Assembly (NCBI GenBank): GCA_002786855.1
Contig: PCUU01000071.1
Location: 1 to 39,979 of the forward strand
Origin: Cytophagales bacterium CG12_big_fil_rev_8_21_14_0_65_40_12
Lineage (GTDB): Bacteria; Bacteroidota; Bacteroidia; Cytophagales; Cyclobacteriaceae
DNA: 39,979 nt
Reading direction: 5' to 3'
Part shown: positions 1 through 39,979 of the stretch, in pieces
Layout of the letters: each line of letters opens with the position of its first letter
How positions within the stretch are numbered: position 1 is the first letter of the stretch
Made by a program: the position numbers and the translations under genes
Notes under the pieces: generated by a model
Database searches by the model: none
What the model was told of the DNA's origin: nothing
Seen by the model: only the letters and a program-made list of their open reading frames with translations

Positions 1-1
1 A

Positions 2-646
2 GACTATCATCATGTAGATAATGAACTATTAACTTCCGAGACTCGAAACTACTCCGAAGAATACTGGGATCAACGTGTAATGGCACCATCTTCTTTGCTC
101 TATTATGTTGGAGTAAACAAAAAATTAGATGGATTACTTCATCATAACTTGTTCTTCGATACTGATTTTACTCCTCATTCACACGACATCTACACAGATC
201 CAAAATGGCCAAAAGATCCGTTATTCTACGTTTCCGTAACCTCAAAAACAGATAATACCGTTGCGCCTGAAGGATGTGAAAATGTGTTCTTACTCATCCC
301 TGTTGCACCAGGCTTAGATGATACTGAGGAAGTTAGAGAGCATTACTTCGATTTGTGCTTAGCAAGAATGAAAGACAGAATGGGCATAGAATTCAAAGAT
401 AATATTGTTTACAAGCGCTCATTTGCACACAAAGATTTTGTGAAAGATTACAATGCCTTTAAAGGCAATGCCTACGGATTGGCCAATACACTGCGCCAAA
501 CCGCTATTTTAAAACCACAAATGACCAGCAAGAAATTGAGTAACTTATATTTTACTGGGCAACTTACAGTGCCAGGGCCAGGTGTGCCGCCAAGCCTTAT
601 TTCAGGTCAGGTGGTGGCCAAAGAAATTGTAAAGGATTTTGGTTAA
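2..646 (+). CDS. crtI: Phytoene desaturase, C-terminal part (cut by window edge)
   Basis: This is the C-terminal part of a CrtI-type phytoene desaturase, the FAD-dependent enzyme that introduces the double bonds turning colourless phytoene into lycopene at the membrane. The frame is open from base 2, reading DYHHVDNELL before the first internal ATG at 80, so that ATG is not the start and the gene begins outside the window. The C-terminal family signature TGQLTVPGPGVPPSLISGQ is present close to the stop. It is followed 33 bases later by crtB in the same orientation, the usual crtI-crtB order. The N-terminal dinucleotide-binding domain is not visible. Identification is firm from family knowledge. 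The exact desaturation number cannot be read from the sequence. Confidence 0.92.
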   Translation, partial: DYHHVDNELLTSETRNYSEEYWDQRVMAPSSLLYYVGVNKKLDGLLHHNLFFDTDFTPHSHDIYTDPKWPKDPLFYVSVTSKTDNTVAPEGCENVFLLIPVAPGLDDTEEVREHYFDLCLARMKDRMGIEFKDNIVYKRSFAHKDFVKDYNAFKGNAYGLANTLRQTAILKPQMTSKKLSNLYFTGQLTVPGPGVPPSLISGQVVAKEIVKDFG

Positions 647-679
647 ACCTCGGAAGCAATTATTAGTTATTTTTAGATA

Positions 680-1513
680 ATGGAATTATTTGACCAAACC
701 ACCCTAGAGTGCAGCAAGCTGATCACACAACGATACAGCACTTCGTTTACTTTAGGGATCAAGACTTTAGATAAAAAATTCCATTTACCAGTTTATGCCA
801 TCTATGGCTTTGTGCGCTATGCCGATGAAATCGTGGATACATTTCACGATAGCGACAAAAGAGCATTACTAGCCAGCTTCAAGAAGGATACTTATAAAGC
901 CATTCAGGACAAAGTAAGTTTCAATCCCGTGTTGCATTCCTTTCAACTTATTGTAAACCAATACAAAATTGATTTGGCGCTTATTGAAGCCTTTTTGTAC
1001 AGTATGGAACTGGATTTAGAGGAAACTGAGTACGACAAAGCTGGTTATGAAGAATACATTTATGGTTCGGCAGAGGTGGTGGGCTTGATGTGTTTACGGG
1101 TGTTTTGCGAAGGAGATGATGCTCAATATCAATCTTTGGTGGCTCCTGCCAAAAAGCTGGGATCGGCATTCCAGAAAGTGAATTTCATTCGAGATATTAA
1201 AAGTGATTTTGAAGAAAGAGGAAGAGTCTATTTTCCAGGGGTTGACTTCAATGACTTTACCAAAAGTGCGAAAGACCTGATTGAAGCGGATATCCAAAAG
1301 GATTTTGACGATGCCCTTGAAGGAATTTTAAGATTACCGCGTGGAGCCAGATTAGGAGTGTACTTGGCTTATAAGTACTACTTAAAACTGTTCAGCAAGA
1401 TTAAAAATCTGCCCGCATCAAAAATCAAACAAGAGAGAATTCGAATACCCGATACGCGAAAAATGGTGATCCTGTGTACCACTTATTTGAAGCACAGCCT
1501 CGGGGTAATTTAA
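680..1513 (+). CDS. crtB: Phytoene synthase
   Basis: Condenses two geranylgeranyl diphosphates head to head into phytoene, the committed carotenoid step. The 277-residue length suits the squalene/phytoene synthase family. Both Asp-rich substrate/Mg sites are visible: DEIVD at residues 49-53 and RDIKSDFEERGRVYFP at about 171-186, the latter being the typical second motif. It lies 33 bases after crtI and is probably co-transcribed. A TATTTTTA stretch at 668-675, one base from the TAnnTTTG promoter element, could add an internal start. The squalene synthase alternative is unlikely given the crt neighbours. Confidence 0.95.
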   Translation: MELFDQTTLECSKLITQRYSTSFTLGIKTLDKKFHLPVYAIYGFVRYADEIVDTFHDSDKRALLASFKKDTYKAIQDKVSFNPVLHSFQLIVNQYKIDLALIEAFLYSMELDLEETEYDKAGYEEYIYGSAEVVGLMCLRVFCEGDDAQYQSLVAPAKKLGSAFQKVNFIRDIKSDFEERGRVYFPGVDFNDFTKSAKDLIEADIQKDFDDALEGILRLPRGARLGVYLAYKYYLKLFSKIKNLPASKIKQERIRIPDTRKMVILCTTYLKHSLGVI

Positions 1514-1556
1514 GAAATTGAAAATATTGACTGGGCTCATCAAACTTATTTGATCC

Positions 1557-2420
1557 ATGATAGTTTCTAAACATATGTTGAATCTCACTGTCGAAATCGA
1601 TCCAAGTTCGGGCTTTTGCTTTGGAGTGGTCTACGCCATTGAAATGGCGGAAGACATTCTGGACGAATTCGGTACCTTGTACTGTTTAGGCGACATTGTT
1701 CACAATGATGAGGAAGTGAGACGCTTAGAAGCCAAGGGTCTCCAAATCATCAATCACGATCAGATGGAGGCCATTACTGATGCTAAGGTTTTGATCAGAG
1801 CGCATGGTGAACCGCCTTCCACATACGAATTGGCATTGAAGAATAACTTGGAGCTTATTGACGCCTCTTGCCCAGTGGTTTTAAAACTTCAGAATAGAAT
1901 CAAAAACTCTTTCGATAAAGAAGACAAGATTTATATCTATGGCAAGCATGGTCATGCAGAAGTTGTCGGCCTTTTGGGCCAGACTAACAATGAGGCAGTA
2001 GTTTTTCAAAGTTTAGAGGAGTTGGATTTAGCGTCCATGCCCCGAGAAATAACCCTGTACAGCCAAACGACTAAAAGCACCGATAGCTTTTATGAGATCA
2101 ACAAAGTGCTGTCGGAAAACGGTATCACCGTGAATACCAATGACACCATTTGCCGCCAAGTTTCTAATCGAGACAAAGAATTAAGAGACTTTGCAAGAAA
2201 GTATGACCGCATCATCTTTGTAAGTGGCACTAAGTCATCCAATGGAAAGGTACTTTACAACGTTTGTAAGGATCAAAATCCAAACACTTATTTTGTCTCT
2301 TCTACGGAAGATGTAAAACCAGAATGGTTTACAGAAAAAGAAAAAATTGGCATTTGCGGAGCAACCTCCACTCCTATGTGGTTAATGGAACAAGTGAAAG
2401 CTCATTTAGAGCAACTCTAA
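1557..2420 (+). CDS. ispH: 4-hydroxy-3-methylbut-2-enyl diphosphate reductase
   Basis: Last enzyme of the MEP isoprenoid pathway: a [4Fe-4S] protein that reduces HMBPP to IPP and DMAPP. The three conserved cluster cysteines are visible: GFCFGV (C21), ASCPVV (C105) and DTICRQ (C199). The motifs RAHGEPPS, SQTTKSTDSF and a C-terminal GATSTP are also present. Length (287 residues) is normal. The start is uncertain: ATG at 1557 is only 4 bases after a TTATTTG promoter-like element (1546-1552, with TTG at 1527-1529). Initiation there would be nearly leaderless, and ATG 1575, giving MLNLTVEIDPSSGFCFGV, fits homologues better. It sits between crtB and crtW, which suggests that precursor supply is linked to pigment synthesis. 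Confidence 0.94.
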   Translation: MIVSKHMLNLTVEIDPSSGFCFGVVYAIEMAEDILDEFGTLYCLGDIVHNDEEVRRLEAKGLQIINHDQMEAITDAKVLIRAHGEPPSTYELALKNNLELIDASCPVVLKLQNRIKNSFDKEDKIYIYGKHGHAEVVGLLGQTNNEAVVFQSLEELDLASMPREITLYSQTTKSTDSFYEINKVLSENGITVNTNDTICRQVSNRDKELRDFARKYDRIIFVSGTKSSNGKVLYNVCKDQNPNTYFVSSTEDVKPEWFTEKEKIGICGATSTPMWLMEQVKAHLEQL

Positions 2421-2444
2421 TCTTAATATCCTTTACTTTGTAGT

Positions 2445-3152
2445 ATGAATTTGCTCAAGCAGCATACTGGTGTGGTTATAGCCCTTACAATTATTGGGCT
2501 ATGGTTTTTTGCGCTAATTCTGGGGCTTAATTGGACGATTGACTATTCAAATCCTCTGCTTTATGTGCTCATTTTAGTCCAAATGCACTTGTATACAGGT
2601 TTGTTCATCACGGCCCATGATGCAATGCATGGCACAGTTTCCAAAAACAAGCAAACCAACAAAATGATAGGCACCGTTTCCGCCTTACTTTTTAGCTACA
2701 ATTTCTACGCTCGACTTTTCCCGAAACATCACGAACACCACAGGTTTGTCGCGACTGACAAGGATCCTGATTATCACAAAGGCTCCTTCTTTCCATGGTA
2801 CTTTAGTTTTCTGCGGCAATATATCAGTTGGCAACAAGTCCTTTTGATGGCCATTACCTACAATGTTCTGAAACTCTTTTTACCCATCGAGAACCTTGTT
2901 CTTATCTGGATGCTACCTGCTGTGTTGTCCACTTTTCAATTGTTTTATTTCGGCACCTATACCCCGCACAAAGGGCATCATGAGCCTTTAAACCAACATG
3001 CTTCGCGAAGCCAAAGTAAAAATCACCTTTGGGCATTTTTGAGCTGCTACTTTTTTGGATATCACTACGAACATCATGCTGCGCCAGCAACACCTTGGTG
3101 GCAATTGTATAAAGTAAAAGAAAAGTATGCGTTGAAAGGTTACGGAAAGTAG
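2445..3152 (+). CDS. crtW: Beta-carotene ketolase (CrtW type)
   Basis: A 235-residue membrane di-iron enzyme of the fatty-acid-desaturase superfamily, expected to add keto groups to beta-ionone rings (echinenone, canthaxanthin, astaxanthin routes). Histidine boxes are visible as HDAMH (58-62), HHEHH (95-99) and HYEHH (207-211), with FYFGTYTPH at about 167-175. The pair FYFGTY-PH and SCYFFGYHYEHH is typical of CrtW rather than CrtZ or a lipid desaturase. Several hydrophobic segments surround the boxes. TTACTTTG at 2433-2440 lies 4 bases before the ATG and may be a promoter -7 element. It ends the carotenoid block and faces the opposing operon across 31 bases with no clear terminator. No lycopene cyclase is in the window. 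Confidence 0.85.
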   Translation: MNLLKQHTGVVIALTIIGLWFFALILGLNWTIDYSNPLLYVLILVQMHLYTGLFITAHDAMHGTVSKNKQTNKMIGTVSALLFSYNFYARLFPKHHEHHRFVATDKDPDYHKGSFFPWYFSFLRQYISWQQVLLMAITYNVLKLFLPIENLVLIWMLPAVLSTFQLFYFGTYTPHKGHHEPLNQHASRSQSKNHLWAFLSCYFFGYHYEHHAAPATPWWQLYKVKEKYALKGYGK

Positions 3153-3183
3153 CCAACTCAGCCTGGAGCATCGCTAGTTCAAT

Positions 3184-4023
3184 TTAGAACCCATTCATGC
3201 TCAAATAGTCCTGATAAAAGCCTTCCGATTTACCATCGTTGGATTTATTTAAATGCCTAAGCAAAGTAGAAGCATCTGCATAAAGGCCGCGATTGTTGAA
3301 AATTATTGCTTTGGTTAAGCCAATGATCAAATCGTTTTCTTTTGGAAAAATGCGCAGTAGTTGTTCCAGTAATTCCTTTTCAGGAGGAGGCATTTGATCG
3401 AAAACCGTAACGCCCGAACTCCTTTTAGCCTTTAAAGCAGTGACCCTTACACCAATAAAATCTTTAAAAGCCAACGGCTGGCTTAAAAGATCAATTCTGA
3501 AATTTGTAGCCTCTGTTTCAACCTGAAGAATGATCTGATCATATTCATCGTATAAAGTAACCTGATAGCGATCCTTCAAATCTGGCCATTGAAGATCAAT
3601 ATAGCGACCATAAACTTCTATTGAGGACGGAAAGTCCAATTGGAATTCTTCTGAAACCGGTTCATCATCAATTACGGAGGCAAGAATTTGTCGCTTAGGG
3701 CTGTAGTAGTTTTCCCATTCTTGATAAATCAGTTCCGAAGGTGAAGATAAATTCGAAAGATCAAGCCCAGAAATAATGTAGCGGCCCTCCAGTTCCAGTT
3801 GTAAAAGCCTTCCTTCGCTGTCCATCAAAATCACAATGCCATTGGGCATCACCTCAATTTCATCCTCTGGATGAAGTAAAGTACCATTTTTCAATTGAAA
3901 GAACCCCCTTTCGTTCTTCTCATAGTTAGTGCCGGCCGAAAAAATCACACGAAACGGGCCTTGGCCAAAAGACCAAGAAAATGTGATGACCAACAAAATT
4001 AAGGAGAGCAAAAGCCGATTCAT
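3184..4023 (-). CDS. Secreted protein with FecR-like N-terminal region
   Basis: An exported protein of 279 residues whose exact family I do not recognise. ATG at 4023 gives a clean signal peptide (MNRLLLSLILLVITFSWSFG). The in-frame TTG nine bases upstream is less likely. Residues about 25-90 read like a FecR-type beta domain, with the pattern GTLLHPEDEIEV, NGIVILMDSEGRLLQLELEG. The middle holds a segment that could be an Ig-like beta domain (about 115-195), and the C-terminus is helical. It is the last gene of a four-gene glycan operon, 27 bases after the polytopic transferase gene. A role as a periplasmic or surface partner of that glycan is inference from context only. Confidence 0.6.
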   Translation of the reverse strand: MNRLLLSLILLVITFSWSFGQGPFRVIFSAGTNYEKNERGFFQLKNGTLLHPEDEIEVMPNGIVILMDSEGRLLQLELEGRYIISGLDLSNLSSPSELIYQEWENYYSPKRQILASVIDDEPVSEEFQLDFPSSIEVYGRYIDLQWPDLKDRYQVTLYDEYDQIILQVETEATNFRIDLLSQPLAFKDFIGVRVTALKAKRSSGVTVFDQMPPPEKELLEQLLRIFPKENDLIIGLTKAIIFNNRGLYADASTLLRHLNKSNDGKSEGFYQDYLSMNGF

Positions 4024-4050
4024 TGCTGGCAATTTACAAGACTATGCTTA

Positions 4051-5358
4051 TCAAAAAAACCACTTCTGCAAGGAACGGCCAGTCGACTCGTAAAGAGCAA
4101 AAACACCCACCACCGCATATTCGGCAATTACAATTTCTAGCCATTCAAAATATTCTCCCGACATGTAATTGGCATAGGTAAGAAAGATCATAAAGGTCCA
4201 AATAAAAGCAAAACGCTTCTCGGTAAATACGCTTAAGGCCAACAAAGGAATAATGTACCAAGGATGAACTGTGGTGGCAAAAAGTAGGTAAAGCGACCAA
4301 ACCCAAACCATTTTTATTGGGAGAGATTTCTTGCTGGGAAGCAAAGCGTAAAGGGTAATGCTCACCAAAGTAGCCATCATCATCCATTGCCCTGACTTGG
4401 CTATGATATTATGACCTTCTGTTTCGAATCCATACCAACGGGCTAAGTAGTAAATGCTTCCATTGAATTCGAATTTTTGGAAGTAGAGCGCCAAACTATC
4501 CTTAATTGCCCAAATATGGGCTGTGTTTATGAGCGGAAGAAAAGAAATGACTAAAACACCCACCACAATTAACCCATACAACATGGTTTTTTTGAAGCCG
4601 ATTTTTCTGAAAAGTAAGGGCAAAAATATGAGTGGCAAAAACTTAGTAGCCACGGAAAGGCCAAAAAACACTGCTGACCAATGGAGTTTCTTTTGTTCGA
4701 AATACCATAGTGCCAACAGCAAAAAATAGATCATTATGCCTTCAAAGTGAAGATTTCCTGTCAGCTCTAAAATTACCATTGGGTTCAAAGCATAAAAAAG
4801 ACCATACCGATCTGGTAGCTTGTAATGCTTCAAAAGCTTTCGAATCAGACGAATATTTCCGATTTCAAAAACAAAAATCACGAGCCTCAGAATCACAATT
4901 GACCAAAATTCTGATCCTGGACTTATGAGGGCTGCTAGAAAGAAAAAGACTTGATTGAATGGCGGATAAACCGAAAAGTATTCCGGTGAATTTAGCTTAA
5001 GAAACAGCTCTGGAGTAATTCCTTCGATTCCTTGCGATAAATAATCGGTCGGAAGTTGTTTATACGGATCAACAAACTGAGTGATCAATCGGCCATCCCA
5101 TATAAAACGATAGACATCATCGGATAAGGCTGGAATCGAAAACAGTAACAAAAGCCTCAGCAGCATTGACCAATAATACGGCAAGTCAGCCTCTTTTTCA
5201 GATGTGGTTTTCAGGATGTAAACCATTGCCCCAACCATGACAGCAAAAATCGATAGCAAGGATATCGTTTGAGTGCGATCAATATAATAGCCCATGACCA
5301 AGGTGAGTACGGCCAGCAGAATGTAAGCAAATGATTGTTTCGTATTATTCTCAGGCAT
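4051..5358 (-). CDS. Polytopic glycosyltransferase, DUF2029/MptB-like
   Basis: A 435-residue integral membrane protein with about ten or more hydrophobic segments spread along its length. The early loop motif SDDVYRFIWDGRL is the typical acidic site of GT-C enzymes such as the polyprenol-phosphate-mannose-dependent mannosyltransferases and DUF2029/GT87 proteins. ALNPMVILELTGNLHFEG and ATKFLPLIFLPLL are also characteristic of that group. By family knowledge it should transfer a hexose from a polyprenyl-phosphate donor to an acceptor on the periplasmic face. The donor could be made by the synthase-like GT2 two genes upstream in the operon. It overlaps the upstream gene by 8 bases, implying coupled translation. 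Sugar and acceptor are unknown. Confidence 0.72.
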   Translation of the reverse strand: MPENNTKQSFAYILLAVLTLVMGYYIDRTQTISLLSIFAVMVGAMVYILKTTSEKEADLPYYWSMLLRLLLLFSIPALSDDVYRFIWDGRLITQFVDPYKQLPTDYLSQGIEGITPELFLKLNSPEYFSVYPPFNQVFFFLAALISPGSEFWSIVILRLVIFVFEIGNIRLIRKLLKHYKLPDRYGLFYALNPMVILELTGNLHFEGIMIYFLLLALWYFEQKKLHWSAVFFGLSVATKFLPLIFLPLLFRKIGFKKTMLYGLIVVGVLVISFLPLINTAHIWAIKDSLALYFQKFEFNGSIYYLARWYGFETEGHNIIAKSGQWMMMATLVSITLYALLPSKKSLPIKMVWVWSLYLLFATTVHPWYIIPLLALSVFTEKRFAFIWTFMIFLTYANYMSGEYFEWLEIVIAEYAVVGVFALYESTGRSLQKWFF

Positions 5359-6838
5359 TTCGCGTATGCTGCACGGTATAATAGAATACCAACATAAAGC
5401 CTAAGCTAAGCAAAATATGAAAGGGGAGTAAAGCAAAATCTTGAAAGTAAAAGGCAAAGCCCAAACCTGCCATAAAATAGAGGGAAAGTAAGCCTTCAAT
5501 CGCAGTAAGTCCGTTGATCTTTTTGTTAAAGTACTTGTTGCCCTTCCATCCTATTTTCTTATCCGTAATATTGAATTTAGGCGTTCTAATAAACGGAGTT
5601 TTCTTTCCGATAAACCCCTCGAAAACGGCAACAGCATTATGAAAACTCAAGCCTAAAAAGACTGAAAGCAGCATAAACATTTGCGGAATAAATTCTTTTA
5701 AAGTCTTCCAAAAACCTTCTCTGTTTTCTTTAAAACCATTCCAATAAAAGATGATTAAGAATACATAACCCAACAAGAATATGGTGGATACATTAATCAA
5801 TACTTGCCAGCCTGTGGTCAGATTTCTGATAAACAGCACAGGAACGCTGAGCAATGCTGTGATCACTATGCAAATGAAAATGGCTGAATTCAACAGGTGA
5901 AAAGTTGCATGGAATTTCGTTCCGAAGGAAAGTTTCGATCTCAAAACCTGAGGCAGCAATTTTCGGCTGGTTTCCGCAGCACCCTTTGTCCAACGGTATT
6001 GCTGAGATTTAATAGCACTCATGGCTGCAGGTAATTCGGCAGGCGCCACAGTGTTTGAAACATAAAAAATTTGCCAGCCTTTGAGCTGCGCTCTATAGCT
6101 TAAATCAAGGTCTTCTGTCAGCGTATCTGCCTTCCAGCCACCCGCATCTGTGATGCAGGTTTTTCGCCAAATCCCAGCAGTACCATTAAAATTCAAGAAA
6201 TGGCCTCCACTCGATCGTCCGTTCTGCTCAACAAAAAAGTGAGTATTCAGGCCAAAAGCTTGAAGTTTGGTGAGCATGGAATAATTTTCATTGATATGCC
6301 CCCAGCGTGATTGAACCACCCCAATTTTTTCATCCTTGGCAAAGTGCGGTACCGTATTCTTTAAAAAATCAGGCTCGGGAATAAAGTCAGCATCGAAAAT
6401 GGCAATGAATTCGCCTTTGGCAATATTCAAGCCGTATTGCAAAGCTCCAGCCTTAAATCCTTTTCTTTCTGCTCTTCTGATTTGGATTATGTCAATACCT
6501 TCGGCCTTCCATTTTGCAACTGCCACAGCAATGAGTTCAACGGTTTCGTCATTAGAATCATCAAGCACCTGAATTTCCAGTTTTTCGCTTGGCCAATCTA
6601 GGCCAGCAACCGAATCGATAAGCCTTTCTACCACATAAAGTTCATTGTATACTGGTAGTTGTACGGTGACTTTAGGGTAGCTATAATTCGCAGGGATGAT
6701 GGGTTTTTCGGGCAGTAGATTTTTACGCTGAGCCTTACGGTATTTGTATACCAAGTTCAGTTGGGATATGCTGTAGATGAAAATAAACGACAGCGCTCCT
6801 GTATAAAGAGTAAGTACGATCAGTTCCAACCAGTACAT
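5351..6838 (-). CDS. Family 2 glycosyltransferase, processive/CESA-like
   Basis: A membrane GT2 enzyme of 495 residues. An N-terminal transmembrane helix (about 5-27) precedes the GT-A domain with VLDDSNDETV, IFDADFIPEP, LTEDLDLSYRAQ and SQQYRWTKG. These are the D, DxD, TED and Q-x-x-RW signature of processive synthases (cellulose synthase/glucomannan synthase/ceramide glucosyltransferase type). Four or so C-terminal transmembrane segments follow from about residue 310. It probably polymerises or adds a sugar from a nucleotide donor while passing product across the inner membrane. The ATG shares one base with the stop of the preceding GT2 gene (TAATG), so the two are translationally coupled. 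There is no PilZ domain or BcsB partner nearby, which argues against classic cellulose synthesis. Confidence 0.82.
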   Translation of the reverse strand: MYWLELIVLTLYTGALSFIFIYSISQLNLVYKYRKAQRKNLLPEKPIIPANYSYPKVTVQLPVYNELYVVERLIDSVAGLDWPSEKLEIQVLDDSNDETVELIAVAVAKWKAEGIDIIQIRRAERKGFKAGALQYGLNIAKGEFIAIFDADFIPEPDFLKNTVPHFAKDEKIGVVQSRWGHINENYSMLTKLQAFGLNTHFFVEQNGRSSGGHFLNFNGTAGIWRKTCITDAGGWKADTLTEDLDLSYRAQLKGWQIFYVSNTVAPAELPAAMSAIKSQQYRWTKGAAETSRKLLPQVLRSKLSFGTKFHATFHLLNSAIFICIVITALLSVPVLFIRNLTTGWQVLINVSTIFLLGYVFLIIFYWNGFKENREGFWKTLKEFIPQMFMLLSVFLGLSFHNAVAVFEGFIGKKTPFIRTPKFNITDKKIGWKGNKYFNKKINGLTAIEGLLSLYFMAGLGFAFYFQDFALLPFHILLSLGFMLVFYYTVQHTRNA

Positions 6839-7527
6839 TATAAGTATTTAAAAATCGTAAAAATTATTTTATAACCTGCCAAAACAGTCCCTTTTACCGT
6901 TCCCGATACCTTGCTAACCCCAATTCTCTTTTTATAGTTTACAGGTACCTCTGTTGACCTCAGTTTATGCTTAGCAGCTTTCAATTGCATTTCTACAGTC
7001 CAACCAAAAGTCTTGTCCTTCATATCGATTTTGATCAGATCATTGAATCGAATGGCGCGGAAAGGACCTAAATCCGTAAACCTAATGCCATAAAACCAGC
7101 GCATCATTGATGTCGCCAACCAATTTCCAAAAATCTGTGGAAATGTCATTGAGCCATTTTCCCTGTTTCCCAAAGCCCTTGATCCAATTACGAAATCCGC
7201 CTTTCCATCTAAAATGGGTTGTATTACTTCAGGCAATTGTTCGGGATAGTCGGAATAATCACCATCCATAAATACCAAAATATCAGGCGGAGTTGCTGAG
7301 TTCTTAAGGTAGTCAATGCCCATCAAACAAGCATTTCCGTATCCGGGCTTCGGTTGATTGAGCACCGTTGCTCCATTTGCCGCAGCAACCACAGCCGTTT
7401 TATCTTTCGATCCATTATTCACCACCACAATTTCAGCAACCCACTCCTTTGGAATATCATTGATCACATGCCCGATGGACTGCTCTTCGTTGTAAGCCGG
7501 AATAACAACCTTGACTATTGGATTCAT
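6838..7527 (-). CDS. Family 2 glycosyltransferase, DPM1/polyprenyl-phosphate sugar synthase-like
   Basis: A soluble GT2 protein of 229 residues: VVIPAYNEEQSIG at the N-terminus, the nucleotide-sugar DxD as VFMDGDYSDYPEQ, then GSRALGNRENG and FTDLGPFRAIR, as in dolichyl/polyprenyl-phosphate mannose or glucose synthases. It has no C-terminal membrane helices. Its probable role is to make a polyprenyl-phosphate-linked hexose used by the polytopic enzyme later in the same operon (inference). I place the start at ATG 7527. The TTG at 7545, which would extend it by six residues, lies inside a perfect TAATTTTG promoter element. It is the first gene of the operon, on the opposite strand from pirin. 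Confidence 0.83.
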   Translation of the reverse strand: MNPIVKVVIPAYNEEQSIGHVINDIPKEWVAEIVVVNNGSKDKTAVVAAANGATVLNQPKPGYGNACLMGIDYLKNSATPPDILVFMDGDYSDYPEQLPEVIQPILDGKADFVIGSRALGNRENGSMTFPQIFGNWLATSMMRWFYGIRFTDLGPFRAIRFNDLIKIDMKDKTFGWTVEMQLKAAKHKLRSTEVPVNYKKRIGVSKVSGTVKGTVLAGYKIIFTIFKYL

Positions 7528-7542
7528 CTGTTCGATCTCGGA

Positions 7543-7550
7543 CAAAATTA
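7543..7550 (-). promoter_or_regulatory. Promoter -7 element TAATTTTG
   Basis: On the minus strand the octamer TAATTTTG matches the Bacteroidota -7 consensus TAnnTTTG exactly and lies 15 bases before the ATG at 7527. No convincing TTG -33 element was found at the usual distance. It implies a leader of roughly 10 bases and argues that the in-frame TTG inside the element is not a start codon. Confidence 0.55.
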
Positions 7551-7709
7551 GGAATATTCAGACATGACTAAGACCCTTTCAGAAACATTAGTTCATTTAC
7601 TCGGTAATTGATAGGCTCAAATGTTCTCGAACTGACTTATTGGTTAAATTTACGCTCGAAATTTTAGTCTGGGTTTTGGAACTCTTTAATGGGCAGAAAA
7701 GTTAGTTGT

Positions 7710-7725
7710 ATGTATGTACATACAT
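7710..7725. promoter_or_regulatory. 16-bp perfect palindrome ATGTATGTACATACAT (candidate operator)
   Basis: The sequence ATGTATGTACATACAT is its own reverse complement and has the form ATGT-N8-ACAT, the operator pattern known for PadR-type repressors. It lies 24 bases before the pirin ATG, where it would overlap or abut a promoter; TACATTTA at 7721-7728 is one base from the -7 consensus. Binding by the PadR protein encoded 28 kb away is only a possibility. Confidence 0.5.
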
Positions 7726-7749
7726 TTAACTTAAAAAAAGGAAAGTATC

Positions 7750-8460
7750 ATGAAAACGATAGTACATTCATCAGCATCAAGAGGTTTAGCGAATCATGGC
7801 TGGTTAAAAAGCCGCCACACTTTCAGCTTCGCTGGCTATCACAATCCAGAACGCGTTCATTTTGGCGCACTTAGGGTACTGAACGATGATCAGGTAGCGG
7901 GGGGCCAAGGTTTCGGAACACATCCTCATGACAATATGGAGATCGTTTCTATCCCTTTGCAAGGCGATTTAGCCCATCAAGACAGTACTGGCCGAAGTGA
8001 AGTGATCCGTGAAGGTGATGTTCAAATCATGTCGGCTGGCACAGGAATTAGACATTCAGAATTCAACTATAATAAAGATGAGGAGGTTCACTTTCTTCAA
8101 ATTTGGGTTTTCCCGAAGGAAAGAAACATCGCTCCGCGCTATGAGCAAAAGTCATATTCCGCTGAAGATCGCGTGAACAAATTTCAAACTGTAGTTTCAC
8201 CAGAAGGTGGCGATGCGGTTTGGATCAATCAAGATGCATTTTTCAGCTTGGCCAATTTAGATGCTGGTGTTAAACTGAATTATGAAGTAAAAAAACCGGG
8301 CAATGGCGTATATGTGTTTGTCTTGAATGGTGAACTCAACGCAGCAGGCGAAAGCCTAGACACACGCGATGCAGTCGCCATTACAGAAGCTGAAAGCTTC
8401 GAAATCAAAGCCAAATCTTACGCTGAGGTTTTAGTGATTGAAGTACCAATGGAATTTTAA
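7750..8460 (+). CDS. Pirin family protein (cupin, possible quercetinase)
   Basis: A 236-residue bicupin of the pirin family (YhhW/PA3240-like). The metal ligands of the N-terminal cupin are all visible: H58 and H60 in GTHPHDNMEI, and H102 and E104 in RHSEFN. The N-terminal signature RHTFSFAGYHNPERVHFGALRVLNDD is split here only by reading and is present at about 22-47. Family members act as iron-dependent dioxygenases on flavonols or as redox-sensing co-regulators, and no choice can be made from sequence. A GGAAAG stretch 7 bases before ATG could act as a ribosome binding site, unusual for this window. It is monocistronic, with a palindrome upstream and a terminator directly downstream. Confidence 0.92.
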   Translation: MKTIVHSSASRGLANHGWLKSRHTFSFAGYHNPERVHFGALRVLNDDQVAGGQGFGTHPHDNMEIVSIPLQGDLAHQDSTGRSEVIREGDVQIMSAGTGIRHSEFNYNKDEEVHFLQIWVFPKERNIAPRYEQKSYSAEDRVNKFQTVVSPEGGDAVWINQDAFFSLANLDAGVKLNYEVKKPGNGVYVFVLNGELNAAGESLDTRDAVAITEAESFEIKAKSYAEVLVIEVPMEF

Positions 8461-8465
8461 TAGTG

Positions 8466-8494
8466 AAGGGGGAAATTAAGTTTCCCCTTTTCCT
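8466..8494 (+). terminator. Rho-independent terminator after pirin
   Basis: GGGGAAA (8469-8475) pairs with TTTCCCC (8481-8487) around the loop TTAAG, followed by a T-rich tail TTTTCCTTTC. The hairpin begins six bases after the pirin stop codon. Confidence 0.8.
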
Positions 8495-8549
8495 TTCTTC
8501 CATCAACCTCTTTACGATTACCATATAATATTTCATAGTAGAGATCAAG

Positions 8550-8571
8550 AGGCTTCATTATATTGAAGCCT
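8550..8571. promoter_or_regulatory. Inverted repeat upstream of the aminotransferase gene
   Basis: AGGCTTCA (8550-8557) and TGAAGCCT (8564-8571) are perfect 8-base arms around TTATAT. The repeat ends 14 bases before the ATG and immediately before TACTATTG (8576-8583), which is one base from the TAnnTTTG element. An operator is more likely than a terminator because no T-run follows. Confidence 0.45.
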
Positions 8572-8585
8572 GAAATACTATTGCT

Positions 8586-9821
8586 ATGAATACCCCTCAA
8601 CTCGATCTCAATTTTGTAAGAAGCTACTTTCCCGCTTTAAAAAGTGGTTTTGTCTACATGGACAATGCTGGAGGCTCTCAAACCCTTAAACCGGTTGTCG
8701 ATCGACTGTCGGAATACCTGCTCAATTACGATGTGCAGCATGGCGCTTCTTATGAAATTTCGCGTTTAGCCGTAGAAAAAGTAGACTACGCCACAAACGA
8801 AATGGCCAAGTTGATCAATGCAAATGACCCCAAAGAAATCGTCATGGGCCATTCCTCTACCATGATGTTTAGAATTTTGAGTCTAACCATTTCCAAAAAC
8901 TGGGAAGCTGGTGATGAAGTGATCACCACCAATTCCGAACATGAATCCAACTGTTCGCCATGGATGGATTTGCAAGAAAGAGGCATTGTGGTTAAAATCT
9001 GGAAGGTAAATCCCGATAGCCTTGAATTCGAAATTGAAGATCTTAAAAAACTACTTAGCCCAAAAACCAAATTGGTGACCATGGTGCATGCCTCCAATAT
9101 TTTAGGCACCATCAACCCTATTGCCGAAGTAGCCAAAGTGGTGCATCAAGGAGGCGCATTACTTTGCGTGGATGGTGTTGCGCTGGCTCCTCACCGCTTG
9201 GTAGATGTTCAAGCTTTGGATGTAGATTTTTATGTGTTCAGTTGCTATAAGGTATATGGCCCTCATTGCTCGCTGATGTATGGAAAACTACATTTACTGG
9301 AAGCCCTGGCGGGAATTAACCATTACTTTATCAACGAAGTACCCTATAAGCTGCAACCAGGGAATCGGAACTTTGAGCTCACTTACAGCATGGCTGGGCT
9401 GACGGATTATTTAAAAGAAGTCCACGACCATCATTATCCTAACGACACTAAGATTGACGACCAAGAAAAATTCCAAAAGAGCTTCGATTTATTCACAGCG
9501 CATGAAGAGCTTTTGGCCAATAGATTTATTGATTTCTTAAAGACTAAAAAATCCATCACCTTATTAGGTGTTCAAAGTGGTGATCGCAAAAAGAGAGTGC
9601 CTACCATTGCATTTCATCATGCGAGCTTGAAAAGCGAAGCCATTGTAAAGCAAGTTGACCCGCACCGCATCGGTATCCGTTTTGGTGATTTTTATGCCAA
9701 AAAACTAGTGCAATCCCTCAATCTAGAAGCCAAAGGCGGCCCAGTGCGCGTCAGCTTTGTGCATTATAACACATTGGAAGAAGTGGATAGATTGATTGGG
9801 GTTTTGGATAAATTTTTATAG
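8586..9821 (+). CDS. Class V aminotransferase / cysteine desulfurase-like protein
   Basis: A PLP enzyme of 411 residues in the class V aminotransferase fold, closest in style to the cysteine desulfurase-like VC1184 group. Visible features are the N-terminal YMDNAGGSQTLKPVV, H119 in NSEHESN, D196 in CVDGVALAPH, and the PLP lysine K222 in FSCYKVYGPH. The C-terminal substrate domain ends PVRVSFVHYNTLEEVDRL. No sulfur-carrier (SufU/SufE) or Fe-S assembly gene is adjacent, so a role in Fe-S biogenesis is not supported. The group lacks a well-established reaction. The gene stands alone between pirin and the KilA-N gene, with a candidate operator immediately upstream. Confidence 0.85.
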   Translation: MNTPQLDLNFVRSYFPALKSGFVYMDNAGGSQTLKPVVDRLSEYLLNYDVQHGASYEISRLAVEKVDYATNEMAKLINANDPKEIVMGHSSTMMFRILSLTISKNWEAGDEVITTNSEHESNCSPWMDLQERGIVVKIWKVNPDSLEFEIEDLKKLLSPKTKLVTMVHASNILGTINPIAEVAKVVHQGGALLCVDGVALAPHRLVDVQALDVDFYVFSCYKVYGPHCSLMYGKLHLLEALAGINHYFINEVPYKLQPGNRNFELTYSMAGLTDYLKEVHDHHYPNDTKIDDQEKFQKSFDLFTAHEELLANRFIDFLKTKKSITLLGVQSGDRKKRVPTIAFHHASLKSEAIVKQVDPHRIGIRFGDFYAKKLVQSLNLEAKGGPVRVSFVHYNTLEEVDRLIGVLDKFL

Positions 9822-9945
9822 TATCTGTTTGCCTTTTGAAATTAAAAAGTAACGGAATTGTAATAATAAATACTATTTTAGTTCAGCGTAAATTCTCAAG
9901 GCACAAAACCTAAGTAGTTTGAAAATACAGTAAAAGAACATAGCG

Positions 9946-10776
9946 GTGAATAAAAAATCTAAAATCATCGAAGTCCAAAGTATCCCGATATCAGTAATTA
10001 CTGAAAAAGGCAATGACTTTATATGCCTGACCGATATGGCCAAGGCAAAAGATGGAGATGCAAGAGCTGCCGATATTATAAAAAACTGGATTAGAACACG
10101 TACCACCCTTGAATTTTTAGGCACTTGGGAAGAGATGTATAACCCAAATTTTAAAGTGGTCGAATTTGACCACTTTAAAATGCAAGCGGGTTTACCCTCT
10201 TTCGTATTAAGCCCTGGTCAGTGGATTGATAAAACAGGGGCCATTGGTATATATGTGAATTCCGGCAGATACGGTGGGACTTTTGCTCACAAGGATATAG
10301 CCTTTGAGTTTGGTTCAGCCATTAGCCCTGTGTTCAAACTCTACCTTATAAAAGAGTATCAAAGGCTGAAAGAAGATGAAAACGATCGTTTACAACTTCA
10401 GTGGAACTTTCAACGCACTCTAGCGAAAGTTAATTACCATATTCATACCGATGCTATTAAAGAAAAACTACTCCCAATTAGCCTAAGCAAAGGCCAGATC
10501 AATTATGTTTACGCCAGTGAAGCTGATTTGCTGAACATGGCACTTTTTGGAAAAACAGCAAAGCAATGGAGAGAGGAGAACCCTGAGGCGGACGGTAATA
10601 TCCGTGACCAAGCTACTCTAGAACAATTGGTAGTGCTTTCCAATTTGGAGAGTATCAATGCCATGTTGATTCATCAAGGGTTAGGCCAGCCCAAACGACT
10701 AGGGCAACTCAACCAAATTGCCATCACACAAATGACTTCTTTGCTCAACTCAAAGACAATTAAGAAACTGAACTAG
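9946..10776 (+). CDS. KilA-N domain protein
   Basis: A 276-residue protein whose N-terminal half is a KilA-N DNA-binding domain (about 10-140): ICLTDMAKAK, IIKNWIRTRTTLEFLGTWE, NPNFKVVEFD, then AGLPSFVLSPGQWIDKTGAIGI and the closing AFEFGSAISPVFKLYLIKEY. The C-terminal half (about 140-276) is helical and not recognised beyond its occurrence in such proteins. KilA-N proteins are common in phages and in mobile or accessory regions, usually as putative DNA-binding regulators. The start is GTG 9946, with no in-frame ATG before the domain. No phage genes flank it. The coding region contains a long inverted repeat (10148-10181). Function is unknown. Confidence 0.82.
   Translation: MNKKSKIIEVQSIPISVITEKGNDFICLTDMAKAKDGDARAADIIKNWIRTRTTLEFLGTWEEMYNPNFKVVEFDHFKMQAGLPSFVLSPGQWIDKTGAIGIYVNSGRYGGTFAHKDIAFEFGSAISPVFKLYLIKEYQRLKEDENDRLQLQWNFQRTLAKVNYHIHTDAIKEKLLPISLSKGQINYVYASEADLLNMALFGKTAKQWREENPEADGNIRDQATLEQLVVLSNLESINAMLIHQGLGQPKRLGQLNQIAITQMTSLLNSKTIKKLN
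10148..10181. repeat. Inverted repeat with 14-base perfect arms inside the KilA-N gene
   Basis: ATTTTAAAGTGGTC (10148-10161) and GACCACTTTAAAAT (10168-10181) are perfectly complementary around GAATTT. The repeat encodes the NFKVVEFDHFKM part of the KilA-N domain. It could be a DNA-binding site, an mRNA hairpin, or a chance product of codon choice. Confidence 0.6.
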
Positions 10777-10809
10777 TCGAATTAGAAGACTCATGAAAAT
10801 AGGTCTAAA

Positions 10810-11238
10810 ATGAAACCTCTGATATTACTGCTTTTTCTTGTTGCTGGAAACGCATTATATGGTTCTATCAAACTAGATACCATCGCGAATTGGCAAATTT
10901 ATTATGATTCAGAATTGATCACTTCAGGCAATGAATATGCACATAGAGTTCCCGATACTGGTGTCCTTAAATTTGGTGAGGAAAGAAAAAATCTAGTAAT
11001 CCATTATGGATATGATTTTGATAAACCAGAATGGCGTGAGATTACTATCAAATCTGGAGATGAGATAATCTACAGCGCCAAAGAGGAATTAAAAGACAAC
11101 CATCCTGCAAAAATAGATTTTTCAAAAATCAGACAAATAGGCGAAGGGAAAATTAAGGGGATTCAAGTCTACTATTCGGATGATATTACTACTGAAAAAA
11201 ATAGATTGATCAGTAAGATTAACTTGATTTACCCTTAA
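10810..11238 (+). CDS. Small secreted protein of unknown function
   Basis: A 142-residue protein that I do not recognise. It starts with a probable signal peptide (MKPLILLLFLVAGNALYGS), and the mature part is rich in charged and aromatic residues with an alternating beta-like pattern (NWQIYYDSELI, EWREITIKSGDEIIY, IKGIQVYYSD). There are no cysteines and no second hydrophobic segment, so it is probably periplasmic. It lies 33 bases after the KilA-N gene and may be co-transcribed with it. It ends at a clear bidirectional terminator shared with sodA. The coding signature (start, signal peptide, terminator position) makes a real gene likely even without a known family. Confidence 0.7.
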   Translation: MKPLILLLFLVAGNALYGSIKLDTIANWQIYYDSELITSGNEYAHRVPDTGVLKFGEERKNLVIHYGYDFDKPEWREITIKSGDEIIYSAKEELKDNHPAKIDFSKIRQIGEGKIKGIQVYYSDDITTEKNRLISKINLIYP

Positions 11239-11242
11239 CAAA

Positions 11243-11270
11243 AAAACCACCCCTTTTCAGAGGTGGTTTT
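11243..11270. terminator. Bidirectional rho-independent terminator
   Basis: AAAACCACC (11243-11251) pairs with GGTGGTTTT (11262-11270) around a 10-base loop. The A-run on the left and T-run on the right give a T-tail on either strand. It lies between the convergent small secreted-protein gene and the superoxide dismutase gene and can serve both. Confidence 0.82.
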
Positions 11271-11294
11271 CCATTATAATCAAGATTTAGCATC

Positions 11295-11900
11295 TTACTT
11301 TCCTGCGTTGAAGCGTTTATTTACTTCGTCCCAGTTAATAACGTTAAAGAAGGCTGCAATATAATCAGGTCTTCTGTTCTGGTAATTGAGGTAATAGGCA
11401 TGTTCCCAAACATCGAGGCCTAAAATTGGAGTACCTCCGCAACCCACATTGGGCATTAGCGAATTGTCTTGGTTAGCAGAAGAACAAACCTCTACTTTTC
11501 CGCCAGCATGTACACAAAGCCAAGCCCAACCCGAACCGAATCGAGTAGCCGCAGCTTTCGAGAATGCTTCTTTAAAACCATCGAATGAGCCATAAGCCGC
11601 ATTGATAGCCTCTGCTAATTCTCCTGTAGGTTGCCCGCCACCATTTGGCGACATTACCGTCCAAAATAAGCTATGGTTGTAAAAACCACCACCATTGTTT
11701 CTAACAGCAGCGTTGTCGGTATGATTGGCCAAAAGCTCTTCGATACTTTTGCCCTCCATGTCTGTGCCAGCAATGGCAGCATTCAAATTATTAGTATAGC
11801 CAGCATGGTGCTTGTCGTGATGGATCTCCATCGTTCTTGCATCTACATGTGGTTCAAGTGCGTCAAACGCGTATGGTAAATCTGGAAGTTTAAAAGCCAT
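11295..11900 (-). CDS. sodA: Superoxide dismutase, Fe/Mn family
   Basis: Dismutates superoxide to hydrogen peroxide and oxygen. Metal ligands are visible at H27 (EIHHDKHH), H76 (FYNHSLFW), D163 and H167 ([18 protein letters not shown]). The second-shell glutamine sits in the C-terminal domain at Q144 (SANQDN), and with GSGWAWL this resembles the Mn or cambialistic type rather than the Fe type, though the metal cannot be settled from sequence. At 201 residues it is of normal length, and the absence of a signal peptide indicates a cytoplasmic enzyme. It is followed by a terminator and appears monocistronic. Confidence 0.95.
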
Positions 11901-11933
11901 TTTATATCTATTTAAAAATTCAACAAAAATTTA

Positions 11934-12383
11934 TTACGGTCTTAATTTAGAAAAAAACTCTTTGAGTAGTGCCTCGCTCTCCTTTTCCAACAAGCCAGCT
12001 ACGACTTCTGTTTTCGGATGGAGCAAGTTTTTTTGGTGTTGGCTGAAGCCACGCTTTTCATCGCTAGCCGCATACACCAATTTTCCTAACTGTGCCCAAT
12101 ATTGTGCTCCTGCACACATGGTGCATGGCTCTAGTGTAACATATAATGTGCACTCTTTCAAATATTTTGCCCCTAAATAATTAAAGGCAGACGTCAATGC
12201 CAACATTTCGGCATGCGCAGTTACATCATTTAGTTGCTCGGTTTGATTATGTGCCCTGGCAATGATCCGCTTTTCGGCCACTACTACGGCCCCAACGGGC
12301 ACCTCGCCTTTTTCGAAAGCCAATTTAGCTTGTTTCAAGGCCTCACCCATGAAAAACTCGTCTTTATGTACGGATAGTTCCAA
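11934..12383 (-). CDS. tadA: tRNA-specific adenosine deaminase
   Basis: Deaminates the wobble adenosine of tRNA-Arg(ACG) to inosine. The zinc deaminase motifs are HAEMLAL (His ligand and catalytic Glu) and PCTMCAGA (two Cys ligands), with GEVPVGAVVV and AHNQTEQLNDVTAHAE typical of TadA. The N-terminal HKDEFFMGEALKQA matches the usual beginning of the family. Because this lies before the first in-frame ATG (12350) and no ATG exists upstream before the stop, TTG at 12383 is the likely start. The gene is divergent from aspS across about 125 bases. A guanine deaminase alternative is less likely given the motif set and length of 149 residues. Confidence 0.9.
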   Translation of the reverse strand: MELSVHKDEFFMGEALKQAKLAFEKGEVPVGAVVVAEKRIIARAHNQTEQLNDVTAHAEMLALTSAFNYLGAKYLKECTLYVTLEPCTMCAGAQYWAQLGKLVYAASDEKRGFSQHQKNLLHPKTEVVAGLLEKESEALLKEFFSKLRP

Positions 12384-12509
12384 ATTTCTTAAAGTTTTGG
12401 TTCAACGGCCCAATAACAGCCAATATTTACGCAACGATTGCAGCATAATATTAGCCCCATTTGCTAAAACAATTGCTAAATTTACCGCTCATTTTTATTG
12501 AAGCATACG

Positions 12510-14255
12510 ATGTTAAGAACGCATACTTGTGGCGAATTAAGAGAAAGTAATATCAACGAGCAGGTAACACTTTGCGGATGGGTTCAGCGCCAACGCGATA
12601 AAGGTGGCCTTATGTGGATTGATTTAAGGGACCGATACGGCATTACTCAGCTTTCTTTCGAAGAAGGGGTGAGCACTCCCGAAGTATTGGAAACCGCCAG
12701 AAAATCGGGAAGAGAATTCGTGGTTAAAGCCACTGGAACGGTCGTAGAGCGCTTTTCTAAAAATGACAAAATCCCAACTGGAGCAATAGAAATTAAGGTT
12801 GAAAACCTTGAAATTTTGAACGCTTCTAAAGTTCCTCCATTCTTGATCGAGGATGATACTGACGGTGGCGAAGAACTTCGCATGAAGTACCGCTATTTAG
12901 ATTTGAGAAGAAATGAAGTGAGAAGCAAACTTCAACTTCGCTCTAAATTGGCCATGGCCGTTCGCAATTACCTCGACCAACAAAATTTTATTGAGGTAGA
13001 AACGCCTGTACTCATCAAGTCTACCCCAGAAGGAGCCCGTGATTTCGTGGTGCCATCGCGCATGAACCAAGGCGAATTCTACGCTTTACCTCAATCGCCT
13101 CAAACCTTTAAGCAATTGCTAATGGTTTCCGGTTTCGATCGTTATTTCCAAATCGTGAAATGTTTTAGGGACGAAGATTTAAGGGCCGATCGTCAGCCTG
13201 AGTTCACGCAAATAGACTGTGAAATGTCCTTCATTTCGCAAGAAGATATTCTCAATACTTTCGAGGGATTAACCCGCCATTTATTCTCCACCGTTCGTGG
13301 TGTTGAATTGGGTGAATTCCCAAGAATGACCTTTGACACGGCAATGACCAAATACGGAAACGACAAACCAGACATCCGTTTTGGTATGGAGTTTTTTGAA
13401 TTGAATGATTTAGCACAAAACAAAGGCTTTGGCGTTTTCGATGCCGCTGAATTAGTGGTTGGAATTTGTGCCGAAGGTTGTGGCGAGTATACCCGCAAAC
13501 AATTAGATGCTTTGACTGACTTTGTAAAACGTCCACAAATTGGTGCTAAGGGCTTGGTTCATGTTAAATGCAACGAAGACGGTACTTTCAAATCTTCTGT
13601 AGATAAATTCTACAGCCAAGAAGACCTTAAAGCTTGGGCAGACAGAGCTGGAGCAAAACCTGGTGATTTACTTTTGATTTTGAGTGGATCGGCAAACGAG
13701 GCACGCAAGCAAATGAGTGAATTACGTTTGCAAATGGGTAAAGAATTGGGCTTAAGAGATAAAACTACCTTCCAACCACTTTGGGTAGTAGACTTCCCTT
13801 TATTAGAGTGGGATGAAGAAAGCAAACGCTTCCACGCCATGCACCACCCATTCACTTCTCCAAAAACAGAGGATATTGCTTTGCTTGATACTGACCCTGG
13901 AAAAGTAAGGGCCAATGCCTATGATTTGGTCATCAATGGCGTTGAAATTGGTGGCGGGTCTATCAGGATCCATGATAAAACCACTCAACAATTAATGTTC
14001 AAACACTTAGGCTTTACCGAAGAGGAAGCGAAAGCTCAGTTTGGATTCTTGATGGATGCGTTCGAATTTGGTGCGCCTCCACATGGCGGTATTGCCTTTG
14101 GTTTCGATAGGCTTTGTGCCATGTTTGGTGGGTCAGATAGTATCAGAGATTACATCGCCTTCCCGAAAAACACTTCTGGTCGAGACGTAATGATTGATTC
14201 TCCTTCTAACATCGATGAGGCTCAATTGAAAGAATTAGGGATTAAACTGCGTTAG
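12510..14255 (+). CDS. aspS: Aspartyl-tRNA synthetase
   Basis: Class II synthetase charging tRNA-Asp. The N-terminal OB-fold anticodon-binding domain opens with [12 protein letters not shown] and [14 protein letters not shown]. The catalytic domain shows [19 protein letters not shown] (motif 2) and [15 protein letters not shown] (motif 3), with a bacterial GAD insertion domain between. It is 581 residues long, normal for bacterial AspRS. I chose ATG 12510 over the in-frame TTG at 12498 because homologues begin [10 protein letters not shown]. The discriminating-versus-nondiscriminating type cannot be settled here. It is separated by 129 bases, including an inverted repeat, from the signalling genes that follow. 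Confidence 0.97.
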
Positions 14256-14339
14256 GCAGCCATTCCTATATATCTGATTTCGAAGGCTATCCGTATTGTT
14301 TAATTTGTAAATTCGGACTTTGATTGAAGGCCAAAGCGC

Positions 14340-14364
14340 CTGCTGTAGTCTATAAGTACAGCAG
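14340..14364. promoter_or_regulatory. Inverted repeat before the SpoIIE-type phosphatase gene
   Basis: CTGCTGTA (14340-14347) and TACAGCAG (14357-14364) are perfect 8-base arms around a 9-base spacer. The repeat is 20 bases before the ATG at 14385 and has no T-run after it, so an operator or 5-prime leader hairpin fits better than a terminator for aspS. Confidence 0.45.
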
Positions 14365-14384
14365 CTAGAACAGATCAAATTCAA

Positions 14385-16451
14385 ATGAAAGGTAAGCTAA
14401 CACCTAGATTCTATATGCGATTCAGTTTCGCCATAGCCTTGTTGCTATGGCTGGCGCTTACGCTTTTAGATGTATTGCAGGTGCTAGCCTCACGCAGTCA
14501 GGTAGATTTGGGTCTGTCGCCATTGGTGCCGCTTTTATTGATCGATCTGTTTTTTCTCTTCGTAGGGTTTCATTTTCGGTTCAGGATCAAGAAAATCGAA
14601 AGCGGAAATTTCATTGATTTTCTTTGGCAAGTATTTGCCATTGGCTTATTGGCTACCCTTATTTCGTTGGCAATAGGTTTGTTCAAAGAGTCTATAGACG
14701 GCTCAGCTTTAGCGAATAATCCATTTCTGGACGCTGTGCTTTATAGTATCCGTTTTGGCTTAATTTCAATTTTCCTTATCTCCACTTTTACGGTTTGGAA
14801 AAAGCTCATCCTTTATCAAAAGTCAAAACGACTTTTGATTTGGTGGAACATCTTTGAAGGAACAATCCTCCTTTCCATTTTCTATAATTTCACAGGCCAA
14901 GTTTTTCAAGAGAGTGCTGTTTTTCAGGTGCTTTTTGGAGCAATGGCGCTCATGGGGCTTATTCTTTCTGCCAATTTAAAATGGGTGGCTTATCTCAATT
15001 TTAAACAAAAGTGGAAAAGCATTTTATTGATTCTTTTGGTGGCCATTTATTTGGGCTACTTTTTTACCTCCATCTATGTTCCTGGCGCTGATACTCCAGA
15101 CATGCTGGCGCCAATCGACAATCTATTTATTTTGTCGCTCTTTGTTTTCTTGCTTTTCTACAGCATTTTCTCACTCCTTGTCATCGTTTTTAACCTTCCT
15201 ACCTCTTCTGTTTTTGAGAAGAAAATGGAAGAGGCGATCAATTTCCAGCGACTGAGCCAATCCATTCAACAAGGGGAAAATGAAAATCAAATCTTCGACA
15301 TTTTATTGGCGAGCTCGATGAGCGCGGTATATGCCGATGCGGGCTGGTTAGAAATTGAAAGAAGGGGTTCCGATGAACCTGAAATCCGAAGAAAGAACAT
15401 TAGCCCAACCAATAGGCTTGAAGTGCTCAGCCAAATTAGCTTGAGCAAGCAGAAAACGGTACTCAAAAATCCACTTTCCAAGGCGAGCATCCATGACCAA
15501 ACGCTGGTGGTGTTGAAGAAAACGAATTTCAAATCTGCACTTATTGTTCCATTGGCCATTCAGGAAGAAATAGTGGGCAAAATGTACTTGGTGAACGAGC
15601 TAAGCGATGGCTTTAACAAAGAGATGATCAACATCATCAACACCTTCGCAAGCCAAGCCAGCATCTCCATTGAAAACTTTAGGCTTTTGGGCGAAGCTTT
15701 AGAAAACGAGCGATATAAAAAGGAATTAAACATTGCCAAGAAAGTACAAAGAGCCTTGCTACCAACGCAGCTTGACCATGATGATGCCTTTCAAATCCAT
15801 GCCTTTACCCAAGCTGCTGCCGAAGTTGGGGGTGATTATTACGATACTTTTAGATTAGGTGAGCACAAGTTCGCTGTGGTAATTGGTGACGTTTCTGGAA
15901 AAGGAACTTCAGCAGCATTTCACATGTCGCAAATGAAGGGGATTTTTCAAAGCCTTGTTCAGCTGGATTTGTCAGCCACTGAATTTTTAGTCAAGGCCAA
16001 TAAAGCTTTGAGTGCTTGTTTGGAAAAAACTTCATTCATCACGCTTACCTACTTCGTAATCGATACCAAAAAGAAAAGTCTTGAATTCTCGAGAGCAGGC
16101 CATTGTCCAACGCTTTATTACTCAAGCAAAAATGGCAAGGCCGAATTTTTAGAGAATAAAGGCTTAGGATTGGGCATCCTTCGCAATGATAATTTCAAGC
16201 ACTATGTGTTCAAAAATGAGATGGCTTTTCAAAAGGATGATGTCTTGGTGCTATACACCGATGGCATTTCTGAGGCGGCCAATCATGATGGTGAGGAATT
16301 TGGGTATGATCGTATGGAACGTATTTTGAATGAAAATGCTAAGTATGATGCCGTTTCTATTCAAAAAATGATGATTCAAAAGCTCTATGAGTTTTGCGAG
16401 AATAAAGATTTAGATGATGACTACACGATGGTAGTGATCAAGTTTAAATAA
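14385..16451 (+). CDS. Membrane-bound SpoIIE/RsbU-type PP2C phosphatase with GAF domain
   Basis: A 688-residue signalling protein. About eight hydrophobic segments occupy residues 12-270, followed by a GAF-like sensor region (about 295-435) and then a SpoIIE-type PP2C phosphatase (about 455-688). Catalytic metal-binding residues are visible: D484 in VGGDYYD, D502 in GDVSGKG, the YTDGISEA motif, and the final DDDYTMVVIKF. By family knowledge it should dephosphorylate a Ser-phosphorylated STAS protein. The obvious candidate is encoded 21 bases downstream. The membrane part has no named sensor fold that I recognise, so the signal is unknown. Together with the next two genes it forms a partner-switching module. 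Confidence 0.9.
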   Translation: MKGKLTPRFYMRFSFAIALLLWLALTLLDVLQVLASRSQVDLGLSPLVPLLLIDLFFLFVGFHFRFRIKKIESGNFIDFLWQVFAIGLLATLISLAIGLFKESIDGSALANNPFLDAVLYSIRFGLISIFLISTFTVWKKLILYQKSKRLLIWWNIFEGTILLSIFYNFTGQVFQESAVFQVLFGAMALMGLILSANLKWVAYLNFKQKWKSILLILLVAIYLGYFFTSIYVPGADTPDMLAPIDNLFILSLFVFLLFYSIFSLLVIVFNLPTSSVFEKKMEEAINFQRLSQSIQQGENENQIFDILLASSMSAVYADAGWLEIERRGSDEPEIRRKNISPTNRLEVLSQISLSKQKTVLKNPLSKASIHDQTLVVLKKTNFKSALIVPLAIQEEIVGKMYLVNELSDGFNKEMINIINTFASQASISIENFRLLGEALENERYKKELNIAKKVQRALLPTQLDHDDAFQIHAFTQAAAEVGGDYYDTFRLGEHKFAVVIGDVSGKGTSAAFHMSQMKGIFQSLVQLDLSATEFLVKANKALSACLEKTSFITLTYFVIDTKKKSLEFSRAGHCPTLYYSSKNGKAEFLENKGLGLGILRNDNFKHYVFKNEMAFQKDDVLVLYTDGISEAANHDGEEFGYDRMERILNENAKYDAVSIQKMMIQKLYEFCENKDLDDDYTMVVIKFK

Positions 16452-16472
16452 AGGACGTATACAAAAGAGGCT

Positions 16473-16817
16473 ATGCTAGATATTTTACAATCTTCAGAAA
16501 ACAATTACATCTCCATTACCGTAACTGGTGATGCGGATGCGAGTTCATCTATTAAACTTGACAAGGCCATTCGCTGGGCATTCGATGAAAGTCTTCAAAA
16601 GATCATCATTGATTGTACTCATCTCAACTACATTTCTTCGGCTGGACTTGGCGTGTTCATGTCGTACATCGAAGAAATCAACCAAACCAATACCACATTT
16701 ATTATTTATGGACTATCCGAAAAGGTATTGAAGGTTTTTGGTATTCTGGGATTAGACCAACTATTAAAGATCGTAGGTACAAAAGAAGAGGCTTTAGCTC
16801 AAATAAATGGCATATAG
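16473..16817 (+). CDS. STAS-domain anti-sigma-factor-antagonist-like protein
   Basis: A 114-residue single STAS domain of the RsbV/SpoIIAA type. The phosphorylation loop DCTHLNYISSAGLGVFMSY carries Ser55/Ser56 at the expected position before AGLG. In known partner-switching systems the unphosphorylated form binds the anti-sigma kinase and is reset by a SpoIIE-type phosphatase, and genes for both flank it here. It overlaps the downstream kinase gene by 11 bases. No sigma-B homologue is in the window and Bacteroidota generally lack one, so the final output of the module is unknown. Confidence 0.88.
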   Translation: MLDILQSSENNYISITVTGDADASSSIKLDKAIRWAFDESLQKIIIDCTHLNYISSAGLGVFMSYIEEINQTNTTFIIYGLSEKVLKVFGILGLDQLLKIVGTKEEALAQINGI

Positions 16818-17226
16818 TTTTAACATACCGTACAGTAAAAACAAGCTCAGGCTCATGCGCAAGTTCGTCACAGACGTGCTGCACGAACATCACGTGTCTG
16901 ACATTGAAACCAACATGATGGTATTGGCAGTGGATGAAGTTTGCGCCAATATCATTATCCACGGGCAACCCTCCAACCTTGAAGACAATGTAAAGATTAC
17001 CATAAAGGTTGATCAAGATCGCGTGTGTTTTGAGATTGTCGATCAAGGAGCGGCATTCGATATTCTTAAATATTCAGAACCTATTATTGGTGACCTGATA
17101 AAAATGAAACAAAAAGGAGGCGTAGGTATAATGCTGGTGAAGAAAATCATGGATGAAATTGAATTCCAATCTGGCCCAAAGCAAAATATTCTAAGACTTT
17201 GCAAAAACGTTGAATTCGAAAAGTAA
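16807..17226 (+). CDS. RsbW-like serine kinase (HATPase_c)
   Basis: A 139-residue GHKL ATPase-fold protein of the RsbW/SpoIIAB type. The N box is E44-N48 in AVDEVCANIIIHG, the G1 box is VDQGAAFD (D79-x-G81), and the G2 box is KGGVGIMLVKKIMDEIEF from about 103. It should phosphorylate the STAS partner and sequester another protein. The start at 16807 overlaps the STAS gene by 11 bases, indicating translational coupling and equal stoichiometry. The stop is 15 bases before the first periplasmic PPIase gene, which suggests that the signalling and chaperone genes share transcripts. Confidence 0.88.
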   Translation: MAYSFNIPYSKNKLRLMRKFVTDVLHEHHVSDIETNMMVLAVDEVCANIIIHGQPSNLEDNVKITIKVDQDRVCFEIVDQGAAFDILKYSEPIIGDLIKMKQKGGVGIMLVKKIMDEIEFQSGPKQNILRLCKNVEFEK

Positions 17227-17241
17227 CTCGACTTACCCCCT

Positions 17242-19155
17242 ATGCGATCATTACTCCTGCTCTTTTTCACTTTATTTTCGGTTACTCAAATCTTTGCTTT
17301 TCAAAAAAACGAAGCTGTGGCAACCATAAACGATAGGCCGATCTCAAAAGGCGAGTTGTTATATGCGTACAAAAAGAATCGCCCTAAAAATGAGAAAATT
17401 CAGGTGGATTCTCTGGAAAAATACCTGGAGCAGTACATCAATTTTAAGCTAAAAGTACAGCAAGCTGAAAAGCTAGGAATTGATACCACTAAAGCCTTTA
17501 AAGAGGAATTCGAAGGCTATATAAGCCAGGTCCAAAAGCCTTACTTGCAAAACCCAATCAGCGAATTGGATTTGGTACAAGAGGCTTATGATCGAATGAA
17601 ATATGAAATAAACGCCTCCCATATCCTTATCATAATCGATAATGCCAATAGCCCAGCAGATACGCTACAGGCCTATCAAAAAATAGATTCCGTTCGAAAC
17701 CTGGCGCTGAATGGAGATCCGTTTGAGGAGTTGGCCAAAAAATACTCTAGCGATGGATCTAGCCGCAATGGCGGCAACTTGGGTTGGTTTAGCTCCATGG
17801 CCATGGTCTACCCTTTCGAAAGTGGCGCTTACAATACACCAAAAGGCGGAATATCAGAGATTGTAAGATCACAGTTCGGCTATCATATCATTAAGGTAAA
17901 TGATAAAAGAGAAAGCAGAGGAAAAGTGAAAACCTCACATATTTTTCTTTCAAAAAATGGAAAGTCGCTTGAAAGCGGAAGACAACTGATCAAAACCATT
18001 TATGATTCAATCCAAAACGGAGGAGATTGGCGACAGCTCTGTATCAAATATTCGGAAGATGCACAGACCAAACTCAACAGTGGGGCACTTCCATTCGCGG
18101 GAACAGGTGAATTGCCCGATGAATTCTTGAATGGTGCCTACAGCATCGCGCAACCTGGCATCATCCGAGAGCCTTTAGAAACATCGTATGGTTGGCATAT
18201 TATCCGCCTTGATGCTAAGCAAGAGTTGCCCTCTTTTGCCAGTTTGAAAGATGAAATTTCAGAGAAAATCAGAAGGTCGGGTAGAAATCAACTCGACAGC
18301 GAAGCATTGGTCAAAAAGCTGAAAGCAGAAAACGGCTTTGAGCAAGACCTCAAGTTATTGGAAACCACCATCGAAAGCGCTTCTAAGGTTGGATTGGCAA
18401 ACATTGACCTTTCAAAAATAGGAAGTCAGACGATTTTCAAAATCGGTAATAGGACCATTACTTACGAAGCTTACTTTGCGAGTTTAGGCAATGCCAATCA
18501 ATTGAATTCAACTGCGCTTTGGAGCAGGTACAAGACTTTTGAAAGGGAAGAAATCATGACGTATGAAGACAGTCAGTTGACAAGCAAATACCCTGAGTTC
18601 GGCTATCTATTGAATGAATACAAAGAGGGGCTCATGCTTTTCGAAATCATGGAAAAAGAAATCTGGAACAAAGCCAGCGAAGACAGCATTGGTTTAGCTC
18701 AGTTTTTTGCAGCGAATATCAAGAACTTTCCTGCCCCGGAACGCGGAGATTTTTTGGTTATAGAAAGCAGCAATCCAGCCCTATATCATAAAATTCTCGA
18801 CTCCTTGCAAGTCAATTGGGATGCTGATGTTGAAAACCAGCTAAAATCTAAGCTTGATGCCAGAGCGCTTAGCGCGTTAAAAATTGCTAAAAGAACTTTT
18901 GAACGGCATGAATTACCTAATTTCGATCAAAAATGGAAAGAAAAGGAAGTGCAAGGCGATCGTTCTAACCTAAAGATATACAGCCTTCAACAGATAATTG
19001 AAGCCGGTTATTATCGTTTGGAGGAAGTAAAAGGCTTAGTAATTTCAAATTATCAAGACCATTTAGAGCAGGAGTGGGTAAAGCGACTTCGCGCTCAAAA
19101 TAGAGTAAAAATTGACCACAAAATTTTGAAGCAGTTAGCTTCTGATGAAAACTAG
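17242..19155 (+). CDS. Periplasmic peptidyl-prolyl isomerase with two PpiC domains
   Basis: A 637-residue exported foldase. A signal peptide (MRSLLLLFFTLFSVTQIFAF) is followed by a SurA-N-like helical region and two parvulin-type rotamase domains, at about 125-230 (ASHILIIID, KKYSSDGSSRNGGNLGWF, SQFGYHIIKV) and 230-335 (TSHIFLSK, TSYGWHIIRL). The long C-terminal region (about 340-637) contains another helical chaperone-like segment (KIGNRTITYEAYFASLG). It is probably a periplasmic chaperone for outer-membrane proteins. It overlaps the next gene by 11 bases, and three SurA/PpiC-type genes in a row suggest a cooperating set. Confidence 0.88.
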   Translation: MRSLLLLFFTLFSVTQIFAFQKNEAVATINDRPISKGELLYAYKKNRPKNEKIQVDSLEKYLEQYINFKLKVQQAEKLGIDTTKAFKEEFEGYISQVQKPYLQNPISELDLVQEAYDRMKYEINASHILIIIDNANSPADTLQAYQKIDSVRNLALNGDPFEELAKKYSSDGSSRNGGNLGWFSSMAMVYPFESGAYNTPKGGISEIVRSQFGYHIIKVNDKRESRGKVKTSHIFLSKNGKSLESGRQLIKTIYDSIQNGGDWRQLCIKYSEDAQTKLNSGALPFAGTGELPDEFLNGAYSIAQPGIIREPLETSYGWHIIRLDAKQELPSFASLKDEISEKIRRSGRNQLDSEALVKKLKAENGFEQDLKLLETTIESASKVGLANIDLSKIGSQTIFKIGNRTITYEAYFASLGNANQLNSTALWSRYKTFEREEIMTYEDSQLTSKYPEFGYLLNEYKEGLMLFEIMEKEIWNKASEDSIGLAQFFAANIKNFPAPERGDFLVIESSNPALYHKILDSLQVNWDADVENQLKSKLDARALSALKIAKRTFERHELPNFDQKWKEKEVQGDRSNLKIYSLQQIIEAGYYRLEEVKGLVISNYQDHLEQEWVKRLRAQNRVKIDHKILKQLASDEN

Positions 19156-20020
19156 TAAGACCTACATATTAACAGCGCTTATACTCACCCTTTGTGGTTG
19201 CGAGTTTTTAGGGATGGAATCCGAGAGCAAAACGGAAGACACTTCTAATTTAGTTGCGCGTGTGGGAAATACCTACTTGTATAAAACAGACATTGCCAAC
19301 CTTACTAATAATCAAATATCAACGAAAGACAGTATAGAAATAGTCAACAAGTTTATAGACAACTGGATCAGAAAAGAGCTTTTTATAAAAGAGGCTACAA
19401 GTAATAAACGCATAGATCAGTCCGAAATTCAAAGAAAAGTAGAAGCCTACCGCTATACCTTGATTTCGTACGAATACCAAAGGCTTAAGGTAGAAGAGCA
19501 GCTGAACAAGGAAGTAAGCGAAGAAGAAATTTTTCAATATTATGAGGACAACATAGAGAATTTTCAATTGCGGCAGAACATTCTTCGGGGGCGCTATCTC
19601 AAAATCTCTCAAAAAGCACCAAAAAAAGCCGATGTTCGCAGATGGATAAAATCAGATCGGCCAGTTGACCTGGAAGAGCTGAAATCTTATAGCTTCCAAT
19701 TTGCGAGTGACTATTCGATTCAAGATTCCACTTGGCTAAACTTCGATGAACTCACTAAAAACTCACCCTTCTCTACTGTTGAAAACAAAGTTCAGTTTCT
19801 TAGAAGGAATCGTTATGTCGAAGAATCTGATTCTCTCTATCTTTACCTCTTCAGAATACATGAATTTAAACTGTCTGAACAGGTTTCGCCCTTAGAATAT
19901 GTAAAAGACGATATCAAGAACATAATCATAAACAAGCGAAAGGTAGAAATAGCAAAGAGTTTGGAGAATACAGTGTATGAAAGAGCAAAAAGAAATGATG
20001 ATTACGAAATATATAAATAG
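19145..20020 (+). CDS. SurA-like lipoprotein lacking a clear rotamase domain
   Basis: A 291-residue probable lipoprotein: an N-terminal hydrophobic segment ending in LTLCGCEF, a lipobox with Cys19 as the likely lipidated residue. The mature protein starts like SurA/PrsA chaperones (VARVGNTYLYKTDIANL, then helices rich in charged residues, EEEIFQYYEDNIENFQLR). The region where a parvulin domain would sit (about 145-245) lacks the usual GG-x-LG and G-x-H motifs, so I read it as a degenerate or non-catalytic domain. It overlaps both neighbours, by 11 and up to 44 bases, so it belongs to the chaperone operon. Function as a membrane-anchored holdase is inference. Confidence 0.72.
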   Translation: MKTSKTYILTALILTLCGCEFLGMESESKTEDTSNLVARVGNTYLYKTDIANLTNNQISTKDSIEIVNKFIDNWIRKELFIKEATSNKRIDQSEIQRKVEAYRYTLISYEYQRLKVEEQLNKEVSEEEIFQYYEDNIENFQLRQNILRGRYLKISQKAPKKADVRRWIKSDRPVDLEELKSYSFQFASDYSIQDSTWLNFDELTKNSPFSTVENKVQFLRRNRYVEESDSLYLYLFRIHEFKLSEQVSPLEYVKDDIKNIIINKRKVEIAKSLENTVYERAKRNDDYEIYK

Positions 20021-21341
20021 AGTCCTGACGATTACACTTTTAGCCGCTATTTCAATGAACTTGGCCAAGGCTCAGGGCGAAGTTGTAGATAAAATTGTGG
20101 CTAAGGTAGATGACTACATTATACTTAAAAGTGAGGTTGAACAAACCTATGCCAGCTTTTTGGCCAGCGGCCAAGCTTCTTCTTTTACCGGTGATGCCCG
20201 TTGTCTTGTAATCAATAAATTGGTAGAAGATAAGTTGATGCTCGCCATGGCAGAAATCGACTCGGTTGAGTTAGATCCTGGAAGAGTCGATTATGAACTA
20301 CAAGGCAGAATGCAAAGAATATTGCAACAGTTTGGCTCTGAGCGAGCTATTCAACAAGCATATGGCAAATCCATCGACCAATTTATGGACGAATTAAGGC
20401 CATCCATCGAAGAACAATTAAAAATCAAAGAACAGGAAAATAATATCCTTAGCTCAGTAACGGTTACCCCTGCCGATATCAGAAGATTCTACAATGGGAT
20501 TCCAAAGGATAGTTTACCGCTTTATAGTATTGAGTATGAAGTCGGGGTAATTATTAAAGAGCCCACTCCAAGTGAAGCTGAAATCCAACGCATTAAAAAC
20601 CAGTTGCTAAGCTTAAGAGAGCGAGTGCTCAAAGGTGAAGATTTTGAAATTTTGGCCATTGAATTTTCTGAAGGCCCCTCTGCCCCCAAAGGTGGTAATC
20701 TAGGCTTTTCCAAAAGAGGCAGCTTTGACCCAGCCTTCGAGGCAGGTGCTTTGGCCCTAAAACCAGGAGAAATATCGATGCCAATCGTTTCTTCTTTTGG
20801 TATACATTTGATTCAATTGCTCGAAAAGCGAGGAAATGAATTCAATACCCGCCATATCATCATGATTCCCAAAGCAACACAATCAGACATTGAAGACACT
20901 AGGCACTTTTTGGATAGCCTTAGGGAACAAATTTTGGCCGACAGTATAACTTTTGCAGATGCCGCGAAACAATTTTCAGACGATGAGGGTACTAGCTCTA
21001 ACGGTGGATTTTTGAGTGGTCAGTTTGGTTCAAGTAAAATACCTGCAGATGCATTGGATCCTGCTATGTTTTTCAAGTTGGATGAAATGAAAGAAGGCGA
21101 AATTTCGAAGGCCGAGGTAATCGATCTTGACCCTGCAACCAAAGCACTTCAACTCCTTTATTTCAAGTCGAGAACAGCCCCTCATAGGGCCAATATGACG
21201 GATGATTACGAAAAACTCAGGGCTGCCACGCTCCAAATGAAAAGAGCTCAAAAAAGAGCCGATTACATCAAACAAAAAATGCAAGAGGTTTATGTCCTTG
21301 TCGATCCAGAATTCAATCGCTGTGGCATAACTAACAACTAA
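19977..21341 (+). CDS. surA: SurA-type periplasmic chaperone / peptidyl-prolyl isomerase
   Basis: A SurA-like outer-membrane-protein chaperone of up to 454 residues. A signal peptide ending MNLAKAQ precedes an N-terminal chaperone domain (VVDKIVAKVDDYIILKSEVE) and two parvulin domains at about 175-285 (FSEGPSAPKGGNLGFSKRG, SSFGIHLIQL) and 285-390 (TRHIIMIPK, FSDDEGTSSNGGFL). The start is uncertain: ATG 19977 gives a seven-residue hydrophilic extension, whereas ATG 19995/19998 (MITKYINRVLTITLLAAI) gives a more typical signal peptide and less overlap with the previous gene. It is the third chaperone gene in a row and lies 5 bases before the MoxR gene. Confidence 0.9.
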   Translation: MKEQKEMMITKYINRVLTITLLAAISMNLAKAQGEVVDKIVAKVDDYIILKSEVEQTYASFLASGQASSFTGDARCLVINKLVEDKLMLAMAEIDSVELDPGRVDYELQGRMQRILQQFGSERAIQQAYGKSIDQFMDELRPSIEEQLKIKEQENNILSSVTVTPADIRRFYNGIPKDSLPLYSIEYEVGVIIKEPTPSEAEIQRIKNQLLSLRERVLKGEDFEILAIEFSEGPSAPKGGNLGFSKRGSFDPAFEAGALALKPGEISMPIVSSFGIHLIQLLEKRGNEFNTRHIIMIPKATQSDIEDTRHFLDSLREQILADSITFADAAKQFSDDEGTSSNGGFLSGQFGSSKIPADALDPAMFFKLDEMKEGEISKAEVIDLDPATKALQLLYFKSRTAPHRANMTDDYEKLRAATLQMKRAQKRADYIKQKMQEVYVLVDPEFNRCGITNN

Positions 21342-21346
21342 TAAGC

Positions 21347-22312
21347 ATGAAAGAAAAAATATCGGAAGTAGCCTTAGCAGACCAATTTTTTGAAGATTTT
21401 GGCCTCTTAAAAAAAGAAATATCTAAAATCATTATTGGCCAAGAAGAAGTAGTCAATCTCCTATTGACTTCGGTTTTTTGCCAAGGACATAGTTTATTGG
21501 TTGGGGTGCCAGGCTTAGCAAAAACGCTGTTGATCCATACCATTTCTTCCGCCTTGGACCTCACTTTCAGCAGGATCCAGTTCACGCCTGACCTTATGCC
21601 TTCAGACATTCTAGGCGCTGAAACTCTCGATAAAGACCGGAATTTTAAATTTATTCAAGGCCCTATTTTCGCCAATATCGTTCTGGCAGATGAAATTAAC
21701 AGAACTCCCCCTAAAACACAGGCGGCCCTTTTAGAGGCCATGCAGGAATATTCCGTGACCATCGCGGGCCAACATTTTCCGTTGCAAAAGCCGTTCTTCG
21801 TTTTGGCCACTCAAAACCCGATTGAACAAGAGGGAACTTACCCATTGCCTGAAGCGCAACTTGACCGTTTTTTGTTTAACATTCAGTTGAACTACCCCTC
21901 CTTCCAGTCGGAAGTTGACATTGTAAAAGGAACAACGACTGATGTACAAAAAGTGGTGAATAAGGTACTCGACCAAAAACAGGTGTTAGAATACCAGCAT
22001 TTGGTCCGAAGAGTGCCCGTAGCGGATAATGTGATTGAATATGCGGTTGGCTTAGTACACAAAACACGTATTGATTCAGATTTGGCTCCTGCCATTACCA
22101 AAGACTATGTGGAATGGGGGGCTGGCCCACGTGCTTCGCAAAACTTGATCATAGCGGCCAAGTGCAATGCCCTTTTGAACCACAAGTATTCTCCTGACAT
22201 AGAAGACGTTAAAGCTGTTGCGAAACCAATCTTAAGACATAGAATAGTGCGTAACTTCAAGGCCGAAGCAGAAGGCATTACTATTGACAAACTGATTGAA
22301 GCCCTGCTTTAA
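21347..22312 (+). CDS. MoxR family AAA+ ATPase
   Basis: A 321-residue cytoplasmic AAA+ ATPase of the MoxR family. Walker A is GVPGLAKT, Walker B is VLADEINRTPPKTQAALLEAMQE, and sensor 1 is LATQNPIEQEGTYPLPEAQLDRF. MoxR proteins act as chaperones for partner complexes, typically with a DUF58 and VWA-domain protein encoded next to them. No such partners follow here, because the next gene lies on the other strand. It starts 5 bases after surA, so it is the end of the chaperone operon. The stop codon overlaps that of the convergent dehydrogenase gene (22309-22312). Confidence 0.93.
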   Translation: MKEKISEVALADQFFEDFGLLKKEISKIIIGQEEVVNLLLTSVFCQGHSLLVGVPGLAKTLLIHTISSALDLTFSRIQFTPDLMPSDILGAETLDKDRNFKFIQGPIFANIVLADEINRTPPKTQAALLEAMQEYSVTIAGQHFPLQKPFFVLATQNPIEQEGTYPLPEAQLDRFLFNIQLNYPSFQSEVDIVKGTTTDVQKVVNKVLDQKQVLEYQHLVRRVPVADNVIEYAVGLVHKTRIDSDLAPAITKDYVEWGAGPRASQNLIIAAKCNALLNHKYSPDIEDVKAVAKPILRHRIVRNFKAEAEGITIDKLIEALL

Positions 22313-23169
22313 TTGGAGTAATCGTAAAAACCTTTGCCTGATTTTCGGCCAATGTGTCCGGCATCTACTTTCTGCTCTTGAATTCTTGAAGGCCTAAATT
22401 TTGGGTCCTGATGAAAGGCGTTGTACATCGAAGTGGTCACCGAAAAATTAGTGTCCACCCCAATTAAATCCATCAGCCTAAAAGGTCCCATTTTAAAACC
22501 AGAAGATTCTAAGAGTCTGTCGATTCCTTTAACATCTGAAACCTGCTCTTCTAAAACTTTGAGTCCTTCGACATAGAAATTTCTAGCTACGCGATTCACT
22601 ATAAAGCCTGGGGCATCTTTTGCTAAAACGGGTACTTTTCCCAATTGCTTGGCCAACTCAAAAATTACTTTTGCGGTATTCTCAGATGTGGAAGCACCAG
22701 AAATTACCTCCACCAGTTTCATAATGTGAGCTGGGTTAAAAAAGTGCATGCCTGCAAAACGTTCAGGATGCTTTAAATCCTTTGCAATTCTGGTAATGGG
22801 AATAGAGGAAGTGTTTGAAGCCAAAATTGTTTCCATTTTGTTCTGAGCTTCCAACTTGGCAAACAATTCCTTTTTGATTTCTAACTTCTCCAGAATGGCT
22901 TCAATAATTACATCTGCGATTAAATCAGAAAAGTGCTCGCTGAAAGTAATTTTCGTGAGCGCTTGCTCCTTCTCGATCACAGTCAGTTTTCCTATTTCTA
23001 TTCCCTTCTGAAGATTGGAAACAATATTTTGACGGGCAGATTTTAAGGATTTTGAATTCAAATCATACAATACGACCTCAAACCCAGCCATTGCCGCAAT
23101 TTGAGCGATACCTTGCCCCATGGTACCAGCACCAACAACTCCAATTTTCTTTATCTCGTCTAGTCTCAT
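22309..23169 (-). CDS. 3-hydroxyacyl-CoA (3-hydroxybutyryl-CoA) dehydrogenase
   Basis: A 286-residue NAD(P)-dependent enzyme interconverting 3-hydroxyacyl-CoA and 3-ketoacyl-CoA. The Rossmann motif GVVGAGTMGQGIAQIAA is at residues 10-26. The catalytic serine and histidine are in ASNTSSIPIT and GMHFFNPAHIMKLVEV, with KDAPGFIVNRV following. The C-terminal domain ends with HIGRKSGKGFYDY. It is a stand-alone dehydrogenase without a hydratase domain, as in short-chain (butyryl) metabolism. It starts within the stop of pheS (TAATG), so it is translationally coupled to a functionally unrelated gene. Confidence 0.93.
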   Translation of the reverse strand: MRLDEIKKIGVVGAGTMGQGIAQIAAMAGFEVVLYDLNSKSLKSARQNIVSNLQKGIEIGKLTVIEKEQALTKITFSEHFSDLIADVIIEAILEKLEIKKELFAKLEAQNKMETILASNTSSIPITRIAKDLKHPERFAGMHFFNPAHIMKLVEVISGASTSENTAKVIFELAKQLGKVPVLAKDAPGFIVNRVARNFYVEGLKVLEEQVSDVKGIDRLLESSGFKMGPFRLMDLIGVDTNFSVTTSMYNAFHQDPKFRPSRIQEQKVDAGHIGRKSGKGFYDYSN

Positions 23170-24188
23170 TAAAGTGAGTTGAATTGTTTCAGAAAGCGAA
23201 TATCATTTTCTGTAAAAAGTCGCAAATCCTTAATGCCATAGCGTAACATGGTAATTCTTTCAATACCCATTCCGAAGGCAAAACCAGAATATACAGTGGA
23301 ATCTATTCCGCAGTTTTCAAGCACGTTGGGATCAACCATTCCTGCGCCACCAATTTCTACCCAACCGCTGTGCTTGCAAATATTGCAGCCATCTCCATGG
23401 CATATTTGGCACGAAATATCAATCTCGGCACTTGGCTCAGTAAAAGGAAAGTAAGATGGTCTAAAGCGCACTTGAGTGTCTTTAGTGTACATTTCTTTGG
23501 CAAAATGATATAGGGTTTGCTTTAAGTCGGTAAAAGAAACCCCTTTGTCTACATAAAGTCCTTCCATTTGATGGAAAACACAATGAGCCCTTGCTGAAAT
23601 GGCCTCATTTCTGAACACTCTCCCTGGCGACAACGTTCTTATGGGGGGCTTTTCATTTTCCATGACTCTAATCTGAACCGAAGAGGTATGGGTGCGAAGC
23701 GCGATATCTGGGTTCTTTTCCAGAAAGAAAGTATCCTGCATTTCTCTGGCAGGGTGATTCTCTGGAAAGTTAAGGGCAGTGAAATTATGCCAGTCGTCTT
23801 CAATCTCAGGACCAGATGATACATTGAAGCCTATGCGTTCAAAAATCTCAATAAACCTTTGGCGAGTGGCCGTTAGTGGGTGAATCGATCCAAATGAGTC
23901 CTCAATAGAAGGTAACGTTAGGTCTGGATGAGCCTCATGACTTTCAGCACTTCCCTTTAAGCTATCAATATGAAATTGAAATTTCTCATCAGCCAAATTT
24001 TTGAGTGCGTTCACCTCTTGACCATAGGCCTTCCTCTCTTCTGCCGGAACATCCTTCATGTTTCCAAACAGTTCGCCAATAACGCTTTTCCGACTGATGT
24101 ACCTCATTCTGAAGTTTTCTAAATCGGACTCTGAGTTCACTATGCTGACTTCTAATTCCCTTTTTATCTCCTCGATCAAATTCGACAT
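23169..24188 (-). CDS. pheS: Phenylalanyl-tRNA synthetase alpha subunit
   Basis: Catalytic subunit of the alpha2-beta2 PheRS. A coiled-coil N-terminal region (about 1-85) precedes the class II core with HPLTATRQRFIEIFERIGF, RTHTSSVQIR, GRVFRNEAISARAHCVFHQMEG (read across motif 2) and FAFGMGIERITMLRYGI (motif 3). A Cys-rich insert, SCQICHGDGCNICKHSGW, is typical of Bacteroidota PheS and could bind zinc. Length (339 residues) is normal. pheT is not adjacent, so the two subunits are encoded apart. A perfect -7 element lies about 24 bases before the ATG. Confidence 0.96.
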   Translation of the reverse strand: MSNLIEEIKRELEVSIVNSESDLENFRMRYISRKSVIGELFGNMKDVPAEERKAYGQEVNALKNLADEKFQFHIDSLKGSAESHEAHPDLTLPSIEDSFGSIHPLTATRQRFIEIFERIGFNVSSGPEIEDDWHNFTALNFPENHPAREMQDTFFLEKNPDIALRTHTSSVQIRVMENEKPPIRTLSPGRVFRNEAISARAHCVFHQMEGLYVDKGVSFTDLKQTLYHFAKEMYTKDTQVRFRPSYFPFTEPSAEIDISCQICHGDGCNICKHSGWVEIGGAGMVDPNVLENCGIDSTVYSGFAFGMGIERITMLRYGIKDLRLFTENDIRFLKQFNSL

Positions 24189-24211
24189 ACACTGCTAATA
24201 ATAATTCCGTA

Positions 24212-24219
24212 CAAAAATA
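24212..24219 (-). promoter_or_regulatory. Promoter -7 element TATTTTTG for pheS
   Basis: On the minus strand TATTTTTG matches TAnnTTTG exactly, 23 bases before the pheS ATG at 24188, implying a leader of roughly 17 bases. No clear -33 TTG was seen. The identical octamer occurs for galE on the other strand 33 bases away. Confidence 0.6.
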
Positions 24220-24251
24220 GGGTTTGGCATGAATTAATCCCTCTAAGCTTA

Positions 24252-24259
24252 TATTTTTG
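24252..24259 (+). promoter_or_regulatory. Promoter -7 element TATTTTTG for galE
   Basis: A perfect TAnnTTTG octamer only 3 bases before ATG 24263 and 6 before ATG 24266. Initiation 5 to 7 bases downstream would place the transcript start at or inside the start codon, so the mRNA would be leaderless. The TTG inside the element is in frame with galE but is promoter, not a start. Confidence 0.6.
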
Positions 24260-24262
24260 TCT

Positions 24263-25282
24263 ATGATGAAAAATATACTTGTGACAGGAGGTGCTGGCTA
24301 TATAGGTTCGCACACTGTGGTAGAACTTCACAATGCAGGCTACGAACCTATTATTGTGGATAATTTATCGAATTCGAGCATCACAGTGTTACAAGGTCTA
24401 AAGAATATTACTGGCAAAGAATTTCCCTTTTATCAAATTGATTGCAATGATAAAGAAGCCTTAAGGTCAGTATTCAAAGAAAATAAGATAGATGGCATCA
24501 TACATTTCGCTGCTTTTAAGGCAGTTGGAGAATCCGTAGCCAAGCCACTCAACTATTACGAAAATAATGTAGGCTCACTTATGACCTTGATCAGGCTTAT
24601 GAAAGAAGAAAATGTAAGTCAGCTTATTTTTTCATCATCGTGTACGGTATATGGCCAACCCGATCAACTCCCGGTCACTGAGAAGAGCCCAAAAAAGGTG
24701 GCGGAATCGCCTTATGGGAATACAAAACAGATTTGTGAAGAAATAATTGAAGACACTACAATCTCAGATAAAAATTTTAGGGCCATTGCGTTGCGATATT
24801 TCAATCCCATCGGTGCTCATCCGACTTCCGAAATTGGAGAATTACCATTGGGCGTTCCTAACAACCTAGTTCCATTTATTACTCAAACTGCCGCAGGATG
24901 GAGAGAGGAACTGACCGTTTTCGGTGATGACTATGACACACCAGACGGAACTTGCATTAGAGATTACATTCATGTTGTTGACCTTGCAAAAGCACATGTT
25001 AAAAGTTTAGATTTTTTAAACAAGCATAGAGAGGTCTCATTTGACATTTTCAACTTGGGAACAGGCAATGGGAATACTGTGCTTGAGATCGTCAATTCCT
25101 TTGAAAAAGTGACAGGAGTAAAGTTAAACTATAAAATTGGAGCAAGACGCAGTGGGGACATTGAGAAAGTTTACGCTGACGTAACTAAATCTTCCGAAGG
25201 TTTGGGCTGGAAAACAGAGAAAACTCTTGACGAATCACTTCTTGACTCTTGGAACTGGCAATTAAGACTTACTAAACCTTGA
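24263..25282 (+). CDS. galE: UDP-glucose 4-epimerase
   Basis: An extended short-chain dehydrogenase interconverting UDP-glucose and UDP-galactose. The NAD motif VTGGAGYIGSHTVVELH is at the N-terminus, the catalytic SSSCTVYG and Y-x-x-x-K (YGNTKQ) follow, and RYFNPIGAHPTSEIGE and RDYIHVVDLAKAHV are diagnostic of GalE. About 339 residues. The start is ATG 24263 or 24266; both fit a leaderless transcript from the -7 element just upstream. It heads a set of nucleotide-sugar genes (ugd and a UDP-glucuronate decarboxylase follow). A C4 epimerase for N-acetylated sugars is possible but less likely. Confidence 0.93.
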   Translation: MMKNILVTGGAGYIGSHTVVELHNAGYEPIIVDNLSNSSITVLQGLKNITGKEFPFYQIDCNDKEALRSVFKENKIDGIIHFAAFKAVGESVAKPLNYYENNVGSLMTLIRLMKEENVSQLIFSSSCTVYGQPDQLPVTEKSPKKVAESPYGNTKQICEEIIEDTTISDKNFRAIALRYFNPIGAHPTSEIGELPLGVPNNLVPFITQTAAGWREELTVFGDDYDTPDGTCIRDYIHVVDLAKAHVKSLDFLNKHREVSFDIFNLGTGNGNTVLEIVNSFEKVTGVKLNYKIGARRSGDIEKVYADVTKSSEGLGWKTEKTLDESLLDSWNWQLRLTKP

Positions 25283-25288
25283 TTTCTC

Positions 25289-25310
25289 TGTTGATCTAAT
25301 AAAATCAACA
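25289..25310 (+). terminator. Possible weak terminator hairpin after galE
   Basis: TGTTGAT (25289-25295) pairs with ATCAACA (25304-25310) around 8 bases, seven bases after the galE stop. A T-run (CTTTTTTG) occurs only about 10 bases further on, so efficient termination is doubtful. Confidence 0.3.
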
Positions 25311-25393
25311 TTTCGGCTACCTTTTTTGTCAAATGGACTTAATTTCGTGGTGTAAATCGTCTATTTGTTAACCTTTGTAAAAAAAATAAAGAC

Positions 25394-26707
25394 ATGAAAA
25401 TAGCAGTAATAGGTACTGGTTATGTAGGATTGGTAACAGGAACATGTTTTGCCGAAGTGGGTATCGATGTGACTTGTATCGACATAGACCAGAAGAAAAT
25501 TGACGGTTTAAAAAATGGCATTATGCCTATTTACGAACCTGGCCTCGAAACCATGGTTAAAAAGAACTTCGAGAAAGGTCGTTTACATTTTTCCACTGAT
25601 TTGGCAGCCAGCATTCAAGGTTGTGAAACCGCCTTTATTGCGGTTGGAACCCCTCCTGGCGAAGATGGCAGTGCAGATTTAAAATATGTACTTGCTGTGG
25701 CTAAAGCAATCGGTGAAAACATGAACAACTACATGGTAGTGGTAACAAAAAGTACCGTACCCGTAGGCACTGCACAAAAAGTAAAAAAAGAAGTTAGCGA
25801 GGCTTTAAAGAGAAGAGGCCAAAACATTGAATTTGATGTTGCATCAAATCCAGAGTTTCTGAAAGAAGGCGCTGCAATTGCGGACTTTTTAAAGCCAGAC
25901 AGAATCGTTGTCGGAGTAGAATCTGAAAAGGCTGAGGAAATGATGAAGAAGCTCTATAAGCCATTCTTACTCAACGGCCATCCTACCATTTTTATGGATG
26001 TTCCATCCGCAGAAATGACCAAGTATGCCGCCAACTCAATGCTCGCTACAAAGATCAGTTTCATGAACGACATCGCCAATCTTTGCGAAATCATGGGAGC
26101 CGATGTGAACATGGTGAGAAAAGGAATAGGCAGTGATAATAGAATTGGCAATAAATTCATTTATCCAGGAGTTGGTTACGGTGGCTCATGCTTCCCTAAA
26201 GATGTAAAAGCGCTGATCAAGACAGCACAGGAAAACGGGTATACAATGTCTGTTTTAAAAGCAGTCGAAGAGGTCAACGATCGTCAAAAATCAGTGATGG
26301 TGAACAAAGTGAAAAAGCACTTTGGAAACGATTTAACTGGAAGAACATTCGCCATGTGGGGGCTTTCTTTTAAGCCAAAAACTGACGACATGCGCGAGGC
26401 GCCTTCAGTGGTGATTATCAACGCGCTTTTGGCGGCTGGAGCGAAGGTCAAAGTTTATGATCCAATCGCAATGGAAGAAGCTAAACACGATTTGCATGAT
26501 ACTGTGACTTATGCAAAAGATGAGTATGATACATTGATTGATGCTGATGCACTTCTTGTCGTTACAGAATGGCCAGAATTCAGACTTCCAAATTTTGATG
26601 TGGTATCGCGCTTGTTGAAGTCTAAAGTGGTGTTTGATGGTAGAAATATCTATGACAAAAATGAGCTCGTTGCGCAAGGTTACTCATACTACGGAATAGG
26701 CATCTGA
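25394..26707 (+). CDS. ugd: UDP-glucose 6-dehydrogenase
   Basis: Oxidises UDP-glucose to UDP-glucuronate with two NAD+. The N-terminal Rossmann motif [20 protein letters not shown] is followed by [19 protein letters not shown] and the catalytic cysteine C266 in [14 protein letters not shown]. The C-terminal domain carries [16 protein letters not shown]. It is 437 residues, the normal bacterial length. Its product is the substrate of the next gene, whose ATG shares one base with its stop (TGATG). The 111-base upstream spacer is AT-rich and contains TTAACCTTTG at about 25368-25377, an imperfect promoter match. Confidence 0.96.
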
Positions 26708-27690
26708 TGAAAAGAGTTTTAATCACAGGGGCTGCGGGCTTCTTAGGATCCCATTTATGTGATCGTTTTATCAAGGAAGGCTATTATGTAATCGGAATGG
26801 ATAACCTCATTACAGGTCATCTTTCAAATATTGAGCACTTAATGCCCTTAGCCAACTTCGAATTTCATCATCATGACGTTTCGAATTTCGTTCACGTTTC
26901 AGGCGAACTGGACTATATACTACATTTTGCATCGCCTGCTAGCCCGATAGACTATCTAAAAATTCCGATCCAAACTTTGAAAGTTGGTTCTTTAGGAACA
27001 CATAATTTATTAGGTCTAGCCAGAGTAAAAGGTGCCAGAATGCTTATCGCTTCAACTTCAGAAGTGTATGGAGATCCCTTGATACACCCACAAACAGAAG
27101 AGTATTACGGAAACGTAAACCCAGTGGGACCAAGAGGTGTATACGATGAAGCCAAGAGATTCCAAGAAGCCATCACAATGGCCTATCACACCTATCATGG
27201 CTTAGAAACCCGTATTGTAAGAATTTTCAATACTTACGGCCCAAGAATGAGACTGAATGACGGCCGCGTACTTCCTGCATTCATAGGCCAAGCCCTTCGG
27301 GGAGAAGACCTAACCATTTTTGGAGACGGTTCTCAAACCAGGTCGTTTTGTTATGTAGATGATCAGGTAGAAGGTATATTTAGACTTTTGTTGTCAGACT
27401 ATCCTTATCCTGTGAACATTGGCAACCCAGATGAAATCACCATCTCTCAATTTGCCGAAGAGATCATTGCACTGACTGGAACGAATCAAAAAGTGGTTTA
27501 TAAGCCTCTTCCCAAAGATGACCCTATGCAAAGGCAGCCCAATACAACCAAGGCAAGAGAAATACTAGGTTGGGAAGCTAAGGTATCAAGGGCCGAAGGC
27601 TTAAAAATTACTTATGATTACTTTAAATCTCTGCCTAAGGAAAAGCTGTTCGAAAAAGACCATAAAAACTTTGACGGTTATATCCGATAA
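26707..27690 (+). CDS. UDP-glucuronate decarboxylase (UDP-xylose synthase)
   Basis: An extended short-chain dehydrogenase of 327 residues converting UDP-glucuronate to UDP-xylose and CO2. Visible are [17 protein letters not shown] (NAD binding), the distinctive [20 protein letters not shown] with the catalytic Ser/Thr/Glu, and Y-x-x-x-K in [11 protein letters not shown], plus [10 protein letters not shown]. The ASPASP and SEVYGDP signatures separate UXS from dTDP-glucose dehydratases and from GalE. The one-base overlap with ugd supports a two-step route UDP-Glc to UDP-GlcA to UDP-Xyl for a surface polysaccharide. The plant-like short UXS form without a membrane anchor is expected to be cytosolic. 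Confidence 0.92.
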
Positions 27691-27728
27691 ACTTACAACC
27701 CGAAAGGAGATGATAGTGTCTTCTATGC

Positions 27729-29138
27729 ATGACCCTAAGAATACTTTTTATACTCCTTTCATTTATATCGATTTATAAGGCATCTGCATACCAAACCGAT
27801 AATGATTCAGTACATTTTGTTCATAATCTAACCATCAATCAGGGGGCACTTATTTCTTACCAGAATAAGGCTCCTTTTTGGTTAACCAACAACAATAGTG
27901 GACGATTTGAAGATACAGGTGCTTCAAATGCTTTTACAAATGTCCACTTTGTAAAACACGGTGATCAAACCAAACCAATAGACTACTTTTACGGAGGAGA
28001 ACTCAATCTCTTGGCATCGGATAAAGTCACGTTATCCACAATACAAGGATATGCAGGACTGCAATTCAAGTTCCTAAATCTCCGAATTGGTAAAAAGGAA
28101 GAGTTTTTTGGTCTTAGCGACTCCACGCTCACCATTGGTAATTTAACCTACGGCAACAATGCTAGGCCTATTCCAAAGATAGTACTGACAACTAACGACT
28201 GGATAAACGCTCCAATCTTACCAAGGCTCTTCAGTTTCAAAGCATATTTGGCCCATGGTTGGTTCGAAAAAAACCGATTCCAAAGTAGTGCCCTTCTTCA
28301 TGAGAAGTATGCCTATCTGAGAGCAAAAATTTATAAAGGCAAAGTAGAATTCATTTTTGGATTGCACCACAATGCACAGTGGGGCGGAATAAATGCGAGC
28401 GATAATTCGTCTCAGCCCACTGGCCTCAAAAACTTCAAAAGGATATTCCTTGGCGGATCAGGTGGAGGAGATGCCCTTCAAACAGACCAACAAAATGCCT
28501 TGGGTAACCATCTTGGAAGCTATGATTTAAGTACATCGTTGCAATTCAGAACATTCAAGGTAATCAACTATTGGCAATTCCTTTGGGAAGATAGCTCTGG
28601 GCTAAACCCATTAAACTGGCGCGATGGGCTCTTTGGTATAAGTGTAATTTTGGAAAATAAAAAAGCCCTGATTTCCAGGGTCAATCTCGAGATTATCCGA
28701 ACGAATGACCAAGACGCTCTAAAAACAGGCAAAGATGGCAATCCATTCATAGAACCCGACAGCTTCTTTAATAATGGTGTTTATCGGTCTGGTTGGACTT
28801 ACCAAAATCGTGGAATAGGCAATCCCGTCTTTCTCTTGCTTAATCCAGGGTCTACCTCTGGTAACTCCATAAAAAACATGGTAAATGGAGTTAATATAGG
28901 CCTTTCTGGAAAAAGAGGTTCAATCCAATATCGACTCAACTATCGATGGTTTAAAAATCAAGGTACATATACCGAAAGAATTGAGCCAAGTATAAAGCAT
29001 AACGCTTTCATTGGCCAACTCATTTTGAATCGAAACAGAAATATAATCAATTTAAAAGGAGCGCTGGAATGGGGTAATTACTTAGGTGGGAACTTTGGTT
29101 TGCAGCTCAGTTATGGTTACCGCTTGGGACTAAATTAA
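27729..29138 (+). CDS. Capsule assembly Wzi family protein
   Basis: An outer-membrane beta-barrel protein of 469 residues with a signal peptide (MTLRILFILLSFISIYKASA). The sequence alternates amphipathic strands ending in aromatic residues, as in Wzi (the K-antigen attachment lectin). Family-like stretches include the region around HGWFEKNR, GLHHNAQWGG, LGNHLGSYDL, GVYRSGWTYQNRGIGNPV and RWFKNQGTY. It is related to the second Wzi-family gene at 30658-32169. A strong AAAGGAG lies at 27703-27709, 19 bases before this ATG, and serves a different frame better (27710-27778). It follows UXS by 38 bases and may be co-transcribed with the nucleotide-sugar genes. Confidence 0.83.
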   Translation: MTLRILFILLSFISIYKASAYQTDNDSVHFVHNLTINQGALISYQNKAPFWLTNNNSGRFEDTGASNAFTNVHFVKHGDQTKPIDYFYGGELNLLASDKVTLSTIQGYAGLQFKFLNLRIGKKEEFFGLSDSTLTIGNLTYGNNARPIPKIVLTTNDWINAPILPRLFSFKAYLAHGWFEKNRFQSSALLHEKYAYLRAKIYKGKVEFIFGLHHNAQWGGINASDNSSQPTGLKNFKRIFLGGSGGGDALQTDQQNALGNHLGSYDLSTSLQFRTFKVINYWQFLWEDSSGLNPLNWRDGLFGISVILENKKALISRVNLEIIRTNDQDALKTGKDGNPFIEPDSFFNNGVYRSGWTYQNRGIGNPVFLLLNPGSTSGNSIKNMVNGVNIGLSGKRGSIQYRLNYRWFKNQGTYTERIEPSIKHNAFIGQLILNRNRNIINLKGALEWGNYLGGNFGLQLSYGYRLGLN

Positions 29139-29187
29139 TTATTCAATTTTGTTTCAAAACGAAAAATAAACCAAAATCTTTGGCAAC

Positions 29188-30561
29188 TCAATAGGCCTTT
29201 TCATTACCCTTAATTAGGGACATAAGTGTTAGCCCAATGATTTTGATATCTAACAAAAACGACCAATTCTGAAGATAGAAACGATCTAACCTTACGCGTG
29301 AACTCATCTGATAATAATCGGTTATTTCTCCCCTATAGCCCATGGACTGCGCCAAACCTGTAACCCCTGGTTTATAGGCATGGCGTTTTGCGTATTTCTC
29401 GACTTTATCTTGGTAAGAATGATTTAAAGAGATTGGGTGTGGACGTGGCCCAACAATCGACATATTACCGATAATGACATTAAAAAATTGAGGAAACTCA
29501 TCAAGACTCGTCTTTCTTAGGAAAGCACCAAACTTGGTGATTCTTTCGTCATCTCGACTCGCCCATAAATAGTCTGCTTCCTTGTTTTTCACCATTGTCC
29601 TGAATTTGTAGCAATAGAATGGCACATTCCCCTTTCCATGTCTAGATTGTTTGAATAACACAGGCCCCTTTGATTCCAACTTTATGATCAGACCAAATAA
29701 AGGGTACATCCAACTCAAAAAGAAAACTAGTATTACAGAGGCGAACGCAATATCAAAACCACGTTTAACGAATTTATTTGCCCTTGAATCTAGAGGAAGG
29801 TTGTTAATATCAATAATTGGAACAGAGTCGTAGCGCCTCAAAACGAAGGTTTTAATGGCCTCTGTTTTGAACTCAGGCAATAACTTTACCTTTTTAAGGC
29901 TCGATTCTCCAATTTCGATTGCGCGTTCCAATACGTCACTAGGAACTCTTTCACTTACGTAGATATGATCAATATCTTCAATATTGGACGCATTGAAATC
30001 GTTGAACTGGCCAAGGTGGGGATGTATATGCGAGTCGGTGGATGCTCCATAAAAACCCTTCACCCTAATTCCATAATGACTCTTCTTCCGAAGTGTTTCA
30101 AAGAGCTTCATTCCAAGATCGTCATAACCAAGAATGACGGCATACCTAATATTTCCTCCAAAAGTCCTGTATTTATCGAGAATCAAATGAACAAAAACCC
30201 TGTAAATAGTAAGCCACACGAATAGCAAAAGGACTAAAGCAATAAAGAAGTGTCGGTCGATAAATTGGATTTCGGCAAAAAGCCAGAAAATTGAGATGAT
30301 AGAAACAAAAATAAAAACGCTGATAAAGGCCTTTTTGAATGTATTATAATAGCTTACTGCCCTACCGATTTTGTAGTCTTTGTTTAAGTATGAGATAATG
30401 GGCCATGAAGTAAGGTAAACTGCCAAAGATATACCGTAGGTACGATCAAGGTTAAAATTACCCTCTGCAATATAAATCGATCCGAAAAAAATAAGCGTTA
30501 AAACGATCATTTCTCCGAGAACAAATAAATAAGGAAAGTATTTATTAAACCTTTTCTTCAT
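29188..30561 (-). CDS. Polyprenyl glycosylphosphotransferase (WcaJ/WbaP family)
   Basis: A 457-residue initiating enzyme for exopolysaccharide or capsule repeat units, moving a hexose-1-phosphate from a nucleotide sugar to undecaprenyl phosphate. Four N-terminal hydrophobic segments (about 10-125) are followed by a CoA-binding-like Rossmann region (YAVILGYDDLGMKLFETL). The catalytic bacterial sugar transferase domain from about 262 shows KRGFDIAFA, a membrane helix, GPVLFKQSRHG, YKFRTMV, LDEFPQFFNVIIGNMSIVGP and YKPGVTGLAQ. It lies between two Wzi-family genes, convergent with the first and in the same direction as the second, 96 bases after it. The sugar could be glucose or galactose. Confidence 0.93.
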   Translation of the reverse strand: MKKRFNKYFPYLFVLGEMIVLTLIFFGSIYIAEGNFNLDRTYGISLAVYLTSWPIISYLNKDYKIGRAVSYYNTFKKAFISVFIFVSIISIFWLFAEIQFIDRHFFIALVLLLFVWLTIYRVFVHLILDKYRTFGGNIRYAVILGYDDLGMKLFETLRKKSHYGIRVKGFYGASTDSHIHPHLGQFNDFNASNIEDIDHIYVSERVPSDVLERAIEIGESSLKKVKLLPEFKTEAIKTFVLRRYDSVPIIDINNLPLDSRANKFVKRGFDIAFASVILVFFLSWMYPLFGLIIKLESKGPVLFKQSRHGKGNVPFYCYKFRTMVKNKEADYLWASRDDERITKFGAFLRKTSLDEFPQFFNVIIGNMSIVGPRPHPISLNHSYQDKVEKYAKRHAYKPGVTGLAQSMGYRGEITDYYQMSSRVRLDRFYLQNWSFLLDIKIIGLTLMSLIKGNEKAY

Positions 30562-30657
30562 TCCAACCGACTTGATTCTCTATTAATTAAACTATAAAAA
30601 ATTACACTGCATCAAAGATATAAAACAAGTTTGACCTTTCTGAGCGATAAACTTGAT

Positions 30658-32169
30658 TTAACGATTTAGCAACGTATAAGAAATAGAAACCTGTATACCC
30701 AAAGCATTATAAAGTTCGCCTCTATCGTATGCAAATTTGGTATCAAAGCTTAACTCCTCTTTATTGAATGCATTTTTCCATTGCAGCTCAATAACAGAAT
30801 AAAACTGCTTGAGTGCCGGTAAGTAAACATATTCAAAATCAGGGTTGTTAGTTATACCCGCCCAGTTAAATCTACCCTCATAGATACCCGCATAAGTACC
30901 AAAATTCTTGGAGTATGTAAATAACCCTTTATAGGTAATTTGTCTCGAAAGCATGCCTTCAAAACCGAGATGCACCGCAGAAATTCTATTATTAGCAATG
31001 GCCACACCATAGTCTGGATACGGATTCATAAAATTGAGTGTGTACTTATAGGTTAGGAAAAGCGGATTGCCCATCACCCTTTCATTGTAAGTCCATCCAG
31101 ACCTGTAGAGATAATTATTATAGTAGTCATCTCTTTCTCCAAATTCATACCCCATATTGTCTTCTACAGTTTGAACCGTTTCCGTAGGATCTGGAAAACC
31201 CATCCCACTTTGCCATTTTGATTGCAGCCACTCTATATGAACTTTGCTGATCAACTTCTCTTTATTTCCCAAATCCCATTCCAAACCCATCAAAAAATCC
31301 TTGAGACTGATATATTGAATACTCCCTTCATCTTCGAACTGTTTCTGGTAATTGAAACTTAAGCTTTGGTTGCCTATTATCTGTTTGAAAGTGAATTCTG
31401 TGATCCCCAGATGATTGCCCAAGCCATTCCCTTCTCCCCTGCCAATATCATCTGGATCGGGAATACCAGCGCCCACAAACACTTTCAAATAATCTGCAAA
31501 ATCACTTGGCTGCCTAACACCTTGTGGAGAAACTCCACCGTACTGAGCAAAATGAACTACACCAGACGATATTTGGAGACCGATCACATCCTTAAGATCT
31601 AGAACCATATAAAAAGATTTACCATGCAATTGAGCTTTGGAAATGTATCGGTCCTCCTCAAGCCATCTATGACTGAATGATCCCTTGTATTTCAAATAAC
31701 CGTGAGTAAAAGGTATCGGTTTGTATTCTTTCAAACTCAAACTCACCATAGGAACAGGCAAGGCATTTTCGCTTAAGGCTAGTGATCCTGAAGAAAGGCC
31801 CGAGCCAAAACCACCAAATGTTTGAGGAACACGGCCTGTCTCCAAATGCCAGTCCTTAAAGCTCAAGCTCAAATAATACTTCGAGAAGATATCATTCCTA
31901 AAACCAAATCCAGAACTCAATTTGAAATTTTTGCCAAGGCGCTTTTGATATTGAAGTTGACCAGATAGAAAAAAGGAGTCATTTGGGTCAACCTCTCCGA
32001 ATTGATTGTTCACCAAATAGAATGGCACAACTTTATCATGGGTAGAGCCCAAGAACCCTGTTGAAATTGTAGCATGAATACTATCTCCTTTTATTTGCTC
32101 TTCTTGTGCAAACATGGCTATCCCATGACAGAACAAAACACCAAAAAAGAGCACTCTAATTTTCCGCAT
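30658..32169 (-). CDS. Capsule assembly Wzi family protein, second copy
   Basis: A 503-residue outer-membrane barrel protein with a signal peptide (MRKIRVLFFGVLFCHGIAMFAQ). It shares landmarks with the copy at 27729-29138: SHRWLEEDRYISKAQLHG, GVVHFAQYGG, NGLGNHLGITEF, NYLYRSGWTYNERVMGNPLF and FTYSKNFGTYAG. The two are clearly diverged paralogues, not recent duplicates. By family knowledge it binds or organises exported polysaccharide at the cell surface. A perfect -7 element lies 17 bases before its ATG. It is the first gene of the minus-strand pair with the glycosylphosphotransferase. Confidence 0.83.
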   Translation of the reverse strand: MRKIRVLFFGVLFCHGIAMFAQEEQIKGDSIHATISTGFLGSTHDKVVPFYLVNNQFGEVDPNDSFFLSGQLQYQKRLGKNFKLSSGFGFRNDIFSKYYLSLSFKDWHLETGRVPQTFGGFGSGLSSGSLALSENALPVPMVSLSLKEYKPIPFTHGYLKYKGSFSHRWLEEDRYISKAQLHGKSFYMVLDLKDVIGLQISSGVVHFAQYGGVSPQGVRQPSDFADYLKVFVGAGIPDPDDIGRGEGNGLGNHLGITEFTFKQIIGNQSLSFNYQKQFEDEGSIQYISLKDFLMGLEWDLGNKEKLISKVHIEWLQSKWQSGMGFPDPTETVQTVEDNMGYEFGERDDYYNNYLYRSGWTYNERVMGNPLFLTYKYTLNFMNPYPDYGVAIANNRISAVHLGFEGMLSRQITYKGLFTYSKNFGTYAGIYEGRFNWAGITNNPDFEYVYLPALKQFYSVIELQWKNAFNKEELSFDTKFAYDRGELYNALGIQVSISYTLLNR

Positions 32170-32185
32170 GGCAAACTCAAAGCCC

Positions 32186-32193
32186 CAAAGATA
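32186..32193 (-). promoter_or_regulatory. Promoter -7 element TATCTTTG
   Basis: On the minus strand TATCTTTG matches TAnnTTTG exactly and lies 16 bases before the ATG at 32169. A TTG further upstream is spaced too closely (13 bases) to be a standard -33 element, so only the -7 part is supported. Confidence 0.55.
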
Positions 32194-32290
32194 TTAATCA
32201 AAAATCCAATTCGCTGAATTCGAAATTGATTTTAAGTTCAATTGAGCCTTTAGCTGCGAATACTTTGGTAGGCTTCGCTAAAATCATGCT

Positions 32291-33709
32291 CTATTTATCG
32301 AAATTTCCCGCCTTAAGTCGTGCAAAATAATCCTTGGCTGCGGCCATAGCCTTTGGCGCAAGAATCAGTGCCGAAACCATGGTTGGAATTGCCATTAAAG
32401 CAAAGCCACCGTCTATCAAGCTCACTACGAAACCGAGCGAAGCAACCGCCCCAACAACAATGGTTGCTATGTAGATGTAATTATAATAATTGCCGCGCTT
32501 GGCTCCGAACATGTAAGACATGCTCTTTACTCCATAATAAGAATAGGAAAGGAGCGTGGAAACAGCAAAAACCAAAATACATAAACCTAAAAGATACCCT
32601 CCAACACCTGGAATGGCCGTATTAAACGCCTCTAGCGTCAGGGTTACCCCCAAAAGACCAGTATCTGCCGCTCCTACATATTGATCGTAAACCCCAGTGC
32701 CCAAAATCACAAACGCGGTTAAGGAACATACCAAAAGCGTATCAATCGCAGGCCCGAGCATAGCAACCAAACCTTCTCTTACAGGTTCATCGGTTTTTGT
32801 ATCACCGTGCACCATTGGGGCTGTTCCAATGCCAGCTTCATTCGAAAATGCAGCTCTTTTAGCACCAGTAATAATCACGGCTCCAATACCTCCACCCAAA
32901 ATTGCATTGCCAGTAAAGGCTTCGTCAAGAATGGAAATAAAAATGCCCGGAATACCCGAAACATTCTGAAGCAAAATGTACACTACTAAAACGAAATAAA
33001 GTACTACCATGGAAGGGACAAGCTTAGATGCCACTTTACTTATCCTTTTAATTCCACCAAAGATTACTAGCGATACCAAAAACATCAATACCAGCCCCGT
33101 GATTAGCGAAGAAGTTTTAATGGACGAGCCAAAAATAGCAATTGAAGCCTCTGTATCGTAACCTATTGCAGGCCCCAAAATAGTGTTTAGTGCAGCCGTC
33201 AATTGATTGGCTTGAAAAATAGGCAAGGCACCCACCAAAGCGACTACACAGAAAAATGTGGCCATGGGTTTCCATTTTGGGCCTAAACCTTCGGTAATTA
33301 CATACATGGGTCCGCCACGTACTTCACCTTCTGAATCCTTTCCCCGGTACATCACCGCGAGGGTACAAGTAAAAAATTTGGTCGCCATTCCAAAAAAAGC
33401 CGATATCCACATCCAGAAAATGGCACCAGGGCCGCCCATGGTAATGGCTACAGCTACTCCGCTAATATTACCCATTCCTACCGTGGCAGCAATGGCGGTT
33501 GAAAGCGCCTCGTAGTGCGTTATTTGACCTGCTTCATCTTTATTATCGTACTTTCCACGCAATACATTTACGGCATGGCCAAGGTATTTGAATGGCAAAA
33601 ATCTAGAGTAGATAAGGAAGATCAATCCACCACCCATGACCAGAATGAGCAATGGAACGCCCCAAATCCAGCCTGCAAAACCCGTTACTGCATCTTCAAT
33701 TATACCCAA
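32291..33709 (-). CDS. Sodium:alanine symporter (AGCS family)
   Basis: An inner-membrane transporter of 472 residues with about ten or eleven hydrophobic helices, importing alanine or glycine with sodium. Family signatures visible are STAIAATVGMGNISGVAVAI, GGPGAIFWMWISAFFGMATKF, GEVRGGPMYVI and RAAFSNEAGIGTAPMVHG. No in-frame ATG occurs between the upstream stop and residue 26, so TTG 33709, giving MGIIEDAVTGFAGWIWG, is the best start. It is divergent from scoA across 232 bases in which I found no clear promoter or terminator. Substrate could also be another small neutral amino acid. Confidence 0.93.
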   Translation of the reverse strand: MGIIEDAVTGFAGWIWGVPLLILVMGGGLIFLIYSRFLPFKYLGHAVNVLRGKYDNKDEAGQITHYEALSTAIAATVGMGNISGVAVAITMGGPGAIFWMWISAFFGMATKFFTCTLAVMYRGKDSEGEVRGGPMYVITEGLGPKWKPMATFFCVVALVGALPIFQANQLTAALNTILGPAIGYDTEASIAIFGSSIKTSSLITGLVLMFLVSLVIFGGIKRISKVASKLVPSMVVLYFVLVVYILLQNVSGIPGIFISILDEAFTGNAILGGGIGAVIITGAKRAAFSNEAGIGTAPMVHGDTKTDEPVREGLVAMLGPAIDTLLVCSLTAFVILGTGVYDQYVGAADTGLLGVTLTLEAFNTAIPGVGGYLLGLCILVFAVSTLLSYSYYGVKSMSYMFGAKRGNYYNYIYIATIVVGAVASLGFVVSLIDGGFALMAIPTMVSALILAPKAMAAAKDYFARLKAGNFDK

Positions 33710-33941
33710 GGAATTAAATTTTAGTTAAGCTACTATATTAGGTGAAACCATTTAACCTTACAAGTAGTATGGTGATTTTGTAGACTAAAGAGTTATTCCC
33801 CTAGCCAATCACTAATAAAAAAACTGAAAATTCAAGCCTAAAACCCTTATTTCCTTATTTTAAAACCTTGAAATACTTAGCCTCTGTAAAAATTTGACTA
33901 AAATTGAATCAAAAGTAAACATCAATAGAAAAACAAAATCA

Positions 33942-34640
33942 ATGATCAACAAGGTAGTATCAAATGCCGAAGAGGCTGTAAAAGACATACCTGATAATGC
34001 AGTGCTCATGCTGGGAGGATTTGGGCTTTGCGGTATTCCTGAGAATTGCATCAGTGCTTTGCTCAAAACAGGTGTAAAAGGACTCACTTGTATTTCGAAC
34101 AATGCAGGAGTCGATGATTTTGGAATTGGCTTAATGCTCAAAACCCGTCAGGTCAAGAAAATGATTTCAAGCTATGTAGGCGAAAATGCCGAGTTCGAAA
34201 GACAATTACTGTCTGGCGAATTGGAAGTAGACCTTATTCCGCAAGGCACCCTTGCCGAACGTATCAGGGCTGGCGGAGCGGGCATACCAGCATTCTATAC
34301 CCCAGCAGGCTATGGAACAGAGGTAGCTGAAGGTAAAGAAACCAGAGAATATCATGGGAAAATGTACCTACTGGAACAGTGGCTTAAAGCAGATTTTGCC
34401 TTGGTAAAAGCTTGGAAAGGGGATACATCTGGTAACTTGATTTTTAAAGGCACAGCCAGAAATTTCAATCCTATGATGGCCATGGCGGGTAAAATCACGA
34501 TTGCCGAGGTGGAAGAGCTGGTTGAACCCGGTGAACTTGATCCGAATATGATCCACACTCCTGGCATCTACGTTCAGCGTATTTTTCAAGGAAAGGACTA
34601 CGAGAAAAGAATCGAACAACGAACTACTAAGTTGAAATAG
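33942..34640 (+). CDS. scoA: 3-oxoacid (succinyl-CoA) CoA-transferase subunit A
   Basis: Alpha subunit of the heteromeric enzyme that moves CoA from succinyl-CoA to acetoacetate (ketone body use). Recognised by [74 protein letters not shown] and [15 protein letters not shown] chose ATG 33942 because homologues begin there. An in-frame TTG at 33894 would add 16 residues of low-complexity, AT-driven sequence. Length from this start is 232 residues, normal for the subunit. scoB follows after one base, so both are made from one message. An acetate or butyrate CoA-transferase is possible but the motif set favours SCOT. Confidence 0.93.
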
Positions 34641-34641
34641 C

Positions 34642-35301
34642 ATGGCACTCGATAAAATAGGAATAGCGAAAAGAATAGCACAAGAAGTTCAAGATGGCAC
34701 CTATATCAATCTTGGTATTGGCATTCCAACATTAGTCGCGAATTTTATCCCAGACAATATCAATGTGGTACTGCAGTCTGAAAATGGATTATTGGGCATT
34801 GGCCCTTTTCCAGATGAGTCCGAAGTAGACGCGGACTTAATCAATGCTGGAAAGCAAACTGTGACTACCACCAAAGGTTCTTCCCTGTTTAGCTCAGCCG
34901 AAAGCTTTGAGATGATCAGAGGTGGTCATGTTGACCTTACTATTTTAGGTGCAATGGAAGTTTCAGAGAATGGAGACATTTCTAACTGGAAAATCCCGGG
35001 CAAAATGGTGAAGGGCATGGGCGGTGCCATGGACTTAGTAGCTTCAGCAGAAAACATCATTGTAGCCATGCAGCATTGCAGCCGAGATGGCGAATCCAAG
35101 CTGCTCTCAGAAAATACGCTTCCAATTACGGGACTGCGCTGTGTAAAGAAAGTCGTTACTGATATGGCCGTTTTGGATGTCCTTCCCGAAGGTGGTTTTA
35201 AATTATTAGAACGCGCTCCAGGCGTTTCGGTAGAAGAGATTAAAGCTGCCACGGCAGGGAAATTGATTATTGAAGGAGAAATTCCTGAGATGAGGATTTG
35301 A
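34642..35301 (+). CDS. scoB: 3-oxoacid (succinyl-CoA) CoA-transferase subunit B
   Basis: Beta subunit of the same CoA-transferase, 219 residues. The catalytic glutamate that forms the CoA thioester is E47 in LQSENGLLGIGP. Other landmarks are YINLGIGIPTLVANFIP, SSLFSSAESFEMIRGGHVDLTILG split by reading, WKIPGKMVKGMGGAMDL and LPITGLRCVKKVVTDMAV. The ATG follows the scoA stop by one base. Beyond its stop there is no clear terminator but a 430-base spacer with repeats before padR. With the dehydrogenase at 22309 it points to acetoacetate/3-hydroxybutyrate metabolism, though the genes are not linked. Confidence 0.94.
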   Translation: MALDKIGIAKRIAQEVQDGTYINLGIGIPTLVANFIPDNINVVLQSENGLLGIGPFPDESEVDADLINAGKQTVTTTKGSSLFSSAESFEMIRGGHVDLTILGAMEVSENGDISNWKIPGKMVKGMGGAMDLVASAENIIVAMQHCSRDGESKLLSENTLPITGLRCVKKVVTDMAVLDVLPEGGFKLLERAPGVSVEEIKAATAGKLIIEGEIPEMRI

Positions 35302-35447
35302 TCTTATTGTTCATTTGGGGCGTCATCCTTTGATTAATTCGAAAGTGTCTTTTTAGACCCTTCGCAAACTCAGGGAAGAAAACAGGCTAATATGGTCTTA
35401 TTGAACTTGTTCTGTTGACCAATCCTATTAGTTGCACACTCCTTTTT

Positions 35448-35473
35448 ATCCTGAGTGGCAGCGAAGGAACTAA
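35448..35473 (+). repeat. Imperfect 26-base direct repeat, copy 1
   Basis: Matches the copy at 35662-35687 at 22 of 26 positions around the core AGCGAAGGA. Both copies begin ATCC and end CTAA. Confidence 0.55.
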
Positions 35474-35661
35474 TTAAGGAAAGTAATAAGCAAATTTAAG
35501 GCAAGGGAGGCTGGACATTAGTGCCAATTTTTAAGTCCAATGTAATTTAGAGCAGTCATTCCGCAGGAATCTTTTCACGAATCACAAATCAATTCCTACT
35601 GCATAACTGAAAAAGACCTCTTCAAGGTGACTTAGCATACGCTTTTAGCCGCTTCACCTTC

Positions 35662-35687
35662 ATCCCGATTGGTAGCGAAGGAGCTAA
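35662..35687 (+). repeat. Imperfect 26-base direct repeat, copy 2
   Basis: Second copy of the repeat with core AGCGAAGGA. It also forms the right arm of a stem-loop with 35643-35658 (TTTTAGC pairs with GCTAAAA) and ends seven bases before the 40-bp palindrome. Confidence 0.55.
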
Positions 35688-35693
35688 AAATCT

Positions 35694-35733
35694 GTATACA
35701 TAATTTTCTTATGCATAAGAAAATTATGTATAC
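35694..35733. promoter_or_regulatory. Perfect 40-bp palindrome over the padR promoter (candidate operator)
   Basis: The 20 bases 35694-35713 (GTATACATAATTTTC then TTATG) are the exact reverse complement of 35714-35733, with no spacer. Symmetry stops at both ends (T and T). The right end overlaps TATACTTG (35729-35736), one base from the -7 consensus TAnnTTTG, and the padR ATG follows at 35740. A repressor bound here would block the promoter, so autoregulation by the PadR protein is the simplest reading (inference). Each half contains a GTATACATAA-type sub-site. Confidence 0.8.
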
Positions 35734-35736
35734 TTG
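35729..35736 (+). promoter_or_regulatory. Candidate -7 element TATACTTG for the padR operon
   Basis: Seven of the positions relevant to TAnnTTTG fit except the first T of TTTG. It ends 3 bases before the ATG at 35740, the same spacing as for galE, and overlaps the right edge of the palindrome. The TTG inside is in frame with padR but is more probably promoter than start codon. Confidence 0.45.
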
Positions 35737-35739
35737 TGC

Positions 35740-36078
35740 ATGTCATCAAGTAAACTGCTTAAAGGAAGTCTAGCCACCATTATTCTCAAGTTATTAGAAG
35801 AGAATGAAAAAATGTATGGCTACGAAATCACTCAAAGGGTTAAAGAGATCACGGCAGGTGAATTCAAGATCACCGAAGGTGCCCTTTACCCTTCTCTACA
35901 TAAATTAGAAGCCGAGGGCCTGCTCTCTACCGAAACCCAAATGGTAGAAAATAGAGTAAGAAAATATTACTCGCTTACCAAAGAAGGCAATGCCGAAGCA
36001 CATACCAAAGTGGCTGAACTCGAAGACTTTCTAGTGAACCTTCAAAAATTGTTGAACCCAAAACTTGGCTTAGGATGA
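35740..36078 (+). CDS. PadR family transcriptional regulator
   Basis: A 112-residue winged-helix repressor of the short PadR-s2 type. The whole domain is recognisable: LLKGSLATIILKLLEEN, KMYGYEITQRVKEITAGEF, the wing/recognition region ITEGALYPSLHKLEAEGLL, and RKYYSLTKEGN, then a short dimerisation helix. ATG 35740 is preferred to the TTG at 35734, which lies in the presumed promoter. Its stop overlaps the next ATG (ATGA), the first of five membrane-protein genes. In known systems short PadR proteins repress a neighbouring membrane protein or transporter and themselves. The ligand or signal is unknown. The 40-bp palindrome directly upstream is the likely operator. Confidence 0.94.
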   Translation: MSSSKLLKGSLATIILKLLEENEKMYGYEITQRVKEITAGEFKITEGALYPSLHKLEAEGLLSTETQMVENRVRKYYSLTKEGNAEAHTKVAELEDFLVNLQKLLNPKLGLG

Positions 36079-36773
36079 AACTTAGTCAGGAACAGCACGA
36101 GCAAATAGTATTCCATTTGCAGCATTTGGATATTGACTCTCAGGAGTTATTCGAAGAATTCTATGATCATATTGTCAGTTCTTATGAAAAGCATTTACAG
36201 GTTAATCCCGACCTGAGTCTTAAATCTCATATATGGGATTACTTACAGCCAGAGTTTGGGGGAGTGGGTGGTTTCAAAGATGTGATCAAGAAACACGAGA
36301 AAACCATCGCTTGGAATGTAAGCAAGAAAATTGTAATCACTGCCTTATCAGCATTCAAAGGCAAAAATCTTCTCTACTCTGCAGGAGTATTTCTCTCAAC
36401 TTGGGGTCTAATGGCAACTTCTAAAAACCTAACCGTCATGGTTGGTTTAATCATTGCCTGCTTTTGTATTCCTATGACCATAGTAATTAAAAAACATTAT
36501 CAGTTCAAAAAATCATTACGAGAAAGTAATCCTGGTTATTACCGAAACCTGCGCAATGGCACAATTATGCTGTACACTACGCTGTCTTTGTCTACACTTT
36601 ATAACCTTGGGCATCTTGTCAGCAAAAGTCTAGACAGTCATGCTGGATTTAACCATCTATATACTCAGACCGCACTGTTTCAAGCAACCTTAATTGGCCT
36701 CGCCATACTCTACTGCTATACTATGCTCACAGTAATGAAACATGATTTCAAAACCAAACTACTGACAACATGA
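36075..36773 (+). CDS. PadR-linked four-helix membrane protein, paralogue 1
   Basis: A 232-residue protein without a described function that I recognise. The N-terminal about 90 residues are soluble and helical, with LSQEQHEQIVFHLQHLDI, then ELFEEFYDHIVSSYEK (residues about 24-39) and LQPEFGGVGGFKDVIKKHE. Four predicted transmembrane segments follow at about 97-116, 119-138, 161-182 and 200-222. The FEEFYDHI motif, FGG turn and overall layout recur in the next two genes. It begins inside the padR stop (ATGA) and ends in another ATGA with the next gene, so all are translationally coupled. It is the longest of the five. A membrane sensor or anti-regulator partner of PadR is possible (inference). 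Confidence 0.8.
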   Translation: MKLSQEQHEQIVFHLQHLDIDSQELFEEFYDHIVSSYEKHLQVNPDLSLKSHIWDYLQPEFGGVGGFKDVIKKHEKTIAWNVSKKIVITALSAFKGKNLLYSAGVFLSTWGLMATSKNLTVMVGLIIACFCIPMTIVIKKHYQFKKSLRESNPGYYRNLRNGTIMLYTTLSLSTLYNLGHLVSKSLDSHAGFNHLYTQTALFQATLIGLAILYCYTMLTVMKHDFKTKLLTT

Positions 36774-37450
36774 GCCTAACCACCACACAGCATGATGTAT
36801 TAGTAAAGTACCTCAAGGATGTAGGCATTAGAAATCAAGAGCCTTTCGAGGAGTTTTACGACCACATTGTAACCGCCTTTGAAAAAAGTGATATTACCGA
36901 TATTAGGTTATTTATCAAAGAAGTGATTGAACCAGCTTTTGGCGGTGAAACAGGGATTCAAAAAATTCTTAAAGAAGATTCTAAATCAGTCACAAGGCAT
37001 TACCGAAAAGTAATGAGAAGGAAAATCATTTCTTACTTCAATGGGTACTTAGTAGTGATCCCTTTGAGTTTATTTCTTCTGATCTATCTATCCTTCACAT
37101 TAGCAGAACCCAAGAAGATTCTCGCATGGATATTGATTCTGACATCTACCCCGCCAATGGTCTTCTCTATTTATTTGTTTTTAAAATTCAGAATTCACTC
37201 AAAGCGAAATAAAACACAGTTCAAACCCTCACTCAAACATGAGGAATTACATAGGCTAAGTGTTATTGGGCTGTTTACTCTAATCTTACACAACATTCTT
37301 TTACTGGATGTGGAAGCGAATATGCTCAATGAATGGCTCATAACATGGCTTCCCATCTTGGCCTTTAGTTTTACTGTTTTCAGTCTATTATCTCTCAGCT
37401 GCATTCGGTTAATAAAGGAAGAAATCGTACCTAAACTGATTATCCAATGA
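36770..37450 (+). CDS. PadR-linked four-helix membrane protein, paralogue 2
   Basis: A 226-residue paralogue of unknown function. The N-terminus SLTTTQHDVLVKYLKDVGI and QEPFEEFYDHIVTAFEK are followed by EPAFGGETGIQKILKED, then four hydrophobic segments at about 93-112, 118-140, 162-182 and 190-216. The first about 34 residues match paralogue 3 at 26 positions, and the underlying DNA is also very similar at the start, pointing to a relatively recent tandem duplication or gene conversion limited to the N-terminal domain. The membrane parts have diverged strongly. Both ends overlap neighbours by four bases (ATGA). Confidence 0.8.
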   Translation: MSLTTTQHDVLVKYLKDVGIRNQEPFEEFYDHIVTAFEKSDITDIRLFIKEVIEPAFGGETGIQKILKEDSKSVTRHYRKVMRRKIISYFNGYLVVIPLSLFLLIYLSFTLAEPKKILAWILILTSTPPMVFSIYLFLKFRIHSKRNKTQFKPSLKHEELHRLSVIGLFTLILHNILLLDVEANMLNEWLITWLPILAFSFTVFSLLSLSCIRLIKEEIVPKLIIQ

Positions 37451-38133
37451 GCCTAACCACAGCACAGCACGATATATTGGTGAAGTACCTCAAGGAGATA
37501 GAAATCAAAACTCAGGAGCCTTTCGAAGAATTCTATGATCATATTGCTACAGCAATTGAAAAAGAGCAACCTGACGACATTAATGAATTTATAAGGGAAG
37601 TTATTCAGCCCTCTTTTGGGGGAGTAAAAGGGATCAAAAGAATATTACTCAATCAAAGAGAGTTGAGACAAAAGCTCATATGGAAAAGGGCAAAAAAGAT
37701 ATTCTGGAGTCTTTTTGGATGGCCATCAATTGTGCTTATAATGATCGGTTTTATACTCGTTCAAATTAGTTTTAATCAATTCGGTCTAAAATTCACTATG
37801 GGATTAACGCTAAGCTTGGGTTTGTTTTTACCTTTCCTTATTTACTTGATTGCAGCTATACGGTTATTTATTTTATTTGGATATGAGAACAAACCCTATA
37901 ATAGTACAGAATCTTTAAAAGCAATTTTCACTCTTATCCATTTACCTATCGCTCTACTTAATGTCCTAAATTTCTTGATTGTGCCGATCATATTTGGTCG
38001 AGGGGCTTTTACCACTTTCTTACTCAATAATGTTTGGGCAAACACTTTGCTATGCGCTTTTGCCCTCCTTTATGGCTTTACCTGCTTAAAGCTTCTGAAA
38101 GAGAACTTCACCTTTAAACTAGAGTTGAAATGA
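37447..38133 (+). CDS. PadR-linked four-helix membrane protein, paralogue 3
   Basis: A 228-residue paralogue of unknown function. SLTTAQHDILVKYLKEIEI and QEPFEEFYDHIATAIEK nearly repeat paralogue 2, followed by QPSFGGVKGIKRILLNQ. Four membrane segments lie at about 91-110, 114-142, 158-180 and 194-216. The cytosolic linker before the first helix is strongly basic (RQKLIWKRAKK), which fits an inside location for the N-terminal domain. ATGA overlaps join it to both neighbours. Confidence 0.8.
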   Translation: MSLTTAQHDILVKYLKEIEIKTQEPFEEFYDHIATAIEKEQPDDINEFIREVIQPSFGGVKGIKRILLNQRELRQKLIWKRAKKIFWSLFGWPSIVLIMIGFILVQISFNQFGLKFTMGLTLSLGLFLPFLIYLIAAIRLFILFGYENKPYNSTESLKAIFTLIHLPIALLNVLNFLIVPIIFGRGAFTTFLLNNVWANTLLCAFALLYGFTCLKLLKENFTFKLELK

Positions 38134-38774
38134 AACTAGCACACTATCAAATCGAGCATATCAAGGCTTATATAGAGGATCAGGGCATTTGTTACTACGA
38201 TGTTCGGGATGAATTAGTAGACCATATTGCCTCTTCTGTTGAAGATGGTATGAGCAGAGAAAACTTGACCTTTGCAAAAGCATTTGCCCAAAGTATTGAG
38301 GCTATAAATTGCAAAACCATACAGCGCAAGAGAATGCAAGCTTCCACTTATGCCGTACATCGCGAACTGCTGAGAGAATTGGTGGCCACATCAACAAGCA
38401 TTCGAATTCTGGCTTTGGGGTTTATCTTTGGGGTTTGTTATCTCATATTCAATAGCGCATTACCCACGGAAAGTGTTGTGAAACTGTTAAAGACTTTAAG
38501 CATATGTGCTGTTATAATCCCTCTGTTACTCTCCCTCTTCGATAGAAAAAATAGGCCTTATAACTACACAGCATTTATCAGCATCTTCAACACTTTATTC
38601 CTTTATGTTATTATTCTAAATGGTGCAGAAAACCATGGTGCCCTTGACGGTCTCAAACTTCAACCTCTGTTCTACCCCATTTACTTTACTATTATTTTCA
38701 CCTGTATTTACTTAAGCTATTCTATTGCCTTTAAACAGTATCAAAAAATAAAGAACCATGTCGCTTACCGTTGA
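38130..38774 (+). CDS. PadR-linked four-helix membrane protein, paralogue 4 (divergent)
   Basis: A 214-residue, more divergent member. The N-terminal domain reads LAHYQIEHIKAYIEDQGI, then CYYDVRDELVDHIASSVED, so the motif is VDHIAS instead of YDHIV/A, and the FGG turn is absent. Four hydrophobic segments lie at about 92-111, 116-136, 147-164 and 178-198. A similar N-terminal pattern (EQI..I..YI...GI.Y.D.R.E..DHIAS.IE) is, to my knowledge, seen in uncharacterised Bacteroidota membrane proteins. It overlaps the previous gene by four bases and the next by 17. Function unknown. Confidence 0.78.
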   Translation: MKLAHYQIEHIKAYIEDQGICYYDVRDELVDHIASSVEDGMSRENLTFAKAFAQSIEAINCKTIQRKRMQASTYAVHRELLRELVATSTSIRILALGFIFGVCYLIFNSALPTESVVKLLKTLSICAVIIPLLLSLFDRKNRPYNYTAFISIFNTLFLYVIILNGAENHGALDGLKLQPLFYPIYFTIIFTCIYLSYSIAFKQYQKIKNHVAYR

Positions 38775-39432
38775 GCAAATAGCAGCAATCAAAGCCTTTA
38801 TTAATAAGCGCGGCTTTAATACCATTGAGGTGGAGATGGAAATTCTAGACCACGTTGCCTCTGCGGTTGAAGCCAAATTAGAAGCAGACCCTAAAAAGGC
38901 ACTAGAAAAGGCAATTCAAGAAGTTCATGCTGGTTTTGGTGTATTTGGTTTTGCTACTATTGAAGAGGAAAAAGCAAAATACTTCCATACCATAATAAGG
39001 AAGCAGTTATGGAAAGAGCTTAAAAATTACTTTGTAGGTCGTAAAATTTGGATTACCCTCTTAACGCTATTCACGTTATCCCTATCGACAAAATGGTTTC
39101 TTTCAAATGAAATTTATTTGAGAACTTTTCCTTTTGCCGCGGGTATTGTACTTGTAATCTACGCATACCTCACCAACTACTTAAAGTATAGGAAGTGGAG
39201 GAACCGGTCATTGATGCTCTCAGTGGCAGGGCTACCTTTGTTAGTTCTTCAACCTAATCTTGGAAATTTTATCGGGATCATATCTGAAGAAGTTGCCGCG
39301 TCAAATACCTTGTTAGCATCAGGACTTTACGTAGGTCTATTTCTGTTGATGATTATTGCCACCTTAGCAATCAAGGATACAATGACATGGGCTTTTCACT
39401 GGACCAATGAGCGATATTTGAAATACGCCTAA
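38758..39432 (+). CDS. PadR-linked four-helix membrane protein, paralogue 5
   Basis: A 224-residue last member of the array. The N-terminus SLTVEQIAAIKAFINKRGF is followed by EVEMEILDHVASAVEAKLE, the LDHVAS form of the motif, and by HAGFGVFGFATIEEEKAKYF, which keeps an FG turn like paralogues 1-3. Four predicted membrane segments lie at about 95-115, 121-142, 149-173 and 184-206. It starts 17 bases inside paralogue 4, a longer overlap than the ATGA used elsewhere in the operon. Its stop is at the A-run of a hairpin that terminates the convergent GH3 gene. Function unknown. Confidence 0.78.
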   Translation: MSLTVEQIAAIKAFINKRGFNTIEVEMEILDHVASAVEAKLEADPKKALEKAIQEVHAGFGVFGFATIEEEKAKYFHTIIRKQLWKELKNYFVGRKIWITLLTLFTLSLSTKWFLSNEIYLRTFPFAAGIVLVIYAYLTNYLKYRKWRNRSLMLSVAGLPLLVLQPNLGNFIGIISEEVAASNTLLASGLYVGLFLLMIIATLAIKDTMTWAFHWTNERYLKYA

Positions 39433-39471
39433 AAAAATGCCATTGACCTATCCGAAGATTGATCAATGGCA
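39431..39471 (-). terminator. Rho-independent terminator for the minus-strand GH3 gene
   Basis: TGCCATTGA (39438-39446) pairs with TCAATGGCA (39463-39471) around 16 bases. The seven A bases at 39431-39437 give a T7 tail on the minus strand, so it works for the GH3 gene. On the plus strand no T-run follows, so it gives only a stem after the padR operon. The tail overlaps the last two bases of paralogue 5. Confidence 0.75.
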
Positions 39472-39502
39472 ACCAATTGTATGAAAATTGATTCTTAGTT
39501 CT

Positions 39503-39979
39503 TTATAACTCAAGAAAACTTTCAAGCTTTATGGTTCTTGATGAATTTCCTAAACGAATGGTATAAGCACCCGGCTCTAGCATCCAGCCCGAAATACTTT
39601 CATTCCAATAACTCAATTCTTTGATAGGGACTTTCAATGCAATGACCTCAGTTTCTCCAGCGCCAAGCATCTTTGTTTTAGCAAATGCCTTTAACTCTTT
39701 CTCAGGTCGATCGATGGTGGAATTTGGTTTGGAAACATAGACTTGAGCGACTTCTTTACCCGGCAGTTCACCCGTATTTTGAATACTGAAACTGATGTTA
39801 ATCGTATCATTTACCACGACCACATTCAAATCGCTGAAACCGAAATCGGTATAAGAAAGACCGTAACCAAACGGATAAGCGACTTCTAATCCAGCCCGAT
39901 CGAAATGTCGGTAACCCACATAAATGCCTTCTTCATAAAGCGTATAATCCCTGTTCCTTACTTTGTCCTCTTCCTTCAC
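39503..39979 (-). CDS. Glycoside hydrolase family 3 beta-glucosidase, C-terminal part (cut by window edge)
   Basis: The visible 158 residues are the C-terminal end of a GH3 enzyme. EEGIYVGYRHFD followed by VAYPFGYGLSYTDF is the characteristic junction, and the rest (from SDLNVVVVNDTINISFSIQNTG, read in two parts, to the end) is the fibronectin III-like domain with PGKEVAQVYVSKP. The catalytic (alpha/beta)8 and sandwich domains lie outside the window. The GTG at the edge is an internal valine codon, not a start. By family knowledge it hydrolyses terminal beta-glucosides or xylosides, often in the periplasm. A terminator follows the stop. Confidence 0.92.
   Translation of the reverse strand: MKEEDKVRNRDYTLYEEGIYVGYRHFDRAGLEVAYPFGYGLSYTDFGFSDLNVVVVNDTINISFSIQNTGELPGKEVAQVYVSKPNSTIDRPEKELKAFAKTKMLGAGETEVIALKVPIKELSYWNESISGWMLEPGAYTIRLGNSSRTIKLESFLEL

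Follow-up and report, generated by a model that had tools for sequence, protein, structure and literature searches.

The closest described counterparts of the locus studied here pair a PadR-family repressor with a membrane protein. A 2024 study put HAAS-PadR systems forward as an alternative to histidine-kinase two-component systems (Ravi et al. 2024, PMC11237479); the available excerpts of that paper propose PadR release on a membrane signal and mention 4TM fusions. In Listeria, according to the available part of PMC6624303, the PadR protein LltR represses its own operon, the next gene, lmo0600, encodes a DUF1700 multi-spanning membrane protein, and lmo0599-lmo0601 are up 107- to 151-fold in the lltR* mutant. 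Within the window (the whole 39,979-nt stretch of DNA that was analyzed) we located the following features:

35694 to 35733, no strand: perfect palindrome of 40 bp, candidate PadR operator; 20-nt arms 100% complementary, no loop
35729 to 35736, forward strand: TATACTTG, which we take to be a candidate Bacteroidota -7 element by the consensus TAnnTTTG (one mismatch); overlaps the right end of the palindrome
35740 to 36078, forward strand: padR, ATG start; winged-helix repressor of 112 aa (PF03551, E 6.2e-22)
36075 to 36773, forward strand: M1, 232 aa, alpha class (FGG type); cytosolic DH domain plus membrane module
36770 to 37450, forward strand: M2, 226 aa, alpha class
37447 to 38133, forward strand: M3, 228 aa, alpha class; AlphaFold2 model with mean pLDDT 84.8
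38130 to 38774, forward strand: M4, 214 aa, beta class
38758 to 39432, forward strand: M5, 224 aa, gamma class; AlphaFold2 model with mean pLDDT 85.5
39438 to 39471, no strand: hairpin between convergent genes, a possible transcription terminator; 15-nt arms, 87% complementary, 4-nt loop

The ORF coordinates bear out the head-to-tail overlap of six genes described in the earlier note, with four 4-base ATGA overlaps and one of 17 bases (M4/M5). That note had begun the gene span at 35694; positions 35694-35733 are the non-coding palindrome, and a TTG at 35734 precedes the padR ATG at 35740. The PadR product scored 77.8 bits in a Pfam search with PF03551 (gathering cut-off 27). The operon encodes PadR and M1-M5 and nothing else, and the hairpin at its end was absent from the terminator-scan output. 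As part of the best overall explanation, padR and M1-M5 probably form one autorepressed operon.

As in HAAS-PadR systems, a stand-alone padR adjoins a gene whose product carries an N-terminal cytosolic helical domain fused to a multi-TM domain (three-helix in HAAS). The domain here, however, goes unrecognized by the Pfam models for HAAS, a single PadR leads a row of 1-11 partners, exchange of membrane modules takes place and a palindromic core is conserved; arrays of partners go unmentioned in the available excerpts of PMC11237479. The order of padR followed by a membrane-partner gene, with autorepression (proposed here), also recalls LltR-lmo0600, whereas the LltR operon, as given in the available part of PMC6624303, holds one DUF1700 partner and a DUF4097 exoprotein with no array, and belongs to another phylum.

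We examined whether M1-M5 belong to a known family. All five matched one profile at E 1.6e-73 to 1.5e-91; this profile was built from the five themselves, and members in other Roseivirga genomes, which stand outside it, matched at E down to 9.7e-70, so that the kinship of M1-M5 is not due to chance. None of them reached a Pfam or NCBIfam cut-off, in agreement with the earlier note, which could name no transporter or enzyme, and no annotated family of known function in these collections fits them. The sub-cut-off Pfam matches (ABC2_membrane_5, E 0.004, for M4; DUF7789, E 0.0015, for M2; MpPF26, E 0.0059, for M1) are not common to the five, and ABC-transporter identity was rejected. With the PADLOC anti-phage models, M1-M4 gave no match at E up to 0.1, and M5 and PadR gave weak partial matches only; nothing usable for a named-family explanation came from Pfam, NCBIfam or PADLOC. 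A fold search of the PDB gave no match, and no convincing homolog of solved structure was found by sequence (best E 0.079). Five proteins on one plan, a DH-motif cytosolic domain followed by four membrane helices, had been claimed. The motif part holds, D31 and H32 being invariant in M1-M5 and across a 31-member set; at the hydropathy threshold used, four helices appear only in M2, M3 and M4, whereas M1 shows two and M5 three. As modelled by AlphaFold2, M3 and M5 each have an N-terminal helical domain, with three short helices and one long helix ahead of the membrane part, and then long helices compatible with four spans.

The N-terminal domain was compared with the HAAS and permease-prefix families, as the earlier note had proposed. 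HAAS (PF22564) and HAAS_TM (PF08006) gave no match for M1-M5, no HAAS model occurred among the 25 of 29 families listed for 28 N-domain members, and HAAS searches of the genome itself at E up to 1 matched elsewhere only. Set against 24 HAAS domains taken from elsewhere in the class, the N-domain gave a negative profile-profile result (13.6 with six columns aligned; reversed control 10.5), as it did in a second comparison, and a link to those domains by this route was rejected. The perm_prefix_1 model (NF038403) describes an N-terminal permease prefix; relatives carry the same N-domain on ADOP-like permeases, 9 of the 28 N-domain set members match the model with E values no higher than 1 (6.6e-5 at best), and the matching stretch includes the DH motif. 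None of M1-M5 matches it, however, array-type relatives reach 14-27 bits where the cut-off is 30, and a single protein (880 aa) passed that cut-off in 148 genomes of the order. We concluded that the array proteins stay below the curated cut-offs of both families.

The genomic company of the N-domain was surveyed next. Across the phylum, its profile had matches in 25 of 296 genomes, the own genome included. A padR gene is adjacent in 24 of the 25 N-domain loci examined, which come from the 24 other genomes (22 upstream, 2 downstream); one of the 25 (L185) is itself a profile row, and without it the count is 23 of 24. The locus L211 shows no padR in its stretch. With the whole M profile, 29 loci of the order were found, 11 with padR within the 3-4 kb stretch; the other 18 have arrays that run towards the edge, and 15 of them, all but L090, L093 and L107, were followed into longer stretches and have padR there. 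In relatives the same N-domain is fused to ADOP/MacB-like permeases, to a CPBP/Rce1-type protein and to proteins of ∼195 aa, each beside padR. The linkage in 24 of 25 loci suggests that the N-domain is a PadR-contacting adaptor, and together with the cytosolic helical domain of the partner it upholds the resemblance to the PadR/DUF1700 pairs of Firmicutes that had been noticed earlier.

Ahead of padR, the 18-bp core of the palindrome, TTTCTTATNNATAAGAAA, occurs in 15/15 Roseivirga loci examined, and its exact form has one site in the whole genome. With up to 2 mismatches the genome holds 10 forward sites versus 7 for the reversed control, and the inexact sites therefore look like chance. The core ends in ATAC/GTAT, conserved in Roseivirga; published PadR sites, in the available parts of PMC3506622 and PMC5050560, have ATGT/ACAT and TACT/AGTA repeats. 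By eye the outer arms seemed to co-vary, and covariation was considered as proof of an operator; it was not above chance among the Roseivirga loci (325 of 2000 shuffles were as high) and this argument was dropped. Of the 15 Roseivirga sites, no more than about half are long perfect dyads. The operator claim thus rests on the conserved core, and on that basis the 40-bp palindrome is likely, as a candidate, to be the PadR operator. The long dyad is mostly absent outside Roseivirga, with TTCTTATG in 13/20 and CATAAGAA in 3/20 loci of the order. No similar palindrome was found upstream of the 11 scanned of the 12 other PadR matches in the own genome (the twelfth lies near a contig end); given also the single exact core, the idea that PadR controls a broader regulon by way of this site was rejected. 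The -7 position carries TATACTTG or TATATTTG in 12/15 Roseivirga loci, and one or the other lies near the padR start in 10/20 other loci of the order. A full Bacteroidota-type promoter pattern had no match within the operon and none at padR's own promoter either; two lone -7-like boxes lie within the operon. Sigma-70-like matches inside the operon on the forward strand number four (starting at 36694, 38587, 39020 and 39356), and over the region seven were observed versus 12.7 expected. These patterns are weak evidence on whether transcription is split between padR and the M genes.

Next, we considered the array in relatives. The padR-led locus is present in 14/18 Roseivirga congeners searched, with 1-8 members per locus and overlapping gene order, and the largest array, of 11 members, belongs to another genome of the same order. 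The survey confirms a partner multiplied within one operon; the five copies that had seemed special are an ordinary number. Members of the Roseivirga loci fall into three positional classes in conserved order (alpha, beta, gamma), beta being mostly of 213-215 aa and gamma taking the last positions; the earlier note had overlooked these classes, as well as the palindrome and the module exchange described below. Their cytosolic parts are the more conserved by topology in all three classes alike. M2 and M3 agree at 64% in the cytosolic parts versus 17% in the membrane and outward parts, and the N-domain is more alike than the membrane part in 1349/1378 Roseivirga pairs and in 90/94 same-locus paralog pairs. 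Faster evolution of membrane and outward parts is common in membrane proteins, so this split is by itself no proof of diversifying selection.

Between close species, some members are near-identical and others keep the N-domain with a different membrane module. In the same arrays the last two members have 0.90-0.98 nucleotide identity in both parts while M1 drops from 0.89 to 0.51; synonymous sites differ too, and an alignment artefact or general relaxation was rejected as the source of the hypervariability. For M1 of R. ehrenbergii and R. seohaensis, pS is 0.40 in the N part and 0.75 in the membrane part (Fisher p 1.3e-4); in the same species pair, the flanking CoA-transferase genes have pS 0.23-0.27 and padR 0.17. 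Three-way nucleotide patterns in M1 are 58:22:12 in the N part and 40:133:33 in the membrane part. At the nucleotide level, these site patterns show recombination in M1, the gene for which it is best shown, and in others it is supported. In 13 gene pairs, which were chosen after the nucleotide-identity comparison and carry single-test p values, synonymous divergence was greater in the membrane part in four, in the N part in four, and not significantly different in five. This split slightly lowered our confidence in the explanation that we prefer and in the immunity reading given below. The earlier suggestion of sensors with different inputs fits the constant-inside, variable-outside pattern and is supported in that part only.

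We favor, with somewhat better than even confidence, an autorepressed array of envelope sensors or protective proteins with exchangeable membrane modules under one switch. PadR on the palindrome, which would cover the promoter, would hold the operon low. Every M protein would present the same kind of cytosolic helical DH domain to PadR as an adaptor, as its linkage suggests, and the four-helix module, by sequence, varies among the members. By analogy with HAAS-PadR systems, an envelope signal, e.g., a membrane-active compound or damage, may alter the membrane module, and the adaptor would then remove PadR from the operator so that the operon activates itself. Because the operon has no other product and the genome has just one copy of the operator core, the M proteins probably act as protective effectors in addition to sensing. 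Exchange of membrane modules on a constant N-domain, with copies gained and lost, would yield a changing repertoire.

The M proteins might instead be plain effectors, a PadR-repressed membrane-remodelling or resistance set in which PadR binds the inducer and the N-domain serves M-M assembly. The small PadR of 112 aa and the lack of another effector in the operon agree with this, as does the available text of PMC3506622 and PMC5050560, where small PadRs have a proposed multi-drug site and LmrR-type PadR-s2 proteins are thought to bind inducer themselves. Nevertheless, the N-domain stays next to padR even where it is joined to quite different membrane proteins (permease-like, protease-like and small ones), which argues for PadR as its partner and not for M-M assembly, and we consider plain effectors rather unlikely. 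Still less likely is a hetero-oligomer of fixed composition (alpha-n, beta and gamma subunits) acting as one sensor or channel that governs PadR. The conserved class order, with beta ahead of gamma where both occur, and the 17-base beta/gamma overlap in 6/15 Roseivirga loci would suit such a complex; the range of 1-8 members within the genus, the loss of beta (L043, L047) or gamma (L038, L040, L044, L046) among the 15 Roseivirga loci, and the divergence or replacement of membrane parts, which a fixed interface would tolerate poorly, do not. That the array grew and shrank neutrally, with weak constraint on the membrane parts and little function beyond padR control, seems very improbable to us. 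Relatives do have broken members (e.g., the last gene is split in L155 and interrupted by a stop in L162), and some gene pairs lack the N/membrane difference. However, dN/dS is below 0.5 in both parts of the ortholog pairs where it was computable, except for a single membrane part (1.30, L037_6/L039_7) in which hardly anything has changed, overlapping frames are intact, and order and operator core are conserved.

The favored sensor array also invites a narrower and doubtful reading, a shade less likely than plain effectors. Bacteroidales carry orphan immunity gene arrays (acquired interbacterial defence), in which tandem variable protective genes turn over between strains. The present arrays resemble them in tandem variable genes with turnover, and differ in that a single adaptor domain stays constant and a PadR of their own accompanies them. 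The locus could then serve diversity-generating envelope surveillance, a constant PadR-binding adaptor being recombined with rapidly changing four-helix modules into per-strain sensors that would double as membrane immunity proteins when competitors attack with pore-forming or membrane-active weapons, under one self-limiting repressor.

No description of PadR-led membrane-protein arrays was found in the open-licence literature, including the available parts of PMC11237479, PMC6624303, PMC5050560, PMC3506622 and PMC12419801, and no direct test of signal passage in PadR/helical-adaptor pairs was found in the same body of literature. A PadR with a helical-domain membrane partner was already known; what is new is the modularity, a constant N-domain with exchangeable membrane modules. 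The arrays amount to a natural experiment: a single repressor and a single operator go with many membrane modules, all joined to the same adaptor, and close relatives differ by single modules. If the modules answer different compounds, the arrays would represent a bacterial route to altered envelope sensing through the swapping of parts.

The operon reads head to tail on the + strand (35740-39432) as padR followed by five genes for membrane proteins, M1 to M5. The first gene product is a PadR repressor (PF03551, E = 6.2e-22). The gene overlaps described in the earlier note were borne out (ATGA four times, a 17-base overlap once), as was the set of five paralogs, each of 214-232 aa with a cytosolic N-terminal part and a membrane part. 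None of M1-M5 reached Pfam or NCBIfam cut-offs; D31 and H32 are invariant across them and across the 31-member set. AlphaFold2 models of M3 and M5 (mean pLDDT 84.8 and 85.5) consist of three short helices, a long helix running toward the membrane, and helices compatible with four spans. By simple hydropathy, the four membrane helices proposed for every protein were recovered in M2-M4, with three spans in M5 and two in M1. The positive residues in the loop between spans 2 and 3 and in the tail of M2-M4 fit an N-in, C-in arrangement.

The window comes from a genome of the genus Roseivirga (Bacteroidota, Cytophagales). A padR-led locus was found in 14 of 18 congeners searched and not in G001, G008, G011 and G017, the genomes G008 and G017 being incomplete (84% and 80%). 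Members per locus in the 15 Roseivirga loci, window included, number 5, 4, 3, 7, 2, 8, 2, 4, 4, 3, 2, 4, 1, 2 and 2. Across the order, the M profile matched 126 of 390 genomes (53 of 129 genera), some matches being other proteins with a shared N-domain; copy numbers here are lower bounds because no more than seven candidates were scored per genome. In 19 of 20 further order loci, selected by strong hits, two or more members follow padR; L152 reaches eleven, interspersed with other genes. Outside the order, Croceitalea (Flavobacteriales) has a three-member array (L071), and elsewhere in the phylum arrays reach four members. We concluded that the arrangement is real and widespread.

Several loci depart from the plain array. 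The eleven-member array of L152 is interrupted at 9070-10738 by two genes, one presumably alpha/beta-hydrolase-like and the other coding for another membrane protein. A two-gene insert, which we take to be a DUF433 + DUF5615 (PIN-like) pair, separates padR from the array in L049:3328-4055, L156:10828-11405 and L157:5629-6206. Split, shortened or stop-containing members occur at L155:7227-7918, L162:8108-8884, L167:6420-7093 and in L044 near 5500, a sign of turnover. L069:97-783 codes for a protein of the array type; its 3-kb contig is labelled uncultured Cellulomonadaceae and is probably mis-binned Bacteroidota.

When 53 members from Roseivirga were placed in a maximum-likelihood tree, the alpha group stood apart from the rest (support 100/99), which divides into beta and gamma groups; finer placements are unsure because the program warned of long branches.

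Positional classes of array members in Roseivirga
alpha: 27 rows; M1-M3 and their kin; first positions
beta: 13 rows, 11 of them of 213-215 aa; M4
gamma: 13 rows; M5; last positions

Beta stands before gamma wherever both are present (beta is missing from L043 and L047, gamma from L038, L040, L044 and L046), and the beta/gamma border is the 17-base overlap in 6 of 15 Roseivirga loci.

The proteins are constant inside and variable outside. Over 1378 pairs, mean identity is 30% in the first 70 residues vs 16% in the membrane part, and the N part is the more alike in 1349; for M2 against M3 the two figures are 64% and 17%. Mean pairwise identity in alpha, beta and gamma, respectively, is 0.40, 0.51 and 0.65 for the N helices, 0.27, 0.34 and 0.40 for the cytosolic loop, and 0.29, 0.30 and 0.38 for the tail; spans have 0.18-0.29 and outward segments 0.12-0.17. 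Such a split is common in membrane proteins and does not on its own demonstrate diversifying selection.

The locus has the layout of HAAS-PadR systems, in which a sensor-fused helical domain is proposed to retain PadR or let it go, as outlined in PMC11237479 and PMC12419801. HAAS models gave no sequence match, and no link emerged when profiles were compared with 24 HAAS domains taken from genomes elsewhere in the class. Among curated models, permease prefix domain 1 comes closest: 9 of 28 N-domain members match it at E values up to 1 (best 6.6e-5), and L052 (E = 4.8e-4) and L197 (E = 2.7e-5) do so below cut-off; M1-M5 do not match it. By analogy, the locus would work like a HAAS-PadR system; the sequence comparisons do not place it in the HAAS family.

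The N-domain profile (first ~80 residues) matches other architectures at E = 6e-17 to 5e-9. The domain also stands on ~195-aa proteins and on permease-like proteins of 876-880 aa (that of L062 has FtsX and MacB domains; the ADOP model matches L062-L064 under cut-off), and in two genomes it is fused to CPBP/Rce1-type and GldL-like-stretch proteins (L050:3999-5066, L053:186-995). A second profile, A5, which takes in N-domain members from other architectures, was positive in 25 of 296 genomes of the phylum, own genome counted. In the 24 others, padR adjoins the N-domain gene in 24 of 25 loci examined (23 of 24 without L185, a row of A5 itself), 22 times upstream and twice downstream; around L211, the weakest match, no padR lies within the stretch examined. 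Among 29 order loci from the whole M profile, padR falls inside the short stretch in 11 and is present in all 15 of the other 18 that were followed in longer stretches. Mainly because of this linkage, we regard the N-domain as a putative PadR-contacting adaptor. The two loci with padR after the N-domain gene (L187:722-1770, L208:2305-3356) come from two genomes of one genus. The window's own genome has 13 PadR matches, 12 above cut-off, and a second, solitary padR-adaptor pair with a 196-aa partner (L172:1741-2747; G000:C71).

A perfect 40-bp palindrome begins at 35694, the start coordinate given in the earlier note, and ends six bases 5' of the padR ATG. Its palindrome score is 20; when 31 padR-upstream stretches from other loci were shuffled by single bases, none of the 620 shuffles reached 11. 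The core TTTCTTATNNATAAGAAA precedes padR in all 15 Roseivirga loci examined and has one exact site in the window's genome. Of the inner 18 symmetric positions, 14 are complementary in every one of the 15 loci (248 of 270 cells complementary), and mismatch-free arms of at least 17 nt occur in 7 loci, the remainder being shorter or imperfect. Covariation of the arms in these 15 loci was not above that of shuffled arms (325 of 2000 shuffles as high), so the evidence for an operator is the conserved symmetric core. Of the 20 other order loci, 13 have TTCTTATG before padR, 3 have its mirror CATAAGAA and 10 have TATACTTG/TATATTTG; the full dyad is mostly missing, with the exception of L158 (19-nt arms, two mismatches). 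The right end of the palindrome merges into TATACTTG or TATATTTG in 12 of 15 Roseivirga loci. Both are within one mismatch of the Bacteroidota -7 consensus TAnnTTTG, and a repressor on the candidate operator would cover the promoter. A 29-nt direct repeat, 83% identical, lies between the CoA-transferase genes and padR (35445-35473 and 35659-35687). Ahead of padR in the single-partner locus L051 (- strand, upstream of 5341) stands a long palindrome that differs from the window's and has 18-nt arms with one mismatch.

The window, R. ehrenbergii (L037), R. seohaensis (L039) and R. echinicomitans (L045) have one and the same locus, as judged by common upstream CoA-transferase genes. Between L037 and L039, nucleotide identity is 96% for padR, 0.90-0.98 for both parts of the last two members and, in M1, 0.89 for the N part vs 0.51 for the membrane part. 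Synonymous differences in M1 are 0.40 and 0.75, respectively (nominal p = 1.3e-4), and those of flanking genes and padR are 0.23-0.27 and 0.17, which puts the N part as well somewhat over the background. In three-way patterns with the window, L037 groups with L039 over the M1 N part (58:22:12) and with the window over the membrane part (40:133:33), which amounts to recombination with a breakpoint close to the domain border. Among 13 gene pairs, picked after the identity comparison and with uncorrected p values, the membrane part is significantly more divergent in four (L037_1/L039_1, L037_3/L039_3, L037_5/L045_3, L037_6/L045_4; suffix, array member), the N part in four (L037_6/L039_7, with only 0.02 synonymous divergence in the membrane part, L037_7/L045_4, L039_8/L045_4, window_1/L037_1), and neither in five. 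The genes are thus mosaic both ways, and it is not in every case the membrane part that evolves faster. In other genera, L153_7/L165_5 keep 0.81 in the N part and 0.26 in the membrane part (four other members of these two loci keep 0.89-0.96), and L152_1/L159_1 keep 0.90 vs 0.29 with padR synonymous divergence of 0.67; in many pairs there the synonymous difference falls short of significance, and in two it runs significantly the other way (p < 0.001).

We suggest that PadR binds the palindrome, that the adaptor touches PadR, and that a signal would drive PadR release. The M proteins may be sensors and effectors at once, since the operon holds no other gene and there is a single operator core. 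Autorepression is plausible because, in the account of PMC6624303, a Listeria lltR* mutant had its own operon, and with it the DUF1700 partner, raised 107- to 151-fold. A shuffled sensor-immunity array is an unlikely reading of the locus. The locus is a variant form of PadR/helical-adaptor signalling, and it is more interesting than the earlier note described because its modules have been exchanged.
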